Of a DNA stretch of 64,000 nt, positions 1-64,000 are shown piece after piece. This stretch comes from Microbacterium invictum (GTDB taxonomy: Bacteria; Actinomycetota; Actinomycetes; Actinomycetales; Microbacteriaceae). The stretch is from the NCBI RefSeq assembly GCF_014197265.1, contig NZ_JACIFH010000001.1, positions 2,852,001 through 2,916,000 on the forward strand, given 5' to 3'. The translations under genes were made by a program, and so were the position numbers. Each line of letters opens with the position of its first letter. Position 1 is the stretch's first letter. The notes below the pieces were generated by a model. That model was not told the origin of the DNA and did not search any database. It saw only the letters and a list, made by a program, of their open reading frames with translations.

Positions 1-804
1 CTCAACGACGTCGGCGATGGACGCCACGGCGTCCTTGGACACCCGGATGAGCGAGACCTCATTCGGGTTCGCGACAAAGGCCTCGCCGAAGGTGCGGATC
101 ATCGCGTTGCGCAGGTCGCTGGCGACGTTGACCTTCACGACGTTGAACTCGATGAGGCGGCCGAGCTGCTCGGCAGGCAGGCCGGACCCGCCGTGGACAA
201 CGAGCGGGACTCGGCTGGCGTCACGCACCGCGGAGAGCAGTTCGAAGTCGATACGAGCATTCGGGGAGTATCCGTGGACGTTACCGACAGAGATGGCGAG
301 CATGTCGCAGCCGACCGCGTCGACGAAGTCAGCGACCTGACCGGGGTCGGTGGTGTCGGCGTGGTCGGGGCCGATCTCGTCCTCTTTGCCACCGATGCTG
401 CCGAGCTCTGCCTCCAGGGCAATGGTCGGCGCACAGAGAGTTCGGGCGTGCGCGGAGATCGCCTTGTTCTCTTCATAGGGGTGCTCTGACGTGTCGATCA
501 TGACGGACGTGAAGCGCGCGGCGAGGGCGTCCTCGACGACCTTGATGTCTTTGCCGTGGTCCAGGTGCAGGGCCACCGGGATAGGAGAGGACGCCAGCCG
601 GCGGCTGACCATGTCGTAGATGTAGTCGAAGCCCGACAGCGCGACGTTGGTCGGTGCGACCTGGATGAAGGTCGGGACCCCCACGCGCTCGATGGCCTCC
701 ACGATTCCCATGGTCGTCTCGAGGTTCGTGGTGTTGAACGCGCCGGCAACGAGACCGCGCGAGGTGGATTCGTTGATGACATCAACGCCGCTGACGAGGG
801 GCAT
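1..804 (-). CDS. class II fructose-bisphosphate/ketose-bisphosphate aldolase (partial, runs off left edge)
   Basis: Class II aldolases use a divalent metal, usually zinc, to cleave or form ketose bisphosphates such as fructose- or tagatose-1,6-bisphosphate. The 268 residues visible include the metal/substrate motif HLDHG (residues 80-84), the EAELGSIGG segment near 134, the phosphate-binding VHGGSG loop, and NVASD further on, in family order. The ATG at 804 gives the expected short N-terminus (MPLVSGVDVINES). The C-terminal end lies beyond base 1. A polyol permease on the same strand lies upstream, and both genes carry a TGTACGTACA palindrome, so a sugar or polyol catabolic role is inferred. 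The substrate (fructose versus tagatose or another ketose) cannot be told from this sequence. Confidence 0.9.
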   Translation of the reverse strand, partial: MPLVSGVDVINESTSRGLVAGAFNTTNLETTMGIVEAIERVGVPTFIQVAPTNVALSGFDYIYDMVSRRLASSPIPVALHLDHGKDIKVVEDALAARFTSVMIDTSEHPYEENKAISAHARTLCAPTIALEAELGSIGGKEDEIGPDHADTTDPGQVADFVDAVGCDMLAISVGNVHGYSPNARIDFELLSAVRDASRVPLVVHGGSGLPAEQLGRLIEFNVVKVNVASDLRNAMIRTFGEAFVANPNEVSLIRVSKDAVASIADVVE

Positions 805-904
805 GTGGATCCTTCCGGTTTGCCACCGCGTCGCCGGGCTCCGGCGCATCCGCCGTAGGTCTGTGGTGGTGCTTGCGGACTCAGAGTATTCGAGATGGTA
901 CGGC

Positions 905-926
905 TTGTCTAGTCTGTACGTACAAG
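905..926. promoter_or_regulatory. palindromic operator TGTACGTACA upstream of aldolase gene
   Basis: The perfect palindrome TGTACGTACA lies at 915-924, about 110 bp upstream of the aldolase start. The core and its left flank (TTGT at 905-908) recur before the polyol permease at 2382-2403, with about 16 of 22 positions matching. The spacing and symmetry fit a GntR-type operator, but no GntR gene is in the window, so the regulator is unknown. Confidence 0.5.
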
Positions 927-986
927 CGAAGCGGAGACGCGAAAGGAGACGGTCCGAAGACCATTCGCTTGGCGCCCCGACTGCGG

Positions 987-2321
987 CTAGGTGTCCTTCG
1001 ATTTGACGTCGGAGTTGACAGCGTCGAGCGGCAGACCGGCCTCCCCGAGTTCCTGAGCTTCTTCGGGAACCGTGAGCCAACGCACGGAAACGCCGGCGAG
1101 CACGTACAGCGCGGCGAAGATGATGATCACCCCAGTTGCACCCAGCGGTACGAGGAAGACGGCGACGATGAGCGGTCCGACAAACGTGGCAGCTCCTGCG
1201 CCGAGGTTGAGGACTGCGATGGCGTTGCCCTTCTGTCCAGGCGCCATCAGAGACATCAGCACCGAGATGGGAGTGAACCCGGCGAGGGTAATCCCAAACA
1301 GTGCAGCACAGACGGCAGAGACCCAGTACTGGTCGCCGACATACTGCGGGAGGAAGTAGAAGAGAAGGATGGTGACGGCGGAGCCGATGCAGCCGAACCA
1401 TCGCAGTGTTCGGTGCCACCCGAGCCGGTCGCTCAGGACGCCGAAGAACAGGTTGGCGAAGATGTTCGCTGCCCCGAGGATGAAGACCAGCTGCAACCAG
1501 CCCGCCGTGCCGAACCCGAGATCGCCCGCGAAGACCGTAGGGAAGAAGACGAAAAGCCCGAACTGCGGAGCTGTATTCACGACCCGCACGAGACAGCCCA
1601 GGCCGACACGAGGGTTCTTGAATGCGACGGCGACACTGTTAAACATGCTGCTGCCCGTTGAGACGTCCGGAGCGGCAAGGCGACCACCGCCGCGCGCGTG
1701 ACGCAGCCCGATGAGAGATACGAAGCCACCGGCGATGACGAGGCCGAGCGCTACCCAGAAGGTCCAGTAAGGGCCGATGAGCGGTTCGGTCCCACTTGCG
1801 ACGAGCGAACCCAGCGTAGGGAGACCGCCGGTGAAGGCGAAGTAGAACCATCCGACCGCAGACCCGAGGCGATGCGACCGGCTTGCCCCGAGTACCCACA
1901 CCAGGAACCCGTACGCGAAGAACGGATACGCGATGCCCCGCAGCCCGTAGATCACGAGCATGAGAGTGAAATTCTCCGCAGGCAGCGCGACGCTGAGGAA
2001 CAGTACCTGGAGTACTGCCCAGAGCGCGAGCCCGATGGTCATCACTCGGCGGGGGCCCCAGACATCTGAGAGCGCACCCGCCAACCACGAGCCGATAGTC
2101 ACGAGCAAGCCATAGACCGCGATGATGACCGCGGCGTTGGTCTCTGAGCCTGCACCGTGCTGAGCGAGATACGGTGCGATGTAGCCGGACTCGACGCCGT
2201 CGCCAATCATGAAAAGAAGCAGGCCAACGAAACCCCATATGAGTTCCTTGGGCAGTCCTAGCCTTTCGATGAGTCCGCTACCCCGCTCACCGCGCCCTCG
2301 AATGGTCGTCGTCGTTGACAT
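987..2321 (-). CDS. MFS polyol permease, RbtT/DalT/CsbX family
   Basis: This 444-residue major facilitator protein probably imports a sugar alcohol such as ribitol or arabinitol across the cytoplasmic membrane. The N-terminal stretch with LIWGFVGLLLFMIGDGVESG is typical of the CsbX/RbtT/DalT polyol permeases, and about 12 hydrophobic segments follow. The ATG at 2321 is preceded by a GAGGAG ribosome-binding site. The frame stays open upstream into the tRNA-like fragment, but that extension is non-homologous, arginine-rich read-through. The gene lies between the aldolase and the integrase and shares the TGTACGTACA operator with the aldolase. The family is clear; the substrate is inferred. Confidence 0.88.
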   Translation of the reverse strand: MSTTTTIRGRGERGSGLIERLGLPKELIWGFVGLLLFMIGDGVESGYIAPYLAQHGAGSETNAAVIIAVYGLLVTIGSWLAGALSDVWGPRRVMTIGLALWAVLQVLFLSVALPAENFTLMLVIYGLRGIAYPFFAYGFLVWVLGASRSHRLGSAVGWFYFAFTGGLPTLGSLVASGTEPLIGPYWTFWVALGLVIAGGFVSLIGLRHARGGGRLAAPDVSTGSSMFNSVAVAFKNPRVGLGCLVRVVNTAPQFGLFVFFPTVFAGDLGFGTAGWLQLVFILGAANIFANLFFGVLSDRLGWHRTLRWFGCIGSAVTILLFYFLPQYVGDQYWVSAVCAALFGITLAGFTPISVLMSLMAPGQKGNAIAVLNLGAGAATFVGPLIVAVFLVPLGATGVIIIFAALYVLAGVSVRWLTVPEEAQELGEAGLPLDAVNSDVKSKDT

Positions 2322-2381
2322 CGCCGTAGTCTCCTCGCCGTACGCGTGGCGCATCAGGTCGGAGTTGACACGCGAGGACCA

Positions 2382-2403
2382 TTGTACGTCCTGTACGTAC
2401 AGC
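2382..2403. promoter_or_regulatory. palindromic operator TGTACGTACA upstream of polyol permease
   Basis: The palindrome TGTACGTACA at 2392-2401 lies about 70 bp upstream of the permease ATG, with a further half-site TGTACG at 2383-2388. It matches the site upstream of the aldolase in core and left flank. Joint control by one repressor is inferred. Confidence 0.5.
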
Positions 2404-2451
2404 ACCCGCGTCGACCGACAGCTCCGGCGGAGGGGAGTGTCTGATTCAGTG

Positions 2452-2500
2452 GCTCCGACGGGCGTCGATCCCGTGACCTCACGATTTTCGGTCGTGCTGC
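2452..2500 (-). other. tRNA 3'-end-like fragment (putative attachment site)
   Basis: The minus strand reads as the 3' two-thirds of a tRNA. It has a 5-bp anticodon stem (CACGA/TCGTG) around the loop CCGAAAA, a 5-nt variable region, a T-arm with stem ACGGG/CCCGT, and an acceptor 3' strand CGGAGCC followed by A. No matching 5' acceptor or D-arm precedes it. Loop base 33 is C instead of the invariant U, and the T-loop is ATCGACG, so it is not a functional gene. It lies about 20 bp past the integrase stop on the same strand, the usual layout of an att site at a tRNA 3' end. The loop would read GAA (Phe), but the identity is uncertain. Confidence 0.55.
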
Positions 2501-2520
2501 CAACGTGCGGGCCCTCGTGG

Positions 2521-3768
2521 CTATTGCGCGACCCAAGCGGTAAGGCTATCGACAGCTCGACGACCCTCTGTGGTGAGGACGTGACGGTACGGATCCGAGG
2601 CCTCGGTGCTGCCGTGGCCGCTGACGCCCGAGAAGGCTGCCCAAGGCACCCCTGCATGCTCTGAGAGAGTCACGTATGAGTGCCGCAGCCAGTGCGTTGT
2701 AGCGGCTGGTCGGTCGATACCGGCGGCCAAGAGTGCGGCCCGCAAGTCCTGATTGTCGTCGGTGTTCGTTTTGGGTGAGCCGTCCGCGCGGTGCCACACC
2801 AGCGAGTGCGGGTTAGGCGTAACCGCAAACTGCGCCACATCCTGCAATTGCTTGAGCGCGTCCTTCGGGATGGGAATCTCTCGTGGCGTACCGTTCTTGG
2901 GGCGCACGAGGACGTGCCGATCCTGCAGAGGTATCCACTCCAGGTCGTCTGAGATGTCCATCTTTCGTTGCGGGCAGGCGCCCGCCGTCTTCTTGCCGCA
3001 GGTGCCGCCGCAGCCGTGCACGAAGCTTGCTCCAGTCAGCGACCACGAGAGCCGTGCGACCCCTCTCTTGAAGTCAATGTCCTCCCAGCGGAGGGCTCGA
3101 GCCTCACCACTGCGGAGTCCGGTCAGAAGCCCCAAGGTCCAGCGTGCATCATTGAGGGCCAACAGTGCCTTGGCTTCCTCGCGCGTCAGTGACTCTCGCT
3201 TCTTGCCTGGCTGGGCCCGACGCGGTGGGGTCAGCATTGCGACGTTCTCTGTACTGATGCGTTCCGCACGTGCGAATTCGAGCATGGTCACGAGTGTGCG
3301 GTGAGCGCTCGAGACGCTCGCATCGCCAGCACCGGACGCACGGATGGCTGCGTGCATCCTACGGATGTCGGTCGGCGTGAGCTCCGAGATCAGCCGACGT
3401 CCGAGCACCGGTGCGATCTTCGCACGGACGTTGGATCGATAGTTCGCGATCGTGCTCGGCTTAGCCCGGTGGGACACATCATCGAGCCATCGGTCAGCGA
3501 GATCCGAGACGCGCGTGGACCGGTCGAGCACGCGCCCCAGCGACTCACGTTCGCGCAACATCGTGTTCAACTTCTTGACGGCGCCGTCCTTAGTCTTCGA
3601 GTACAGGCCCTTCTGTAGACGCTTTCCCGTGTATGGGTCGAACCCGACGTCCAGGACTGCCTTCCACATGCCTCGGGAGGCGACCCAGTACAGAGCACCT
3701 TGTCCGTGATCACGAGCCTTCGGCATGTCGACCATGCTACGCGCAGGTGCACACATAGGTGCACACAT
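2521..3768 (-). CDS. tyrosine recombinase / phage-type integrase
   Basis: This is a full-length site-specific tyrosine recombinase of up to 415 residues. It has an N-terminal arm-binding region, a SAM-like core-binding domain (about residues 70-170) and a catalytic domain. Catalytic residues are visible as TGLRSGEARALRW (first Arg), HWLRHSYV (His-x-x-Arg) and the nucleophile in SDPYRHV. The usual GH(T/S)S box reads SGHGSTEAS. A cysteine-rich insert (HGCGGTCGKK...CPQRK) is seen in many actinophage integrases. The first residues, MCAPMCAP, come from a 12-bp tandem repeat, so the true start may be MVDMPKARD (about 3735) or the next Met. It sits between tRNA remnants, so it is the surviving integration module of an island or prophage. 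Confidence 0.9.
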   Translation of the reverse strand: MCAPMCAPARSMVDMPKARDHGQGALYWVASRGMWKAVLDVGFDPYTGKRLQKGLYSKTKDGAVKKLNTMLRERESLGRVLDRSTRVSDLADRWLDDVSHRAKPSTIANYRSNVRAKIAPVLGRRLISELTPTDIRRMHAAIRASGAGDASVSSAHRTLVTMLEFARAERISTENVAMLTPPRRAQPGKKRESLTREEAKALLALNDARWTLGLLTGLRSGEARALRWEDIDFKRGVARLSWSLTGASFVHGCGGTCGKKTAGACPQRKMDISDDLEWIPLQDRHVLVRPKNGTPREIPIPKDALKQLQDVAQFAVTPNPHSLVWHRADGSPKTNTDDNQDLRAALLAAGIDRPAATTHWLRHSYVTLSEHAGVPWAAFSGVSGHGSTEASDPYRHVLTTEGRRAVDSLTAWVAQ

Positions 3769-3769
3769 A
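3745..3769. repeat. 12-bp tandem repeat AGGTGCACACAT over the integrase 5' end
   Basis: AGGTGCACACAT occurs twice head-to-tail (3745-3756 and 3757-3768). A third copy of AGGTGCACAC lies at 3932-3941. The spacing near the integrase start resembles arm-type or excisionase sites, or an operator. The function is inferred. Confidence 0.5.
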
Positions 3770-3844
3770 TCTATGGCGCTGTGTGGTGTGCCGTGGCGAG
3801 GAGGCGGCAGAATTGCGCGGAGAACCGTGGATACTCAACCCAGT

Positions 3845-3890
3845 ACGTGTACTTGGGAAGCAGAAGTTCTGCCATTGAACTACAGCCCCG
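3845..3890 (-). pseudogene. tRNA-Gly(CCC) remnant, 5' half
   Basis: The minus strand carries the D-arm and anticodon arm of a tRNA-Gly with anticodon CCC: GTTC...GAAC D-stem, then the loop TTCCCAA. After the anticodon loop the sequence departs from any tRNA. The 3' anticodon strand pairs poorly, the T-arm is degenerate (TTGAGTA loop) and no complementary acceptor strand follows. The break inside the anticodon arm is a common integrase crossover position. It is the only recognisable content of the roughly 425-base gap between the integrase and the Fic remnant. Confidence 0.55.
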
Positions 3891-4194
3891 AGGCCTTGAT
3901 TTTACTCGGAAGTCACTCCCGGCCAAAGGCGAGGTGCACACCTATTGTTCACCTGAGCAACTCAGTAAGTACCGTGCTCTAGCAACAACCTACACGATCT
4001 ACCAGATGGCCTTTGCGGGATCGAAAGTCCCGCTTCAGAGGGGTGTTGCGCAGCATCGGGGGACTCAGTAGCCGAACTCTTCGGTAGTCGTCGGTGTAGG
4101 CATCGACGGCCGTGGAGAGCTCGGTGCGGACCGGCGGGGAGATAAAGCCTGGGGTAACGTCGTGCGGTATCGAGCGGGAAGCCGTCGAATGTGG

Positions 4195-4734
4195 CTATCC
4201 AGCGCTGGGGGCCGAGATGATGGCGAAGACTTCTGGGGCTCGGAATGCCATGACGCCGGGTACGGTGCGTTGCTCGAGGATACCGATCTCCTCAAGCTTG
4301 CGCACGGCGTTGCTGACAGCCTGATAGGTAAGCCCGGTCGCGTCGCGCAGGTTGGGGATGTTGATGTAGGGATTGCCGATCAGAAGGTCGGCGGTATCTC
4401 TGACCGCCCTGCGAGCGCCAGCCGCCCGCAGGCGTTCGTGGTAGCTGTTCCGAAGCTCCAGCAGGCGACGGGTCCGATCGGCCGAGTCGTTCGCCGATAC
4501 CTCGATGCCTTCAGCGAAGAAGCTGATCCAGTCATCCCATTCACCGGTCGCGCTGACGTCAGCGAGGAGTTCCTGGTATTGGTCTCTGCGTTGTTCAAAC
4601 CACGGCGAGACGCTCAGGAGGCCCTCGGGCAGGACGCCCTGACCGACCGGCTGGAGGACGATGAGGAGTCTTCCAATGCGGCCGTTTCCATCATTGAATG
4701 GGTGAAGAGCCTCAAACTGGTAGTGCGCCATCAC
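4195..4734 (-). pseudogene. Fic-domain protein, N-terminally truncated
   Basis: Fic proteins transfer AMP or related groups to target proteins. The core motif HPFNDGNGRIGR is intact, with the preceding helix (MAHYQFEAL). A C-terminal winged-helix region with LTYQAVSNAVRKLEE is also present, as in full-length Fic proteins of about 370 residues. The N-terminal half is missing. In-frame coding resemblance reaches only to about 4785, and tandem stops (TGA then TAA) close the frame at 4834-4839. About 180 residues match the family, so this is probably a remnant, consistent with its place next to the decayed integration site. A short active product from the ATG near 4731 cannot be excluded. Confidence 0.75.
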
Positions 4735-4894
4735 TGTGGGGATGTTGATGTGACGATCCTGGCGTGCTTGTGACGAATGTGGAGCCTGTGCTCGGAGCGC
4801 ACATGTCCGTCGCCTCCGAGTGGGACTGGAGATTCATTACTGCGGCGGTCGATGAGGGGATGTGGGCGACCGCCGAGCTCAATACTTTGAGAAC

Positions 4895-7372
4895 ATGCAC
4901 GCAGTGCCCTTCCGCAGCGCGACCGCGTCTCGCCTCGACCTGAGGCGGGATGCACGCGATGTGGTGCGGGCCTGGATCATGCAGCCTCGCACGACGCGCA
5001 CGCTCGTAGTGCGAGGCGATCTCGGGACAGGCAAGTCGACCCTCCTGGCGTCCGTCGCGCAGGAGATCGGCGCTGAGGTCTACACACCCGGCCGACTCGG
5101 GGAACTCGTCGAGTGCCACGAGCCGAGCACCCACCCGACCATCGTGTTGATCGATGACGTCGAGCGGATCGACCCGCCCTCACTGGGGGCGCTTCAGCTT
5201 TGGGTCTCGGCGCTGCCGGCATCGACCCCAGGCTTCGGCGTGATCGTCGCCGCTCGCGGACGGACGCCATTCGACAGCACGGCGGAGGTCGTGGTGCTCG
5301 ACGAGCTGGATCCGATCGATGTGCGGGGCATCATCTCCGCGACGCACCCCGGCACGCATCCGCACCTCGTCGACCGTGTGGTCGCGGAAGCGGGCGGAAA
5401 CGTCGCGCTCATCGCACACTGGCTGTCCGAGCCGATGACCGGGCGCACGTGGCTCGACGACTTCTCCGAGGAGACCGTCCTCTCTGTGCCCCCTCGATAC
5501 CGCTCCATCATCGACGAGTTCACGGAGTGGACCGGAGCCGAGCACCGCGAAATCCTTAACGCCGCTGTCAAGCATTCGAGCGCAGCGCTCGAAGCAGCCT
5601 CGCGGCCCGGCGAACCTGCTCTGCTCGGCAGCGGCCCCTTGTCGCCGATCCATCGCATTGCTCTCCTCCGCGCCGCCACGCCGGAGCAGCTGCGCGCCGC
5701 GCATTCCGCCGCCGCGCAGGATCGCGGGATCCACTCGACTCTCCGGCTGCGACACGCGGCGATTGCCGAGGGCACCGCCGATGCTGTCGCCACGTGGGCC
5801 GACGAGCACCCCGAAGCGGCACCGCTGCTGGCCCTGTCGGCGCGTGCATCGGCCGTGCGACTCGCACGCGACGAGCACGACGCGCGCGGCTGGACGGCAC
5901 GCCTCGTCGCCGAAGCCACCTACCGCGGCGACCTCGCGCTCGCCGAGCGGATCTTGATCGAGTCGACAGCCGACCTTGCGACCGAGCCCGTGGCCACCGG
6001 CGCGGTGGCGCTGATCCGCCTGCTCGGATACGGCGACCTCGACGCCGGGAGAGCCGCACGCGACCGTGGGACGCCGTACGACGAGACGGCGACCCTCATC
6101 GTCGCCACCTTCACCGCGCTGCTGTCCGGGCTCGACGACGACTGGATGCGGGCGGGCGAGGCGGCGGAGCACGTCGGCGACGATCCGGCCGCACGGCGCC
6201 TCGCACATGCGGTGCACGCGCGGATCGATGCGGTCACCGCCACCACTGCGTGGCCGCACGTCGCCCGCCTCGGGCTGGCGGGCACCCAGCACGACCTGCT
6301 TCAGGCCATCGGCGTCGCCGTCGACCCGGGATCAGCATGGATGCCGGAACTCGGCCTGCCTCCCAGCGGCGGCCCATCGCCGCTGATCCACGCCGTACTC
6401 GGACTGGCGCGCGCACTGTCGCTGACGCGCGAGGGCGCATGGCTCCAGGCCGTCGAGGCGGCGGGTGCGGAAGCGGCGACGGCCGACCGGTTCGGCATGC
6501 GCGTGGTGGCGCTCAAGGCGCGGGGCGTGCAATCGGTCGCGTACGCGTACCTCGGCCGGGTGAGAGAGGCGTCGGCGCGCATCGGCGAGCTCCTGGCCGA
6601 CCCGATCGCGCGACGTCTGGCCAACGTGATGACCTGTGTCCGCGATGCCCAGCTGCAGCTGGCGCTGCAGAGCGACGACGACAACGGGGTCCTCAGCGCC
6701 ATCGCCGGCATCACGACCTTCCGCGCTGCCGATCACGTCTATCCCGCGGGATGGCTGCTCGACATCGCAGCGGCACGCATGCACCGCGCCGTCACCGGCC
6801 GCGGCATGACCAGACGGCTCGCAGACGCGCGGGCGGGGTCATCGCTCACCGAGAGCACAGAGTTCGCCGCACGGTGCCTCGATGTCGTGGCAGCCGGGCG
6901 GGACGTCACAGCCCGGCTGGCCGGACTCATCGACTCGCGTGCGGGCTTCATCCGGCCCTTCGAGGCGGCACGTTCCCGCATCGTGCTGGCCGACCTGCTC
7001 GCCCACCATGGCAGAGGTGAGGACGCCCGCGACGCCTATGCGATCGCGGCGGCAGAACTCGACGGCACCTCGGCTGACGGATGGCAGGAGCGAGCGCGTT
7101 CGCGCAGCCTGATGCCCCCGCCATCCGCGACGGCGACCCCGCACGCGATGGAGCCTCAGGTGCTGCTGACCGCCCAGGAAGAGCGCATCGCGGCGCTGGC
7201 GGCGGCCGGACTGTCGAACAAGGAGATCGCACAGCGATTGCACCTGTCACCGCGCACCGTCGGCGGGCACCTGTACAACATCTTCCCGAAGCTCGGCATC
7301 GGCTCCCGCGCGGCGATGCGGGACGCCCTGCTGCGGCTCGACCGCGTCGCCGCGCACGCGCTCGCCTCCTGA
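4895..7372 (+). CDS. LuxR-family regulator with N-terminal STAND/AAA ATPase domain (LAL-type)
   Basis: This large regulator of about 825 residues has an intact Walker A motif (GDLGTGKST, about residues 41-49) and a Walker B-like segment (IVLIDDVERID). A long alpha-helical, TPR-like middle leads to a C-terminal LuxR helix-turn-helix (LSNKEIAQRLHLSPRTV) in the last 65 residues. Such proteins couple ATP binding and an effector to transcription. The frame is open to 4862; the ATG at 4895 was chosen because homology-like sequence starts just after it. An ECF sigma gene follows 84 bp downstream on the same strand. The target and effector are unknown. Confidence 0.85.
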   Translation: MHAVPFRSATASRLDLRRDARDVVRAWIMQPRTTRTLVVRGDLGTGKSTLLASVAQEIGAEVYTPGRLGELVECHEPSTHPTIVLIDDVERIDPPSLGALQLWVSALPASTPGFGVIVAARGRTPFDSTAEVVVLDELDPIDVRGIISATHPGTHPHLVDRVVAEAGGNVALIAHWLSEPMTGRTWLDDFSEETVLSVPPRYRSIIDEFTEWTGAEHREILNAAVKHSSAALEAASRPGEPALLGSGPLSPIHRIALLRAATPEQLRAAHSAAAQDRGIHSTLRLRHAAIAEGTADAVATWADEHPEAAPLLALSARASAVRLARDEHDARGWTARLVAEATYRGDLALAERILIESTADLATEPVATGAVALIRLLGYGDLDAGRAARDRGTPYDETATLIVATFTALLSGLDDDWMRAGEAAEHVGDDPAARRLAHAVHARIDAVTATTAWPHVARLGLAGTQHDLLQAIGVAVDPGSAWMPELGLPPSGGPSPLIHAVLGLARALSLTREGAWLQAVEAAGAEAATADRFGMRVVALKARGVQSVAYAYLGRVREASARIGELLADPIARRLANVMTCVRDAQLQLALQSDDDNGVLSAIAGITTFRAADHVYPAGWLLDIAAARMHRAVTGRGMTRRLADARAGSSLTESTEFAARCLDVVAAGRDVTARLAGLIDSRAGFIRPFEAARSRIVLADLLAHHGRGEDARDAYAIAAAELDGTSADGWQERARSRSLMPPPSATATPHAMEPQVLLTAQEERIAALAAAGLSNKEIAQRLHLSPRTVGGHLYNIFPKLGIGSRAAMRDALLRLDRVAAHALAS

Positions 7373-7390
7373 CGCCGACACCGGGTCGAT

Positions 7391-7410
7391 GACTCGAATC
7401 TGACTCGAGT
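7391..7410. promoter_or_regulatory. GACTCGA direct repeats / ACTCGAGT palindrome before the sigma gene
   Basis: GACTCGA occurs at 7391-7397 and 7402-7408, spaced 11 bp (one helical turn) apart. The second copy forms the palindrome ACTCGAGT (7403-7410). The pair lies in the 84-bp gap between the LuxR-type gene and the ECF sigma gene and may be a regulator site. No CGTCACA-type promoter is visible here. Confidence 0.35.
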
Positions 7411-7456
7411 CGAAGTGCCGTGGCCCCCGCGGCATCCCCTCGCGAGGCTCACCCTC

Positions 7457-8185
7457 ATGAGAGAGCAACTCGATATGCAGGTCGCGGCGGACCGTGCCGC
7501 GCGCGACGGGTGGGAGCGCCACCTCGAACTGTTCACGGGCGAGCGACGGCGACTGTTCGGCATCGCCTATCGCATGCTGCGGTCGGTCGCCGACGCCGAC
7601 GACATCGTCCAGGAGGCGTGGATCAAGTGGCAGCGCGTCGACCTCGAGCCGCTGCGCGACCCGGTCGCATTCCTGGTGACCATCACGACACGGCTCTGCC
7701 TGAACCTGGTCCAGTCCGCGTACCGGCGCCGCGAAGTCACCGCCGAGCCGTGGCTTCCCGATCAGACGGCGTCACCGCACGACCCGGCGCACGATGTGGA
7801 GATCGCCGATCAGCTGCGAGCGGCAGTCGACCTGCTCGTGACGCGACTCACGCCGGCCGAGCGGGCGGCCTTCGTCCTGCGCGAGACGCTGGACTATCCC
7901 TACGCGCGCATCGCCACGCTGATCGGGGCGTCACAGGCCGGCGCGCGTCAGCTGGTCAGCCGCGCACGCCGGCAGCTCACCTCGCCGACGCGCCGCGACA
8001 TCGTGACAGGCGACCCGCGACCGCTGCTGGTCGCGCTCCGCGACGCGTCACGCGGCGCCGGAACGGAACGTCTCGAAGCTCTTGTGGTCGACGCCATCCC
8101 GCGGACCTCCGCGGCCGGTCACCGCCCTTCGCGGCCGGCCCACGCCATCAGGTCGGCGCGCGAAGACAGCCCGAGCTTCGCGTAG
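7457..8185 (+). CDS. ECF RNA polymerase sigma factor, ECF41/SigJ-like, with truncated C-terminal domain
   Basis: This extracytoplasmic-function sigma factor has region 2 (RLFGIAYRMLRSVADADDIV) and region 4 (TPAERAAFVLRETLDYPYAR, then AGARQLVSRARR). The TRLCLN and PWLPD signatures between them are typical of the SigJ/ECF41 group. That group normally ends in a SnoaL-like domain of about 100 residues that modulates activity. Here only its first helix (PLLVALRDASRG...LEALVVDAI) is recognisable before the frame runs into the 3' end of the opposing LuxR gene, which it overlaps by 67 bp. The ATG at 7457 (MREQL) is chosen over an upstream start. ECF41-like promoters lie before nearby SDR and hydrolase genes. 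The ECF assignment is secure and the subgroup probable. Confidence 0.85.
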   Translation: MREQLDMQVAADRAARDGWERHLELFTGERRRLFGIAYRMLRSVADADDIVQEAWIKWQRVDLEPLRDPVAFLVTITTRLCLNLVQSAYRRREVTAEPWLPDQTASPHDPAHDVEIADQLRAAVDLLVTRLTPAERAAFVLRETLDYPYARIATLIGASQAGARQLVSRARRQLTSPTRRDIVTGDPRPLLVALRDASRGAGTERLEALVVDAIPRTSAAGHRPSRPAHAIRSAREDSPSFA

Positions 8186-10548
8186 ATGTGGCGGATGTGG
8201 GTCGTCACCGTGTGCGGCGAGATCGACAGCTCTTCCGCGATGCGGGGAGCGGTCGACCCCAGCACCGCCCGGTCGAGAACCCTCCGCTCCGTCGGCGTCA
8301 GCCCGTCGGCGGGATGCGCGTCTGAGGCGCCGCCGACCGCGACGCCGTGACCGCGCAAGACCCGTCTGAGCAGCCAGGCATCGCGATGCGCCCCGAACCT
8401 CGAGAAGTCGTCGTGCGCCGATTCGACCAGTTCGAGGCCGCTGCGCTCACCGGTCTCGATGAGAAGGATGCCGGCATCGGCCCTCGCTGCCGCAGCCAGG
8501 AGCGGGCGTTTCGACCGAGCCCAGTCGTCTGCGACCTGAGTCAGCTGCGCTGCATCGCGCGAGGTGAGTCCCGCCACATGATCGGCGACGGTGCGTGCGA
8601 GCGGGTGGCCGCGCGAGATCGCCGCACGATGGGCCGTCCACGTCGCGATGCGCGCGAGGGCATCGGTCAGACCGCTGCGCAGCAGTGCCCGCGCGATCAG
8701 GATGTCGTCGGCCGGATCCAGCCACGACACCGGATCGAGCGCATCGGGGTTCGCGCTGGCGCCGACCCGCGACTCGGCCTCGTCGAGAAGAAAGCGCCAC
8801 CACTCCAGCCGCGCTCGCGCCTCGCTCTGCGGGGGAGTGTCGGCGGCGAGCGGCTCGCGCAGCTCGTGGAGCTCGGCGGCCGCGCCGCGGTGCAGGGCGA
8901 CCTTGAGTCGCACCGACAGCGCGATCGCCTGAAGCCTGTCCGATGCACCGGGCGGCAGCGCCCAGAACCGCTCGGCAAGGGTCGTCGCCAGCACCGCCTC
9001 ATCCCAGGCCTCGTCGAGGCGTCCGAGATCCAGTAGCACGAGGCTCCGCTCGGCGTGGACGAACCGGCGCGCGGCCGCTTGCGACCGCCCTTCGAGGTCG
9101 ACGAGCAGATCGTCGAGCTGCTGCAGCGCCGTGGCGGCGTCGCCGAGCTGCAGTTCGACGTGCGGCGCCCAGATCATCTCCGGCATCCATTCGGCCGTCG
9201 GTGCGCCGGATCGCCGCCAGCTCGCCACCGCCTCCTCGGCCAGTGCACGCGAGGCGGAGTAGTCGCCCCGGTAGAACCGCCGGATGCTGTCGCAGGCGAC
9301 CAGCCGGGAGCGCGATTCGTCGTCCCCCAGGCGCGCAGCCCGGCTGATCGCCTGGGGCAGCAGGGCATCGACCTCGTCGCGGCGGCCGAGGGTCGACAGC
9401 AGCCGCAGGTGCACCGCGAGCAGCTTCACCTGGGTCGCCTCGGACACCCCGGGCAAGGTGAGCGCGTGCGTCGTGTGCCGGACGGCATCCTCCGCCGATC
9501 CCTCCAGCCGGGCCAGCCACCACAGGGCGCGCGCCTCGGCGTCGCTGCGGCCGTCTTCGCTGAAGACCCGGGCGATCAGCTCTCGGGCGTCGGCTGACCG
9601 TGAGGTCTGCCACAGCAGCGGCAGCAGCCGCCAGGTGAGGTCGGTCAGCTGCGGACGGGGCCCCGTGATGAGGTCGGCCGCGGCCAGCCCGTACCGGGCG
9701 GCGGTGTCGGGATCGGCGTCGTGGAGGGCCTGAGAGGCATCGGCGAGCACCCGGACGGCCAGGGGATCGTCAGGGGTGGATGCCGCGAGCGCGAGCTCCG
9801 CGAGCAGATCGGCCGCAACGCCGCGCCTGTCGAGTACCGCGAGGATGTCGTGCGCGATCGCCCGGCGAACCGTGGCCGGCGGGGGCGTCGCGCGGCTGCC
9901 TGCCGCATCTCCGGTGACGAGGACGGCACCGTGCGCGACGCCGGCCAGACGCGGCGACGCGGCCTGCGTGGCGATGACGTCGTCGCGGGACACTCCGGTC
10001 AGCTCGGCCACCTCGTCCGGCAGCAGTGCGATGGGGGAGAGTCCGGCCACCTCGAGGATCGTCTGCTCGATGGGCGTGCTGCTCGGACCCGCGGGCTCCG
10101 ATGACCGCGGCCGCTCCGCTTCGGCGCGGACGACATCACCGCCGATGTGATCGATCGCCCACACCACGGGCAGCTCGGCCGTCTCACCGCGCAACCGGTC
10201 GAACTCCACTCGTGCCGACCCGGACGCGTCGTCGGCGCTGACCACCACGATCGTCGGGCGCGCGGTGCTCCGGGTGCGCAGAGCATCCACCAGGTGGCGG
10301 CGCAGCACCCCGTCAACTGCCTCGCTGACCACGTGCAGCGAAGCGGCACTGAGCTCGTCCAGCAGACGGGCGAGCACACTCGTGTGCGGCACGACGGGCC
10401 CCAGCGCGATCACGTCGGCCCCGGTGGCAGCCTCGGCCACGAGCGCATCGCGCTGCGCGGCATCGTCGAGGTCGACGGTGGCGCCGTGCCCGTCGGCCGC
10501 GGCCCGCAGCAGATCGGCGAACGGTGCCGCTTCGGCCTCGCCGGTCAT
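8119..10548 (-). CDS. LuxR-family regulator with degenerate ATPase domain (second of tandem pair)
   Basis: This 809-residue protein ends in a clear LuxR helix-turn-helix (TERRVLDRAV...APRIAEELSISPHTVTTHI), which binds DNA. The N-terminal region aligns in layout with LAL-type ATPases but has no Walker A: the expected P-loop reads GATVDLDDAAQRDALV, without GKS/T. It is translationally coupled to the upstream paralogue by a 4-bp ATGA overlap at 10545-10548. A protein that can no longer bind ATP in the usual way but keeps its DNA-binding head is inferred. Its 3' end overlaps the sigma-factor frame. Confidence 0.82.
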   Translation of the reverse strand: MTGEAEAAPFADLLRAAADGHGATVDLDDAAQRDALVAEAATGADVIALGPVVPHTSVLARLLDELSAASLHVVSEAVDGVLRRHLVDALRTRSTARPTIVVVSADDASGSARVEFDRLRGETAELPVVWAIDHIGGDVVRAEAERPRSSEPAGPSSTPIEQTILEVAGLSPIALLPDEVAELTGVSRDDVIATQAASPRLAGVAHGAVLVTGDAAGSRATPPPATVRRAIAHDILAVLDRRGVAADLLAELALAASTPDDPLAVRVLADASQALHDADPDTAARYGLAAADLITGPRPQLTDLTWRLLPLLWQTSRSADARELIARVFSEDGRSDAEARALWWLARLEGSAEDAVRHTTHALTLPGVSEATQVKLLAVHLRLLSTLGRRDEVDALLPQAISRAARLGDDESRSRLVACDSIRRFYRGDYSASRALAEEAVASWRRSGAPTAEWMPEMIWAPHVELQLGDAATALQQLDDLLVDLEGRSQAAARRFVHAERSLVLLDLGRLDEAWDEAVLATTLAERFWALPPGASDRLQAIALSVRLKVALHRGAAAELHELREPLAADTPPQSEARARLEWWRFLLDEAESRVGASANPDALDPVSWLDPADDILIARALLRSGLTDALARIATWTAHRAAISRGHPLARTVADHVAGLTSRDAAQLTQVADDWARSKRPLLAAAARADAGILLIETGERSGLELVESAHDDFSRFGAHRDAWLLRRVLRGHGVAVGGASDAHPADGLTPTERRVLDRAVLGSTAPRIAEELSISPHTVTTHIRHIYAKLGLSSRADLMAWAGREGR

Positions 10549-12992
10549 CGGCCGGCCCCGCGGGCCGGGTCCGGCGATCGGATGAGGTCGATCAGCTCGC
10601 CGCGGGAGCGTACGCCGACCTTCGCGTAGATGCGGCTCAGATGCACCGACACCGTGTTCGGCGAGAGGAACAGCGCGCGTGCGACCTGCTCGTTGGTGGC
10701 GCCCGCGAGCACCGCCTGTGCGACGCGCTCCTGGGCCGCGGTCAGGCCGAGGCCCAGGCTGCTGTCGTCGGCTCGGGCGCGGCTTCCCATGGTGCGGAGC
10801 AGCTGCGCGATGCGTGCGGCTTCGCGGTGCGCGCCGAGCTCGGTCCAGGTCGCCGCGGCCGCGTGTAGCGCATCTTCCCGGGCGGGCGGCGCCGAAGTGG
10901 CCAGGCCCACATCCTCGCCCGCCTGCGCCGCCAGCAGCCGGCGGCCGATGGCCAGGTAGGTCGCCTGCGCCTCGCGGATCGCGCCCGCGTCGCCGTCGAG
11001 CAGCCCCGAGCAGTGCCGGACGGCGGCGCGGAGGAGGATCGACTCGGTCGTCCGGCTCAGCAGCTCGATCGAGGCGAAGTGGCGCAGGGCGCTGGCCCGG
11101 TCGGCGCCGTGGAATGCGAACCGGAAGGTCGAGATCACGTCGCTCAGGCCGCGCGCGATCCAGTAGTGCCGGGTGCGGGAGGCGCCCTTCCCGCCGTTCC
11201 CGCCGCCCGCTGTCCCTTCGCCCGCCGCCGCGGCGGGGCGGTCGAAGCCGAGGGCGTCGTCGGCGAAGGCGAGGGCGCGTGCCGCGGTCTCGGCGCGCGC
11301 GTCATCCTCCTGCAGTCCGCGCTGCAGTGCGGCCCGCAGCTCCTGCAGACGCACGAGGTCCCCCGTCATGCGGTAGACGTGCGTCAGCAGGTTCGCACAA
11401 TTCGTCGAGACCAGGCCCGGCAGCTGCATGCCCTCGCCGAGCTGGAGCGCGCCCTCCGCGTGCACGGCGGCGGCCGCGAGTCGCCCGGCATCCATCCGCA
11501 GAATGCCGGTCATCATCATGAGAGGCGGGATCGCCTGCGCCTGCCCCGCCCGGTGGGCGGCGGCGACCGCTTCGGTCAGCACAGCCTCGGCGTCTTCGGT
11601 GCGGCCGAGATCGGCGAGAAGCCGCGTGCGGTAGACAGCCGCCATCCACCACACCGGCCCCTGGTCGGCGCCCCACGGCAGGGGCATCGGCAGGGTCGCG
11701 GCGCGAAGTGCCGCGCCCAGGTCGCCCTCCTCGGCTTCGAACAGCGCCTCCGCGAGCCGGCGCAGGCCCTCGGCGCGCGCATCGCCGGTGGCATGCACGA
11801 GGGCGTCCACGTCGTGCCGCTGGGCATCGGTGGCCAGACCGCGATAGGTGTCGGCGACCAGCGCCAGGCCCGACAGCCGCGCACGGTCGGCGCTGGTGAG
11901 ACCGCTGCCGGCGAGGAGAGGGGCCACCGCGGCGCGCGCCTTCTGGGTGACTGCCGCGAAGGTGGCCTCTGCGACGGCGAAGGTGAGCGCCGGACCGGCG
12001 CCCCCGTCGAGCACCCCGGCATAGTCGCCGTACGCGGTCGGAACCCCCGACTGCAGGCTGAACGTCGCCGCCCGGGCGGCGACCGCATCGAGGTCGGATG
12101 CCGGGAGCCGGCCGAGCACCCGCGTCAGGGCGACGGCGGCGGTGGCCGGGTCGCTCGCGCTCATCAGCTCGCACGCCGCGACCGCGCCGGCCGGCTCGAG
12201 GCGGTCGAGGGTCAGCACGCCGGTGCGCACCCCGTCGGCCAGCGCCGCACTCTTCCCGGCGTCGATCAAACGCCTCACGACACGATCGTGCAGGTCGTCG
12301 GCCGAGCGCACCGCGTCACCCACGGCATCGCTGAGCACCCGTCGCCGCACGCGCGGGTCGGCGAACCGGAGGTCGCTGTCGTCCTCGACGAGGATCCCGG
12401 CATCCATCGCCCTGCGGAAGAACGGCAGCAGCGACGCGACCGGCCGATCGAGTGCGGCCGCCAGATCGGCGGCGTCGATCGGGCGACCGAGCAGGGCGGC
12501 GGCGAACAGGTGATCATCGTCCGCCGTCGTCGTCGTGACGGCATCCGGTGCCGCGTCGTCGGGGGCGCCGGGGTCGCCCGGTTCGCCGAGATGCACGATC
12601 CAGGCGGCTGCCGCCGGTCCGATCTTCGGGCGCGCGACGGCCACGAGGGCGCGCGAGGCGGGAGCGAGGCTGTCGAGGCCGGCAACCGTGATGAGGATCC
12701 GGGGCGTTGCCGCGCCCGGCGCCGAATCGGCGATGGAGTCGTAGAGGCGAGACGTGTCGAGCGGGTGACCGCGATCGACGCGCAGGGTGGGGATGCCGGC
12801 ATCCGCCGCCAGGCGCTCGGCCTGATCGAGCAGCGCCGTGCCGCGCGCATCGGCGTCGAGATGGACGACAGTGCCCCGGCCGGCACGCAGCTGTGCGATC
12901 GCGGCGGAGACGGCTGCTCCGATCGTCTCGGACGACTGCACTTCTTCCCTCTCGACGGCGCCGTTGGTCGTGCCCGGCGGCGGGTCGAGCAC
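10545..12992 (-). CDS. LuxR-family regulator with degenerate ATPase domain (first of tandem pair)
   Basis: This 815-residue regulator has a C-terminal LuxR helix-turn-helix (TNEQVARALFLSPNTVSVHL). The N-terminal P-loop position reads VVHLDADARGTALL, where family members have GxxGxGKTxLL, so the catalytic Lys is missing. A GTG start at 12992 is used; a second GTG about 55 bp downstream (VQSSETIG) is possible. The gene is divergent from the first SDR gene (13142), with 149 bp between, and is the first gene of a two-gene operon with its paralogue. Targets may include the adjacent SDR genes; this is inference. Confidence 0.82.
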   Translation of the reverse strand: MLDPPPGTTNGAVEREEVQSSETIGAAVSAAIAQLRAGRGTVVHLDADARGTALLDQAERLAADAGIPTLRVDRGHPLDTSRLYDSIADSAPGAATPRILITVAGLDSLAPASRALVAVARPKIGPAAAAWIVHLGEPGDPGAPDDAAPDAVTTTTADDDHLFAAALLGRPIDAADLAAALDRPVASLLPFFRRAMDAGILVEDDSDLRFADPRVRRRVLSDAVGDAVRSADDLHDRVVRRLIDAGKSAALADGVRTGVLTLDRLEPAGAVAACELMSASDPATAAVALTRVLGRLPASDLDAVAARAATFSLQSGVPTAYGDYAGVLDGGAGPALTFAVAEATFAAVTQKARAAVAPLLAGSGLTSADRARLSGLALVADTYRGLATDAQRHDVDALVHATGDARAEGLRRLAEALFEAEEGDLGAALRAATLPMPLPWGADQGPVWWMAAVYRTRLLADLGRTEDAEAVLTEAVAAAHRAGQAQAIPPLMMMTGILRMDAGRLAAAAVHAEGALQLGEGMQLPGLVSTNCANLLTHVYRMTGDLVRLQELRAALQRGLQEDDARAETAARALAFADDALGFDRPAAAAGEGTAGGGNGGKGASRTRHYWIARGLSDVISTFRFAFHGADRASALRHFASIELLSRTTESILLRAAVRHCSGLLDGDAGAIREAQATYLAIGRRLLAAQAGEDVGLATSAPPAREDALHAAAATWTELGAHREAARIAQLLRTMGSRARADDSSLGLGLTAAQERVAQAVLAGATNEQVARALFLSPNTVSVHLSRIYAKVGVRSRGELIDLIRSPDPARGAGR

Positions 12993-13046
12993 TGCCGTGC
13001 GCCCCCGGCACTGCCGACATTACCGCCGGGCGGCGCTCCACGGACG

Positions 13047-13073
13047 CGTCACAGTGCGCAGCGGCATCCGGTC
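13047..13073 (+). promoter_or_regulatory. ECF41-like promoter, copy A (CGTCACA-N16-GGTC)
   Basis: CGTCACA at 13047-13053 and GGTC at 13070-13073 are separated by exactly 16 bp, 69 bp before the SDR ATG. The published ECF41 consensus is TGTCACA-N16/17-CGTC. Two more copies with the same sequence and spacing are found at 13884 and, on the minus strand, at 20533. Confidence 0.7.
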
Positions 13074-13141
13074 TTCTCTGAAAGGGGCCGCGACCGGTCT
13101 GTCGCCGGGACGCGTCGCACGACCGAGAGTAAGGACACGTC

Positions 13142-13894
13142 ATGAACATCACCGTCGTCGGGGGCACCGGGCTCATCGGCACCCTCCTTGTCGCGCACCT
13201 GCGCCGCGAGGGCCATCAGGTCGTCTCGGCGGCACGGGCCACGGGGGTCAACTCCTACACCGCCGAAGGGCTGCCCGAAGCGCTCGACGGCGCGCAGGCG
13301 GTCGTGGACGTGTCGAACTCGTCGTATATCGACGAGGCCGCGGCGCGCGAGTTCTTCTACGTCTCGACCATGAATCTGCTGTCGTACGGTGCGGCCGCCG
13401 GCGTCGCGCACCACGTCGCGCTGTCGGTCGTCGGCACGGACCGGCTTGCCCGCGCCGAAGGCGGATACTTCCAGGCCAAGGCGGAGCAGGAGCGGCTCAT
13501 CGTCGGCTCCGGTGCGGCGTTCACGCTCGTGCACGCGACGCAGTTCTTCGAGTTCGTCCGCAGCATCACCGACGCGGCGACGCGGGGCCCGGTGGCACGC
13601 GTGGCGGCGGCACGAATCCAGCCCATGGCCGCGCGCGACGTGGCCGCCGCCGTGGCCGTGGCCGCCACCGGCGCCCCGCAGGGCGGCATCGTGGAGCACG
13701 CCGGACCTGAGGTGTTCGAACCGCGGGCTCTGGCCGAGCGGGAGCTGCTGCACCGGCGCGACGACCGGCAGGTCGAGGCCGACCCGCTCGGCACGTACTT
13801 CGGTGCCCGGATCGGCCGCGATGATCTGCTTCCCGGGGCCGGAGTCAGGATCGCTCCCACCCGTTTCGACGATTGGCTCGCGTCGTCACACTGA
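13142..13894 (+). CDS. NmrA-like atypical SDR (NAD(P)-binding oxidoreductase/epimerase family), paralogue 1
   Basis: This 250-residue Rossmann protein has an N-terminal nucleotide-binding motif (VVGGTGLIGTLL). It also has segments shared by four paralogues in this window: VVDVSNSS, HHVALSVVGTDR, YFQAKAEQE and LVHATQFFEF. It lacks the YxxxK pair of classical SDRs, so it belongs to the atypical NmrA/SDR_a group, whose members are reductases, epimerases or redox sensors. It is preceded by an ECF41-like promoter (copy A), and ECF41 sigma factors classically control such oxidoreductase/epimerase genes. The substrate is unknown. Confidence 0.85.
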   Translation: MNITVVGGTGLIGTLLVAHLRREGHQVVSAARATGVNSYTAEGLPEALDGAQAVVDVSNSSYIDEAAAREFFYVSTMNLLSYGAAAGVAHHVALSVVGTDRLARAEGGYFQAKAEQERLIVGSGAAFTLVHATQFFEFVRSITDAATRGPVARVAAARIQPMAARDVAAAVAVAATGAPQGGIVEHAGPEVFEPRALAERELLHRRDDRQVEADPLGTYFGARIGRDDLLPGAGVRIAPTRFDDWLASSH

Positions 13895-13910
13895 CGCGCC
13901 CGGCTCGGTC
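13884..13910 (+). promoter_or_regulatory. ECF41-like promoter, copy B (CGTCACA-N16-GGTC)
   Basis: CGTCACA at 13884-13890 overlaps the last codons of the first SDR gene, and GGTC lies at 13907-13910, again with a 16-bp spacer. The next SDR gene starts 40 bp downstream at 13950. Sequence and spacing are identical to copies A and C. Confidence 0.7.
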
Positions 13911-13949
13911 TGATTGGTGATGCCGCGCACGCGGCCCCGAGAGAAAGGC

Positions 13950-14714
13950 ATGGACATGGCAAGAATCGTCGTCATCGGCGGGACGGGACTGGTCGGCTCA
14001 CAGGTCGTCGCGAAACTCACCGAGCACGGCCACGAGGCCGTCGCCGCGGCACCCAACACGGGGGTCGACACGATCACCGGCGAGGGTCTGGCCGAGGCGC
14101 TGACCGGCGCCGACGTCGTCGTCGACGTGTCGAACTCACCGTCGTTCGAGCAGAACGCCGTCCTGGAGTTCTTCACGACGTCGACGACCAACCTGCTGGC
14201 CGCCGAGCGGAAGGCAGGAGTCGGCCACCACGTCGCGCTCACCATCGTGGGCACCAACCGGCCCCAGGACATCCCGTACTTCCAGGCCAAGGTCGCGCAG
14301 GAGAAGCTCATCCGCGAGTCCGGCATCCCGTACTCCCTGGTCCACGCCACCCAGTTCTTCGAGTTCATCGGCAGCATCGCCGACATCTCGACCGACGGCG
14401 ACGTCGTGACCCTGCCCGGTGCGCTCGTGCGCCCCCTGGCCTCGGCCGATGTCGCAACGGCGGTCGCACAGACCGCCGCGGGCACGCCGCGCAACGGCGA
14501 CCTCGAGATCGCCGGGCCCGAGGAGTTCGGACTCGACGAGTTCGTCCGCCGCGGGCTCGCCTTCCGCGGTGACCCGCGCACGGTCGTGCGCGACGACTTG
14601 GCGCCCTACTACGGCGCGGTCGTCGCCGAGCGCACACTCGTGCCGGTCGCCGGCGCACGGATCTTCACGACGCGGCTCGAGGACTGGCTGCCCGTCAACC
14701 CGCCGCGCTCGTGA
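13950..14714 (+). CDS. NmrA-like atypical SDR, paralogue 2
   Basis: This is a 254-residue Rossmann-fold protein with VIGGTGLVGS at the N-terminus, VVDVSNSP, HHVALTIVGTNR, YFQAKVAQEKLI and LVHATQFFEFIGS, closely paralogous to the gene before it. The ATG at 13950 follows a GAGAAAGG ribosome-binding site; a second in-frame ATG at 13956 is also possible. Its own ECF41-like promoter (copy B) lies directly upstream, so it can be transcribed apart from its neighbour. Function is limited to predicted NAD(P)-dependent oxidoreductase or epimerase. Confidence 0.85.
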   Translation: MDMARIVVIGGTGLVGSQVVAKLTEHGHEAVAAAPNTGVDTITGEGLAEALTGADVVVDVSNSPSFEQNAVLEFFTTSTTNLLAAERKAGVGHHVALTIVGTNRPQDIPYFQAKVAQEKLIRESGIPYSLVHATQFFEFIGSIADISTDGDVVTLPGALVRPLASADVATAVAQTAAGTPRNGDLEIAGPEEFGLDEFVRRGLAFRGDPRTVVRDDLAPYYGAVVAERTLVPVAGARIFTTRLEDWLPVNPPRS

Positions 14715-14814
14715 CATCGCGCGGTGCCCGGTGTGTGCCCGGCGTCGCGCCCACTCCGACACACCCGTCGCCTCGGCGGGTGTGTCGGCATGCCGAGAGA
14801 AAGGAACGAGGCCG

Positions 14815-15564
14815 ATGAAACTGGCAATCGCCGGAGGAACGGGCACGGTCGGACGCCACGTCGTCGCCGTCGCCCGAGATCGCGGGCACGACGTGGTCGT
14901 GCTGGCACGATCGCAGGGCACCGATGTGCTGCGCGGAGAGGGGCTCACCACCGCCGTCGAGGGCGCGGACGCCGTGATCGACGTGACCAACCTCACCACC
15001 CTGTCGGCGCGGTCCGCGCGCCGGTTCTTCGAGACCGTCACGGGAAACCTGCTGGGGGCGGAGATGGATGCCGGGGTCGCCCACCATGTGGCCCTGTCGA
15101 TCGTCGGGATCGACGACATCGACGCCTCGTATTACGCCGGAAAGCTGGCGCAGGAGCGTGCGGTCATGGCCGGGTCGGTGCCCTACTCGATCGTGCGGGT
15201 GGGGCAGTTCCACGAGTTCGTGGGGCAGCTGCTGTCGGGCATGAACGGCCGGACCGTGGTCATGCCCACGATGCTGATGCGTCCAGTGGCGGCGCGGGAG
15301 ATCGCCGCGCACCTGCTCACCGTGACCGAGGGCGGCCCGGCGGGTCGCACGGCCGAGCTGGTTGGGCCGCGGGACGAGCGGCTCGGCGATCTCGTGCGCA
15401 TGCAGCTCGCGTACGACCTTCAGCGGCGGCGTGTGCTCGAAGTGCGCCTGCCCGGCCGGTACGGCAGGGGCCTGGCCTCCGGGGCGCTCCGCGGAACCGG
15501 GCGGGAGCTGCAGGGGGAGATCACGTTCGAGAACTGGCTGCGCAGCGACGACCACCGGCGGTGA
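14815..15564 (+). CDS. NmrA-like atypical SDR, paralogue 3
   Basis: This 249-residue protein has the nucleotide-binding start AIAGGTGTVGRHV and the paralogue signatures VIDVTNLT, HHVALSIVGIDD and YYAGKLAQE. It is the most divergent of the three tandem copies: the ATQFFEF segment reads VGQFHEFVG. The ATG at 14815 follows GAGAAAGGAACGAG. Only a weak ECF41-like candidate (CGTGACA-N16-GTGT at 14710) precedes it. The last codons form the left arm of a perfect 17-bp hairpin whose loop contains the stop codon. Confidence 0.83.
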   Translation: MKLAIAGGTGTVGRHVVAVARDRGHDVVVLARSQGTDVLRGEGLTTAVEGADAVIDVTNLTTLSARSARRFFETVTGNLLGAEMDAGVAHHVALSIVGIDDIDASYYAGKLAQERAVMAGSVPYSIVRVGQFHEFVGQLLSGMNGRTVVMPTMLMRPVAAREIAAHLLTVTEGGPAGRTAELVGPRDERLGDLVRMQLAYDLQRRRVLEVRLPGRYGRGLASGALRGTGRELQGEITFENWLRSDDHRR

Positions 15565-15581
15565 GTCGCTGCGCAGCCAGT
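15533..15581. terminator. 17-bp perfect inverted repeat spanning the SDR stop codon
   Basis: Arms at 15533-15549 and 15565-15581 are fully complementary with a 15-nt loop. The left arm is coding (the NWLRSD codons of SDR 3), the TGA is in the loop, and the right arm lies in the 25-bp gap before the convergent reductase gene. It probably acts as a bidirectional terminator, although no T-run follows. Confidence 0.6.
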
Positions 15582-15589
15582 CCGGATCT

Positions 15590-16846
15590 TCAGGGCGTCG
15601 CGGATTGTCCGCGGCGCCCTGCGAACTCCGTCAGGTCGGCCGGCGCCACGGCCGCGGTCACGATGGCGTCGATGTCGGAGGTCGCATCGGGGACGTTCAG
15701 CGTCAGACCCGCGTCGACCCGGCCGTCGCGCACCCAGAACGCGGCGAAGGCGCCGGCATCCACATCGCCGCTGACGACCACGTCGTGGCCGCCGTCCGGT
15801 GCGACGAACCCCGTGTACTCCATGCTGGTGTCGTACTGGTCGCTGTAGAAGTACGGCAGCCGCGTGTACTCGGCGTCGGACCCCAGCATCGCCTTGGCAG
15901 CGTGCGGGCCGGTGCGCAGCGCGGTGGCCCAGTGTTAGACCCGGACCGGCCGCCCCCACCGCGGCGAGGGAATGCTCGCGATGTCGCCGGCGGCGTACAC
16001 ATCCGGATGCGACGTCGCCAGCGTGCCGTCGACGGCGACGCCGCCGCCCAGGTCGGCGGCAGCGATCCGCAGGCCTGCCGCCGCGGCGAGACCGGTGTTG
16101 GGCGCCGCGCCGACCCCGGCGACGACGACGTCGGCGTCGAGGACCTCGCCGCTGGCAAGTTCGACGCCGGTGACCTGGCCGTCCACACCGACGATCCGCG
16201 TCAGCCGAGCCCGCGAGCGGAGGCGCACACCGTGCCGTTCGTGGAGGTCGCGGTAGAAGGCGCCCACCCGAGGGCCGAGCACCCGTGCGAGCGGTACCTC
16301 GCCGCGACCGACCACCGTGACATCGAGCCCGAGTGAGCATGCCGATGCGGCCACTTCCAGTCCGATCCACCTGTCGCCGATCACCACGACCTTCCCGTCG
16401 CCGTCCCGCTGGGCGGCCGTCAGGCGCGCGGCGAGCAGATCCGCGTCGTGCACCGTGCGCAGCGTCTGCACACCACGCAGGTCCGACCCGGGCACGTCGA
16501 GCGACCGCGGCGACGATCCCGTCGCCAGCAGCAATTTTGCGTACGCGAGGGACCGGCCGTCGGCGAGAGTGACGCGGTGCGCGTCGGGCTCGATGGCGAC
16601 GGCCGAGAGGCCGATGCGCACATCGGCGTCGTTCTCGCGGTACCAGCCCAGCGCGGGGGTGAACAGCGCCGCACGGCCGGACTCGCCGCGCAGGTAGTCC
16701 TTCGTCAGCGGCGGGCGCTCGTACGGGTGGTGAGGTTCGGCGGCGATCACGACGACATCGCCGTCGAAGCCCTGGCGGCGGAGTGTGCGCACGGCGCTGC
16801 CGGCGGCGAGCCCGCCGCCGATGATGATGATGGGTTCCTCAGGCAT
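15590..16846 (-). pseudogene. FAD-dependent ferredoxin/pyridine-nucleotide reductase, interrupted by one in-frame TAA
   Basis: The frame encodes a ferredoxin-reductase-type flavoprotein with an N-terminal FAD motif (IIIIGGGLAAGSA), YERPPLTKDYL, ATGSSPR, a second Rossmann domain, VYAAGDIAS and a C-terminal reductase domain (LPYFYSDQYDTSMEYTG). After GRPVRV the codon at 15935-15937 is TAA, and the same frame then continues HWATAL through the C-terminal domain to 15590. Relatives have RVEHW here, so one GAA-to-TAA change explains the break. The NAD-binding motif is also altered: GDRWIG where relatives have GGGWIG or GAGWIG, which supports decay rather than a sequencing error. Intact, it would be about 418 residues. 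It is the last gene of a five-gene operon from 20436. Confidence 0.85.
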
Positions 16847-16870
16847 GCTGTCTCGCTCTCTCGTGGTCGA

Positions 16871-17794
16871 TCAGGGGGTTCCGGCGCCGTCACCGGGCGG
16901 TTCGGCGACGTCGACGATCAGCTCGGCGAAGGCATGCGGCGCTTCGGCCGGAAGATTGTGCCCGGCGTGGGGTATGAGCCGGTGATCCCGCGGCCCCGTG
17001 AACAGGTGCGCGTCGCGCGAGGGGTCGGATGCCGGGAAGTTGCCGTCGGCCAGTCCATCGACGGTGATGGTCGGAACCGCGATCGGCGGACGGCTCGCCA
17101 GGCGCCGCTCGAGCTCGTCATACTGCGGCGCCCCGGGTTCCAGACCCAGCCGGTGCCGGTACGAGTGGATGACGACGTCGACGTAGTCCGGGTTGTGGAA
17201 GGCGTGCGCGACCTCGTCGAGGTGGGCGTCGGTGAACGACCAGTCCGGCGAATTGCGCCGCCAGATGACCTCCGCGATCTCGCGCCGGTTCAGCTCGAGC
17301 CCGCGGCGACCGCGTTCGGTGGCGAAGTACCAGAAGTACCAGAACCCGGCCTCCAGCTGCGGGCTCAGAGGCGCGGTCGACCCGCTGACATCCTGGATCA
17401 GGTATCCGTTCGTGGTCACCAGCCCGCCGACCCGATCAGGCCAGAGCGCGGCGACGACACAGGCCGCCCGGCCGCCCCAGTCGTAACCGGCGAGGATCGG
17501 CTGCTCGAGGTCGAGCGCGTCGATCATCGCGAGCAGATCTGCGCCCAGGGCCGCCTGCTGCCCGGAGCGCGGGATGCCCGGGTCGAGGAAACGCGTCGGC
17601 CCGTGACCGCGCAGATAGGGCACGATGACGCGGAATCCGGCGTCGGTGAGCATGGGGGCAACCTCGGCGTAGCTGTGGACGTCGTAGGGAAAGCCGTGCA
17701 GCAGGACGACGGGTTCGCCGTGCGGGTCGCCACCGTCGGCGAATGCGATGCTCAGCTCCCCGGCATCCACGTGCTTGATCGGGAACGCGGTCAT
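16871..17794 (-). CDS. alpha/beta hydrolase, epoxide-hydrolase-like
   Basis: This 307-residue protein has the HGFP oxyanion-hole motif, an Asp nucleophile in the elbow GYDWGGRAA, and a catalytic His in HAGHNLPAEAP. The Asp nucleophile is typical of epoxide hydrolases and haloalkane dehalogenases rather than Ser esterases. The start at 17794 (MTAFPIKH) overlaps the stop of the upstream SDR gene by 4 bp, so the two are translationally coupled. The substrate is unknown. Confidence 0.85.
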   Translation of the reverse strand: MTAFPIKHVDAGELSIAFADGGDPHGEPVVLLHGFPYDVHSYAEVAPMLTDAGFRVIVPYLRGHGPTRFLDPGIPRSGQQAALGADLLAMIDALDLEQPILAGYDWGGRAACVVAALWPDRVGGLVTTNGYLIQDVSGSTAPLSPQLEAGFWYFWYFATERGRRGLELNRREIAEVIWRRNSPDWSFTDAHLDEVAHAFHNPDYVDVVIHSYRHRLGLEPGAPQYDELERRLASRPPIAVPTITVDGLADGNFPASDPSRDAHLFTGPRDHRLIPHAGHNLPAEAPHAFAELIVDVAEPPGDGAGTP

Positions 17795-18609
17795 GACGCC
17801 ACCTCCAGGCGCGGGTGGTGGTGCAGTAGGTGACGCAGCTGCGGCATCCCGGGCTTGGACGGCCGATGAGCGTGCAGCCAGTGGTCGAACCGGGTGGGCG
17901 CGATGAACGCGCACGGGCCGGGCAGCAGCTCGGTGACGTCGATGTGGGCGCCGAAGTACAGTCCGTCATCGGACTGATCGATGCGGCGCGGGTCGTGGCG
18001 GGGCTCGAGCACGGCCCGCACGAAGTCCACCAGCGGGAGGCGGTCGGGCCCGGCGAACTCGATGACGCCGTCCAGCGCCGGCTGATCCGCCACCCGGGCG
18101 ACGGCCGCGGCGATGTCGTCGGCGGCGATGGGCTGGACGAGGGTGTGCGGCAGCCGGATGCGATCGCCGTGCGTCGCGTCGTCGGCGATCGCCGGTGCGA
18201 ACTCCATGAACTGCGTGGCGTGGACGAGGGTGAAGGGAACGCCGCCGCGTGCGATCAGCCGCTCGGCGGCGGCCTTGGCCTGGTAGTACGGGATGGCCGG
18301 GTGGCGGTCGGTGCCGACCGCGGCGAGCATCACGTGATGGCCCACACCGGCGGCGCGGCCGGCGGCGAGCAGGTTCGTGGTGACAGTGGTGAAATGGCTG
18401 CGGACGGCGGCCGGCTCATAGGTGCGCGGTTTCGAGACGTCGACGACGACGTCGGCACCGTGGAGGGTCTCGGCAAGCCCCCTGCCGCTGACCGCGTCGA
18501 CGCCGGTCGACGGTGCTGCGGCGATGGCGTCGTGACCGGCGCGGGTCAGACGCGTGACGATGCGGCGGCCGACCATGCCGGTTCCGCCGATGACGATGAT
18601 CCTGGACAT
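17791..18609 (-). CDS. NmrA-like atypical SDR, paralogue 4
   Basis: This 272-residue protein has VIGGTGMVGRRIV at the N-terminus and the same signatures as the three plus-strand paralogues (VVDVSKPR, HHVMLAAVGTDR, YYQAKAAAERLI, LVHATQFMEF). It lies in the minus-strand operon between two alpha/beta hydrolases, with a GAGGAGGC ribosome-binding site upstream. It probably arose by duplication from, or shares a source with, the tandem SDRs. No classical YxxxK motif is present. Confidence 0.85.
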   Translation of the reverse strand: MSRIIVIGGTGMVGRRIVTRLTRAGHDAIAAAPSTGVDAVSGRGLAETLHGADVVVDVSKPRTYEPAAVRSHFTTVTTNLLAAGRAAGVGHHVMLAAVGTDRHPAIPYYQAKAAAERLIARGGVPFTLVHATQFMEFAPAIADDATHGDRIRLPHTLVQPIAADDIAAAVARVADQPALDGVIEFAGPDRLPLVDFVRAVLEPRHDPRRIDQSDDGLYFGAHIDVTELLPGPCAFIAPTRFDHWLHAHRPSKPGMPQLRHLLHHHPRLEVAS

Positions 18610-18687
18610 GAGATGCCTCCTCGGTTGCAGGGGGTGGAGGGCGACGTCCCGGGAGCGGGGGGTTCGACCGGGACGCCGCCCCGTGTT

Positions 18688-19431
18688 TCAGGCGGTGGAC
18701 GCCGCGCGCCGCGCGACGTACGCCTTGCCCGCCTCGGCGATGGTCGCCGCGACCGCGTCGGGCTGCGACACCGTCAGGGCGTGTGATGCCCCCGCGATCT
18801 CGCGGGTGCCGCGCGACGCGGCGCGCTCGGCGCCGGCGCGGTGGACGGCGACCGGGATGTTGAGGTCCTGGTCACCGAACACGTGCCAGGAGGGGATGTC
18901 CTTCCAGGCCGGACGGGTCGTCGGCAGTCCCTCCGACAGCGCCGCCTCGGTGACGGGGCGCTGTGTGGCTGCCATGAGCGTTGCCTGCGCGACCGGGACG
19001 TCGGCGGCGAACTGCGCGGGGAACACGTCCTGGCGGATGGCGAACTCGTTGCCGCCGCCGTCGACCGGGTAGGCCGTCAGAGCCTCGCCCAGGGTGCTCC
19101 CGGGTGCGCTCGTCGACAGGGCGAATGCGCTCTCGCCGGTCTCGGGGACGAAGGCCGCCACGTAGACGAGGCCCACGACCGAATCGTTATCGGCGGCGGC
19201 CTCGGTGATGACCAGGCCGCCGTACGAGTGGCCGACGAGAATGACGGGGCCGCCGATGGCGGCGATCACGTCGCGGACGTAGGCGGCGTCGCCGGCGAGG
19301 CTCCGCAGCGGGTTCGCGGCCGCGACGACGGTGACGCCCTTCTCCTGCAGGCGCGCGATGACGCCGTTCCAGGAGGCGGACTCGGCGAATGCGCCGTGGA
19401 CCAGGACGACGGTGGGCTTCTGATCGGACAT
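18688..19431 (-). CDS. alpha/beta hydrolase (Ser esterase type)
   Basis: This 247-residue alpha/beta hydrolase has the HGAF motif near the N-terminus, a serine nucleophile in GHSYGG and a C-terminal His in GASHALTV. The arrangement matches the salicylate-esterase/EstC-like proteins often found beside NmrA-like SDRs. The ATG at 19431 follows AAAGAGGAACC. It is the second gene of the operon behind ECF41-like promoter C. The substrate is not predictable. Confidence 0.85.
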   Translation of the reverse strand: MSDQKPTVVLVHGAFAESASWNGVIARLQEKGVTVVAAANPLRSLAGDAAYVRDVIAAIGGPVILVGHSYGGLVITEAAADNDSVVGLVYVAAFVPETGESAFALSTSAPGSTLGEALTAYPVDGGGNEFAIRQDVFPAQFAADVPVAQATLMAATQRPVTEAALSEGLPTTRPAWKDIPSWHVFGDQDLNIPVAVHRAGAERAASRGTREIAGASHALTVSQPDAVAATIAEAGKAYVARRAASTA

Positions 19432-19488
19432 GGTGGTTCCTCTTTCTTGGGGGTGGGTGGATCGGGTATTGCGGATGGGTCGATCGGG

Positions 19489-20436
19489 TCAGTGGCCGAA
19501 GGCCTTGCGAAGGTTGTGGATGGCCTGCTCGACGGCCGCGGTCGTCGCGGCGGACGGGCGCAGCGGGTTGAGCATCATGAAGTCGTGGATGGTGGCGTCG
19601 TACCGCACCAGGGTCGTCCGTACGCCGGCGGCGATGAGCTTGCGTCCGTATCCCTCTCCCTCGTCGCGCAGGACGTCGTTCTCGTCGACGATGAGGAAGG
19701 TCTCGGGCAGGCCGGTCAGCTCGTCGGTCGGTGCCTGCAGCGGTGAGGCCGTCACGTCCTTGCGAGCGTGGTGGTCGGGGAGGTAGCAGTCCCAGAACCA
19801 GGCCATCGCGTCGGCGCGCAGATGGTAGCCCGCTGCGAACTCGCGGTAGCTGGCGGTGTCCTGCCCGGCATCGGTCACCGGGTAGTACAGCGACTGGTGC
19901 ACGAACGCGACGTCGCCGCGCTTCTTCGCGAGGATCGCGAGCACGGCGGCCATGTTGCCCCCGACGGAGTCGCCGGCGACGGCCAGGCGCGAGGCGTCCA
20001 GGCCCAGCTCGATGCCGTGCTCGGTGATCCACCGTGCCGTCGCGTATCCCTGCTCGATCGCCACGGGGTGCTTCGCCTCGGGTGAGCGGTCGTATTCGAC
20101 GAACGCCACGGCCGCGTGCACTCCGGTCGCGATCTCGCGCACCAGCCGGTCGTGGGTGCCGGCGTTGCCGAGCACCCAGCCCCCGCCGTGCATGTACAGG
20201 ACTGCCGGCAGCGCCCCGGCCGCGTCGAGCGGCTTGACGATGCGCACGCGCACGTCGCCCACTTCGGCGGGAACGGTGATCCACTCCTCGTCGACGTCGG
20301 GCTTGTCGACGGGTGCGGCCTGCACGGAGTCGAGGAGTTCGCGCGCGCCGTCGACGCCCAGGTCGGCGAGGAATGGCGGCTTCGAAGTGGCCTCGGCGAA
20401 CGCCTGGGCTTCGGGTTGCAGGGTGTGGTCGAGCAT
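19489..20436 (-). CDS. alpha/beta hydrolase fold-3 esterase/lipase (HSL family)
   Basis: This 315-residue hormone-sensitive-lipase-type esterase has HGGGW (residues 83-87) for the oxyanion hole, nucleophile Ser157 in GDSVGG, an acid residue in [11 protein letters not shown] and the catalytic His in IHDFM. The ATG at 20436 ([10 protein letters not shown]) is chosen over a much longer open frame because homology begins there. It is the first gene of a minus-strand operon of five genes ending at the broken reductase, with an ECF41-like promoter about 70 bp upstream. Confidence 0.87.
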
Positions 20437-20506
20437 GAGTGGTCCTCTTCCTTCGTCGGGTGCGGCACCCGGTGGCGACAAGGCCCAGCGGGCCGGATAC
20501 AGACAG

Positions 20507-20533
20507 GACCGTGGTCGCCGTGCGTATGTGACG
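20507..20533 (-). promoter_or_regulatory. ECF41-like promoter, copy C (CGTCACA-N16-GGTC)
   Basis: On the minus strand CGTCACA (20533-20527), a 16-bp spacer and GGTC (20510-20507) lie about 70 bp before the esterase ATG. Elements and spacing are identical to copies A and B. It would drive the esterase-hydrolase-SDR-hydrolase-reductase operon. Confidence 0.7.
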
Positions 20534-20571
20534 CGCGCGGCATCCACCGGAGCGCGCACTACGCTGAGGGA

Positions 20572-21177
20572 GTGCTGCTCAGTGACCGAGACATCCGCGC
20601 CGAGATCGATGGAGGCCGCGTCGGCCTCGAGCCGTGGGACCCGGCGATGGTCCAGCCGTCGAGCGTCGACGTGCGCCTGGACCGCTACTTCCGGTTGTTC
20701 GACAACCACAAGTACCCGTTCATCGATCCGGCCGAGGACCAGCCCGACCTCACCCACCTCATCGAGGTCGACCCCGACGAGGCGTTCGTGCTGCACCCGG
20801 GCGAGTTCGTGCTGGGTTCGACGTTCGAGCAGGTCACCCTGCCCGATGATGTCGCCGCACGGCTCGAGGGCAAGTCGTCGCTGGGCCGCCTGGGCCTGCT
20901 GACCCACTCGACGGCGGGCTTCATCGACCCCGGCTTCTCGGGACACGTGACGCTGGAGCTGTCGAACGTCGCGACCCTGCCGATCAAGCTGTGGCCGGGG
21001 ATGAAGATCGGGCAGCTGTGCTTCTTCCGACTGTCGTCGCCGACCGAGTCCCCCTACGGCTCGGGACCCTACGGCAACCGCTACCAAGGCCAGCGCGGTC
21101 CGACGGCGTCACGCTCGTTCCAGAACTTCGTACGCACCGACGTCGGTTCGACCGACAGCGGGTCGCGCGGCGCCTGA
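20572..21177 (+). CDS. dcd: dCTP deaminase (Dcd, probably bifunctional with dUTPase)
   Basis: Dcd converts dCTP to dUTP; actinobacterial forms often also hydrolyse dUTP to dUMP, which supplies dTMP synthesis. The 201-residue protein shows [12 protein letters not shown] at the start, [14 protein letters not shown], the active-site segment [35 protein letters not shown] and [15 protein letters not shown]. The length is slightly above the 190 residues usual for the family. A GTG start at 20572 follows a GAGGGA ribosome-binding site and agrees with the conserved N-terminus. It is a housekeeping gene, unrelated to its neighbours. Confidence 0.95.
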
Positions 21178-21246
21178 CGCACGTATACGCGGGCGCCCCG
21201 ACGGCGCGCTACGACGGCGAGGTCGGGGCACGCAGCGAGGGGCTGA

Positions 21247-21681
21247 TCAACGCCGAGCTTCGGCACCCATGTCGGGCAGAACCTCGATGCCCGCCGCCGC
21301 CGCCGCATCGGCAAGTCGGCGGTCGAGCGTCGCGAGTGGGAGGCCGAGCCGCTCGGCGAGCAGCAGATAGGCCGCGTCGTAGACGCTCAACCCGTGGCGA
21401 AGTGAAGCTGCGACCAGTGCACTCTGGTCGACCGGGCGTTCGTCGATACGCAGGGGAAGCGCAGACTGCAGCTCAAGACACCGGGATGCCTGTGCTTCGC
21501 TGAGACGGCCGCGGCGGTGGGCAGAGACCACCACGTTCGCGGTCTCCTGGACCCACAGTTGCGGCGCAATCATGGTGTCATTCGACGAGATGATCCGCGC
21601 GAGCACCTCGTCGGCGTCCGCAGACTGCTCATCCGGCAACAGCCACGCGAGTGTGACCGACGTGTCGACGACGACCGGCAT
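21247..21681 (-). CDS. vapC: VapC-type PIN-domain toxin
   Basis: This 144-residue PIN-domain ribonuclease has acidic residues in VVVDTS (Asp6), in WVQETANVV and in SVYDAAYLLLAE plus TLDRRLADAA, as in VapC toxins that cleave RNA. Its start overlaps the antitoxin stop by one base (21681), the standard toxin-antitoxin arrangement. Slightly longer than typical VapC, it ends in a short AEARR tail. Confidence 0.88.
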   Translation of the reverse strand: MPVVVDTSVTLAWLLPDEQSADADEVLARIISSNDTMIAPQLWVQETANVVVSAHRRGRLSEAQASRCLELQSALPLRIDERPVDQSALVAASLRHGLSVYDAAYLLLAERLGLPLATLDRRLADAAAAAGIEVLPDMGAEARR

Positions 21682-21917
21682 CAGTACCGGCGCCCCTCGT
21701 CTACGAGTGCTCGCACGTCGACCGGCTCGTCGCCCAGACCGTCGCGGAACGTCCGCACATCCTCGAGGAGGTCCCGAGTGTCACGCCGAGCATCGATCGG
21801 CACGAGCCGAGCGACCGGGCGTCCGTGCTTGGTGATCGTGATGGATTCGCCCGCATCCGCGCGTTCGAGGAGGGCGGACAGATGGGTCTTGGCCTCGTAT
21901 GCACTCACCGTACTCAC
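21681..21917 (-). CDS. vapB: Phd/YefM-type antitoxin (VapB partner)
   Basis: This 78-residue antitoxin has the Phd/YefM fold signature (VSAYEAKTHLSALLERADAG, then ITKHGRPVARLVP), which binds the operator DNA. Its acidic C-terminal tail would wrap and neutralise the PIN toxin encoded immediately downstream. The pair is expected to autorepress; three GTCTA repeats lie just upstream of the start. Confidence 0.88.
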   Translation of the reverse strand: MSTVSAYEAKTHLSALLERADAGESITITKHGRPVARLVPIDARRDTRDLLEDVRTFRDGLGDEPVDVRALVDEGRRY

Positions 21918-21923
21918 GTGGTC

Positions 21924-21946
21924 AGTCTAGTCTACGACTGGTCTAA
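21924..21946. promoter_or_regulatory. vapBC operator: three GTCTA repeats
   Basis: GTCTA occurs at 21925-21929, 21930-21934 and 21941-21945, within 8-30 bp upstream of the antitoxin ATG. Such short repeated boxes are typical autoregulatory sites of toxin-antitoxin operons. Binding by the antitoxin is inferred. Confidence 0.4.
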
Positions 21947-21948
21947 AT

Positions 21949-21985
21949 ACCGGCGCCCGCCCTCGCTGCGGGGGCGGGCGCCGGT
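21949..21985 (-). terminator. strong hairpin downstream of the MarR gene
   Basis: Arms ACCGGCGCCCGCCC (21949-21962) and GGGCGGGCGCCGGT (21972-21985) form a perfect 14-bp GC stem with a 9-nt loop, 12 bp past the stop of the minus-strand MarR gene and upstream of the vapBC promoter. It probably insulates the two units. Confidence 0.7.
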
Positions 21986-21996
21986 AGGAAAGGTAC

Positions 21997-22725
21997 TCAG
22001 GCGGTCTGGGCGTCGCGGCCGCGGGTGAACCCCGCGTCGAAGCCACGCTCGTACGCGCGCTCGGCGGCGCGGTGCTCGCGTCCACCGCGGTCTCGACCGT
22101 GGCCGAAGCCGTCTCGACCTTCACGGCCGCAGTCGTCGCCGCGCCCGAAGCCGCGGGGCCCGACGTGGGAGCGTCCTGGGGCGAACCGCTCGCCCGGGCC
22201 GTAGTCGGCGTCCAACGCCGGGCCGAAGCCGCGGCGGCGGTGACCCCGCTGGCCGCCGTGCCCGAACCCGCGGAGACCGCGGCTGAAGCCACGCTCGGGC
22301 GCGCTCTCATCCCAGCCGAGCTCCCGGGCGATCGCCTCGAGGGTGCGGACGGCGGTCGCGAAGTCTTCGTCGGGCACGCTGCCGGCGACCTTCGTGCGGA
22401 TGCCGGTGACGGCGGCACTGAGACGCTCCTTGGCGGCCCGGCCCTCATCGGTCAGCGTCCAGGACCCCTCGGTCTCGGTGACCCAGCCGCGGTCGACGAG
22501 GCGGCGCAGCTTCTTGCCGCGTCGCTCGAGGTGCTCGATCAGTTCGGGTGCGTCGACGTCGCCGTCGAGCACGTTCAGGATGCGCCAGTCACGACGCGTG
22601 ATGTCTTCGTCGGCGAACGCCGTTTCGAACTCCCGGGCGATCAGGCGGTCGACGATGCGCAGCCAGTAGCCGAGCGGCCGGGATGTGGGGGTGGTGTTCT
22701 CAGTGTTCTCGTATTCGGTGTTCAT
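21997..22725 (-). CDS. MarR-type winged-helix regulator with Gly/Arg/His-rich tail
   Basis: This 242-residue protein has a winged-helix N-terminal half (LGYWLRIVDRLIAREF; RRDWRILNVL; LEHLERRGKKLRRLVDRGWV; LTDEGRAAKERL) typical of MarR-like regulators. From about residue 145 the tail is low-complexity, rich in Gly, Arg, His and Asp. A similar low-complexity region lies at the N-terminus of the divergently transcribed MarR protein. Two copies of a 19-bp operator-like sequence lie between the two starts. Mutual or autoregulation is inferred; the effector is unknown. Confidence 0.75.
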   Translation of the reverse strand: MNTEYENTENTTPTSRPLGYWLRIVDRLIAREFETAFADEDITRRDWRILNVLDGDVDAPELIEHLERRGKKLRRLVDRGWVTETEGSWTLTDEGRAAKERLSAAVTGIRTKVAGSVPDEDFATAVRTLEAIARELGWDESAPERGFSRGLRGFGHGGQRGHRRRGFGPALDADYGPGERFAPGRSHVGPRGFGRGDDCGREGRDGFGHGRDRGGREHRAAERAYERGFDAGFTRGRDAQTA

Positions 22726-22780
22726 GGAAAAGTCCTTGTCGTTTGGGGGATCGGGCCGCCCGATCGGCGCCCTGTCGATT

Positions 22781-22844
22781 ACATGTCATCTGGCATGTAT
22801 ATGCAGTATGACATGGAGTTCCGGAACATGTCAAGTCGCATGTA
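22781..22844. promoter_or_regulatory. duplicated MarR-type operator (ACATGTCA-N4-GCATGTA, two copies)
   Basis: ACATGTCA-N4-GCATGTA occurs at 22781-22799 and 22826-22844, start-to-start 45 bp. Each copy is an imperfect inverted repeat (ACATG/CATGT). They lie in the 129-bp divergent gap between two MarR-type genes, the second ending 10 bp before the plus-strand ATG. The AT-rich sites stand out in otherwise GC-rich DNA. Confidence 0.65.
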
Positions 22845-22854
22845 AATTTGAGGC

Positions 22855-23487
22855 ATGACCGACTCGGACGCCTCAGCCGCTGAACTCGATGCGCTCATGG
22901 CTGCGCTGGCGCAGCTGCGTGGCGGTGGTCCGGGTCCGTTCGGTGGCCGACCCGTCGGGCCGGACGCGCCCTCCGAGGCGAGCTCCTCCGGTGGCGGCTG
23001 GGGTCCGCGCGGCAATCGCTCGCGCGGCGGCCACCACAGTCACGGCGGCCCCCAGGGCCACGGGCCCTTCGACGGCACGCATGGCTCCGGTCCATTCGGC
23101 CCCGGCCCGTTGGGCCGCGGGGGGCGACTGGGCGGACCGGCGCGGCTGCGGCTGCTCGATGCGCTCGCCGCGGCATCCCACCCCCTCACGGTGAGCGAGG
23201 TCGGCGAGTCGATCGGGGTGGATCAGCCCCGTGCGTCACGCCTGATCCAGCAGGCCGTCGAACTCGGTCTCGTGCGGCGCGAAGCCGACCCCGACGACGC
23301 ACGCCGCACGCGGGTGGCGCTCACCGATGAGGGTGCGCGCGTCGCCCGTGGCCTGCGCGGCCGGCGCCGCGAGCAGCTGTCCTCAGCGCTCGCAGATTTC
23401 TCCATCCAGGAGCGCACCGACCTCGTGCGACTGCTCGCGAAGCTCGCCGCGGCGTGGCCGGATCCACCCTCGCGGCACGACCGCTGA
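22855..23487 (+). CDS. MarR-family regulator with Gly/His-rich N-terminal region
   Basis: This 210-residue protein has a low-complexity Gly/Pro/His-rich segment (about residues 20-95), then a MarR winged helix (SHPLTVSEVGESIGVDQPRA; LVRREADPDDARRTRVALTD). The clear wing motif DPDDARRTRVALTDEG supports MarR. It is divergent from another MarR-type gene with shared operators between them. The BCCT transporter gene follows 50 bp downstream on the same strand and may be co-transcribed. Confidence 0.82.
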   Translation: MTDSDASAAELDALMAALAQLRGGGPGPFGGRPVGPDAPSEASSSGGGWGPRGNRSRGGHHSHGGPQGHGPFDGTHGSGPFGPGPLGRGGRLGGPARLRLLDALAAASHPLTVSEVGESIGVDQPRASRLIQQAVELGLVRREADPDDARRTRVALTDEGARVARGLRGRRREQLSSALADFSIQERTDLVRLLAKLAAAWPDPPSRHDR

Positions 23488-23537
23488 TCCAACGCAACCC
23501 CTTTCGGCGCCGGAACGGCGCTCGCTAGGGTGACCGC

Positions 23538-25436
23538 ATGGCGACCCAGGTGAAGGACGCGACCTCGAAGACTGGACGCACGTCGGCGATCGAGCGCTGG
23601 GTCTTCTGGCCCGCGGCCGTCGTGATCCTCGCGTTCACCGCGTTCGCGCTCATCGCGCCGCGCCTGGCCGAGGCCGTGTTCGCGAACATCCAGTCCACGA
23701 TCGTCAACGCGTTCAATTGGTACTACGTGCTGATCGCGGCGTTCTTCGTCGCGTTCGCGCTGTTCCTCGGGTTCAGCAAGTACGGCGACATCCGCCTCGG
23801 CGCCGACGACGACAAGCCCGAGTTCTCACTCGGCGCCTGGTTCGCGTTGCTGTTCGCCGCCGGCATGGGCATCGGCCTGGTCTTCTACGGCGTCAGCGAA
23901 CCGCTCAGTCACTTCGTCACGCCGCGGCCCGGCGTGAGCGGCACTCCGGAGCAGCTCGCCCAGGCAGCGCTCGGCCAGACCTATTTGCACTGGGGCGTGC
24001 AGGCATGGTCCATCTACGTCGTGGTCGGGCTCGGCCTCGCCTACGCGATCCACCGGCGCAAGCGCCCGATCTCCATCCGCTGGTCTCTGGAGCCGCTGCT
24101 CGGCCGCCGCGTGCGCGGGACGTGGGGCAATGTCGTGGACGTCATCGCGCTCGTGGGCACCATGTTCGGAGTCGCGACCTCGCTCGGTCTCGGCGTCCTG
24201 CAGATCTCGGCGGGCCTCGACTCGACGGGAATCGCCGAGCCCACCGAGACCCTGCAGGTCATCATCATCGGCGTGATCACGCTGTTCGTCCTGGCATCCG
24301 TCCTCTCCGGCGTCGCGAAGGGCATGAAGTGGCTGTCGTCGTTCAACCTGATCCTGGCGGCGATCCTGGTGGTCTACCTGCTGGTGCTCGGGCAGACCGA
24401 GTTCCTGCTGCGGGAGTGGGTGCAGTCGATCGGCAACTACATCCAGAACTACGTCGGGCTGTCGTTCAATGTCGGCGCCTTCCAGGGCACCGAAGGCGAG
24501 CAGTGGCAGGCGGCATGGACGTCGTTCTACTGGGGCTGGTGGATCTCATGGGCACCGTTCGTCGGCATCTTCATCGCCCGCATCTCGCGCGGGCGCACCG
24601 TCCGGCAGTTCGTCGCCGGCGTCATCATCGTGCCTACGCTCATCACGATCCTCTGGTTCGCGGTGCTCGGCGGCTCGGCGGTGTACATCGAGCTCCATCA
24701 GCCCGGCGCGCTGACGCAGGCCGACGGCACGGTGAACGTCAACACCGCCCTCTTCCAGATGCTGGAGTTCTTCCCCGCATCCAACGTGCTGACCTACGGC
24801 GTCATCCTGCTGATCGGCATCTTCTTCATCACCTCGGCCGACTCCGGGGCGCTCGTGATGGGCATGATCGCCACCGGCGGCCAGCTCGAGCCGCAGCGGT
24901 GGGTGCGCACCTTCTTCACCCTGACGACCGCACTGCTGGCCATCGCGCTGCTGCTCACCGGCGGCCTCGTGGCGCTGCAGACCGCGGCGATCATCATCGC
25001 CCTGCCGTTCAGCGTGGTCATGCTGCTCATCTGCTGGTCAACGGTGGTCGCCTTCGCCCGCGAGCGCCGGGCCTACGACCGCGCCGCACGCGCGCAGTTC
25101 GTCGACCACATCGGCGAGTACTACGGCCTCGAGGTCGAAGAGCCGACGAAGCGCGGCGTGATCGCCGAACCGGCGTGGATGCGCCGGCTCTCGCGCGTGC
25201 TGGCCCGGCGCATGATGCCGCCGGCGCCGATCGTCCCGGCGCCGATCGAGCCCGGGGTGCGCCATGCGCGACCCGAGTCGCTCGCGGCAGAGAACGCCGA
25301 ACCGGACGGCGTGCCGACCGACGACGTCGACTCGATCGTGTCGCAGGACCCCTTTGTCGGTCGCGACGCCGACGACATCCCGGATCGCACGCGCACGGCG
25401 CGTGGCCACGATCCGCTGTCGGGTGGGCGTGGATGA
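23538..25436 (+). CDS. BCCT-family transporter (glycine betaine/choline/carnitine)
   Basis: BCCT carriers take up quaternary ammonium compounds, mostly as osmoprotectants, by sodium or proton symport. The 632-residue protein has about 12 membrane segments and the family signature around GWWISWAPFVGIFIARISRG, where the aromatic residues form the substrate site, plus ITSADSGALVMG. A cytoplasmic C-terminal tail of about 110 residues, longer than in minimal family members, is acidic at its end; such tails sense osmotic stress in BetP. The ligand cannot be assigned. Confidence 0.92.
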   Translation: MATQVKDATSKTGRTSAIERWVFWPAAVVILAFTAFALIAPRLAEAVFANIQSTIVNAFNWYYVLIAAFFVAFALFLGFSKYGDIRLGADDDKPEFSLGAWFALLFAAGMGIGLVFYGVSEPLSHFVTPRPGVSGTPEQLAQAALGQTYLHWGVQAWSIYVVVGLGLAYAIHRRKRPISIRWSLEPLLGRRVRGTWGNVVDVIALVGTMFGVATSLGLGVLQISAGLDSTGIAEPTETLQVIIIGVITLFVLASVLSGVAKGMKWLSSFNLILAAILVVYLLVLGQTEFLLREWVQSIGNYIQNYVGLSFNVGAFQGTEGEQWQAAWTSFYWGWWISWAPFVGIFIARISRGRTVRQFVAGVIIVPTLITILWFAVLGGSAVYIELHQPGALTQADGTVNVNTALFQMLEFFPASNVLTYGVILLIGIFFITSADSGALVMGMIATGGQLEPQRWVRTFFTLTTALLAIALLLTGGLVALQTAAIIIALPFSVVMLLICWSTVVAFARERRAYDRAARAQFVDHIGEYYGLEVEEPTKRGVIAEPAWMRRLSRVLARRMMPPAPIVPAPIEPGVRHARPESLAAENAEPDGVPTDDVDSIVSQDPFVGRDADDIPDRTRTARGHDPLSGGRG

Positions 25437-25440
25437 GTGA

Positions 25441-25468
25441 AGTGGATGCCGGGAGTGCGGCATCCACT
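25441..25468. terminator. bidirectional hairpin between convergent BCCT and MFS genes
   Basis: AGTGGATGCC (25441-25450) and GGCATCCACT (25459-25468) form a 10-bp perfect stem with an 8-nt loop between two convergent genes. The same stem sequence is used in the hairpin at 63208. Confidence 0.65.
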
Positions 25469-25476
25469 CGTCTCGG

Positions 25477-26880
25477 CTACCCGATGTCGGCGATCCGCTC
25501 ATGCCGCGGCAGCCGGACCATCAGCAGCAGCACCAGGCCGATCGCGAGGATGATCACGATGCCGAGGATGCCGAAGTGCGTGGCGCCGAACGCGCCGATG
25601 AACAGCGCCCACAGCAGCGGTGAGAGGAAGCTCATGACCCGGCCGGTGGTCGCGTAGAGGCCGAAGATCTCGCCCTGCATGTCGCCCGGTGCGAGCCTGG
25701 CGAGCAAGGCGCGACTCGATGCCTGGGCGGGGCCGACGGCGGCCGAGAGGATGATCCCGCCGACCCAGAAGATCGTCTTGCCCCCTTCGCGGAAGAAGAA
25801 GACGAACAGGGCGCTGACGATGAGAATGGCCAGGGCCCAGACGATCACGTTGCGGGCGCCGAACCGGTCGTCGAGACGACCCGCGATGATCGTCGAGACG
25901 CCGGCGACGAGGTTGAGAGCGATGCCGAACACGATGACCTCGGTCGCCGAGAATCCGAACGACACGGCGGCCAGCACGCCGCCGAACGCGAACACGCCGG
26001 CCAGTCCGTCGCGGTAGACGGCGCTCGCGATGAGGAACCACGCGGTGGGGCGGTTCGTGCGGAACAGCGCCCCGATGTCCTTCACGAGGACGACGTAGCC
26101 CCGGAAGAAGCCGACCCGCGGGCGCTCGGGGTGCGGCGGCGCCTCGGGGACGAAGAAGAAGAACGGCAGTGCGAACACGATGGTCCACACGGCGGCGCCC
26201 AGCGCGATGAGGCGGTAGGCGAGGCCATTCGAGGTGTCCATGCCGAACCACTCGAACTGGGTGAGCACCACGACGATCACAAGGGCCAGGATGCCGCCGA
26301 TGTAGCCCAGGCCCCAGCCGAGGCCGCTCACCCGGCCGACCGTCTTGGGTGTCGAGACCTGCCAGAGCATCGCGTTGTAGTTGACGCCCGCGATCTCGGA
26401 GGCCACCGAGCCGAGCGCGACCACGATCGCGCCGTACCAGAAGAAGACCGGATCGGTGAAGGTGAACAAGAGCGCGAACTGCATGAGGGCGAGCGCGATC
26501 GTGCCGCCCATCACCCAGCGCTTCTTCGTGCCCGCGGCGTCCGCTCGCTGGCCGAGCACCGGCGCGAGCAGCAGGACGAGGATGCCGGCGGCGAACGTGA
26601 CCCAGCCGTACCACGCCGACAGGTCGGACAGTCCCTGGCAGTAAGCGGTCGCGGCATCCACCGCCCTCGAGCAGACGAGCTCGCCGTCTTCGTTCAGCGC
26701 AGCCACTTCGGGGGGAAGGAACGCGTCGGAGACGAGGTACAGCGAGACGAAGACGAAGGTCAGGATGACCGAGTTGAACGGCTGTGTCGCCCAGTCCCAC
26801 AGCGCCCACGACCGGACCTGGCGGCGGGTCGGGGCGGTGGTGTCTGCGGCGGGCTGATCGGGAAGCGACATGTTCGTCAC
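25477..26880 (-). CDS. MFS transporter, UMF1 (Atg22-like) family
   Basis: This 467-residue membrane protein has about 12 transmembrane segments and UMF1 signatures: SWALWDWATQPFNSVILTF near the N-terminus, and GVFAFGGVLAAVSFG later. The family is related to yeast Atg22 vacuolar effluxers; bacterial members are uncharacterised exporters. A GTG start at 26880 has an AAGGG ribosome-binding site; ATG at 26871 is an alternative. It is divergent from the dnaK operon. Confidence 0.87.
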   Translation of the reverse strand: MTNMSLPDQPAADTTAPTRRQVRSWALWDWATQPFNSVILTFVFVSLYLVSDAFLPPEVAALNEDGELVCSRAVDAATAYCQGLSDLSAWYGWVTFAAGILVLLLAPVLGQRADAAGTKKRWVMGGTIALALMQFALLFTFTDPVFFWYGAIVVALGSVASEIAGVNYNAMLWQVSTPKTVGRVSGLGWGLGYIGGILALVIVVVLTQFEWFGMDTSNGLAYRLIALGAAVWTIVFALPFFFFVPEAPPHPERPRVGFFRGYVVLVKDIGALFRTNRPTAWFLIASAVYRDGLAGVFAFGGVLAAVSFGFSATEVIVFGIALNLVAGVSTIIAGRLDDRFGARNVIVWALAILIVSALFVFFFREGGKTIFWVGGIILSAAVGPAQASSRALLARLAPGDMQGEIFGLYATTGRVMSFLSPLLWALFIGAFGATHFGILGIVIILAIGLVLLLMVRLPRHERIADIG

Positions 26881-26968
26881 GCTAGGACCCTTCGGTGAAC
26901 TCCAGATGCCGCCGCGCTGCGGCGCGTGCCCAGGCTATCGGGCGGCGCACGAACACGCGTCATCAAAA

Positions 26969-26989
26969 CTTGATACGAGTCGTATCAAG
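26969..26989. promoter_or_regulatory. HAIR-type operator for HspR (CTTGATA-N7-TATCAAG)
   Basis: CTTGATA (26969-26975) and TATCAAG (26983-26989) flank 7 bp (CGAGTCG); the two 10-bp outer arms are fully complementary around one central base. The HspR consensus is CTTGAGT-N7-ACTCAAG. It overlaps the region just upstream of the dnaK -35 box, and the hspR gene ends this operon, so autorepression relieved by heat is expected. Confidence 0.85.
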
Positions 26990-26995
26990 TTCGTT

Positions 26996-27024
26996 TTGAC
27001 ATGTGGGATGCCGGGGTCTATTCT
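26996..27024 (+). promoter_or_regulatory. dnaK promoter (TTGACA-N17-TATTCT)
   Basis: TTGACA at 26996-27001 and TATTCT at 27019-27024 with a 17-bp spacer match a vegetative actinobacterial promoter. It lies directly after the HAIR site and about 80 bp before the dnaK ATG. Confidence 0.75.
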
Positions 27025-27105
27025 GAAACCTGGATGAAGTTGAGTCGGTCTGGCTCATCTTTGATCCCTCAGACTTTTCCACGATCCACAAGAAGGAGAA
27101 CACAC

Positions 27106-28974
<1,869 letters not shown>

Positions 28975-28979
28975 GACAC

Positions 28980-29600
28980 ATGACGAACAAGGACTTCGAA
29001 CAGCCCGAAGACGGCGACGAGGTTCTCGGCGAGGAGGGGTCGGAGGCGCAGGCCTTCGACCCCGAGTCGCAGGAGGACACGGACGAATCGGCGCAGCCCG
29101 ATGCGGAGGCGGATGCACTGACGATAGAGGACATCCTCGCCGCGGCGCAGTCGGATGAAGCGGCCGTCGCCGACGCTCCCGCCGAGGAGCACGACCTCGT
29201 GCTCGACCTCAAGCGGGTGCAGGCCGAGTACGCCAACTACCGTCGTCGGACCGAGGAGCAGCGGCAGATCGAGATCGAGCGCACGACCGGCTCGGTCGCA
29301 GCGAAGCTGCTGCCCGTGCTCGACGATCTCGACCGCGCCGAGAAGCACGGCGACCTCGTCGAGGGGTCCGCGCTGACCGCGATCGCCGAGAAGCTGCGCG
29401 GCGTGGTCACGCGACTGGGTGTCGAACGCTACGGTGAAGCCGGCGAGGAGTTCGATCCGCGCCAGCACGAGGCGATCTTCCAGGCGCCGACACCGGGCAC
29501 CGAGACGCCGACGATCCTCGAGGTCGTGGAGATCGGATACCGCATCGGCGAGACGGAGCTTCGCCCTGCGAAGGTCGTCGTCGCCGTCCCGGCGGAGTAG
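28980..29600 (+). CDS. grpE: nucleotide exchange factor GrpE
   Basis: GrpE releases ADP from DnaK. The 206-residue protein has an acidic, disordered N-terminus (about 65 residues), a coiled-coil helix (LKRVQAEYANYRRR), LLPVLDDLDRAEKHGD, and the C-terminal beta domain with FDPRQHEAI and VVEIGYRIGETELRPAKVVV. It starts 5 bp after the dnaK stop. Length and order are as expected for actinobacteria. Confidence 0.97.
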   Translation: MTNKDFEQPEDGDEVLGEEGSEAQAFDPESQEDTDESAQPDAEADALTIEDILAAAQSDEAAVADAPAEEHDLVLDLKRVQAEYANYRRRTEEQRQIEIERTTGSVAAKLLPVLDDLDRAEKHGDLVEGSALTAIAEKLRGVVTRLGVERYGEAGEEFDPRQHEAIFQAPTPGTETPTILEVVEIGYRIGETELRPAKVVVAVPAE

Positions 29601-29613
29601 TCGAGGAGAGCGG

Positions 29614-30600
29614 ATGGCCAGTCAAGACTGGTTCGACAAGGACTTCTACAAGGTCCTCGGGGTGTCCAAGGACGTCACCGAGCCCGATCTGAAGAAGTCC
29701 TATCGAAAGCTGGCGCGCAAGTATCACCCCGATTCGACGCAGGGCGACCCGGCGGCCGAGGCCAAGTTCAAGGAGATCAGCGAAGCGTACGCCGTGCTGA
29801 GCGACAAGACGCAGCGCGAGGAGTACGACCAGATCCGCGCCATGGGCTCGGGCGCCCGGTTTCAGGCGCCCGGCTCGGGTGGCGGTGGCTTCGAAGACGT
29901 CTTCAGCCGGTTCGGTCGCGGCGGCGGTGGTGCGCAGCAGGCCGACTTCGACGACCTCTTCGCGATGTTCGGCGAGCAGGGCGGCGGTCGGTTCGGCTCG
30001 GGCCGGTTCGGCCAGACCAGCGGAGGCTTCCGTGGCTTCGGCGGCCCGCAGCGCGGCGCCGATGTCTCTGCGCGGACCACGCTGGACTTCCAGACCGCGG
30101 TGCGCGGCGAGACCATCACTCTCGCGGGAGAAGACGGCAAGCCGTTCAAAGTGAAGATCCCGGCCGGTGTCGCCGACGGGCAGAAGATCCGCCTGCGCGG
30201 GCGAGGTCGCCCCTCGCCCGACGGGGGAGAGACCGGAGACATCGTCGTGACTGTGACCGTGCGTCCCCATCCCGTGTTCACCCGGGACGGGCTGAACCTG
30301 CGCGTGACCGTGCCCGTCACGTTCACCGAAGCAGCCCTGGGCGCCACCATCGAGGTGCCGACGCTCGGCGGCGACCCCGTCAAGCTGCGGGTCGCGCCCG
30401 GCACCCCCTCCGGGCGGGTGCTGCGGGTCAAGGGACGCGGCGTGGTCTCGAGCAAGGGCACCGGCGACCTGCTCGCCGAGGTTCAGGTGGCCGTCCCCGC
30501 GCACCTCGACGACCGGGCCCGCGAGGCGCTCGAGCGCTTCCACGAGCTCGAGCCCAAGGAGAACCCGCGGGCCGATCTCATGAGCAAGGCGCGGGAGTGA
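29614..30600 (+). CDS. dnaJ: co-chaperone DnaJ (type II, no zinc finger)
   Basis: DnaJ stimulates DnaK ATPase through its J-domain. The 328-residue protein has the J-domain with the HPD triad (KYHPDST), a Gly/Phe-rich region (about residues 85-150) and the C-terminal substrate-binding domains (VPVTFTEAALGATIEVPTL). It lacks the four CxxCxGxG zinc repeats of type I DnaJ, so it is a DnaJ/CbpA type II form, common in dnaK operons of this class. The ATG at 29614 follows GAGGAGAG. Confidence 0.95.
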   Translation: MASQDWFDKDFYKVLGVSKDVTEPDLKKSYRKLARKYHPDSTQGDPAAEAKFKEISEAYAVLSDKTQREEYDQIRAMGSGARFQAPGSGGGGFEDVFSRFGRGGGGAQQADFDDLFAMFGEQGGGRFGSGRFGQTSGGFRGFGGPQRGADVSARTTLDFQTAVRGETITLAGEDGKPFKVKIPAGVADGQKIRLRGRGRPSPDGGETGDIVVTVTVRPHPVFTRDGLNLRVTVPVTFTEAALGATIEVPTLGGDPVKLRVAPGTPSGRVLRVKGRGVVSSKGTGDLLAEVQVAVPAHLDDRAREALERFHELEPKENPRADLMSKARE

Positions 30601-30664
30601 GTCAGCCCCGGCTCGGGTGACAGCACGCGCGGAACGCGGGAGGATGGCAGGAGAGGAGCGCACC

Positions 30665-31108
30665 ATGGTCGACGATCAGATCGATGAGGAGACGCCGGTC
30701 TTCGCGATCGCCGCCGCCGCCGAACTGGCGGGCATGCACCCCCAGACCCTCCGGCAGTACGACCGCCTCGGGCTCGTCATCCCGGCGCGCACGCAGGGCG
30801 GGTCGCGCCGCTACTCATTGCGCCACGTCGGGCAGCTGCGCGAGGTCGCGCAGCTGTCGGCCGAGGGCATGAGCCTGCCCGCCATCGCGCGCATCATCGA
30901 GCTCGAGAATCACGTGCGCATGCTGCGCCGCCAGGTCGGCGAGCTCGAACAGCGCCTCCGCGAAGAGATCGAGCAGCGACGCGGCGTGCGCGTGTTCGCC
31001 GCCGGTGCGACCGGCAGCGTCGTCACGCTGCGCCACGGCACGCGCACCCGCCGCGCGACCGACGTCGTTCTCTGGCGCCCCCGCCCGCCGCGGACCGACG
31101 GCGAGTAG
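30665..31108 (+). CDS. hspR: heat-shock repressor HspR (MerR family)
   Basis: HspR represses the dnaK operon by binding HAIR sites, with DnaK as co-repressor. The 147-residue protein has a MerR winged helix near the N-terminus (AAELAGMHPQTLRQYDRLGL; PARTQGGSRRYSLRHV), then a helix with EQRLREEIEQR. The tail is extended compared with short HspR proteins. The ATG at 30665 follows GGAGAGGAGCGC. The HAIR-like site before dnaK confirms the circuit. Confidence 0.95.
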   Translation: MVDDQIDEETPVFAIAAAAELAGMHPQTLRQYDRLGLVIPARTQGGSRRYSLRHVGQLREVAQLSAEGMSLPAIARIIELENHVRMLRRQVGELEQRLREEIEQRRGVRVFAAGATGSVVTLRHGTRTRRATDVVLWRPRPPRTDGE

Positions 31109-31111
31109 CCC

Positions 31112-31144
31112 GCGCATTTCGATCCGACGGGCCCCGAAACGCGC
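31112..31144. terminator. hairpin between convergent hspR and LPXTG-protein genes
   Basis: GCGCATTTCG (31112-31121) and CGAAACGCGC (31135-31144) pair with one mismatch around a 13-nt loop in the 62-bp gap between two convergent genes. Confidence 0.5.
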
Positions 31145-31170
31145 ACCCTGTCCGCCGGCGAACGAGACGC

Positions 31171-34100
31171 TCAGACCTGGACGCGTCGCCGCCACACGAG
31201 GATCACGCCGAGCGCGATCAGGGCGAGCGCCGTGAGCGGCAGGCCGGCGTGGAACACGCCGCCGGTGACCGGCAGCTCGCCGGTCGGGTCGGCATCGGCC
31301 GTGTTCTCCAGCGCCAGTGTCAGCGTCTCGCCGGCGACGAGGGTGACCGTTACCCAGCCGTCGGCGTCCGGCGTCAGAGTATCGTCGCCGGCGCTCCAGC
31401 GCGGCGCACCCCAGGTGACATCGTCGATGTCGGGCAGGTCCCCTTCGCGCACGCGCACCGTGGCCCCCGGTTCCAGCCCGTCGACCGTGAGCGGCTCATC
31501 GATGCCCACCGCGGCGTCGACCGGCGCAGCCCCGTCGACCGAATACTCGATCGCGAACTCAGTGCCGGCGCTCACGGCATCCGCCCCATCCCCGGTCACC
31601 GACTTCTCGACGGCGAACGCTGCCACGGCATCCGAAGCAAGAGCGTTGGTCAGCTCGAACGCGATGGTCTCCTCGTGTGAGGCGACCGGCACGACGACGT
31701 GGCCGTTGTCTTCGATGGGCAGTTCCTGCCCATCGATCGTCCACACCGGGGTCTGCCAGGTCGCGCCGGGGATCGCTGCGGGCTGCGGCTCTGTCGCCTC
31801 GAGGATCGACCCGACGAGGAACTGATCGGAGGCTACGGTCTCACCCGCAGTGAGCGTCAGCGCCGGCTGCGGCTCGTCGTCGACCCACCAATCGACCGTG
31901 AACTCGGTGTCCGCGGGGGCTAGTCCGGCCTCGTCGACGACCGTCTTGGTCAACGACACCCGCGCGTATTCGACGGCCGTGTTGGTGACCGTCGCCGTAG
32001 GCACCGCAGTGTCATCGGCGGTGATCGTGATCACCGGCGACGGGCTCCAGACGGGGGTGCCCCATCGGAAGTTGCCCGGCAGGACGTCATCGCCGGGGAC
32101 GACTTCGGCCAGGATGATGCGCGTGCCGATCGCGAACTCGACCGGCACGCCGTCGGTATCGAGCGGGCTGACCGGCGTGCCGTCGAACGGCACCGCCATG
32201 GTGCCCGTCCGCGCGCTGCCGTCACCGGCCGGCGGTACGGCGAGGTAGCCGACGGTCACCGTGTCGGCCGACAGCCGGTCGGCGGTGATGCCGCTGAGCT
32301 CCTTGGCGACGCGGAACGTGCCGGTGGCGATCGTCGCGGTGTTGATCACGGTACCGGCGACGGTCGCCGAGTCGCCTGCGCCGATCGTGAGCTGCGCGGG
32401 ATCGAACGCCACATCGCCCCAGGCGACGCCGCGCATCGCCGGCGGTGCCTCTTCGTCGAAGGTGACGACCGTGTCATACGGGAACTGCATCGGATCGCCG
32501 GCCGCATCCCGGGGCGTGACGGGAGTGCCGTCGACGGGCAGGCTGATGGTGCCGGTGGTCTCGTTGTCCAGTGGATCGGTGGCGGTCCAGCTGACGTTGA
32601 CGGCGGTGCCGACGGGGAGGTCGGCGGGGTCGATGCCCTCGAACTGCTTGGCCAGCGAGAAGGTGCCGGTCTTGCGGTTGTTGACCACGTCGATGACGAT
32701 CTCCCCGCTGTCTGGCAGCGGGATCTCGACGATGGCGTCCGCGAGCGGCACGTCGCCCTCGAAGCCGCCGGCGGCGAACTCCTGCGTCTCGCCGTCGATC
32801 GTGACACGGAACACGGGTGCATCCCAGGCCGACACGTCCACAGGGGCGTTGTCGAACAGCGGGACGAGTTCGGCCAGCTCGAGCGTGTCGGTGCCGGTCT
32901 CCAGGTCGAGCAGCGTGATCGGGTCGCCTACGGCGATCTCCTGCGTACGGCGCTGCTCGGTGCCGGGTATGTCCGGGTCGGCGTTGTAGCTGATCGCGTA
33001 CTGGAAGCGCGGATCTGCCGCATGGCCGGTGACCTCTTTCACGACCGATACGGTGCGTTCGGCGGTGTCGGGGATGAGGAGGTTCGTCAAGGTGATCTCG
33101 GCCGTGGTGCCATCGCCGACGACGATGACACGCCCGGGATCCCACCCGGCTGCCCCCCAGTCATAGCCGTCCGGTGGGGTGACGCCGGTGAGGTCCTCCG
33201 ACAGGGTGATCAGCGTTCCCGCGGGGAAGTCGGTGTCGGGGGAGACGGGGGTGCCGTCGAGGGGCACCTGAATCGTGCCGGTTCCGGTCTCTTCGCCCCC
33301 GGACGCCGCCCGCCACGTGACCGGTACCTCGCCGGACAGGTCGTCCACCGGGTCGCCGGCGTCGTCGACGACGGATTTGCTGACAGAGAACGTGCCCAGC
33401 TGTGCGGTCGCGGTGTTGGTCACGGTGACCTGGGCGGTCGTCCCCGCGCCGATGATCAGCGGATTCGGTGCGATCTCCGGGGTGCCCCAGTCATACCCGG
33501 GCACCGACGGCGGCGTGATCTCGGCGAAGGTCACTGCGGTGCCCGCGGGGAATCGTTCACCGGCATCCACCCACTCACCGGTGGCAGGAAGATTCAGCGA
33601 ACCCGTCAGGTCGCCGTCCGGCGTGGCGGCGGTGTAGTTCACGGTGAAGACCACACCGTCCAGCAGCGGATCGGTGGGGTCGATGCCCGTGACGTCCTTC
33701 TGCACGCGGAACGTGCCGTCGTCGCTCGGCGCGCACGCGATCTGCCCGGCGAACATGAACGAATGGATCTCGCCGCCGAGCGTGGCAACGGTGCGGCCGA
33801 TGATCTGGCCGTCCAGGGGCGACGCATTGACCGTGACATCGGCCTCGGGCGCATAGATCGAGCCGTCGATGCGCGCCTCGGCCGCGCGCACCAGGACGTC
33901 GCCGGTGAGTGCTGACAGATCCCACAGGATGTACGGCGAGTGCGCCCCCTGCGGATCGGCGCGCGCGCCGATCACTTCGGTCGTGCCGGCGGCGACGCGG
34001 ATGACCAGGGGATTCGCGATGCCCGGGGTCGGTCCCGAGCTGAACTGCAGCAGGCCGGTGCCGGCGATGTCGTCGTAGTCGACCACGTTGGGCTGGTCGG

Positions 34101-34866
34101 CGCTGAGCGGTGCGAGGACGACTCGGCTGCCGGCGTCTTCGGCGACATCGACGTGATAACCGGTGCCGGTGACGGGGTCGGTGACGTCGTCGAGGCACTG
34201 CGCAGCCTGGTCGTAGCTCGCCTCGGCGTTCGCCTCGACATAGTCGGCCACCGCAGTGGCTGAGGTGTCGAACGTGTAGATGCTCCCGCTGCCGGTGGCG
34301 GATGCCGGTGGTGTCGCGCTTGCGGGATACTGCTGGTCGGTCGCGTCGATCAGGGGAGTCTGATCGACATTGGCGGGGTTGGTGTTCAGCCGGACCCAGT
34401 CGGCGCGCGCGAACGGCTGGAAGGGGCCGTCGCGCTCGACCATCTTGAGGTCGCCCTGCAGCGAGGGCTCCTCGGTGCCGGCGCTGGTGATGGCCATGAT
34501 GCCACCGCTGCTCTGCGAGTACGAGTCCACCAGCAGCCGCGTGGGATCGCCGTCGACGGTCGGCAAGGTGTAGTCGCCGGTACCTGCGGAGACGTGGATG
34601 ATCGTGTACTGCCCGCCACCGGGCTTGGTGAGGACCCCGCCGACGGCGATGCTGCCCTCGGTCTCGTCATTGCCCAGACTCGCGTCCTCGCGGGCGTAGA
34701 CGGTGAATCCGCCGCTCGCGGTGAACGGGTTGAACGTGTCGGGATACGCCGCTGCCGCCGGTTCGCTCGGGGTCAGCGCGACAGCGCCCGAGACGGCGAG
34801 CACCGCGGCGAGGGCCATCGGCACGAAGCGACGACGGCGGGATGGTGCGACTGAGACAAGGGGCAT
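31171..34866 (-). CDS. LPXTG-anchored surface protein: choice-of-anchor A domain plus seven DUF5979-type repeats
   Basis: This is a 1231-residue secreted, wall-anchored protein. It has a twin-Arg-like basic start followed by a signal peptide (MALAAVLAVSGAVALTP) and a choice-of-anchor A domain (about residues 45-370: YPDTFNPFTASGGFTVYARE to GEIHSFMFAGQ). Seven immunoglobulin-like DUF5979-type repeats of about 100-120 residues follow, starting GTFRVQKD, GTFSVSKS, RTVSVVKE, GTFSLAKQ, GTFRVAKE, ARVSLTKT and AAFAVEKS. LPVTG is at about 1198, then a membrane helix and WRRRVQV. Sortase anchoring is expected; no sortase is in the window. The ATG at 34866 has AGGAG 5 bp upstream. Adhesive or structural surface roles are inferred. 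Confidence 0.9.
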   Translation of the reverse strand: MPLVSVAPSRRRRFVPMALAAVLAVSGAVALTPSEPAAAAYPDTFNPFTASGGFTVYAREDASLGNDETEGSIAVGGVLTKPGGGQYTIIHVSAGTGDYTLPTVDGDPTRLLVDSYSQSSGGIMAITSAGTEEPSLQGDLKMVERDGPFQPFARADWVRLNTNPANVDQTPLIDATDQQYPASATPPASATGSGSIYTFDTSATAVADYVEANAEASYDQAAQCLDDVTDPVTGTGYHVDVAEDAGSRVVLAPLSADQPNVVDYDDIAGTGLLQFSSGPTPGIANPLVIRVAAGTTEVIGARADPQGAHSPYILWDLSALTGDVLVRAAEARIDGSIYAPEADVTVNASPLDGQIIGRTVATLGGEIHSFMFAGQIACAPSDDGTFRVQKDVTGIDPTDPLLDGVVFTVNYTAATPDGDLTGSLNLPATGEWVDAGERFPAGTAVTFAEITPPSVPGYDWGTPEIAPNPLIIGAGTTAQVTVTNTATAQLGTFSVSKSVVDDAGDPVDDLSGEVPVTWRAASGGEETGTGTIQVPLDGTPVSPDTDFPAGTLITLSEDLTGVTPPDGYDWGAAGWDPGRVIVVGDGTTAEITLTNLLIPDTAERTVSVVKEVTGHAADPRFQYAISYNADPDIPGTEQRRTQEIAVGDPITLLDLETGTDTLELAELVPLFDNAPVDVSAWDAPVFRVTIDGETQEFAAGGFEGDVPLADAIVEIPLPDSGEIVIDVVNNRKTGTFSLAKQFEGIDPADLPVGTAVNVSWTATDPLDNETTGTISLPVDGTPVTPRDAAGDPMQFPYDTVVTFDEEAPPAMRGVAWGDVAFDPAQLTIGAGDSATVAGTVINTATIATGTFRVAKELSGITADRLSADTVTVGYLAVPPAGDGSARTGTMAVPFDGTPVSPLDTDGVPVEFAIGTRIILAEVVPGDDVLPGNFRWGTPVWSPSPVITITADDTAVPTATVTNTAVEYARVSLTKTVVDEAGLAPADTEFTVDWWVDDEPQPALTLTAGETVASDQFLVGSILEATEPQPAAIPGATWQTPVWTIDGQELPIEDNGHVVVPVASHEETIAFELTNALASDAVAAFAVEKSVTGDGADAVSAGTEFAIEYSVDGAAPVDAAVGIDEPLTVDGLEPGATVRVREGDLPDIDDVTWGAPRWSAGDDTLTPDADGWVTVTLVAGETLTLALENTADADPTGELPVTGGVFHAGLPLTALALIALGVILVWRRRVQV

Positions 34867-35025
34867 GAGACTCCTGGGGCCGGATCGGTCCTCAGTCAAA
34901 CACGCGGCCGGCCGTTCTGTCTCGGGTATCGCCCCTCCGGCATCCGGTATCCCCCGCGATGGGGGAGGGATGGATCGCCCCAGCGCGGCGTAGACCTCTC
35001 GCGTGGAGGTGTCGGATTAGACGAG

Positions 35026-35045
35026 CATACCGCGCGGTCGGTATG
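35026..35045. promoter_or_regulatory. TetR-type operator, site 1 (CATACCG-CGCG-GTCGGTATG)
   Basis: This palindrome, extended by GAG/CTC to GAGCATACC-N8-GGTATGCTC (35023-35048), lies 87 bp before the alcohol dehydrogenase start. It matches sites at 41622, 51066 and 54244 (consensus CAWACCG...CGGTAYG). The only TetR protein in an operon with one of these sites is encoded at 52847-53446. Confidence 0.75.
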
Positions 35046-35131
35046 CTCGGCTCGGAGTAGCGTCGTCGGTGTCGCGATCGATGCGACGGCCGCAGTCGGA
35101 GCCGACGCGGCGGGCAGACGAGGAGGTCGGC

Positions 35132-36232
35132 ATGGAGATCATCGGAGCGGTGCTCGAGACGTCCGGGGTCGAGAAGCCCTTTGCGCAGACGCGGCCGTTC
35201 ACCGTCGGCCCGCTCGAGCTCGACGCGCCCGCCCCCGGCGAAGTGCTCGTGCGCATCGAAGCGGCGGGGGTGTGCCACTCCGACCTCAGCGTGGTCGACG
35301 GCAACCGCCGCCGCCCCACCCCGATGCTGCTCGGCCACGAGGCTGCCGGCATCGTCGAGCGGCTCGGCGACGACGTCGACGACCTCGTCGTGGGCGACCG
35401 CGTCGTCATGACCTTCCTTCCGCGGTGCGGACACTGCGCCGGCTGCCGCACCGACGGCCGGCTGCCGTGCGAGGTCGGCACGGCCGCCAACAACGCCGGC
35501 ACGCTCGTCGGCGGCGGCATCCGCCTGCACCGCGACGGCGCCGACATCCGTCATCACCTCGGCGTCAGCGCATTCGCCTCGCACGCCGTCGTCAGCCGCA
35601 CCTCGATCGTGCCCGTGCCCGCCGACGTGCCGGCCGAGATCGCCGCACTCCTCGGATGCGCCGTGCTCACCGGCGGCGGGGCGGTCATCAACGCGGCCCG
35701 TCCCGAAGCCGGAACACGGCTCGTCGTCGTCGGCCTCGGCGGGGTCGGCATGGCGGCGCTGCTGGTCGGCGTCGCGCTCGGGCTGGAGGTCATCGGCGTG
35801 GATGCCGTGGACGCGAAGCTCGAGCTGGCCCTCGGCCTCGGGGCCGCGCAGGCCCTGTCTCCGGCGGATGCCGTGGACCGCGGCATCCGCGCCCCCGCCG
35901 TCGTCGAGGCCGCCGGGCATCCGCGCGCGTTCGAGACCGCGGTCGCTCTCACCGCCCCCGGCGGCACGACGGTCACCGTGGGCCTTCCCGCGCCGGATGC
36001 CCGATCCGAGGTGTCTCCGCTGCAGCTGACCGCCGGGGCGCGCACGATCATCGGCAGCTACCTGGGGTCGGCCGTGCCCAGCCGCGACATCCCGCACTAC
36101 GTCGAAATGTGGCGCTCGGGCGCTCTGCCGCTCGAGAAGCTCGTGTCCAGCCGCATCCGGCTGGACGAGATCGACGCCGCCATGGACCGGCTCGCCGCCG
36201 GCGGAGAGCTGCGACAGCTCATCACGTTCTGA
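35132..36232 (+). CDS. zinc-dependent alcohol dehydrogenase (MDR family)
   Basis: This 366-residue medium-chain dehydrogenase oxidises an alcohol with NAD(P). Catalytic zinc ligands are in GVCHSD and GHEAAG, the structural zinc site is CGHCAGCRTDGRLPC, and the Rossmann motif is VVGLGGVGMAAL. The end YLGSAVPSRDIPHYVEMW resembles class III-like ADHs. The ATG at 35132 follows GAGGAGG. It is first in an operon with an SDR and a MaoC hydratase, behind TetR-type operator 1, so it may start catabolism of an alcohol. Confidence 0.9.
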   Translation: MEIIGAVLETSGVEKPFAQTRPFTVGPLELDAPAPGEVLVRIEAAGVCHSDLSVVDGNRRRPTPMLLGHEAAGIVERLGDDVDDLVVGDRVVMTFLPRCGHCAGCRTDGRLPCEVGTAANNAGTLVGGGIRLHRDGADIRHHLGVSAFASHAVVSRTSIVPVPADVPAEIAALLGCAVLTGGGAVINAARPEAGTRLVVVGLGGVGMAALLVGVALGLEVIGVDAVDAKLELALGLGAAQALSPADAVDRGIRAPAVVEAAGHPRAFETAVALTAPGGTTVTVGLPAPDARSEVSPLQLTAGARTIIGSYLGSAVPSRDIPHYVEMWRSGALPLEKLVSSRIRLDEIDAAMDRLAAGGELRQLITF

Positions 36233-36287
36233 GTGTGATCCGTACCGGCCGCCGGACCTGGCGGCATCCATCATCGAAGGGAAACGC

Positions 36288-37037
36288 ATGACCCGCACCG
36301 CCATCGTCACCGGAGCCGCGCGCGGCATCGGCGCCGCCACCGCGAAGCGCCTCGCCGCCGACGGGTTCGCCGTCGCCGTGCTCGATCTCGACGCCGCAGC
36401 CTGCGCCGACACCGTCGCCGCGATCGAAGCCGCCGGAGGGCGCGCGATCGCCGTCGGCGCGAACGTCGCCGACGGTGCCGCCGTGGCATCCGCGGTCGAG
36501 AAGATCGTCGCCGAACTCGGGGCACCCACGGTCCTCGTCAACAACGCCGGGATCATCCGCGACAACCTGCTGTTCAAGATGACCGAGGACGACTGGGACG
36601 CCGTGCTCACCGTGCACCTGCGCGGCGCGTTTCTGATGACCAAGGCCGTGCAGACGCACATGGTCGACGCCGGCTGGGGGCGCATCGTCAACCTGTCGTC
36701 GACATCGGCGCTGGGCAACCGTGGCCAGGCCAATTACGCCGCCGCGAAAGCGGGCATGCAGGGCTTCACCAAGACCCTCGCGATCGAGCTGGGCCGTTAC
36801 GGCGTGACGGCGAACGCGATCGCGCCGGGGTTCATCCAGACCGACATGACGCGGGCGACCGCCGAGCGGATCGGTGTCTCGTTCGAGGACTTCGTCGCTG
36901 CCGCGTCGAAGGAGATCCCGGTCGGCCGCGGCGGAACGCCCGAAGACATCGCGGGCGCCGTGTCGTACTTCGTGTCGGAGGACGCGGGGTTCGTGTCGGG
37001 TCAGGTGCTGTATGTGGCGGGAGGTCCCCGCGCATGA
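36288..37037 (+). CDS. SDR family 3-oxoacyl reductase / 3-hydroxyacyl-CoA dehydrogenase-like (FabG-type)
   Basis: This 249-residue classical SDR has the cofactor motif TGAARGIGAAT, NNAG, the catalytic Ser in LSSTSALG and YAAAK (Tyr-x-x-x-Lys). FabG-type proteins in catabolic operons oxidise 3-hydroxyacyl-CoA. Its stop overlaps the start of the MaoC gene by 4 bp. The placement between an ADH and a hydratase supports a beta-oxidation step rather than fatty acid synthesis. Confidence 0.87.
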   Translation: MTRTAIVTGAARGIGAATAKRLAADGFAVAVLDLDAAACADTVAAIEAAGGRAIAVGANVADGAAVASAVEKIVAELGAPTVLVNNAGIIRDNLLFKMTEDDWDAVLTVHLRGAFLMTKAVQTHMVDAGWGRIVNLSSTSALGNRGQANYAAAKAGMQGFTKTLAIELGRYGVTANAIAPGFIQTDMTRATAERIGVSFEDFVAAASKEIPVGRGGTPEDIAGAVSYFVSEDAGFVSGQVLYVAGGPRA

Positions 37038-37489
37038 GCATTCGGGTGGCATCGGTGACGGAGCTGCCGTCGGCGGTCGGGCAGACCGCGGTGGGCGAGT
37101 GGTTCGAGATCTCGCAGGAGCGGATCGCCGGCTTCGCGGACGTGACCGAGGACTGGCAGTGGATCCACCTGGACGCCGAACGCGCGGCATCCGGACCCTT
37201 CGGCGGCACCATCGCACACGGGTATCTGACCCTGTCGCTGCTGCCGCGCCTCGCCGACGGGCTGCTCGAGGTCGACGGCGTCGCGATGGCCGTGAACTAC
37301 GGGCTCGACAAGGTGCGGTTCCTGCAGCCGGTGCGCGCCGGGTCACGCGTGCGCGCATCGACCGAGGTCGTCTCGGCGGAGCCCGGGGCCCAGGGCACGC
37401 GGGTCGGCCTGCGCACGACGGTGGAGATCGACGGCTCCGAACGTCCCGCACTGGTGGCCGAGACGATCGCGCTGTTCGTGCCCCGCTGA
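37034..37489 (+). CDS. MaoC-family dehydratase / enoyl-CoA hydratase
   Basis: This 151-residue hot-dog protein has the catalytic Asp/His region DWQWIHLD...GPFGGTIAHGYLTLSLLP, as in (R)-specific enoyl-CoA hydratases (MaoC/NodN type). It is translationally coupled to the preceding SDR. It would hydrate the enoyl-CoA made by the acyl-CoA dehydrogenases in this region. Confidence 0.88.
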   Translation: MSIRVASVTELPSAVGQTAVGEWFEISQERIAGFADVTEDWQWIHLDAERAASGPFGGTIAHGYLTLSLLPRLADGLLEVDGVAMAVNYGLDKVRFLQPVRAGSRVRASTEVVSAEPGAQGTRVGLRTTVEIDGSERPALVAETIALFVPR

Positions 37490-37492
37490 GCC

Positions 37493-37520
37493 CGCGGGGT
37501 GTGTTCATCACACTCCCGCG
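37493..37520. terminator. hairpin between convergent MaoC and thiolase genes
   Basis: CGCGGGGTGTG (37493-37503) pairs with CACACTCCCGCG (37509-37520) with a single-base bulge and a 5-nt loop, just after the MaoC stop. Confidence 0.5.
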
Positions 37521-37600
37521 CGTGGGATGGGGGGCCTCGTCGCGAGCGTGCGGCCTGAGCACGCCCCTCGCGCGGGCTGTTCGTGCCCTGTGGGCCCCGC

Positions 37601-38818
37601 TCAGCGGATGCGTTCGAGCACCATGGCCATGCCCTGTCCGCCGCCCACGCACATCGTCTCGAGGCCGTAGCGGCCGCCTGTCTCCGTGAGGCCGTTGATG
37701 AGGGTCGAGGTGATGCGCGCGCCGGTCATGCCGAAGGGGTGCCCGACGGCGATCGCACCGCCGAAGGCGTTGAGCCTGTCGGAGTCGATGCCGAGCTCGC
37801 GCGCCGAGGGCAGCACTTGGGCGGCGAAGGCCTCGTTGAGCTCGACGAGGTCGATGTCGTCGATCGTCAGTCCCGCGCGACCCAGGGCCTGACGCGACGC
37901 CTCGACCGGGCCGAGGCCCATGATCTCGGGCGACAGCCCCGTCACGCCGGTCGACACGATGCGGGCCAGCGGCTGCAGGCCGAGTTCGTCGACGACGCGG
38001 TCCGAGACGATGACGACCGCGGCGGCCCCGTCGTTCAGAGGGCAGCAGTTTCCTGCGGTCACGGTGCCGTCCGGCCGGAACACCGGGTCCAGTCCCGCAA
38101 GTGCTTCGACGGTCACCCCCGGCCGCGGGCCGTCGTCGGAGGCGACCACCGTCCCGTCGTCGAGGGTCACCGGTTCGATGTCGCGCGCCCAGAAGCCGGA
38201 GGCGATGGCGCGCTCGGCGCGCTGCTGCGACTGCGCGGCAAAGGCGTCCTGATCGTCCCGCGTGACACCGTGCACCTGGGCGACGTTCTCGGCGGTCTGC
38301 CCCATCGCGATGTACGGATCGGGCAGGGCACCGGTGGACCGCGGGTCGGTCCACGCCGCAGCGCCGGCCGCACCGCGCGCGGCGGTGCGTGCCTTGGCGT
38401 CGGCGAACACCGGATTCTCGGCGGCGGCGATGTCGGAGTACCCGTGCTCGTAGCGCGACACCGACTCCACCCCGGCCGAGACGAACACGTCGCCCTCGCC
38501 GGCCTTGATCGCGTGGAAGGCCATCCGCGTCGTCTGCAGCGACGACGAGCAGTAGCGGTTCACGGTCGTGCCGGGCGCGGCATCCAGCCCTGCGAGCACG
38601 GCGACGATCCGCGCCAGGTTGAATCCCTGCTCACCCGCGGGCTGGCCCGTGCCGACCATGAGGTCGTCGATGCGCCCCGGGTCGAGCGAGGGCACCTTCG
38701 CGAGCGTCGCGCGCACCATCCGCGCGGTCAGGTCATCGGGGCGCACGCCGATGAGCGACCCTTTGCGGGCCCGGCCGATCGGCGAGCGTGCGGTGGCGAC
38801 GATATAGGCCTCGGTCAT
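37601..38818 (-). CDS. acetyl-CoA C-acyltransferase (thiolase)
   Basis: Degradative thiolase that releases acetyl-CoA from 3-oxoacyl-CoA. The 405-residue protein has the nucleophile in YCSSSLQT, the His in GHPFGMTGARI and the second Cys in CVGGGQGMAM, all three catalytic positions intact. It is transcribed after an acyl-CoA dehydrogenase (gap about 43 bp), so the two form an operon under the QsdR-like regulator's divergent promoter region. Confidence 0.93.
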   Translation of the reverse strand: MTEAYIVATARSPIGRARKGSLIGVRPDDLTARMVRATLAKVPSLDPGRIDDLMVGTGQPAGEQGFNLARIVAVLAGLDAAPGTTVNRYCSSSLQTTRMAFHAIKAGEGDVFVSAGVESVSRYEHGYSDIAAAENPVFADAKARTAARGAAGAAAWTDPRSTGALPDPYIAMGQTAENVAQVHGVTRDDQDAFAAQSQQRAERAIASGFWARDIEPVTLDDGTVVASDDGPRPGVTVEALAGLDPVFRPDGTVTAGNCCPLNDGAAAVVIVSDRVVDELGLQPLARIVSTGVTGLSPEIMGLGPVEASRQALGRAGLTIDDIDLVELNEAFAAQVLPSARELGIDSDRLNAFGGAIAVGHPFGMTGARITSTLINGLTETGGRYGLETMCVGGGQGMAMVLERIR

Positions 38819-38861
38819 GGCATCCTTCTCCAGACAATCAGACGAACTCGGGTGAATCAGA

Positions 38862-40076
38862 TCAGACGAACGCGGCGATGCCGGTGATCGCCCGGCCCAC
38901 GATGAGGTTGTTCATGTCGTACGTGCCCTCGACGGTATATATCGCCTCGGCGTCGGCGAAGTAGCGGGCGACCCCATGGTCGAGCTGGATTCCGTTGCCG
39001 CCCATGACCTCGCGGCACAGGGCCACCGTCTCGCGCATCCGCACGGTCACGAACGCCTTCGCCATCGCGGAGTGGTGATCGCCCTGCACGCCCTCGTCCT
39101 GCAGCTGCGACACCCGCATGCACATCGCGAACGATGCGGTGATGTTCGACAGCGCGATCGCGAGCTTCTGCTGCACCAGCTGGAATCCGGCGATCGGCTT
39201 GCCGAACTGCAGGCGGGATGTCGCATATCTCACCGTGGCCTCGTAGGCGCCGACGGCGACGCCGAGCGCCTGCCACGCGACGTCGCCGCGGGTCAGGCGC
39301 AGCACGATGGCGACATCGCGGAACGAGCGGATGGCCGGAAGGCGGTCACTCTCGGGTACGACAACGTGCTCGAGCACGATGTCGGCGTTCTCCACCGCGC
39401 GCAGTGACTGCTTGCGCTTGATCTTGGTGCCGGTGAAGCCGGTCGCCGGCGTGCGCACGAGGAATCCCTTGACCTGGTCGTCGGCGACGTCGCGTGCCCA
39501 GATCACCACGAGATCGGCGAAGGCGCCGTTGCCGATCCACCGCTTCGCGCCGTTGAGCACCCATTCGTCGCCGCGGCGCTCGGCGGTGGTCTCGAGGCCC
39601 TTGGCGGTGTCGGATCCGTGGCCCGGCTCGGTGAGCCCGAAGGCGGCGACCAGCTCGCCGCGTGCGAGCCGCGGCATCCATTCCGCCTTCTGCTCGGGCG
39701 AGCCGCCCACATCGATCGAGGTCATCGCCAGGCCGCTGTGCACACCGAGGAAGGTCGCCGTCGACGGGTCGGCGCGCGAGATCTCCATCGCGACCCAGCC
39801 GCGGTAGACGTTGCTGTTCTCGAACTGCGCCGTCTCGGCGAACGCGTGACCGAACAATCCGAGCTCGGCGAACCGCGGCCACAGGTGCTTGGGGCTCTCG
39901 GCGCGGTCCCAGAAGTCATCGGCGAACGGCGCCACTTCGGTGTCGAGGAACTCGCGGATGCGAGCCAGGTGCTGCTGCTCGGTCGGCGAGAGCTGCGCCT
40001 GGAAGCCGTAGAAGTCGGCGGCCAACGGCGCAGCCGGGGCGGCCTCGGCCCCGGCTGGGGTGAGGGTGAGCGACAT
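38862..40076 (-). CDS. acyl-CoA dehydrogenase, glutaryl-CoA dehydrogenase-like
   Basis: This 404-residue FAD enzyme introduces the 2,3-double bond into an acyl-CoA. It shows the flavin-binding segment AAFGLTEPGHGSD, the LRAVENADIVLEHVVVPE strand, and a catalytic Glu in YTVEGTYDMN, the EGT-D context typical of glutaryl-CoA dehydrogenases. The ATG at 40076 (MSLTLTPAG) follows GGAGA; the longer open frame upstream crosses the operator and is rejected. It is divergent from the QsdR-like regulator, with a perfect palindrome between them. Confidence 0.9.
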   Translation of the reverse strand: MSLTLTPAGAEAAPAAPLAADFYGFQAQLSPTEQQHLARIREFLDTEVAPFADDFWDRAESPKHLWPRFAELGLFGHAFAETAQFENSNVYRGWVAMEISRADPSTATFLGVHSGLAMTSIDVGGSPEQKAEWMPRLARGELVAAFGLTEPGHGSDTAKGLETTAERRGDEWVLNGAKRWIGNGAFADLVVIWARDVADDQVKGFLVRTPATGFTGTKIKRKQSLRAVENADIVLEHVVVPESDRLPAIRSFRDVAIVLRLTRGDVAWQALGVAVGAYEATVRYATSRLQFGKPIAGFQLVQQKLAIALSNITASFAMCMRVSQLQDEGVQGDHHSAMAKAFVTVRMRETVALCREVMGGNGIQLDHGVARYFADAEAIYTVEGTYDMNNLIVGRAITGIAAFV

Positions 40077-40112
40077 CGCATCTCCGATCGTCGGTGATCT
40101 GTGTGTGGCCAT

Positions 40113-40140
40113 TGTGCAACAAACTGCAGAATGTTGCACA
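40113..40140. promoter_or_regulatory. QsdR/TetR-type operator TGTGCAACA-N10-TGTTGCACA
   Basis: Perfect 9-bp inverted repeats (40113-40121 and 40132-40140) lie in the 92-bp gap between the divergent acyl-CoA dehydrogenase and QsdR-like genes. The sequence is unrelated to the CATACCG sites. Autoregulation and control of the dehydrogenase-thiolase operon by the adjacent regulator are inferred. Confidence 0.7.
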
Positions 40141-40168
40141 TCGACTGCGCGGCGGTAGAGTTCAGGTC

Positions 40169-40816
40169 ATGTCAGCCCCGGTCCAGATCGCGTCGATCGC
40201 GACGGTCGGAGTGGACGCTGCGCCCTCCTGGCTCTCGGAGCGCATGGCCGGCCACGCCGACGCTCGCCGCGCATTCGAGCTCGCCCGCGAGCTGTTCATC
40301 TCGGGGCGACGCATCGACATGGGTGGCCTGGCGGCGACGCTCGGGGTGGACCGGACGTCGCTGTTCCGCTGGGTCGGCAACCGCGACGCGCTGCTGAGCG
40401 AGGTGCTGTGGTCGCTCGCCATCCCGACCCTGGTGCAGGCCGAGCATGCGACCGGAGACCTGCACGGCGCCGACCGCGTGGCCGCGCTGCTCACGAGTTT
40501 CGTGGCCGACCTCAACCGGGCCGAGTACTTCCGCGAGTTCCTGCGCCGTGAACCCGCCCGAGCGCTGCGGCTGCTGACGACGACGGAGAGCGAGATCCAG
40601 CGCCGCTACGTCGCCACTGCCGACTGGCTCGTGCGGCGCGAGCTCGGCGATGCCCCACTGGGCGGCGCCATCGACGTGGCGAGCCTCGCGTACCTGCTGG
40701 TGCGCGTCTCGGAGTCCTTCACCTACGCCGACCTCATCGCCGGCGACGAGCCGAGCGCCGCCCGCGCGGGTGTGGCGTTCCGCCTGCTGCTGCGCGTGGA
40801 CCGGGCGACGACGTGA
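40169..40816 (+). CDS. QsdR-like TetR-family transcriptional regulator
   Basis: This 215-residue regulator has a short TetR-type helix-turn-helix (RIDMGGLAATLGVDRTSLFRW) and a C-terminal ligand domain resembling QsdR (RYVATADWLVRREL; VRVSESFTYADLIAGDEPS). QsdR-type regulators sense lactone or acyl ligands. The ATG at 40169 is 28 bp past the palindrome. Its stop overlaps the thioesterase start by 4 bp. Confidence 0.8.
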   Translation: MSAPVQIASIATVGVDAAPSWLSERMAGHADARRAFELARELFISGRRIDMGGLAATLGVDRTSLFRWVGNRDALLSEVLWSLAIPTLVQAEHATGDLHGADRVAALLTSFVADLNRAEYFREFLRREPARALRLLTTTESEIQRRYVATADWLVRRELGDAPLGGAIDVASLAYLLVRVSESFTYADLIAGDEPSAARAGVAFRLLLRVDRATT

Positions 40817-41217
40817 CCGGCTACCGCGTGCGCCGGCCGTTCGCCACCCGCTGGCGCGACAACGACCAGTACGGGCATCTCAACAATGTCGTCTACTACG
40901 AGGCGATGGACACCGCCGTCAACGCCTGGATGATCGACGCCGCAGGTCTCGACCCCGCCGGCACAGAGATCGCGATCGTGGTGGCCTCGTCGTGCGAGTA
41001 CCGTGCGTCGGCGTCGTTCCCCGAGCCGCTCGAGGTGGGCATCGCCGTCGAGCGCCTCGGCACGACATCGGTCACCTGGGCGCTGGGGATCCTGCGACCG
41101 GGCGAGGACGAGCCCCTCGCGACGGGCCGTTTCGTGCACGTCTTCGTGGATGCCGCGACCCGGCGCCCGACGCCGGTTCCGCCCCGCGTGCGCGCGGCCA
41201 TCGCCGCGCAGCTGTAG
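40813..41217 (+). CDS. acyl-CoA thioesterase, hot-dog fold (4HBT/FcbC-like)
   Basis: This 134-residue hot-dog thioesterase has the motif RWRDNDQYGHLNNVVYYE, with the catalytic Asp and the helix after it, typical of 4-hydroxybenzoyl-CoA-type thioesterases. It hydrolyses acyl-CoA to the free acid and CoA. A GTG start at 40813 couples it to the regulator gene. It may relieve CoA trapping in the adjacent catabolic pathway. Confidence 0.85.
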   Translation: MTGYRVRRPFATRWRDNDQYGHLNNVVYYEAMDTAVNAWMIDAAGLDPAGTEIAIVVASSCEYRASASFPEPLEVGIAVERLGTTSVTWALGILRPGEDEPLATGRFVHVFVDAATRRPTPVPPRVRAAIAAQL

Positions 41218-41263
41218 GCGTCCCGCCGCCTGGCCGCTGTCGCGTGGGAGTCGCCGGGTGCGG

Positions 41264-41592
41264 GCCCGGCGCCGGTCGCGTTTGTGGTCGCGTGTTGCGG
41301 GTTCGGCGGTGGTGAGGCCGCCCGTTGTGACCCCGATTCGCGGCGCGGCCCGGCGCCGGTCGCGTTTGGGGTCGCGTGTTGCGGGGTCGGCGGTGGTGAG
41401 GCGGCCAGTTGTGACCTCGATTCGCGGCGCGGCCCGGCGCCGGTCGCGTTTGTGGTCGCGTGTTGCGGGGTCGGCGGTGGTGAGGCGGCCCGTTGTGACC
41501 CCGATTTGCGGCGCGGCCCGGCGCCCGTCGCGTTTGTGGTCGCGTGTTGCCGGTTCGGCGGTGGTGAGGCGGCCATTTGTGACCTCGATTCG
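41264..41592. repeat. 84-bp tandem repeat, about four units, alternating A-B-A-B
   Basis: The word GTCGCGTTTG (GTCGCG + TTTG) recurs at 41275, 41359, 41443 and 41527, a period of exactly 84 bp (28 codons). The units are 90% or more alike by eye. Units 1 and 3 read GTGACCCCGATT, units 2 and 4 GTGACCTCGATT, so a 168-bp higher-order period is visible. No stop occurs in several frames, which produces long spurious ORFs on both strands. The array fills most of the 459-bp gap between the thioesterase and phosphotransferase genes and ends 30 bp before TetR-type operator 2. Confidence 0.85.
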
Positions 41593-41621
41593 CCCAAACC
41601 AGGGCGTCCTGGGTTTGGCCA

Positions 41622-41641
41622 CAAACCGACCGGGCGGTATG
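41622..41641. promoter_or_regulatory. TetR-type operator, site 2 (CAAACCGACCGGGCGGTATG)
   Basis: This 20-bp palindrome-like site lies 36 bp before the phosphotransferase ATG and matches site 1 at 16 of 20 positions. It would control the phosphotransferase, acyl-CoA dehydrogenase and CoA ligase operon. Confidence 0.7.
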
Positions 41642-41676
41642 CTGGCCTCACGCGACAGCGAGAAGGGCGGTCGAGG

Positions 41677-42729
41677 ATGACCCAGGGTCCGACCACGACC
41701 ACCAGCGCGGTGCCGGGGCTCGACGCCCGCGCCCTGACCGCGTGGATCGCCGATGCCCACCCCGAACTGGCCGACCGGCCGCTCACGGCCGCCGTCATCG
41801 CGGGCGGTCGCTCCAACCTCACCTACGCGGTCGCCGGGGCGCGGATGCCGCTGATCCTGCGCCGTCCGCCGCTCGGCCACGTGCTCTCCAGCGCCCACGA
41901 CATGCGACGCGAGCACCGCGTCATCGCCGCGCTCGGCAGCACGACGGTGCCGGTGCCGGTCGCGATCGACATCGTCGACGACACCGGCGGTGCGATCACC
42001 GGCACGCCGTTCTTCCTCATGGAGCGGGCGCCGGGACGCGTCCTGGCGCGACGGGCGCAGAATGCCGAGTACACGGCCGCCGGGCTGCACCGGCTCAGTT
42101 TCGAACTCATCCGCACGCTCGCGGACCTGCACGCGGTCGACCCGGCATCCATCGGGCTTGCCGGCTTCGGCCGCCCCGACGGCTACCTCGCCCGGCAGCT
42201 GAAGACCTGGCGGCGGCAGCTCGACGCGTCCCGCTCGCGTGAGACGCCGCTGCTCGACCGCCTGCAGGAGCACCTGGGCGAAGGGATGCCGGAGACCGGC
42301 CGCAGCGGCATCGTGCACGGCGACTACCGGCTCGACAACGCCCTGGTCGATGGGCCCGAGCCGCGCCTGTCGGCGATCCTCGACTGGGAGATGGCCACCC
42401 TCGGCGACCCGCTCGTGGACCTCGGCATGTTCGCGCTGTACTGGGAGATCGGCCGGCTGAACGCCGACTTCGCCGGCGCCGTACCGAGCCCGGTCGACCC
42501 CGCTGCGGGGTACCCCGCGTTCGACGAACTCGCCGCGGCGTACGGCGAACGGGGCGGCATCGACGTGCCTGACCTGGCGTGGTATCGCGCCTTCGCGGCG
42601 TACAAGCTCGCGGTGATCCTCGAGGGGATCCACTTCCGCTACCGGGCCGGCGACACCGTCGGCGAGGGCTTCGACACCATGGGCGAGCTCGTCGAGCCGC
42701 TCGCGCAGCAAGGGCTGGAGGGCCACTGA
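41677..42729 (+). CDS. phosphotransferase family protein (APH-like, ACAD10/11 type)
   Basis: This 350-residue aminoglycoside-phosphotransferase-fold kinase has the catalytic loop IVHGDYRLDN and the metal motif AILDWEMATLGDP. Such proteins often sit beside acyl-CoA dehydrogenases and may phosphorylate hydroxyacyl substrates, as in ACAD10/11. Here the next gene is an acyl-CoA dehydrogenase that starts in the stop codon of this one (TGATG). The ATG at 41677 follows GCGGTCGAGG; the frame extends upstream only through the 84-bp repeats. Confidence 0.87.
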   Translation: MTQGPTTTTSAVPGLDARALTAWIADAHPELADRPLTAAVIAGGRSNLTYAVAGARMPLILRRPPLGHVLSSAHDMRREHRVIAALGSTTVPVPVAIDIVDDTGGAITGTPFFLMERAPGRVLARRAQNAEYTAAGLHRLSFELIRTLADLHAVDPASIGLAGFGRPDGYLARQLKTWRRQLDASRSRETPLLDRLQEHLGEGMPETGRSGIVHGDYRLDNALVDGPEPRLSAILDWEMATLGDPLVDLGMFALYWEIGRLNADFAGAVPSPVDPAAGYPAFDELAAAYGERGGIDVPDLAWYRAFAAYKLAVILEGIHFRYRAGDTVGEGFDTMGELVEPLAQQGLEGH

Positions 42730-43931
42730 TGGATTTCGCATTCGACGACACCACCCGCGATCTCGCCGAGCGGACCCGCGCATTCCTCGACGAGCAGGTG
42801 CTGCCGGCCGAGGCGCTCCACGAAGAGCAGCTCGCGGCGACGCCCGGGCAGTGGCACTTCCGCCCCGTGGTCGACGAGTTGCGCGTGAAAGCCCGCGAAG
42901 CCGGGCTGTGGAACCTCTTCCTGCCCGGCGAGAACGGCGCAGGGCTCACGAATCTGCAGTACGCGCCGCTCGCCGAGATCACCGGGTGGAGCCCGCGGCT
43001 CGCACCGGTCGCCCTCAACTGCTCGGCACCGGACACCGGCAACATGGAGGTGCTGAACGACTTCGGCACCCCCGAGCAGCAGGAGCGCTGGCTCACGCCG
43101 CTGCTCGCGGCTCAGATCCGCTCGGCGTTCTGCATGACCGAGCCCGATGTCGCCTCGTCGGATGCCACGAACATCGGCACCCGCATCCGCCGCGACGGCG
43201 ACGAGTACGTCATCACCGGGCGCAAATGGTGGTCGACGGGCGCGATGAGCCCGGACGCGAAGATCTTCATCGTCATGGGCAAGACCGACCCCGACGCCGA
43301 CCGGCACCGTCAGCAGTCGATGATCCTCGTACCTCGCGACACCCCCGGGGTGACGGTGGTCCGGCCGCTCACCGTGTTCGGCTACGACGACCGCGACCAC
43401 GGCGGCCACGCCGAAGTCGCATTCGACGAGGTGCGCGTGCCGGCGTCCCATCTGATCGCGGGGGAGGGTGACGGGTTCGCCATCGCGCAGGCACGGCTCG
43501 GCCCCGGCCGCATCCACCACTGCATGCGGGCACTGGGCACCGGTGAGCGCGCCCTCGCGCTGATGGCCGACCGTGCGAACGAACGCGTCGCGTTCGGCCG
43601 GACCCTCGCCGAGCAGGGCGTCATCCGCGAGTGGGTCGCCCGGTCGCGGATCGAGCTCGAGTCGCTGCGCCTGCTCGTGCTCAAGACCGCGTGGCTGATG
43701 GATACCGTCGGCAACCGCAGGGCGATGACCGAGATCCAGGCGATCAAGATCGCGGTGCCGCGCGCCGTGCAGCGGATCCTCGACCGCGCGATCCAGACGT
43801 TCGGCGGTGCCGGCGTCTCACAGGACACCCCGCTGGCCGAGCTCTACGCCGGCGTGCGGACCCTGCGCATCGCCGACGGTCCCGACGAAGTCCACCTGAA
43901 CAGCCTCGGCCGCGCGCAGCTGCGCCGCTGA
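42729..43931 (+). CDS. acyl-CoA dehydrogenase family protein
   Basis: This 400-residue flavoenzyme has AFCMTEPDVASSDATNI, KWWSTGAMSPDAKI and a C-terminal segment with QTFGGAGVSQDTPLAELYA. That pattern is typical of the ACAD10/11-like or long-chain group that accompanies APH-like kinases. It starts one base inside the previous stop and is followed 39 bp later by the CoA ligase gene. It probably oxidises the CoA ester made by that ligase. Confidence 0.9.
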   Translation: MDFAFDDTTRDLAERTRAFLDEQVLPAEALHEEQLAATPGQWHFRPVVDELRVKAREAGLWNLFLPGENGAGLTNLQYAPLAEITGWSPRLAPVALNCSAPDTGNMEVLNDFGTPEQQERWLTPLLAAQIRSAFCMTEPDVASSDATNIGTRIRRDGDEYVITGRKWWSTGAMSPDAKIFIVMGKTDPDADRHRQQSMILVPRDTPGVTVVRPLTVFGYDDRDHGGHAEVAFDEVRVPASHLIAGEGDGFAIAQARLGPGRIHHCMRALGTGERALALMADRANERVAFGRTLAEQGVIREWVARSRIELESLRLLVLKTAWLMDTVGNRRAMTEIQAIKIAVPRAVQRILDRAIQTFGGAGVSQDTPLAELYAGVRTLRIADGPDEVHLNSLGRAQLRR

Positions 43932-43970
43932 ACCCCGCCCGCGCGACTTTCAACGACGAAAGGACCCACT

Positions 43971-45569
43971 GTGAACCACCGATCCGACCCCGCCATCGAC
44001 GGACCCGGCTACGCGACACTGTCTGTCGCGAGCATCCTCGCCGAGTCCGCCGTCCGCCACGCCGACCGTCCCGCACTGCTGTTCGCGGGCACGACGACGA
44101 CGTACCGCGAGCTGTGGGAGCAGACCCGCGCCTACGCGGGCGCCCTGCAGGCCCACGGCATCGGCCCCGGCAGCCGGGTCGCGATGATCGTCCCGAACGT
44201 CCCCGACTTCGCCCGCGTCTACTACGCCGCCCTGTCGCTGGGCGCCATCGTGGTCCCGGTCCACCTGCTGCTCAAGTCGGCGGAGATCACCTATGTGCTG
44301 AAGGATGCCGGTGCCGACCTCTTCGTGGTCGCCGCACCCCTTCTGGCTGAGGCGCTGCCGGCCGCCGCCTCCGCAGAGGTCCCGGTCGTCACCGTCCTGC
44401 TGCCCGCAGGCGCGCCCGCCCCCGCAGGGGATCTGCCGCGCCTGGAGCAGGAGGCCGCGGCATCCACTCCTCTGCTCCGCCACACTCCCACCCGCCCGAG
44501 CGACCCGGCCACCATCCTCTACACGAGCGGTACGACCGGAACGCCCAAGGGCGCGGTCGGCTCGCACCTGTCGATCGTGGAGCAGGTGCACTGCACGCTC
44601 ATCGACTCGTTCGACCTGAGCGCCGACGACATCGTCTTCGGCGGCCTGCCGCTGTTCCACACGTTCGGGCAGACGGCCGTCATGAACATGGCGTTCCGCG
44701 TGGGTGCGTCGGTCATCCTGCTGCCGCGATTCGACGCCGACGAGGCGCTGGCACTCATGGTCGCCCACGGCGCCACGGTCTTCACCGCCGTGCCCACGAT
44801 GTACGTCGGCATGCTCGAAGCGGCCCACCGCAGCGACGCCCGTCCACCGCTGCGGTACGCGGTCTCGGGCGGTGCCGCGCTGCCGGTCGTCGTGCTCGAA
44901 GCCTTCCGCGAGCAGTTCGGCGCGGACGTGCACGAGGGCTACGGGCTCACCGAGACCGCACCGATCGTCTCGTCGAACACGCTCGTCGAACCCATCCGGC
45001 CCGGCACGGTGGGACGGGCGCTGTGGGGCGTCGACATCGCGATCGCCGACGGCGAGAAAGACGACGCCGTCGTGCTGCTGGACGACCCCGATGCGCTCGG
45101 CGAGATCGTCGTGCGCGGGCACAACCTGTTCACGGGGTATCTGGGCAGGCCCGAGGCGACGGATGCCGCGGTCGCGGGCGGCTGGTTCCGCACCGGCGAC
45201 CTGGGGCGGTACGTCGACGGGGTGCTGACGATCGTCGACCGCAAGAAGGACATGATCGTGCGCAGCGGGTACAACGTGTACCCGACCGAGGTCGAGGCCG
45301 TGCTGGCCCAGCACCCGGGCATCGCGGTCGCCGCGGTGTTCGGCGTGCCCGACCATGTGCGCGGGCAGGAGATCCATGCGGCCGTCGTCGCGCACGACGG
45401 CGTGGCGCTCGACGATGCCGAGGTGGTGGCCTTCGTGCGCGACCGGATCGCGGCGTACAAGTATCCGCGCACCGTGCACGTGATTGACGAGCTGCCGCTG
45501 GGCGCCAGCGGCAAGGTCCTCAAGCGCGCGCTCGTCGACCGGTTCACGCTGCAGCCCGCGGGGGAGTGA
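43971..45569 (+). CDS. long-chain/medium-chain acyl-CoA synthetase (AMP-binding)
   Basis: This 532-residue adenylate-forming ligase activates a carboxylic acid with ATP and CoA. Motif A5 YTSGTTGTPKGAVGSH, A8-type YGLTETAPIVSSN, RTGDLGRYVDG, and the A10 lysine in PLGASGKVLKRAL are visible. The GTG start at 43971 follows GAAAGGACC. It is third in the operon behind TetR-type operator 2. Confidence 0.92.
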   Translation: MNHRSDPAIDGPGYATLSVASILAESAVRHADRPALLFAGTTTTYRELWEQTRAYAGALQAHGIGPGSRVAMIVPNVPDFARVYYAALSLGAIVVPVHLLLKSAEITYVLKDAGADLFVVAAPLLAEALPAAASAEVPVVTVLLPAGAPAPAGDLPRLEQEAAASTPLLRHTPTRPSDPATILYTSGTTGTPKGAVGSHLSIVEQVHCTLIDSFDLSADDIVFGGLPLFHTFGQTAVMNMAFRVGASVILLPRFDADEALALMVAHGATVFTAVPTMYVGMLEAAHRSDARPPLRYAVSGGAALPVVVLEAFREQFGADVHEGYGLTETAPIVSSNTLVEPIRPGTVGRALWGVDIAIADGEKDDAVVLLDDPDALGEIVVRGHNLFTGYLGRPEATDAAVAGGWFRTGDLGRYVDGVLTIVDRKKDMIVRSGYNVYPTEVEAVLAQHPGIAVAAVFGVPDHVRGQEIHAAVVAHDGVALDDAEVVAFVRDRIAAYKYPRTVHVIDELPLGASGKVLKRALVDRFTLQPAGE

Positions 45570-45674
45570 CCACCCCGCGACTCGTCGATGTCGCACGGTC
45601 CGATCTGCTCCCCTCTAGCGTCGCCGCCTCGGGGAGAGCAGACTGTGCCCTGACCCACGAGAGGGACCGGGCCG

Positions 45675-46127
45675 ATGACCCCATCGAACCTCGAGCCGGC
45701 TACCGCGCCGATCGTCGTGACGCGCCAGGTGGCGGCCGATCCTGTTCATGCCTTCGAGGTGTTCACCGAGCGCTTGGGCGACTGGTGGGATCCCCTGCTG
45801 ACTCCCGATCCCGACACCTACGAGGGCGCGGACATCGAAGAGGTCGAGGGCGGTGAGGTGGCGCTGCGCCACGATGGTGAGGACATCCCCATCGGCACCG
45901 TGCGCGAGTGGGAGACCGGCGAACGGTTCGCCATGACGTTCCACCTGGCTCTGCCGCACTCGCACCCGACCCGCGTCGCGGTCGACTTCGCCCCCGCCGA
46001 GGGCGGCACCCTCGTCACGCTGACCCACGACGGCTGGACCGCCGGCAACGCCCGCAGCCGCGGCACGTTCACCGAGTGGCCGCACCTCCTCGCCCGGTTC
46101 GCCGCGCTCGCCGAGTCCGGCGACTGA
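45675..46127 (+). CDS. SRPBCC/AHSA1-family protein
   Basis: This 150-residue START/AHSA1-like protein begins with a beta strand (IVVTRQVAADPVHAFEVFTE) and has GDWWDPLLTP and the C-terminal helix FTEWPHLLARFAALAES. Such proteins bind hydrophobic ligands or act as cyclases or chaperone partners; a specific role is not visible. It lies 105 bp after the CoA ligase on the same strand and may be read with it. Confidence 0.8.
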   Translation: MTPSNLEPATAPIVVTRQVAADPVHAFEVFTERLGDWWDPLLTPDPDTYEGADIEEVEGGEVALRHDGEDIPIGTVREWETGERFAMTFHLALPHSHPTRVAVDFAPAEGGTLVTLTHDGWTAGNARSRGTFTEWPHLLARFAALAESGD

Positions 46128-46188
46128 ACGCGAGCCTGCGGTCCGAATGCGAGACCGGGGCGAGCGCGAGTCCGCGGACAACGCGAAA

Positions 46189-46217
46189 GGGGAGGCGCCC
46201 GCGAAGGGCGCCTCCCC
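46189..46217. terminator. bidirectional terminator hairpin (12-bp perfect stem)
   Basis: GGGGAGGCGCCC (46189-46200), loop GCGAA and GGGCGCCTCCCC (46206-46217) lie between the convergent SRPBCC and substrate-binding-protein genes. Confidence 0.8.
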
Positions 46218-46234
46218 TGAGCGATCCGCGCGCG

Positions 46235-47533
46235 TCAGCCCGGGATGCCGTTACCGGTCAGCGCGACCGGCGCGGGCTCCACCGCGGTCACCGCGCCGCC
46301 CCGCACCTCGTAGGTCGTGCCTATGTAGTCCTGCACGCCCTGGTCGACGCTCGTGATCCCGACCGTCAGATACGCGGCGTGGTTGTCCGGGGCGAACGCG
46401 AGGGGCGCGATGCCGTTGCCCTGCAGGTCGCCCGAGGTGATGGCCTCGAGCAGGCTCTCCCTCGTCGGGTCCTCACCGGCGGCCGCGAGCGCCTCGGCGA
46501 ACGTGTACGCGACGCTCATGCCGTAGATGGTGTTCCCGTCGAACGGCGCACCGTCGTTGTACTCGTCGTTTATCTCGCGGAACAGCGTCACCCAGTCGTC
46601 GTCGCCCATCGGCGAGTAGTTGGTGCCGATGAACCCCTGCAGCAGCTGCGGCGCCGCGTCGCCGAGGTAGCCCTGCAGCGTCGGGTAGTCCGCGCCCGAT
46701 GACGAAGCCATCCACTGCGGGAACCAGCCCAGCTGGGCCGCCGTGCCGATCGCGAGCGCCGTGAAGCCGTTGATCGTCGCGAGGGTGACGACCTCGCAGC
46801 CGGCGGCCTGCAGCGCGCCGATCTGCGCCGTGACGTCCTGGTTCGACACCGAGTACCGCTCGACGTGCGCGACACCGTCGGCGCCGAGCGCGGTCTCGAG
46901 ACCGGTGAGGAAGTCGTCGCCGAAGTCGTCGTCCTGGCCGAGCATGCACACCGACGTGCCGGGCAATTCGTCCGCGGCGTACTGCGCGAGGGCCGCGCCC
47001 TCGACGACGTAGTCGGCATTGAAGCCGAACGTGAACGGGTATTTGTCGGGCTGGTTCCACGAGGTCGATCCCGATGCCACGAACAGGTCGGGCACCTTGT
47101 TCTGGTTGAGGAACTCGAGCACCGACTGGTGCGTCGCCGTGCCGAGGCCGTTGACGATCGCGAACACCTCGTCCTGCTGCACGAGCTCGCGCACGACCGT
47201 CTGCGTGTTGGCGGGGTTGTACCCGTCGTCCTTCACGATGTACTCGATCTCGCGGCCGTGGACGCCGCCCTCCTCGTTGATGTACTCGAAGTACGCGGTC
47301 GCCGCCGCCGAGATCGACGAGTAGCCGGCCGCGGCCGGGCCCGTCAGCGGCGTGTGCGTGCCGATCGTGACGGTCGTGTCGGTCACGCCGGTGCTGTCGC
47401 CGGTCGCCGCGGGATCGTCGGAGTCTGAGCCGGGTGCTGACGGCGTGCTGCACGCCGTGAGCACGAGGGCCGATGCCGCGAGCAGCACGCCGAACCGGCG
47501 GGCAGAGCGCGACGCTGAACTCTGGTGGGACAT
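46235..47533 (-). CDS. ABC transporter substrate-binding lipoprotein (Liv/HAAT family)
   Basis: This 432-residue lipoprotein has a basic start, a signal peptide and lipobox LVLTAC (Cys28), then a type I periplasmic-binding fold (VTIGTHTPLTGPAAAG; VHGREIEYIVKDDGYNPANT). It delivers a ligand to the permease pair. The start at 47533 lies 4 bp past the upstream permease stop, and AAAGG serves as its ribosome-binding site. Family ligands include branched-chain amino acids, amides and aromatic or short-chain acids; the ligand here is unknown. Confidence 0.92.
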   Translation of the reverse strand: MSHQSSASRSARRFGVLLAASALVLTACSTPSAPGSDSDDPAATGDSTGVTDTTVTIGTHTPLTGPAAAGYSSISAAATAYFEYINEEGGVHGREIEYIVKDDGYNPANTQTVVRELVQQDEVFAIVNGLGTATHQSVLEFLNQNKVPDLFVASGSTSWNQPDKYPFTFGFNADYVVEGAALAQYAADELPGTSVCMLGQDDDFGDDFLTGLETALGADGVAHVERYSVSNQDVTAQIGALQAAGCEVVTLATINGFTALAIGTAAQLGWFPQWMASSSGADYPTLQGYLGDAAPQLLQGFIGTNYSPMGDDDWVTLFREINDEYNDGAPFDGNTIYGMSVAYTFAEALAAAGEDPTRESLLEAITSGDLQGNGIAPLAFAPDNHAAYLTVGITSVDQGVQDYIGTTYEVRGGAVTAVEPAPVALTGNGIPG

Positions 47534-47537
47534 GGTG

Positions 47538-48716
47538 TCACCTTTCTTGTGCAAGGAACTGCTTCGAGGGGTTGGAGGTCGTGCCGGTGGTGGATGCCGG
47601 GGACTGACGATTCGGGGCTTGATCAGACCCCGGCATCCGATCGGCTGACGCGGTGAACCCCAGCTCTGCGTCAGCCGACGTATGGGTGGACTTCGTGCGG
47701 CGCCGGACGCCCCAGCTGCCGGCGAGGCCGGTGGGGCGGACGAGCATGACGATGATCAGCAGGACGCCGAAGACGAGTACGGAGAGGTTGCCCGACAGGC
47801 GCTGCTCGAGCTCGGTCGGCAGCTCCAGCGCGCCGGCGAGCACGTTCAGCAGCCAGGGCAGGACGACGATGATGACCGCCCCGAGCGCGGCCCCGCCGAT
47901 GCTGCCGAGCCCGCCGATGACCGCTGCCACGAGCAGCAGCAGCGAGAAGGCGAGCGTGTAGCCGCCCGGGCTGACCGACTGCGTCACGAAGCACAGCACG
48001 GCACCGCCTGCGCCGGCGGCTGCGGCCGACACCGTGAACGCGGTCACCTTCACGCGGCGCACGGCCACCCCGTTCACGCGGGCGGCGGTCTCATCGTCGC
48101 GCACGGCGCGCATCCGCAGGCCGCCGACGCCGCGTCGTACCAGTACGAGGGCGGTGGTGGTGACCGACGCCACACCGATCGCGACCCAGGCCTGCCACTG
48201 CTCCAGGGCGATGAGCCGGTTCAGGAACTCCGGCACGGGACTGTACGCGGTCTGCACGCCCTGGTCGCCGCGGAACACTGCGCTGAACACGCTCGTGAAG
48301 GCGGGCAGGGCGATCACGAGCGCGAGGGTCAGGCCGGCGAGGTACGGGCCGCGCAGGCGGGCGCCGGCGAGCCCCAGGAGCAGGCCGAGGAGGGAGGCGG
48401 CCACGACGCCGGCCACCAGGGCGACCGCGAAGCGGACGACGCCGTCCACTCCGGCATCCGTCAGCGCATTCGAGGTCAGCGCATAGCCGTACCCGCCCGC
48501 GGCCATGAGCGCCGCGTGCCCGAGCGAGAGCTGGCCTGACAGGCCGATGAGCAGCGTCAGGCCGCCGACGGCGCACAGGTATGCGGCCGCGGTCGCGAGC
48601 TGGAAGTTGCGGAACGGGTCGAGCAGGAACGTCCCGCCGATGGCGAGGAGGGTCAGGATGCCGGCGAACACGAGCACGCGGCGCGTGCCGGTCAGGCGGG
48701 GGAATACGCGCTTCAT
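47538..48716 (-). CDS. branched-chain amino acid-type ABC permease (LivM)
   Basis: This 392-residue membrane permease has the LivM signatures LTLLIGLSGQLSLGHAAL and RAVRDDETAARVNGV (ATPase-coupling loop), plus GGLGSIGGAALGA. About nine membrane segments are predicted, with a hydrophilic C-terminal tail of about 50 residues that is longer than usual. Its start overlaps the LivH stop by 4 bp. Confidence 0.92.
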   Translation of the reverse strand: MKRVFPRLTGTRRVLVFAGILTLLAIGGTFLLDPFRNFQLATAAAYLCAVGGLTLLIGLSGQLSLGHAALMAAGGYGYALTSNALTDAGVDGVVRFAVALVAGVVAASLLGLLLGLAGARLRGPYLAGLTLALVIALPAFTSVFSAVFRGDQGVQTAYSPVPEFLNRLIALEQWQAWVAIGVASVTTTALVLVRRGVGGLRMRAVRDDETAARVNGVAVRRVKVTAFTVSAAAAGAGGAVLCFVTQSVSPGGYTLAFSLLLLVAAVIGGLGSIGGAALGAVIIVVLPWLLNVLAGALELPTELEQRLSGNLSVLVFGVLLIIVMLVRPTGLAGSWGVRRRTKSTHTSADAELGFTASADRMPGSDQAPNRQSPASTTGTTSNPSKQFLAQER

Positions 48717-49591
48717 GCGGTCCGGGCCTCTCTCATCGAGAACACTCCGCCGGGTTTGACGAGCAGGACGACGACGAGCAGCACGAGCACCCCGATGGGT
48801 GCGACGGTCGACCCGAGGTAGCCGGTGATCAGGCTCATCACGACACCGACCGTGAGTCCGCCCAGCAGCGCCCCGACCGGGGAGTCGAGGCCGCCGACGA
48901 CGGCGACGGTGAACGCGTAGACGAACAGCATGTCGGTCGAGTGCGGGTTCAGGCCCAGCTCGGTCGGGATCAGCAGCAGCGCGGCGAGGGCGGCGACGGC
49001 GGCGGAGAGCATCCATCCGATCGTGACCATGCGTCCGACGCGCACGCCGAGCATGCGCGACACCTCGGGGGCGAAGGCCGAGGCGCGCAGCTGCAGGCCG
49101 AGCGCCGTGCGCGTGAAGAGCAGGGCGAGCAGGCCCATCACCCCGAGTGCGACCACGAGCACGAAGATGTCGTAGGGCGAGAGCAGCGGCACGCCGCCGA
49201 CGAAGATCGGGGTCTCGTCGAACGGTGCGGCCATCGGCCGGTACTGCGGGCCGAACGCGATGCCCAGCAGCGACTGCAGCACCATGACCAGGCCGATCGC
49301 CACGATGACGCCGGCCAGCGGGGTCGAATGCGGTGCGTGCCGCATGACGCCGCGCTCGACGACCCAGCCGATCGCGGCTCCGCCGAGGATGCCGGCGGCC
49401 AGGCCCGCGGCGTACGAGCCGGTCATGCCTGTCACCGCGAACGCGAGGTAGGTGGCCACGAGCGCCATGGCGCCCTGGGCGAAGTTGATGATGCGTGCGG
49501 CGCGCCAGATGAGCACGAGCGAGAGGGCGAACAGCGCGAAGATCGCGCCGCGCGCCAGTCCCGTGGCGAGGAGGAAGGCGAGGCGGTCCAT
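48713..49591 (-). CDS. branched-chain amino acid-type ABC permease (LivH)
   Basis: This 292-residue LivH-type permease has RIINFAQGAMALVATYLAF near the N-terminus and VGGLDSPVGALLGGLTVG near the end, with about eight membrane segments. The start shares one base with the stop of the upstream ATPase gene. It pairs with LivM to form the membrane pore. Confidence 0.92.
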   Translation of the reverse strand: MDRLAFLLATGLARGAIFALFALSLVLIWRAARIINFAQGAMALVATYLAFAVTGMTGSYAAGLAAGILGGAAIGWVVERGVMRHAPHSTPLAGVIVAIGLVMVLQSLLGIAFGPQYRPMAAPFDETPIFVGGVPLLSPYDIFVLVVALGVMGLLALLFTRTALGLQLRASAFAPEVSRMLGVRVGRMVTIGWMLSAAVAALAALLLIPTELGLNPHSTDMLFVYAFTVAVVGGLDSPVGALLGGLTVGVVMSLITGYLGSTVAPIGVLVLLVVVLLVKPGGVFSMREARTA

Positions 49592-50307
49592 CAGAATCCC
49601 AGGTAGGCGTGGCGGAGGGCGGTGTCGTCGGCGAGGGCGGATGCCGCATCGTCGGCCACCAGGCGGCCGAGGTCGAGCACGACGCCGCGATCGGCGATCG
49701 ACAGGGCGCTGGTGACGTTCTGCTCGGCCAGGAGCACCGTCATGCCGCCCTGCGCGGCGGCGTCGCGGAGGGTGCCCATCAGCTGGGCGACCACGAGGGG
49801 CGCGAGGCCCAGCGACGGCTCGTCGAGGGTGAGCACGCGAGGACGGGCGAGCAGGGCACGGCCGAGCGCGAGCATCTGACGCTCCCCGCCCGACAGCTGG
49901 TGGCCGTCGGCGGCGCGGCGCCGGGACAGCGGCTCGAACAGCTCGTAGATCTCGGCGATCGCGGCCTCGCGGCCGCGGCCGCGGTAGCGCCAGAGGGCGC
50001 CGAGGCGCAGGTTCTCGTCGACGGTGAGCTCGGCGACGACGCTGCGCCCCTCGGGCACCTGGGCGATGCCCAGCCGGGCCCTGTTCTCGGGGTGCACCCG
50101 GGCGAGGTCTGCGCCGTCGAGGGTGACCCGGCCCGACGTGGGCCGGACGAACCCGGCGAGCGTGCGCAGCAGGGTCGTCTTGCCGGCCCCGTTGGCACCC
50201 AGGAGCGCGACGACGTCGCCGGGCTTGAGGGCGAAGCTGACGGCGTGGAGGACGGGCTCGCCGCCGTAGCCGACGGTGAGCTGTTCGAACGCGAGCGCGC
50301 CGGTCAT
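49591..50307 (-). CDS. ABC transporter ATP-binding protein (LivF)
   Basis: This 238-residue ATPase has Walker A GANGAGKTTL, signature LSGGERQML, Walker B VLTLDEPSLGLAP and the LivF-type EGRSVVAELTVDENLRLG. It overlaps the preceding livG-type gene by 4 bp. Confidence 0.93.
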   Translation of the reverse strand: MTGALAFEQLTVGYGGEPVLHAVSFALKPGDVVALLGANGAGKTTLLRTLAGFVRPTSGRVTLDGADLARVHPENRARLGIAQVPEGRSVVAELTVDENLRLGALWRYRGRGREAAIAEIYELFEPLSRRRAADGHQLSGGERQMLALGRALLARPRVLTLDEPSLGLAPLVVAQLMGTLRDAAAQGGMTVLLAEQNVTSALSIADRGVVLDLGRLVADDAASALADDTALRHAYLGF

Positions 50308-51026
50308 GCGGTCGCCTTCACGCCGAGGTAGGCCTCTTCGACCCGGGGGTCGACCCGGATCTCGGCCGGGATGCCGCGGGCGATGACCTTGCCGAAGTCG
50401 AGGACGACGATGTGGTCGGCCAGGTCCATGACGAAGTCGACGTGGTGCTCGACCAGCAGCACGGCGCAGCCGGTGGCGGCGATGGTCCGCACGGTGTCGG
50501 CGAGGGCGGCGATGTCGTCGTGCCCGAGCCCGCCGGCCGGTTCGTCGAGCAGGAGCAGGCGGGGCTCGATCACGAGCGCGCGGGCGAGGGCGACGCGCTT
50601 GCGGACCGGGTAGGGGAGTGCGGCGACGGGGCGGCCGGCGACGTCGGCGAGCCCGCGGGCGTGCAGCTGCGCGGCGATGCGGTCCGCGGCATCCGCAGCC
50701 CCGGCGATCGGGAGGGCGATGTTCTCCTGCACCGTGAGCGCGTCGAACAGGCCGAGGCTCTGCAGCGTGCGGGCGACGCCGTGGCGGGTGAGCGCCGAGG
50801 TACGGGGTGGAACCGGCTCGCCGTCGAGGCGGATCTCGCCGGCGCGGCGGCGCACGAGCGAGCAGACCGCGTTGAAGACGGTGGTCTTCCCGGCGCCGTT
50901 GGGGCCGATGAGCGCGACGATCTGCCCGGCGCCGACCTCGAAGGTGACATCGTCGAGCGCGGTGAGCCCGCCGAACGTGACGGTCAGTCCGTCGACGCTC
51001 AGTCGCGGGGTGGGTACGGCGTTCAT
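50304..51026 (-). CDS. ABC transporter ATP-binding protein (LivG)
   Basis: This 240-residue ATPase has Walker A GPNGAGKTTVFN, Walker B LLLLDEPAGGLG and H-loop VEHHVDFVM. The signature position reads LPYPVRKRVALARAL rather than LSYG(Q)QRRLEIARAL. It is the first gene of the five-gene importer operon; its ATG at 51026 lies 40 bp downstream of TetR-type operator 3. The unusual signature could lower ATPase efficiency, but LivG proteins do vary here. Confidence 0.92.
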   Translation of the reverse strand: MNAVPTPRLSVDGLTVTFGGLTALDDVTFEVGAGQIVALIGPNGAGKTTVFNAVCSLVRRRAGEIRLDGEPVPPRTSALTRHGVARTLQSLGLFDALTVQENIALPIAGAADAADRIAAQLHARGLADVAGRPVAALPYPVRKRVALARALVIEPRLLLLDEPAGGLGHDDIAALADTVRTIAATGCAVLLVEHHVDFVMDLADHIVVLDFGKVIARGIPAEIRVDPRVEEAYLGVKATA

Positions 51027-51065
51027 CGGCACCTCTCTGTGTCGGGTGTCGCCAACTGTACCGCA

Positions 51066-51085
51066 AAAACCGACTGGACGGTATG
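51066..51085. promoter_or_regulatory. TetR-type operator, site 3 (AAAACCGACTGGACGGTATG)
   Basis: This matches site 2 closely (ACCGAC and CGGTATG conserved) and lies 40 bp before the first gene of the Liv-type importer operon, in the 98-bp gap after the SDR gene. It links the importer to the catabolic operons. Confidence 0.7.
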
Positions 51086-51124
51086 TTGCGATGAAAGGAC
51101 CACCCAGCGCGGCGGGGCGGGGTC

Positions 51125-51865
51125 CTATTTGTGGGGGATGCCGGTGATCATGCCACCGTCGACGACGAACTCGGCGCCGGTGGTGAACCGCGACGCGTCC
51201 GAGGCGAGGAACACGATCGTGCCGGTGACGTCTTCGGGGGTGCCGGGGCGCCCGAGCGGGATGTCGAGGTGGGCCGGGTCGATGCGGGTGGTCATGTCGG
51301 TGAGGATGAGCCCCGGGTGCACCGAGTTGACGCGGATGCCGCTCGCCCCGAGCTCGACGGCCATCGACTTGGTGAGGCCCCGCACGCCGAACTTCGCCGC
51401 CGTGTAGCCGTGGAGTCCGCGGCTGCCGCGGATGCCCTCCACCGACGAGATGTTGATGATCGACCCGCCGCCGGCCGCCTTCATGACGGGCACCACGGCG
51501 CGGCATCCGAAGAACGTGCCGGTCAGGTTCACCGCGATGACCGTGTCCCACTTCGCGGTGCTCAGATGCTCGATGGGCGCCGCGTTGACGATGCCCGCGT
51601 TGTTGACCAGGACATCCAGCGCCCCGAAGGCGGCGACGGTGTCTGCGATCGCGGCATCCCACCCTTCTTCGTCGGTGACGTCCAGGGGAGTGAAGCGGGC
51701 GCGCTCGCCGAGTTCCGCCGCCAGGGCTGCGCCTTCGGCTTCGAGCAGGTCGGCGATCATGACGGCGGCCCCCTCGGCGTGCAGGGCACGCACGTATGCG
51801 GCGCCGAGGCCGCGCGCACCGCCGGTGACGAGGACCGTCTTACCGGTCAGCGAGAACGCGCTCAC
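51125..51865 (-). CDS. SDR family oxidoreductase (3-hydroxyacyl/hydroxysteroid dehydrogenase-like)
   Basis: This 246-residue classical SDR has TGGARGLGAAY, NNAGIVN, the Ser in INISSVEG, YTAAK and a PG motif (HPGLILTDM). The GTG start at 51865 overlaps the quinone-reductase-like stop by 4 bp. It is last in the operon SDR-TetR-MDR-SDR behind operator 4. Confidence 0.9.
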   Translation of the reverse strand: MSAFSLTGKTVLVTGGARGLGAAYVRALHAEGAAVMIADLLEAEGAALAAELGERARFTPLDVTDEEGWDAAIADTVAAFGALDVLVNNAGIVNAAPIEHLSTAKWDTVIAVNLTGTFFGCRAVVPVMKAAGGGSIINISSVEGIRGSRGLHGYTAAKFGVRGLTKSMAVELGASGIRVNSVHPGLILTDMTTRIDPAHLDIPLGRPGTPEDVTGTIVFLASDASRFTTGAEFVVDGGMITGIPHK

Positions 51866-52842
51866 GCGCCGACCTCGATCACGACCCGGCCCACGGTGCT
51901 GCCGCCTGCGAGCTTCTCGATCGCATCGGGCGCCCGTTCGAACGGGACGACCTCGTCGATGACCGGGCGGATCGCACCCGAAGCGGCCAGCGCGGTGAGG
52001 GCGTCGTGAGCCTCGATGACCAGGTCGGGCCGGCGCTCGGAGTACAGGCCCCAGTACAGGCCGAGGACGGCGAAGTTCTTCACGAGCGCGATGTTGGTCT
52101 TCAGCTGCGGGATCTCGCCGCTGGCGAACCCGATGACCACGATCCGGCCCTCGAAGGCGATGCAGCGGGTGGACGCGTCGAACGCCGCTCCGCCCACCGG
52201 GTCGAACACGACGTCGGCGCCGTGCCCGGCGGTGATCTCCTTGATGCGGGCGGGCAGGTCGTCGCGCCCGCGGACGAGCACCTCTTCGGCTCCCGCGGCC
52301 CGGGCGACCGCGGCCTTGGCATCCGACCCCACCACGGCGATCACCCGCGCGCCGGCCGCGACGCCGAGCTGTACGGTCGCCGCACCCACACCGCCGGCGG
52401 CCGCGTGCACGAGCAGCCACTCGCCGGCCTGCAGCCGTGCCCGGCGATGCAGGGCGAAGTACGCCGTCTGGTAGGCGACCATCAGACCCGACGCCGCGAT
52501 GTCGTCGAGCGCCGCCGGGGTCGGGTGCACGTCGCGCGCCGGCACGGCGGCCAGCTCGCTGAGCACGCCGATCATGCCGCCGACGACGCGCTGCCCGATC
52601 TCGAACCCGGTCACGCCGTCGCCGAGCGCGACGATCGTGCCGGCGAACTCGACGCCGGGCACGAACGGCAGGTCGGGCTTGACCTGGTACAGGCCGCGGG
52701 ACAGCAGCACGTCGGGGAAGTTCGCCGCCACGGCTGCGACGCGCACGAGCACTTCACCGGGACCGGCCGCCGGGTCGTCGACGTCGACGAGCTCGAGCAC
52801 CTCGCGGGGCTCTCCGTGGGCGGTGACGTGCCATGCGCGCAT
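51862..52842 (-). CDS. NADPH:quinone oxidoreductase-like MDR protein (zinc-free)
   Basis: This 326-residue MDR enzyme has the Rossmann motif LVHAAAGGVGAATVQLG and GADVVFDPVGG, and lacks the zinc-site cysteines of alcohol dehydrogenases. It resembles QOR or acyl-CoA-type reductases that use NADPH. The ATG at 52842 has AAGGAG upstream. It starts 4 bp after the TetR gene stop, consistent with co-transcription. The substrate may be an enoyl or oxo compound of the pathway. Confidence 0.87.
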   Translation of the reverse strand: MRAWHVTAHGEPREVLELVDVDDPAAGPGEVLVRVAAVAANFPDVLLSRGLYQVKPDLPFVPGVEFAGTIVALGDGVTGFEIGQRVVGGMIGVLSELAAVPARDVHPTPAALDDIAASGLMVAYQTAYFALHRRARLQAGEWLLVHAAAGGVGAATVQLGVAAGARVIAVVGSDAKAAVARAAGAEEVLVRGRDDLPARIKEITAGHGADVVFDPVGGAAFDASTRCIAFEGRIVVIGFASGEIPQLKTNIALVKNFAVLGLYWGLYSERRPDLVIEAHDALTALAASGAIRPVIDEVVPFERAPDAIEKLAGGSTVGRVVIEVGA

Positions 52843-52846
52843 GCGG

Positions 52847-53446
52847 CTACTCCTTGGGGTGCGGGTGGGGGGTGTGGATGCCGGTGAGGTAGAGCTCGGT
52901 GAGCTGCTCGGCAACCTGCGCCGCCGACTCGGGTCCGCCCGGCGAGTACCAGTGCGACAGGTAGTGCACATCGCTGAAGAAGTGGGCGATGAGCAGCGGC
53001 GCCGGGATGTCGGTGCGGAACGCGCCCTCCTGCTGACCCCGCTCGAGGAGCGCGGCGACCTCGTCGTGATACGCGCGGCGGCGGCGGGTGACCTCCTGCC
53101 GGCGCGGAGCCGAGAGCATGTGGGCGCTGCGGAAGTACACCGTGCCCTCGTCGAGGGATTCGATCGACGTCTTGATCACATCGATGCACACCGCGCGCAG
53201 CACGGCTTCGGCGTTCTCGCCGCCGGCCGCGATGATCTCGTCGAGATGGCGTTTCTGCAGCGACAGCAGCCGATCGTAGATGCCGAACAGCAGGTCGTCC
53301 TTCGACTCGAAGTAGTGGTACATCGCGCCCTTGGTGACCCCGGCCGCCTCCACGATCTGCTGGACGCTCGTGTTGGCATAGCCCTGGCTCGCGAAAAGCT
53401 CCACGGCAGCCCGGGTGACCTCGTCGGCGACACTTGTCTGCTTCAT
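52847..53446 (-). CDS. TetR-family transcriptional regulator (candidate regulator of the four-operator regulon)
   Basis: This 199-residue TetR protein has the helix-turn-helix TSVQQIVEAAGVTKGAMYHY and a C-terminal domain with IAHFFSDVHYLSHWYSP, similar to TetR_C regulators of fatty-acid degradation. It is the second gene of an operon whose first gene carries operator 4 just upstream, so autoregulation is likely. Three further copies of the operator precede other catabolic operons in this window. The ligand is probably an acyl-CoA; this is inference. Confidence 0.9.
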   Translation of the reverse strand: MKQTSVADEVTRAAVELFASQGYANTSVQQIVEAAGVTKGAMYHYFESKDDLLFGIYDRLLSLQKRHLDEIIAAGGENAEAVLRAVCIDVIKTSIESLDEGTVYFRSAHMLSAPRRQEVTRRRRAYHDEVAALLERGQQEGAFRTDIPAPLLIAHFFSDVHYLSHWYSPGGPESAAQVAEQLTELYLTGIHTPHPHPKE

Positions 53447-53484
53447 GCGTCCATCTTCTCGCGTCGGGTGCGACTCAGTGCGAC

Positions 53485-54228
53485 TCAGCCGATCGGGCGG
53501 ATGGACGCGCCGCCATCGATGAGGATCGTCTGGCCGGTGATCCACGCGGCATCCGTCGACAGCAGGAACGACACCGGACCGGCGATGTCGGCCGGTTCGC
53601 CCAATCGGCGGAGCGGATACGCCGAGGCCGCCTCTTGCTCGTGCCCCTCGTACAGCGCGCGTGCGAAGCGCGTCTTGACGACGGCGGGCGCGACGGCGTT
53701 GACGCGGATGGCGGGGGCGAGCTCTTCGGCCAGCTGCATGGTGAGGTTGATGAGGGCCGCTTTCGAGACGCCGTAGAACGAGATGTTCGGCGAGGCGGCG
53801 ACCCCCGAGACCGATGCGATGTTCACGATCGCGCCGGCGAGGCCGGCGTGCACGGCGTCGCGCGACCATTCGAGCGCGGCGATGACGTTGACCTCGAGGA
53901 TCTTGCGGGCGGCGGCGGGGTCGACTTCGAGCGCGGGGCCGTACGCGGGGTTGATGCCCGCGTTGTTGACGAGGTGGTCGAGCCGGCCGTGCCGCTGCGC
54001 GATGTGCGCGAAGACGGCCGCGCGGTGCTCGGGGTCGTCGGCGCGACCGGCGACGGCGGAGGCTGCCGGGCCGAGGGTCGCGAGCGCTTCGTCGAGGCCC
54101 TCCTGGTGGCGGCCGGTGATCACGACAGATCCGCCTTCGGCGACGAGGCGCTCGGCGACCGCGAACCCGATGCCGCGGCTCGCGCCCGTCACGAGGGTCA
54201 CGGTGCCGTCGAATCGGGCGAGAGCCAT
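53485..54228 (-). CDS. SDR family oxidoreductase (FabG-like)
   Basis: This 247-residue classical SDR has TGASRGIGFAV, NNAGINP, the Ser in NIASVSGV and YGVSK for the YxxxK pair. The ATG at 54228 follows AAGGAGGC. It is the first gene of the operon controlled by TetR-type operator 4, 16 bp upstream. It is a candidate 3-hydroxyacyl-CoA or alcohol dehydrogenase step. Confidence 0.9.
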   Translation of the reverse strand: MALARFDGTVTLVTGASRGIGFAVAERLVAEGGSVVITGRHQEGLDEALATLGPAASAVAGRADDPEHRAAVFAHIAQRHGRLDHLVNNAGINPAYGPALEVDPAAARKILEVNVIAALEWSRDAVHAGLAGAIVNIASVSGVAASPNISFYGVSKAALINLTMQLAEELAPAIRVNAVAPAVVKTRFARALYEGHEQEAASAYPLRRLGEPADIAGPVSFLLSTDAAWITGQTILIDGGASIRPIG

Positions 54229-54243
54229 GCGTGCCTCCTTGCA

Positions 54244-54263
54244 CATACCGTCTAGTCGGTACG
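54244..54263. promoter_or_regulatory. TetR-type operator, site 4 (CATACCGTCTAGTCGGTACG)
   Basis: This site lies 16 bp before the SDR ATG of the operon that includes the TetR gene. It is close to a perfect palindrome (TACCG-TCTAGT-CGGTA) and matches site 1. The position supports autoregulation. Confidence 0.75.
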
Positions 54264-54319
54264 ACCTTAGCACGCCGCGCGTCGCGGGGATGCGGGGGCG
54301 ACGTGGGTAGCCTGGGGGC

Positions 54320-55426
54320 GTGAAGCGCTCTCAGGCTGTCAGTCCCGCGGTCCCGCAGCCCGTGCTGCCGCCGACGCTGCGGATTCTGCTGGGGCTCGCG
54401 GCCGCAGTGATCGTTCTGGTCGGGGTGCACCTGGCGGCCGAGATCGTCGGGCCGCTCGCGCTCGCCGCCGTCATCGTGATCATCTGCCATCCGCTGCGGC
54501 ATCCGCTCGAGCGCCGGGGCTGGCCGCGCTGGCTCGCCACCACCACGGTGATCGTGGTCGCCTACGCGGTGCTGGCGGCGATGGCGCTGCTGCTGTTCTA
54601 CGCCGGCGTGGAGTTCTACCAGCTTGTGCGCGATGCGGCCGGCACGCTTCAGGCGTCGGCCGACGGCATGATCGCGTGGCTGCGGGATCTCGGCGTGCAG
54701 CAGGAGGTGTCCGATGCCATGGGCTCGATCCTCGCGCCCGGGTCCATCCTCGGGTTCGTGGCGTCCGCCGGCGGAGCGGCGATCGGCGTGCTCACCGCGT
54801 TCTTCTTCGTCCTCGCGTACGTGATCTTCATGGCCGTCGACGGGGCCCGTTACGCCACCGCCCCGCAGGTGCTCGGGGCGCACGTCCGACCGACGGTGTC
54901 GCGGTTCCAGGCATTCAACCGGGGCGTGCGACGCTACTACATCGTCAACGCCAGCTTCGGCCTGGTCGTCGCGATCATCGACGGCCTGGCCCTGTGGGCG
55001 CTGCACGTTCCGGCGCCGGTGGTCTGGGCGATCCTCGCGTTCGTGACCAACTTCATCCCGAACATCGGTTTCGTGATCGGCCTCGTCCCGCCGGCGCTGC
55101 TCGCGCTGGCGGTCGGCGGCTGGCCGCTCATGCTGGCGGTGATCGCCGTCTACTGCGTGGTCAACGTCACGCTGCAGGTGCTGATCCAGCCGAAGTTCGT
55201 GTCGGATGCCGTAGACCTGAGCCTCACGCTGAGCTTCTTCTCGGTGATCTTCTGGACCTTCATCATCGGCCCGCTCGGTGCGATCTTGTCGATCCCGCTC
55301 ACGCTGCTGGTGCGTGCCCTGATTCTCGAGGGCGACCCGCAGGCGTGGTGGCTGCGCTGGCTGTCGGGCGACACGCAGGCGCGCCCGCCGCGCGGCGTGG
55401 AAGCGGCCGCCGGCGACGCCACGTAG
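54320..55426 (+). CDS. AI-2E family transporter (TqsA/PerM-like)
   Basis: This 368-residue membrane protein has an AI-2E domain with about eight membrane segments and the family motifs FVTNFIPNIGFVIGLVPP and FWTFIIGPLGAILSIPLT. Family members export quorum-sensing signals or small ions; the substrate here cannot be assigned. It is divergent from the SDR-TetR operon, so operator 4 could in principle affect it. Confidence 0.9.
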   Translation: MKRSQAVSPAVPQPVLPPTLRILLGLAAAVIVLVGVHLAAEIVGPLALAAVIVIICHPLRHPLERRGWPRWLATTTVIVVAYAVLAAMALLLFYAGVEFYQLVRDAAGTLQASADGMIAWLRDLGVQQEVSDAMGSILAPGSILGFVASAGGAAIGVLTAFFFVLAYVIFMAVDGARYATAPQVLGAHVRPTVSRFQAFNRGVRRYYIVNASFGLVVAIIDGLALWALHVPAPVVWAILAFVTNFIPNIGFVIGLVPPALLALAVGGWPLMLAVIAVYCVVNVTLQVLIQPKFVSDAVDLSLTLSFFSVIFWTFIIGPLGAILSIPLTLLVRALILEGDPQAWWLRWLSGDTQARPPRGVEAAAGDAT

Positions 55427-55508
55427 CCGCGAACCTCGGGCGGAGTGAATGCCGCCGGCGACGCCGCCCGCGGACCCGCGCCGCAGCCGGTCAGCGCGCC
55501 GCGACGGG

Positions 55509-56102
55509 TCAGGACGGGTCGAGCCGCAGCACGGTCGGCGACTCGCCCACCGAGAGGTCGTCGACGATCCGCAGCGTGCGGGCGATCTCGTCCACCGCCC
55601 CGATCACCGTGCCGAACCGCTCGCGGTCGCCGCAGACGGCGGTGAGGGTCACGAGGTGCGTGCCGGTGTCCCACGTGTAGCTCGCGAAGGGCGGGGTGCG
55701 CGGATCGGCCGGCAGCGGCATCGCCAGCTTCTCACCGGTGCCCAGGTGCGGGTTGCGGAACGACTCGGTGTCGTCGTACTCCATCGGCATCATCGCGCGG
55801 GCCGTGCGCAGCTGCGGCGTCAGCTCCTGGAGCTGCGCCATCACGACCAGCAGCGCCGGATCGTCCTTCCACACCCACACGAGCACGCGGCCATCGGCCT
55901 TGCGCATCAGCAGCGGTGCCGCCTGGCTCATCGCCCACGCGGCGAACCCGCCGCCCGGCCGGCTCGGCGCACCGGTCACGGCACCGGCCTGACCCATCAG
56001 CATGCGGATCGCCGCCTTGCGGTGACGTCGCCCGCGGAAGCCGAGCGAACCGGTCACGGGCACCCAGCGATCGGCGGGGGCATCGGCCTGCAGACGGGGC
56101 AT
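55509..56102 (-). CDS. hypothetical protein
   Basis: This 197-residue soluble-looking protein is not recognised. It has an Arg-rich stretch (GFRGRRHRKAA), a Gly-rich loop (SRPGGGFAAWAM), and a beta-rich C-terminal half (VLVWVWKDDPALLVVM; THLVTLTAVCGD). No signal peptide or membrane helix is evident. Coding is supported by third-position GC and a plausible ATG at 56102. It stands alone, with convergent AI-2E gene on one side. Confidence 0.6.
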   Translation of the reverse strand: MPRLQADAPADRWVPVTGSLGFRGRRHRKAAIRMLMGQAGAVTGAPSRPGGGFAAWAMSQAAPLLMRKADGRVLVWVWKDDPALLVVMAQLQELTPQLRTARAMMPMEYDDTESFRNPHLGTGEKLAMPLPADPRTPPFASYTWDTGTHLVTLTAVCGDRERFGTVIGAVDEIARTLRIVDDLSVGESPTVLRLDPS

Positions 56103-56217
56103 GTCTCCAGCGTAGGCCGGGGGCGCTGGCGGTTGGCTGGGACGCCCGCCACAACTTCCAGCGTCAGGCCGTCGGCAGCATCGAAATGGCCGGCCTGAAG
56201 TAGCTCGACCGGGGCAG

Positions 56218-56556
56218 TCAGGCGTCGATGATGATCATGACGGTGCTCCGGATCTGTTGCAGTACGATCGGGCCGACGTTCCCCAACCTTGCACTCACGC
56301 GGGTCGTGGCGACCGATCGGATGTGCTGGCACTGCGCAGCCGAGGCTACACCGAGGCCGTTGTGCTGATCCGGTTCGACGACGACCTCGGAGCCGCTGTC
56401 ACGGATCGTGCGCGTGAGCGGAACGACCTGGATGACGTTCGGGCTGCCACGGAGGATCTGCTCAGCGGTGACGACGACCGCAGGCCTGCGCACGCCGGCC
56501 TCTGAACCCGCGGGCGCGCCGAGGTCGAGGTCGACGACGTCACCCGGCGTCAGCAT
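56218..56556 (-). CDS. mazF: MazF/PemK-family endoribonuclease toxin
   Basis: This 112-residue toxin has the PemK fold signatures PGDVVDLDLG, the RRPAVVV strand and VVPLTRTI, as in sequence-specific mRNA interferases. Its ATG at 56556 overlaps the antitoxin frame by 17 bp, standard for mazEF. In place of the PGDIV-W variant it reads PGDVVDL, a mild divergence. Confidence 0.87.
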   Translation of the reverse strand: MLTPGDVVDLDLGAPAGSEAGVRRPAVVVTAEQILRGSPNVIQVVPLTRTIRDSGSEVVVEPDQHNGLGVASAAQCQHIRSVATTRVSARLGNVGPIVLQQIRSTVMIIIDA

Positions 56557-56740
56557 CGAGCCAGGCGAGCTCGTCGTCGCGCAGCGGCGCGGAGAGGTCG
56601 CGCCCGATGGCTTCCTGTTCGAGCAGGCGTGCACCCCGGGCGACGGTGTCGGTCAACGACTCGCCCCGGCGGGCGGCCAGGTCGTTGAGGATGTCGCGTG
56701 TGGCGCGAGTGATCCGGATCGTCGTCGTCGTCTGGCTCAT
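56540..56740 (-). CDS. mazE: ribbon-helix-helix antitoxin (MazE-like)
   Basis: This 66-residue protein has an N-terminal strand (TTTTIRITRATRDIL) and helix typical of ribbon-helix-helix operator-binding antitoxins, then a C-terminal acidic segment (DDELAWLDADAG) that would bind MazF. ATG at 56740 (MSQTTTT) is favoured over an upstream Met at 56758. An inverted repeat lies just upstream. Confidence 0.83.
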   Translation of the reverse strand: MSQTTTTIRITRATRDILNDLAARRGESLTDTVARGARLLEQEAIGRDLSAPLRDDELAWLDADAG

Positions 56741-56757
56741 GCATCCACTGTAGCTCA

Positions 56758-56777
56758 TGTAGACATTCCAATCTACA
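56758..56777. promoter_or_regulatory. mazEF operator TGTAGA-N8-TCTACA
   Basis: Perfect 6-bp inverted repeats flanking 8 bp lie 18 bp before the antitoxin ATG. Autorepression by the toxin-antitoxin complex is inferred. Confidence 0.5.
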
Positions 56778-56892
56778 CGTCGCGCGATGCCGCGTCATTC
56801 CGGCGCGGTCGACATCTGTGCCTCGGCAGTCGCCTCAGGAGCCCGGCGCGGCGCACCTCGATGCGCCGGGCTCACCGTGGGACACTCGGCGT

Positions 56893-57948
56893 GTGACCGC
56901 ACCTGCCACCCGCCGCGCCGCACGGCTCCGCGCCGCCGCCGAGATCGACCCTTCGAGCCAGCGCTCGCTCGAATCGCTCGGGCTCGGGATCGGGGCGATC
57001 GCGTTCGTCATCACCGCGCTCGTCGCCCTGGCCGCGTTCCGCTTCGAGTCCGCCCCGATCGCCGGGCCGAACTCCGCGGGCCAGTTCGCCGCGATCGCCT
57101 CGGCCGTCACCGCAGCGCTCGCTTTCATTGCGGGCCGCTATGTCGTTCGCGACACGAGCCGCCAGGTGCGTGCGCTCGACGTCCTCGACGTGGCCGCGCT
57201 CGCGTTCGCGCATGCGATGGTAGCGCTGCTGAGCTGGACCCTGCTCGCGGTCATCTTCGAGGGCGGGTTCGTGGATGCCGAGGTGTTTGCGCTTCCGCTC
57301 CTGATGCTCTCGGGCGCGGCGGCCGCCCTCACCGGATACGTCGCGTTCTTCTCGGCGACTCACATGGATCTGTCGCTGCTCGCCGTCGTGCTGGCGGTCT
57401 TCCTCGTACTCGGGGTCCTCGCGAGCACGCTGAGCTCGGCCGACCCTCACTGGTGGGAGATGAACCTCAGCGCACTCGGCGCGACCGACGATCTGTCGGC
57501 GCTCGCGTTCAACCTGACCCTGATCGTCGCCGGTGTCATCGTTACCACACTCGCCCGCTACGCCACCCGGTCGCTGCCCACCCCGCATCCGCACGGCGCC
57601 CGCAACGTACGCATCTGCCTGATCATCGTCGGGATCTTCCTGGCCTGCGTCGGCATCTTCCCTGTCGATGAGCACTTCTGGATCCACAACACGGTGGCCA
57701 CCGGAATGGCCGTCGCGTTCGCTGTCGCCGCGATCCGGATGCCGGTGTGGATCCCCGGCATGCCGCGCGCGTTCGTCGCGCTCGGGTGGCTGTTCATCGC
57801 CATCACCGTTGTGCTCGGGGTGCTGTTCGCCGTCGGCTACTACACGCTGACGGCCGTCGAACTGGTCGCCGGGGTGCTCATCTTCTCGTGGATCATCCTG
57901 TTCCTCCGCAACGCCGCCGCGCTGCACGAGGACACCGACCGGGCCTGA
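56893..57948 (+). CDS. multi-pass membrane protein (DUF998-like)
   Basis: This roughly 351-residue membrane protein has about ten hydrophobic segments. Segment CVGIFPVDEHFWIHNTVATG resembles DUF998-type proteins, whose function is unknown. A GTG start at 56893 (VTAPATRRAA) is chosen because the frame upstream lacks coding character. It is convergent with the MalT-like gene (gap 4 bp). Confidence 0.75.
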   Translation: MTAPATRRAARLRAAAEIDPSSQRSLESLGLGIGAIAFVITALVALAAFRFESAPIAGPNSAGQFAAIASAVTAALAFIAGRYVVRDTSRQVRALDVLDVAALAFAHAMVALLSWTLLAVIFEGGFVDAEVFALPLLMLSGAAAALTGYVAFFSATHMDLSLLAVVLAVFLVLGVLASTLSSADPHWWEMNLSALGATDDLSALAFNLTLIVAGVIVTTLARYATRSLPTPHPHGARNVRICLIIVGIFLACVGIFPVDEHFWIHNTVATGMAVAFAVAAIRMPVWIPGMPRAFVALGWLFIAITVVLGVLFAVGYYTLTAVELVAGVLIFSWIILFLRNAAALHEDTDRA

Positions 57949-57952
57949 GGCC

Positions 57953-60514
57953 TCACAGACGCACGCGCACTGCCTCGCGCCGGTTGGTGACGTCCAGTTT
58001 GCGGTAGAGCGACTGTACGTGGGTCTTGACCGTGTTGGTCGACAGGAACAGCTGCGCAGCGATCTCGGAGATCGTCATAGGAGTGCGCAGGTAGGCCAGG
58101 ACCTCGCGCTCGCGGGCCGAGAGCGCGCCCGCTGCCGTTGCGGTGCCGCCACGGTTCAGCGCCTCGGCGATGAAGGCGCCGTGGCGGCTGCCCCACGTCG
58201 CGTGGGTCTGCAGCAGGGCCTGCACTTCGGGCAGCGGATCGGCGAACGGCCGCAGGATGTGCTCGATCGCGGCCAGGTCGAGTGCTCGCTCGAGCACAAT
58301 GTGCGCGTCGTCGCGACCGGCATCGTCGCGCAGCAGCGCGTCGGTCAGCATCAGCCGCACCCGGGCGGGCACCGTCAGCGATCCCGCCGGTGTGCCGGCC
58401 ACGATGCTGCGGGCGGTGGCGACGTCGCCCGCTCGGCGGAGCACCTCGGCGGCGACGGCACGCGGGACGGGGAGATAGTCGTCCGATTCGATCGACCGGT
58501 TCGCGTACCGGATGGCGTCGTCGGTACGTCCGCGGACGATCGCGAGCTTCGCGAGCGCGCAGTCGCGGAAGCCCTGCCAGGGGACGCCCAGCACCGTCTC
58601 GGCGGGCATGGTGTGCAGTCGTTCGAGGGCTTCGGCCTGCCACGTCATGTCGCTGGATGCCGCGGCGGCAAGGGCGTCGTACATGAGCGCGACCGGCTCG
58701 TACGCGGTGCGGCCGATGGCCAGCCGGCGGACGTCGGTGAACGCGTCGCGCGCCAGAGGCAGATCATCGCGCCAGTACGCGACGAAGCCCTCGGTGCACG
58801 CGGCGCTGCCGCCGTCGTACACCTGCCATTCGTCGTCCTCGCCGACGGGAACGCTGCGTGCGGCGAGCCGGAGCGCCTCGGTGAGGTGGCCGTCGAACGC
58901 GAGCGCGAAGGCGAGGGTGCCGGCCACGCGGGCCGCGAGCCGCGGCCGTTCGCGCGCTTCGGCTTCGCGCAGCGCCGTGCGCAGCGTCGCGATCGCGTCC
59001 ACCGGTCCACGGCGCAGGCGCAGGGACGTGTAGCCGAGCACGAACAGCACGTGCGGGGTCAGCCGGTGGCCGACCGCACGGGGGTCCTCCAGCGCGGAGA
59101 CGGTGCGTTCCACGTAGGCACGCAGTGGTCCGGGCTCGTCCGTGGTCATCATGCCGGCGACCGCGACGACGGCGCACTCCTGCGGCGTCTGGGCGACGGC
59201 ATCCGCACCGCGGCGCATGAGCAGGCGGGCGCCTGCCGTGTCGCCGGCGATCCAGGCGCAGCACGCGCGGATGCCGAGGGTGGCCGCGCGGTCCGCCCAC
59301 GCCGGCGGCAGCGCCGCGCACAGGCGGTCGAGAGCACGCGCACGCCCTTCCTGCATGAGTTCGAGCCACGTCGACATGAGCACGCGGTGCGCACGTCCGG
59401 GCTGCTTCGCGGCGAGGTAATGCTCGACGGAGGCGAGGGGCTGGGTCTCCTCCAGGTACTCGGCGGCCCGGATATGGCGGGCCGCGGTCTCTTCGGGCGC
59501 CCGTCGCTGCTCGGCGGCGAGGACGGCGGCGCGGAAGGCGGCGTGCCAGGTGTACACACGGCGACCCTGATCACTGAACCGCTCGAGGAACAATCCACGG
59601 CGTGCGCACTCGTCCACGTGCGCGGCGGCGTCGGGGTCGTCGGGCAGGAGCGCCGCCGCAAGCCCGGCGTCCAGTGGCGAGGCGATCGTGGTGGTGCGGA
59701 TCAGCGTCGCCAGCTCGGTGGGCAGCCCGCTCAGGATGACGTCGCCGACGTAGTCGTCGAGATCTTGCGGCAGGCTGGCCGAGCCGCCCCCCAGATGCAG
59801 ACGCACGGCCAGCGGCCAGCCTCCGGTACGTCGCTGGATGTCCGCTGCTTCGCTGTCTGAGCAGCCCTTGCCGGCGACCAGCGCGGCCGCGGCGGCGATC
59901 TCCGTGGCGTCGAATGCGAGGTCGTCGGGGCCGAGCGCGGTGCCGTCGACGCCGAGCGTGCGGAGCATGTCTTCGCCGTTGAGCGTGGCCAGCAGGATGA
60001 GCTGCAGCCCGGGCGGGCGCTTGAGCGCGAGGGCGCCGAGCGGGCCGGTCTGCAGAGCGTCCGCGAACTCGACCTGGTCGATCACGAGTGCGAGGCCGTC
60101 CTCCAGATCGGCGAGGACGGCTGCGAGCGCATCGGCCACGGTGGTGCCGTCATGGACGTCGATGGCGGCGGTGTCGAGGTGCGCGAGCGCGCGGACGTCG
60201 CGCAACTCGCGGCGCACGGCGGCGATGATGCCGTGCGCGATTCGCTCGTCGTCGTGATCGAAGCGCGTCAGGCTCAGCCATGCCACCGGACGCGGCGCCG
60301 AGCGCGCCCATTCGGCTGCTGCCGTGCTCTTGCCATAGCCCGAGGGTGCGCCCACCGCGACGACTGCCGCGCCGTCCACGGCAGTGTCGATCGCGGCGAT
60401 CACGCGCGGCCGCGGAATCGTGAGGCGTGCTTCGGGTGGGGTGGTCAGAAACCATGGCGTGCGCGGCCACTGGGCGAGAACCTCGCCCCCGGACGCGCGT
60501 AGCCCATCGGTCAT
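57953..60514 (-). CDS. LuxR-family ATP-dependent regulator (MalT-like)
   Basis: This regulator of about 853 residues has an intact P-loop near the N-terminus (GAPSGYGKSTAAAEWA), a following LVIDQVEFAD Walker B-like segment, a TPR-like middle and a C-terminal LuxR helix-turn-helix (MTISEIAAQLFLSTNTVKTHV). MalT-type proteins are activated by ATP plus a sugar-like inducer. ATG at 60514 is chosen; 60526 is an alternative. It lies downstream of the sulfatase gene on the same strand and may control it. Confidence 0.85.
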   Translation of the reverse strand: MTDGLRASGGEVLAQWPRTPWFLTTPPEARLTIPRPRVIAAIDTAVDGAAVVAVGAPSGYGKSTAAAEWARSAPRPVAWLSLTRFDHDDERIAHGIIAAVRRELRDVRALAHLDTAAIDVHDGTTVADALAAVLADLEDGLALVIDQVEFADALQTGPLGALALKRPPGLQLILLATLNGEDMLRTLGVDGTALGPDDLAFDATEIAAAAALVAGKGCSDSEAADIQRRTGGWPLAVRLHLGGGSASLPQDLDDYVGDVILSGLPTELATLIRTTTIASPLDAGLAAALLPDDPDAAAHVDECARRGLFLERFSDQGRRVYTWHAAFRAAVLAAEQRRAPEETAARHIRAAEYLEETQPLASVEHYLAAKQPGRAHRVLMSTWLELMQEGRARALDRLCAALPPAWADRAATLGIRACCAWIAGDTAGARLLMRRGADAVAQTPQECAVVAVAGMMTTDEPGPLRAYVERTVSALEDPRAVGHRLTPHVLFVLGYTSLRLRRGPVDAIATLRTALREAEARERPRLAARVAGTLAFALAFDGHLTEALRLAARSVPVGEDDEWQVYDGGSAACTEGFVAYWRDDLPLARDAFTDVRRLAIGRTAYEPVALMYDALAAAASSDMTWQAEALERLHTMPAETVLGVPWQGFRDCALAKLAIVRGRTDDAIRYANRSIESDDYLPVPRAVAAEVLRRAGDVATARSIVAGTPAGSLTVPARVRLMLTDALLRDDAGRDDAHIVLERALDLAAIEHILRPFADPLPEVQALLQTHATWGSRHGAFIAEALNRGGTATAAGALSAREREVLAYLRTPMTISEIAAQLFLSTNTVKTHVQSLYRKLDVTNRREAVRVRL

Positions 60515-60585
60515 GGCCCTCATCATAGAAGGGTCATGGAACGTCGAGACGACGGCACGTCACACATCGCCGCGCGGCGTGCGAG

Positions 60586-62088
60586 TCATGAAGCGCCGGC
60601 CGTCGCCCCCTCCAGCTTCGCCATCACCTGGTTGATCGTGAACGACGCCGACTCCTGGCGGGCCGGGAACTCGCGGAGGCTCTGCAGCATCCGGGCGACG
60701 TAGGCCTGCGCCGGCACGAACAGGAAGATGCGGTCGATCACCCAGTCCCAGTAGGTGTTCGACGTGATGTCAGCACGCTCGTACGGGTCGGTGCGGAGGT
60801 TGAACAGCTTCGGGAACCGGAGCTCGATGTAGGGCTCCTGCCAGACGGCGAGCGTGCCGACCGCGCGCTGCTCGAGGAAGACGAGCTTCCAGTTCTCGAA
60901 GCGAAGCCCGGTGAGGTCGCCATCGTCGGACACATAGAAGAAGTGGCGACGTGGACTGTGCTCGGCGGCCCCGGTGATGTAGTCAAGCTGGTTGTGCCCG
61001 TCGAGGTGCACCTTGTATTCGGTGCCGTGCAGCTCGGTGCCTGCCGCCAGCCGCTCGGCGATGTCGGTGTCGCCGGCGGCGGCGAGCAGCGTCACGAACC
61101 AGTCGTTGTGGCTGACGATGCCGTTCAGGGTCGTGCCCGCCGCAATATGCCCGGGCCAGCGAACGATGGCCGGCACCCGGTACGCGCCCTCCCAGTTGGA
61201 GTTCTTCTCGTTGCGGAACGGCGTCATTCCGGCATCCGGCCAGCTGTTCATGTGGGGACCGTTGTCGGTCGAGTACATCACGATCGTGTTCTCGGCCAGG
61301 CCGAGCTCGTCGAGCAGGTCCAGCAGCGAGCCGACGACGTCGTCGTGGTCGAGCATGGTGTCGTGGTAGTTCGACTGCCACCGCCCCGCCCGGCCCTTGC
61401 TCTCCTCTTTCGTGTGCGTACGGAAGTGCATGTGCGTCGAGTTGAACCACACGAAGAAGGGCTGGTCGTCCTCAGCCTTGGCGCGGATGAAGTCTGCCGC
61501 GGCGTCGCGGAACTCCTCGTCGACGGTCTCCATCCGCTTCTTGGTCAGCGGGCCGGTGTCTTCGATGCGCTGGGTGCCGTCGTCGTTCGCCCAGGAGTGG
61601 ATGACCCCGCGCGGGCGGAACTTCTCGCTGAAGCCGGGGAACTCCTCGTCAGTCGGGTAGTCGGGGTGCTCGGGCTCCTCCTCGGCGTTGAGGTGATACA
61701 GGTTGCCGAAGAACTCGTCGAAGCCGTGTGCCGTGGGCAGATGCTCGTCGCGGTCGCCCAGGTGGTTCTTGCCGAACTGACCGGTGGCGTAGCCGTGATG
61801 CTTGAGCGCGTCCGCGATCGTCGGGTCCTCGGGCTGCAGGCCCAGCTTCGCTCCCGGCATGCCGACCTTCGTCAGACCGGTGCGATACGGGTTCTGGCCG
61901 GTGATGAACGCGGCACGGCCGGCTGTGCAGCTCTGTTCGCCGTAGTAGTCGGTGAACTTCACGCCCTCGTGGGCGAGACGGTCGATGTTCGGCGTGCGAT
62001 ACCCCATGAGGCCGTCGGAGTACGCGCTGACATTGCTGATGCCGATGTCGTCGCCCCAGATGATGAGGATGTTGGGCTTGTCGGTCAT
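60586..62088 (-). CDS. arylsulfatase-type sulfatase (Cys-type)
   Basis: This 500-residue sulfatase hydrolyses sulfate esters. The modification motif CTAGR (C-T-A-G-R, matching CxAxR-type Cys sulfatases) would be converted to formylglycine. Metal-binding ILIIWGDDIG and the later GKNHLGD and HMHFRTHTK residues fit the family. ATG at 62088 has GAGGATCC upstream. An FGE gene lies 1.2 kb away on the same strand and can activate it. No signal peptide is visible, so it is probably cytoplasmic. Confidence 0.92.
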   Translation of the reverse strand: MTDKPNILIIWGDDIGISNVSAYSDGLMGYRTPNIDRLAHEGVKFTDYYGEQSCTAGRAAFITGQNPYRTGLTKVGMPGAKLGLQPEDPTIADALKHHGYATGQFGKNHLGDRDEHLPTAHGFDEFFGNLYHLNAEEEPEHPDYPTDEEFPGFSEKFRPRGVIHSWANDDGTQRIEDTGPLTKKRMETVDEEFRDAAADFIRAKAEDDQPFFVWFNSTHMHFRTHTKEESKGRAGRWQSNYHDTMLDHDDVVGSLLDLLDELGLAENTIVMYSTDNGPHMNSWPDAGMTPFRNEKNSNWEGAYRVPAIVRWPGHIAAGTTLNGIVSHNDWFVTLLAAAGDTDIAERLAAGTELHGTEYKVHLDGHNQLDYITGAAEHSPRRHFFYVSDDGDLTGLRFENWKLVFLEQRAVGTLAVWQEPYIELRFPKLFNLRTDPYERADITSNTYWDWVIDRIFLFVPAQAYVARMLQSLREFPARQESASFTINQVMAKLEGATAGAS

Positions 62089-62269
62089 GGCAGGATCCTC
62101 GCTCGCAGAGTTGATGAGTCTGCGGGTATGCAAGCACGGCGCGTCGCGCTACGCCAGGGCCAGCGAACGACACTCGCCCCGCGTGGGTGAGCGTGACGTC
62201 GTCGCGGAGGAAAGTGATGCGGCGGAGCGCACACGGCCCTACCGTCGGAGTCATGCAAGGAACACGCTC

Positions 62270-63202
62270 ATGACCGATCTGCTGCCCTCGTGGCGCGACA
62301 CCGCCACCCGCGCCGCGATACTCGACTTCGTCGACGCGGTGACCGATTCGGACGGACCGCATTTCGTTCCCGCCGGTGACCGCGTCGCCGTCTTCGACAA
62401 CGACGGCACCCTCTGGACCGAGAAGCCGTTCGTGACGCAGTTGGCGTATCTGCTCGAGCAGTGGAAGGCACAGGTGGCCGCCGACCCGTCGCTCGCCGAC
62501 ACCCAGCCGTACCGGGCCGCGGCCACCGGCGACCTTGCCTGGCTCGGCACCGCGGTCGACAAGCATTACGCCGGCGACGACGCCGACCTCGGGCTGCTCA
62601 TCAAGGCCGTGGCGGGCGCGACCGCGGGCACGAGCGTCGAGGACTACCAGGCCGCGGTGTCGGCGTTCTACCGCGATGCCCGGCACCTCACGCTGCAGAC
62701 GTCGTATGCGCACACCGTCTACCAGCCCATGGTCGAGCTGATCCGTCTGCTGGACAGCCACGACTTCCGCACGTACATCGTGTCGGGCGGCGAACGCGAC
62801 TTCATGCGCCCGATGGCCGAGGAGTACTACGGGATTCCCGTGCAGCGGGTCATCGGCACCGCGCTCGGTCTCGAGTACGACGCCGACGCCAACGTGGTGC
62901 GGTATTCACCGTCGCTCGACTTCTTCGACGACGGAGGCGAGAAGCCGGTGCGCATCTGGGCGCGGACCGGCAAGCGACCGATCCTCGCGGCGGGCAACTC
63001 GAACGGCGACGTGCCCATGCTCCGGTACGCGCAGGGATCGCCTGCCAGCCTCGCGCTGCTCGTCCACCACGATGACGACGCCGGCCGTGACGTGGCCTAC
63101 GACAAAGGCGCCGAAGACGCGCTCGCTGCGGCCGACACACACCGCTTCACCGTGATCAGCGTGCGCGACGACTGGGAGACGGTGTTCCCCGCAGAGGGGT
63201 GA
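62270..63202 (+). CDS. HAD-superfamily phosphatase
   Basis: This 310-residue HAD hydrolase has motif I FDNDGTLW, motif II in YIVSGG and motif III/IV in AAGNSNGDVPML. Length and motif II context suggest a phosphoserine-phosphatase-like family. The ATG at 62270 has AAGGAA upstream. It is divergent from the sulfatase gene and next to FGE, so a shared role in sulfate or phosphate ester use is possible but not shown. Confidence 0.88.
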   Translation: MTDLLPSWRDTATRAAILDFVDAVTDSDGPHFVPAGDRVAVFDNDGTLWTEKPFVTQLAYLLEQWKAQVAADPSLADTQPYRAAATGDLAWLGTAVDKHYAGDDADLGLLIKAVAGATAGTSVEDYQAAVSAFYRDARHLTLQTSYAHTVYQPMVELIRLLDSHDFRTYIVSGGERDFMRPMAEEYYGIPVQRVIGTALGLEYDADANVVRYSPSLDFFDDGGEKPVRIWARTGKRPILAAGNSNGDVPMLRYAQGSPASLALLVHHDDDAGRDVAYDKGAEDALAAADTHRFTVISVRDDWETVFPAEG

Positions 63203-63207
63203 GAGAC

Positions 63208-63236
63208 GAGTGGATGCCGGGTTCGGGCATCCACTC
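63208..63236. terminator. hairpin between convergent HAD and FGE genes
   Basis: GAGTGGATGCC (63208-63218) and GGCATCCACTC (63226-63236) form an 11-bp perfect stem with a 7-nt loop. The stem is almost the same as the one at 25441. Confidence 0.7.
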
Positions 63237-63247
63237 TCCTGCAGTGC

Positions 63248-64000
63248 TCACGCGTCGCGGGCGCAGCGGAACCCGATGTGGCTCATGCCGGTGTCCTCCG
63301 CCTGCGGCGAGCGGGCCGCGGGACGGAATCGGAGGCAGTAGTCCGGCGAGCACAGCTGTGAGCCGCCCTTGAGCACGCGGCGCGGGATGTCGGGGAAGCC
63401 CTCCTGGGCGCTCGCGGCGGCCAGCAGGTTCTGGCGCTTGCCGGCATCGACCGGCTTGTCGCTCAGCCGCAGATGCCGCGGGGTGTAGAAGTCTGTCGTC
63501 CACTCCCACACGTTGCCGATCATGTCGAACAGGCCGTAGCCGTTCGCCGGGTACGACCCGACCGGCGCGGCATCGCCGACGCCCCGGTTGTCGTAGGGGA
63601 AGTGTCCCAGCCAGCTGTTCGCCTGCGGCACGCCGTCCGGGTAGGGGTCGTCGCCCCACGCGAAGCGCGCACCGTCGACCCCGCCGCGGGCGGCGTACTC
63701 GTGCTCGGCCTCGGTGGGCAGTCGTTTGCCGGCCCAGGCCGCGTATGCGACGGCATCCTCGTACGCGATGTGCACGACTGGATGCCGGGGCCGATCATCG
63801 ACGGACGAGCCCGGCCCGAACGGGCGCCGCCATGAGGCGCCCGGCTGCCAGCGCCACCAGTTGCGCCAGTTGCCGAGGTCGACGGGGCCGCTGGTGGGAG
63901 TGAACACCATGGATCCCGGGACGAGGTCGGCGGGGTCCGCGCCGGGGAAGGCCGCAGGATCGAGGTCGCGTTCGGCGACGGTCACGTAGCCGGTGTCGGC
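63248..64000 (-). CDS. formylglycine-generating enzyme (FGE/SUMF1), partial at right edge
   Basis: FGE oxidises the sulfatase active-site Cys to formylglycine. Visible are GTG- and upstream-coded ATGYVTVAER (frame open to the window edge), WAGKRLPTEAEHEYAARGG, NVWEWTTDFY, and the two-cysteine active site CSPDYCLRFRPAARS followed by HIGFRC. The gene continues past base 64000, so only the C-terminal 250 residues are seen. It most likely activates the nearby Cys-type sulfatase. Confidence 0.93.
   Translation of the reverse strand, partial: ADTGYVTVAERDLDPAAFPGADPADLVPGSMVFTPTSGPVDLGNWRNWWRWQPGASWRRPFGPGSSVDDRPRHPVVHIAYEDAVAYAAWAGKRLPTEAEHEYAARGGVDGARFAWGDDPYPDGVPQANSWLGHFPYDNRGVGDAAPVGSYPANGYGLFDMIGNVWEWTTDFYTPRHLRLSDKPVDAGKRQNLLAAASAQEGFPDIPRRVLKGGSQLCSPDYCLRFRPAARSPQAEDTGMSHIGFRCARDA

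Follow-up and report, generated by a model that had tools for sequence, protein, structure and literature searches.

Three promoters in the 64,000-nucleotide stretch of Microbacterium invictum DNA analysed here (the window), designated P1, P2 and P3, very probably form one local regulon that is read by a neighbouring sigma factor derived from the ECF41 family. A previous sequence-only reading had placed the motif CGTCACA-N16-GGTC at 13047 (+), 13884 (+) and 20533 (-), 40–70 bp before start codons; all three matches, including the 16-nt spacer, are exact, and the distances measured from the end of the -10 box are 39–70 nt (Table 1). The description of the three promoters as identical holds for both boxes and not for the spacers, which differ except for the C preceding GGTC (CGGTC in all three). 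One of the three sites has CCGGTC and two carry the downstream TG in register; the -35 box of P2 lies 1 nt from the SDR_A stop codon.

Table 1. Promoters, genes and other features of the regulon and its surroundings (positions in the window)
Feature	Position	Strand	Remarks
Large LuxR-type regulator 1, 836 aa	4862..7372	+	GerE HTH; N-terminus resembles a P-loop on visual inspection
Tandem, nearly palindromic repeat TGACTCGAATC / TGACTCGAGTC	7390..7411	.	Between LuxR regulator 1 and the sigma gene
ECF41-derived sigma factor, 242 aa	7457..8185	+	Has sigma2 and sigma4 but no SnoaL extension; linker WLPDQ
Large LuxR-type regulator 2, 809 aa	8119..10548	-	3' end overlaps 3' end of the sigma gene
Large LuxR-type regulator 3, 815 aa	10545..12992	-	Divergent from P1
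Putative promoter P1, CGTCACA-N16-GGTC	13047..13073	+	68 nt upstream of SDR_A (start codon 13142); SDR_A homologues of relatives share the site type
SDR_A, NmrA/Epimerase-like Rossmann oxidoreductase	13142..13894	+	Domain scan; under P1
Putative promoter P2, CGTCACA-N16-GGTC	13884..13910	+	39 nt upstream of SDR_B (start codon 13950); commonest target class in relatives
SDR_B, NmrA-like oxidoreductase	13950..14714	+	Domain scan (from 13944); under P2
SDR_C, NAD(P)-binding protein	14815..15564	+	Domain scan (from 14857); no site of its own
Ferredoxin-reductase-like gene	15935..16846	-	Domain scan; last gene of P3 operon
Alpha/beta hydrolase (Abhydrolase_1)	16871..17794	-	Domain scan (from 17914); 4-nt overlap with SDR_D end; P3 operon
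SDR_D, NmrA-like oxidoreductase	17791..18609	-	Domain scan; P3 operon
Alpha/beta hydrolase (Abhydrolase_6)	18688..19431	-	Domain scan; P3 operon
HSL-family esterase	19489..20436	-	Domain scan (from 20466); gene 1 of P3 operon
Putative promoter P3, CGTCACA-N16-GGTC	20507..20533	-	70 nt upstream of the hydrolase operon (start codon 20436); HSL homologues in relatives also preceded by a site

Within the window, the three exact matches compare with a shuffle mean of 0.12, and none of 100 shuffles reaches three. Since the looser GTCACA-N15..18-SGTC is not significant in the window (five matches; 7 of 100 shuffles reach five) and the -35 box by itself shows no enrichment there (eight matches versus a shuffle mean of 13.8), it is the strict pattern and the relatives that carry the argument. 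The whole-genome scan suggested earlier (one contig, 3,580,260 bp) gave four matches to CGTCACA-N16-GGTC and none to the published TGTCACA-N16-CGTC. P1–P3 account for three of the four, clustered within 7.5 kb and each upstream of a start codon; the fourth (C1:3340087) is antisense within an ORF. Genome-wide, CGTCACA-N6..30-GGTC yields 46 rows across 25 spacings, four of them at N16, and the reversed pattern yields 33. Elsewhere in the genome, YGTCACA-N16-KGTC adds only two TGTC matches and the antisense one; among these, the reading covered L004. The genome counts alone are not convincing; what convinces is how the sites cluster and where they lie and, most of all, the comparison with relatives.

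As described in the sequence-only reading, the sites precede two SDR genes and a five-gene hydrolase-SDR-reductase operon. P1–P3 would thus control up to eight genes: SDR_A, SDR_B (perhaps with SDR_C) and the operon. Co-transcription of SDR_B and SDR_C is uncertain because the 100-nt gap between them holds a 15-bp hairpin (14756-14788). The NmrA/Epimerase and Pyr_redox_2 Pfam matches among these genes fall into ECF41 target categories (carboxymuconolactone decarboxylase, oxidoreductase and epimerase/NmrA genes), according to the accessible part of PMC3426412, and the genes resemble a set for detoxifying esters or compounds of the carbonyl/quinone type.

For the comparative analysis we used 38 regions around sigma orthologues of relatives (Microbacterium and its order). 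L129, L130, L136 and L147 were first taken as a second tier; inspection placed L130 in the clade set, and L129 and L147 turned out to be SnoaL-less. YGTCACA-N16-KGTC has 95 sites in 35 of the 38 regions, as compared with one to six in ten Markov shuffles; L107, L109 and L110 have no site. Relaxing the pattern to NGTCACA-N16-NGTC gives 101 sites in 35 of the 38 regions, spacers of 15, 17, 14 and 18 nt give 2, 3, 4 and 6, and the reversed pattern gives none. The -10 element of the 95 sites is GGTC in 76 and TGTC in 19, never CGTC or AGTC. When the three window sites are added to the 76, a C precedes GGTC in 76 of the resulting 79, with T 6 nt after GGTC in 58 and G 7 nt after it in 50; the preceding C and the downstream TG initiator are conserved even though they lie outside the search pattern. 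The median distance from site to start codon is 50 nt (interquartile range 44–57; calculated for the 100 sites out of 102 that have an ORF of at least 100 aa downstream). The targets of these 102 sites, three of which are the window's own, are SDR_B homologues (37), the sigma gene itself (18), homologues of SDR_A (16), of HSL (9), of the two hydrolases (4 and 3) and of the reductase (1); the remaining 14 match no window protein.

The motif is tied not only to these genes but also to the sigma clade, and the frequency test by which the earlier reading could have failed thus came out in its favour: a YGTCACA-N14-CCGGTC site is present in 31/31 genomes of the genus counted as carriers of a clade sigma versus 14/88 others, the 31 including M. 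invictum itself, the source of the motif, and G090, whose sigma scores under the threshold applied to the others. The 37 sigma-carrying genomes were compiled by hand (>155 bits, plus G090 at 133 bits), and since G090 was counted for its sites and SnoaL motifs, it is not independent. Among 102 strict matches in relatives, 47 are in genomes that lack a clade sigma or at a distance of over 15 kb from one, and we take most of these for chance. A later set of 21 further loci of ~3.6 kb contains 30 N16 matches (GGTC 24, TGTC 5, CGTC 1; because L162 and L182 overlap, this includes two sites twice). Of the TGTC sites, three come from the sigmas with the lowest scores (G412, G205 and G249), and seven of these short loci have no site.

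More distant ECF41-type sigmas, some of them in the same genomes, have TGTC or CGTC where a site is present. Together with the region counts, this makes GGTC a clade-wide -10 specificity; the variant proposed for this genome is therefore real, but it is the rule of the whole clade and not peculiar to M. invictum. The GGTC and TGTC clades are separated by 26 sigma alignment columns, too many to name one determinant of the -10 base. Our literature search found no report of CGGTC with extracytoplasmic function sigmas, although the 2021 ECF reclassification (PMC7826278) may already list a GGTC-like subgroup promoter, and the combination of GTCACA, sigma factor and NmrA led to PMC3426412 only.

The sigma gene lies about 5 kb upstream, as stated earlier, and has a possible earlier GTG start at 7415. 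Its product matches positions 2-194 of 281 of TIGR02957, as well as the SigJ model, and nests within the clade; the three full-length clade members tested all score above the SigJ/TIGR02957 cut-offs. The window sigma itself reaches 174.6 bits against the TIGR02957 cut-off of 323.25 and ends before the SnoaL core; it falls below the family cut-offs because about a third of the protein is missing. Three relatives have SnoaL_2 matches of 17.6-26 bits (under the Pfam cut-off of 27) and carry the DGNG, VNGQP and PxKL motifs; in the window sigma, the domain scan gave no SnoaL match and these motifs are absent. The linker reads TAEPWLPDQ in place of the YxGPWLPEP type of ECF41, whose Y.G.W.P is kept in 80/80 sigmas with PxKL, while a short post-sigma4 hairpin is retained (~38 homologous residues after sigma4). 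Lacking the SnoaL extension as well as a YxGPWLPEP linker, and with no ECF41 promoter before its own gene, the protein is an ECF41 derivative rather than the canonical ECF41/SigJ-like factor it was first taken for, the SigJ/TIGR02957-type core being the part of that assignment that stands. No orphan SnoaL partner was found in the genome (best E 0.12), no sigma70 promoter or terminator at 7300-8300 by consensus scan, and no obvious anti-sigma gene in a non-systematic look at ORFs of at least 120 aa in 5-23 kb. Both the motif and the sigma-group tests having been passed, an expanded, multi-operon GGTC regulon, as originally proposed, is supported in silico.

LuxR regulator 1 ends 84 nt before the ATG of the sigma gene on the same strand, and the repeat between them could, speculatively, be an operator. 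A second SnoaL-less sigma lineage also adjoins large LuxR genes, and a LuxR ORF of at least 600 aa within 4.5 kb was found beside 0/79 sigma genes with PxKL, the SnoaL end motif. The HMM for this comparison was built from the five LuxR proteins that neighbour SnoaL-less sigmas, which biases it in their favour, and for five of the 79 the sequence on one side is shorter than 4.5 kb; a LuxR frame within 4.5 kb at L150, cut by the region edge, is a 200-aa response regulator. A search of 347 genomes of the order gave frames of at least 283 aa apart from the window's own, and hence no clear new SnoaL-less case. In named genomes, a search for related loci retrieved one distant locus (29% identity).

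Could the sigma be what is left of a full-length ECF41 in decay, and the promoters either relics or sites for a different sigma? We consider this unlikely. Loss of both the SnoaL domain and the autoregulatory promoter would fit such decay, as would the long tree branch of the lineage (0.95) and the stop that breaks the last operon gene (an in-frame TAA past residue 303, beyond which the frame stays open). Yet a homologue of the same 242-aa length and 82% identity is encoded on a 989-bp contig and nests with the window sigma on the GGTC side of the tree, among full-length members. Sigma2 with the linker is 94% identical between the two and the far tail 67%, which, in this comparison of proteins only, is the pattern of purifying selection. 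Furthermore, all three sites retain perfect boxes and spacing, and the genome has no other ECF41-like sigma by which they might be used, the next ECF scoring 39-44 bits.

The motif might also be an operator of the nearby LuxR regulators, given that the stretch from the sigma gene to P1 holds two large LuxR genes, one of them divergent from P1, and that another precedes the sigma gene. We regard this as very improbable: the same sites recur in 35/38 regions of relatives, none of the 79 PxKL sigma genes has a large LuxR neighbour within 4.5 kb, and the fixed spacing, distance to start and initiator are features of a promoter. As for chance occurrence of three short patterns near starts in a GC-rich genome, the looser pattern does stay within chance expectation in the window and N16 is not strikingly enriched among the spacings genome-wide, but the clustering of three of the four genomic matches before starts and the sites at homologous genes of relatives leave this explanation practically no weight.

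In the regulon that we favour, sigma4 of the window sigma would bind the -35 GTCACA and sigma2 the -10 GGTC, with transcription predicted to start ~6-7 nt after GGTC. With no site before its own gene and the ECF41 regulatory domain missing, its activity is something we can only infer. The lineage has lost the C-terminal SnoaL inhibitor/sensor and kept the post-sigma4 hairpin, so that one would expect a constitutively competent factor whose control lies in its amount, which the LuxR gene directly in front plausibly sets. More tentatively, it is possible that a SnoaL-less class derived from ECF41 arose at least twice, the sensor and the linker contact being lost together, the activating hairpin being kept and the input passing to adjacent large LuxR/STAND-type regulators that set the amount of an always-competent sigma, with the GGTC regulon unchanged.

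The closest known systems are the ECF41 factors of Bacillus licheniformis and Rhodobacter sphaeroides, as described in the accessible part of a 2012 survey by Wecke et al. that found ECF41 in half of sequenced actinobacterial species (PMC3426412). They share the TGTCACA-like -35, the 16-bp spacer, the SigJ-type sigma2-sigma4 and NmrA/epimerase and oxidoreductase targets that adjoin the sigma gene. The same text gives CGTC as the -10 consensus (TGTT in B. licheniformis) and one target per sigma, whereas the window has GGTC, three putative promoters, up to eight genes including hydrolases, and a sigma without the C-terminal extension. Full deletion of that extension abolished activity in the cases published there. 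Compared by residue counts only with the artificial Ecf41Bli truncations 204, 192 and 167 (PMC3426412), the loss seen here is natural, is kept in a second lineage member (82%) and includes the linker contact motif. The alignment of the full-length relative P0004 with Mycobacterium tuberculosis SigJ (PDB 5xe7; PRK09636, TIGR02957) runs through sigma2 and sigma4 into the extension; unlike SigJ, the window sigma stops short of the SnoaL core.

A clade with a fixed [G/T]GTC, several operons and frequent autoregulation lends itself to testing how the first -10 base is selected by sigma2, and it might supply synthetic biology with an orthogonal promoter. Because the sensor domain has been lost naturally, the role of SnoaL becomes directly testable: full-length sigmas can be compared, on shared promoters, with sigmas truncated in nature. 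Finally, if the input has indeed been swapped, this would be a case in which an output module retains its promoter code even as it acquires a different input.

The three CGTCACA-N16-GGTC sites lie exactly where the sequence-only reading had placed them and precede, as it had claimed, two SDR genes and a five-gene operon (see table). Across the single contig of the 3.58-Mb genome this strict pattern is matched four times, three times in the window and once antisense inside an ORF; the published ECF41 form, TGTCACA-N16-CGTC, has none in the same genome. In a spacing scan of CGTCACA/GGTC over 25 spacings of this genome, N16 accounts for 4 of 46 rows. Within the window, the count of a looser promoter pattern is within chance and the -35 box by itself shows no enrichment. 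Taken alone, the enrichment numbers from this genome, including those of the genome scan that the same reading had proposed, are suggestive only.

Features of the window discussed in the text
Feature	Coordinates	Strand	Remark
Two CGTCACA boxes	4749-4755, 4769-4775	-	20 nt apart, just before LuxR1; no GGTC at N16
LuxR1	4862-7372	+	84 nt upstream of sigma gene
Tandem near-palindrome	7390-7411		TGACTCGAATC TGACTCGAGTC
Window sigma	7457-8185	+	sigma regions 2 and 4 present
LuxR2	8119-10548	-	convergent with sigma gene
P1	13047-13073	+	68 nt upstream of SDR_A
SDR_A	13142-13894	+	stop codon one nucleotide from P2 -35 box
P2	13884-13910	+	39 nt upstream of SDR_B
SDR_B	13950-14714	+	
SDR_C	14815-15564	+	hairpin in front
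P3 operon	15935-20436	-	esterase first
Ferredoxin-reductase-like gene	15935-16846	-	end of P3 operon
P3	20507-20533	-	70 nt upstream of operon

A sigma search of 198 genomes (relatives plus M. invictum) yielded 81 with a match at E <= 1e-20. We fetched 38 regions (L073-L110) around matches above 155 bits, the clade sigmas, and 40 (L111-L150) around weaker matches, which are part of the weaker matches listed; by a hand count that includes genome G090, for 23 of these 40 the genome encodes a clade sigma as well. The G090 clade sigma (L130, about 8579, +) seems to carry a frameshift in its N-terminal part. Thirty-five of the 38 clade regions contain NGTCACA-N16-NGTC, with 101 occurrences in all (L107, L109 and L110 have no site); spacers of 15, 17, 14 and 18 gave 2, 3, 4 and 6 matches and the reversed pattern 0. 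YGTCACA-N16-KGTC has 95 matches, 94 of them distinct in sequence, versus 1-6 across ten Markov shuffles.

The -10 box of these 95 sites is GGTC in 76, TGTC in 19 and CGTC or AGTC in none, so that the GGTC variant proposed from the sequence is the prevailing form of the motif there, next to TGTC. Among the weaker loci (39 without L130), a number of which have no site, the Y-sites carry TGTC 23 times, CGTC five times and GGTC once. A second ECF41 clade, L111-L132, most of whose members belong to the genus, has a single uniform site ending GGTGTC, in most cases some 600-740 nt from the start of the sigma gene. Outside the search pattern, a C directly precedes GGTC in 76 of 79 GGTC sites (76 from the regions, three from the window), and T and G follow at 6 and 7 nt past it in 58 and 50; together these positions look like an initiator.

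The median distance from site to next start is 50 nt. The genes behind 102 sites, drawn from the 38 regions, from L130 and from the window, are SDR_B-like (37), sigma (18), SDR_A (16), esterase (9), hydrolase (4 and 3) and reductase (1); the remaining 14, unlike any window protein, include classical SDRs and a few apparent false gene calls. Since 18 of the 102 sites precede the sigma gene itself (e.g. in L077, L078, L084, L096 and L104), autoregulation looks common in relatives; it is absent in the window.

At genome level, a search of the 198 genomes places YGTCACA-N14-CCGGTC in 31/31 genus genomes counted as clade-sigma carriers versus 14/88 non-carriers, and its TGTCACA form in 24/31 versus 1/88, with carriers listed by hand from the sigma search and including G090, below the 155-bit line, and M. 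invictum, the motif's source. Of 102 matches, 55 fall in the stretches up to 15 kb from a clade sigma, about 0.2% of the sequence, and 47 outside them. Another 21 loci, added later from 19 new genomes, gave 30 N16 matches in 14 loci and none in the other seven (GGTC 24, TGTC 5, CGTC 1, two sites being double-counted); among other spacings of 10-22, N11 had seven matches and any other at most two.

In a quick tree of 88 sigmas (154 columns of sigma2-sigma4), with the nearest site as a proxy for each -10 label, a branch with SH-aLRT 95 splits the GGTC side, which contains the window sigma and P0002, from a side where most of the TGTC/CGTC sigmas fall; four TGTC, one CGTC and three site-less rows are likewise on the GGTC side.

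The sequence-only reading called the neighbouring sigma ECF41-like. The genome has no other such sigma (the next ECF reaches 39 bits against this one and 44 bits against TIGR02957). Judged from its sequence, the window sigma has lost the ECF41 sensor. All three full-length relatives that we tested score above the cut-offs of TIGR02957 and SigJ, and relatives carry the DGNG, VNGQP and PxKL motifs of the C-terminal extension; the window sigma has about 38 homologous residues past sigma4, ending just before DGNG, and its end beyond them enters the 3' end of LuxR2. P0002, on a 989-bp JGI/ENA contig, is 82% identical with equal length and end (sigma2 with linker 94%, sigma4 79%, last 30 residues 67%). 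The AlphaFold2 model (mean pLDDT 80.5, pTM 0.48) has tail helices at 188-198 and 204-212 (block pLDDT 70-89), followed by disorder that begins at residue 219.

According to excerpts of PMC7730460, a distal NPDKL motif connects the SnoaL domain with YVGPWLPEP of the linker. Y.G.W.P is kept in 80/80 sigmas with PxKL and lost in 6/8 without it (window, P0002, P0040, L080_m12290, L129, L147); P0088 of Actinocorallia, a counter-example that is short yet keeps the linker motif, and L136 retain it. Several PxKL-less sigmas are sisters or possibly incomplete, so that the Fisher test (p of 5e-8) treats the cases as more independent than they are. In L075 (about 11194, +; G101), a free-standing protein that by eye resembles the extension alone, with DGGG, INGSP and NPSKL, has a GGTC-type site in front of it.

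Large LuxR genes flank the window sigma, and in L129 and L147 a 920-927-aa LuxR gene is found at a distance of about 1.1 kb; there is no such neighbour for three other fetched sigmas without PxKL, namely L080_m12290, L136 and the L130 fragment. No LuxR ORF of at least 600 aa occurs within 4.5 kb of any of 79 sigmas with PxKL, five of which have less than 4.5 kb of sequence on one side; the sole cut LuxR frame in range is a 200-aa response regulator. L129 and L147 are one lineage, and LuxR-adjacent SnoaL-less sigmas therefore represent two. LuxR proteins from the two lineages resemble each other chiefly in the C-terminal HTH region and so do not appear orthologous. L129 and L147 also contain frames of the hydrolase, acetyltransferase and, in L129, SDR types, whose starts have GTCAC-type sites nearby. 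In L147, the reading frame of the SnoaL-less sigma (5042-6229, +) is continuous with that of a GNAT acetyltransferase, and a GGTC-type site lies inside it, between the two parts.

Excerpts of PMC3426412 and, for S. meliloti RpoE9, PMC6180224 describe ECF41 as acting at TGTCACA-N16-CGTC on single targets. Larger ECF41 regulons may already be known, since PMC8999054 names an Azospirillum ECF41 sigma and has a paper on that sigma and motility among its references. We found no GGTC form in the literature listings and excerpts searched, a scope that leaves the main ECF reclassification outside.

We propose that the window sigma with RNA polymerase probably recognises GTCACA and GGTC and would switch on SDR_A, SDR_B, the esterase operon and perhaps SDR_C. 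According to excerpts of PMC3426412, Ecf41Bli becomes about 20-fold more active on partial C-terminal truncation (204) and inactive when the extension is deleted completely (167); the natural window sigma resembles variant 204 in length, by residue counts only. The input would be sigma amount, set by the LuxR protein encoded in front, the simplest input because the inhibitor appears to be gone and no GTCACA occurs in the sequence before the sigma gene; the near-palindrome there is a candidate operator. The putative targets are NmrA-like SDRs, an esterase, a pyrethroid-hydrolase-like hydrolase (weak PDB similarity) and a ferredoxin reductase, whose gene has an in-frame TAA after residue 303, the frame staying open for about 100 further codons, which probably reflects recent pseudogenisation or a sequencing error. 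This enzyme set suggests a role in detoxifying esters and compounds of carbonyl or quinone-like type.
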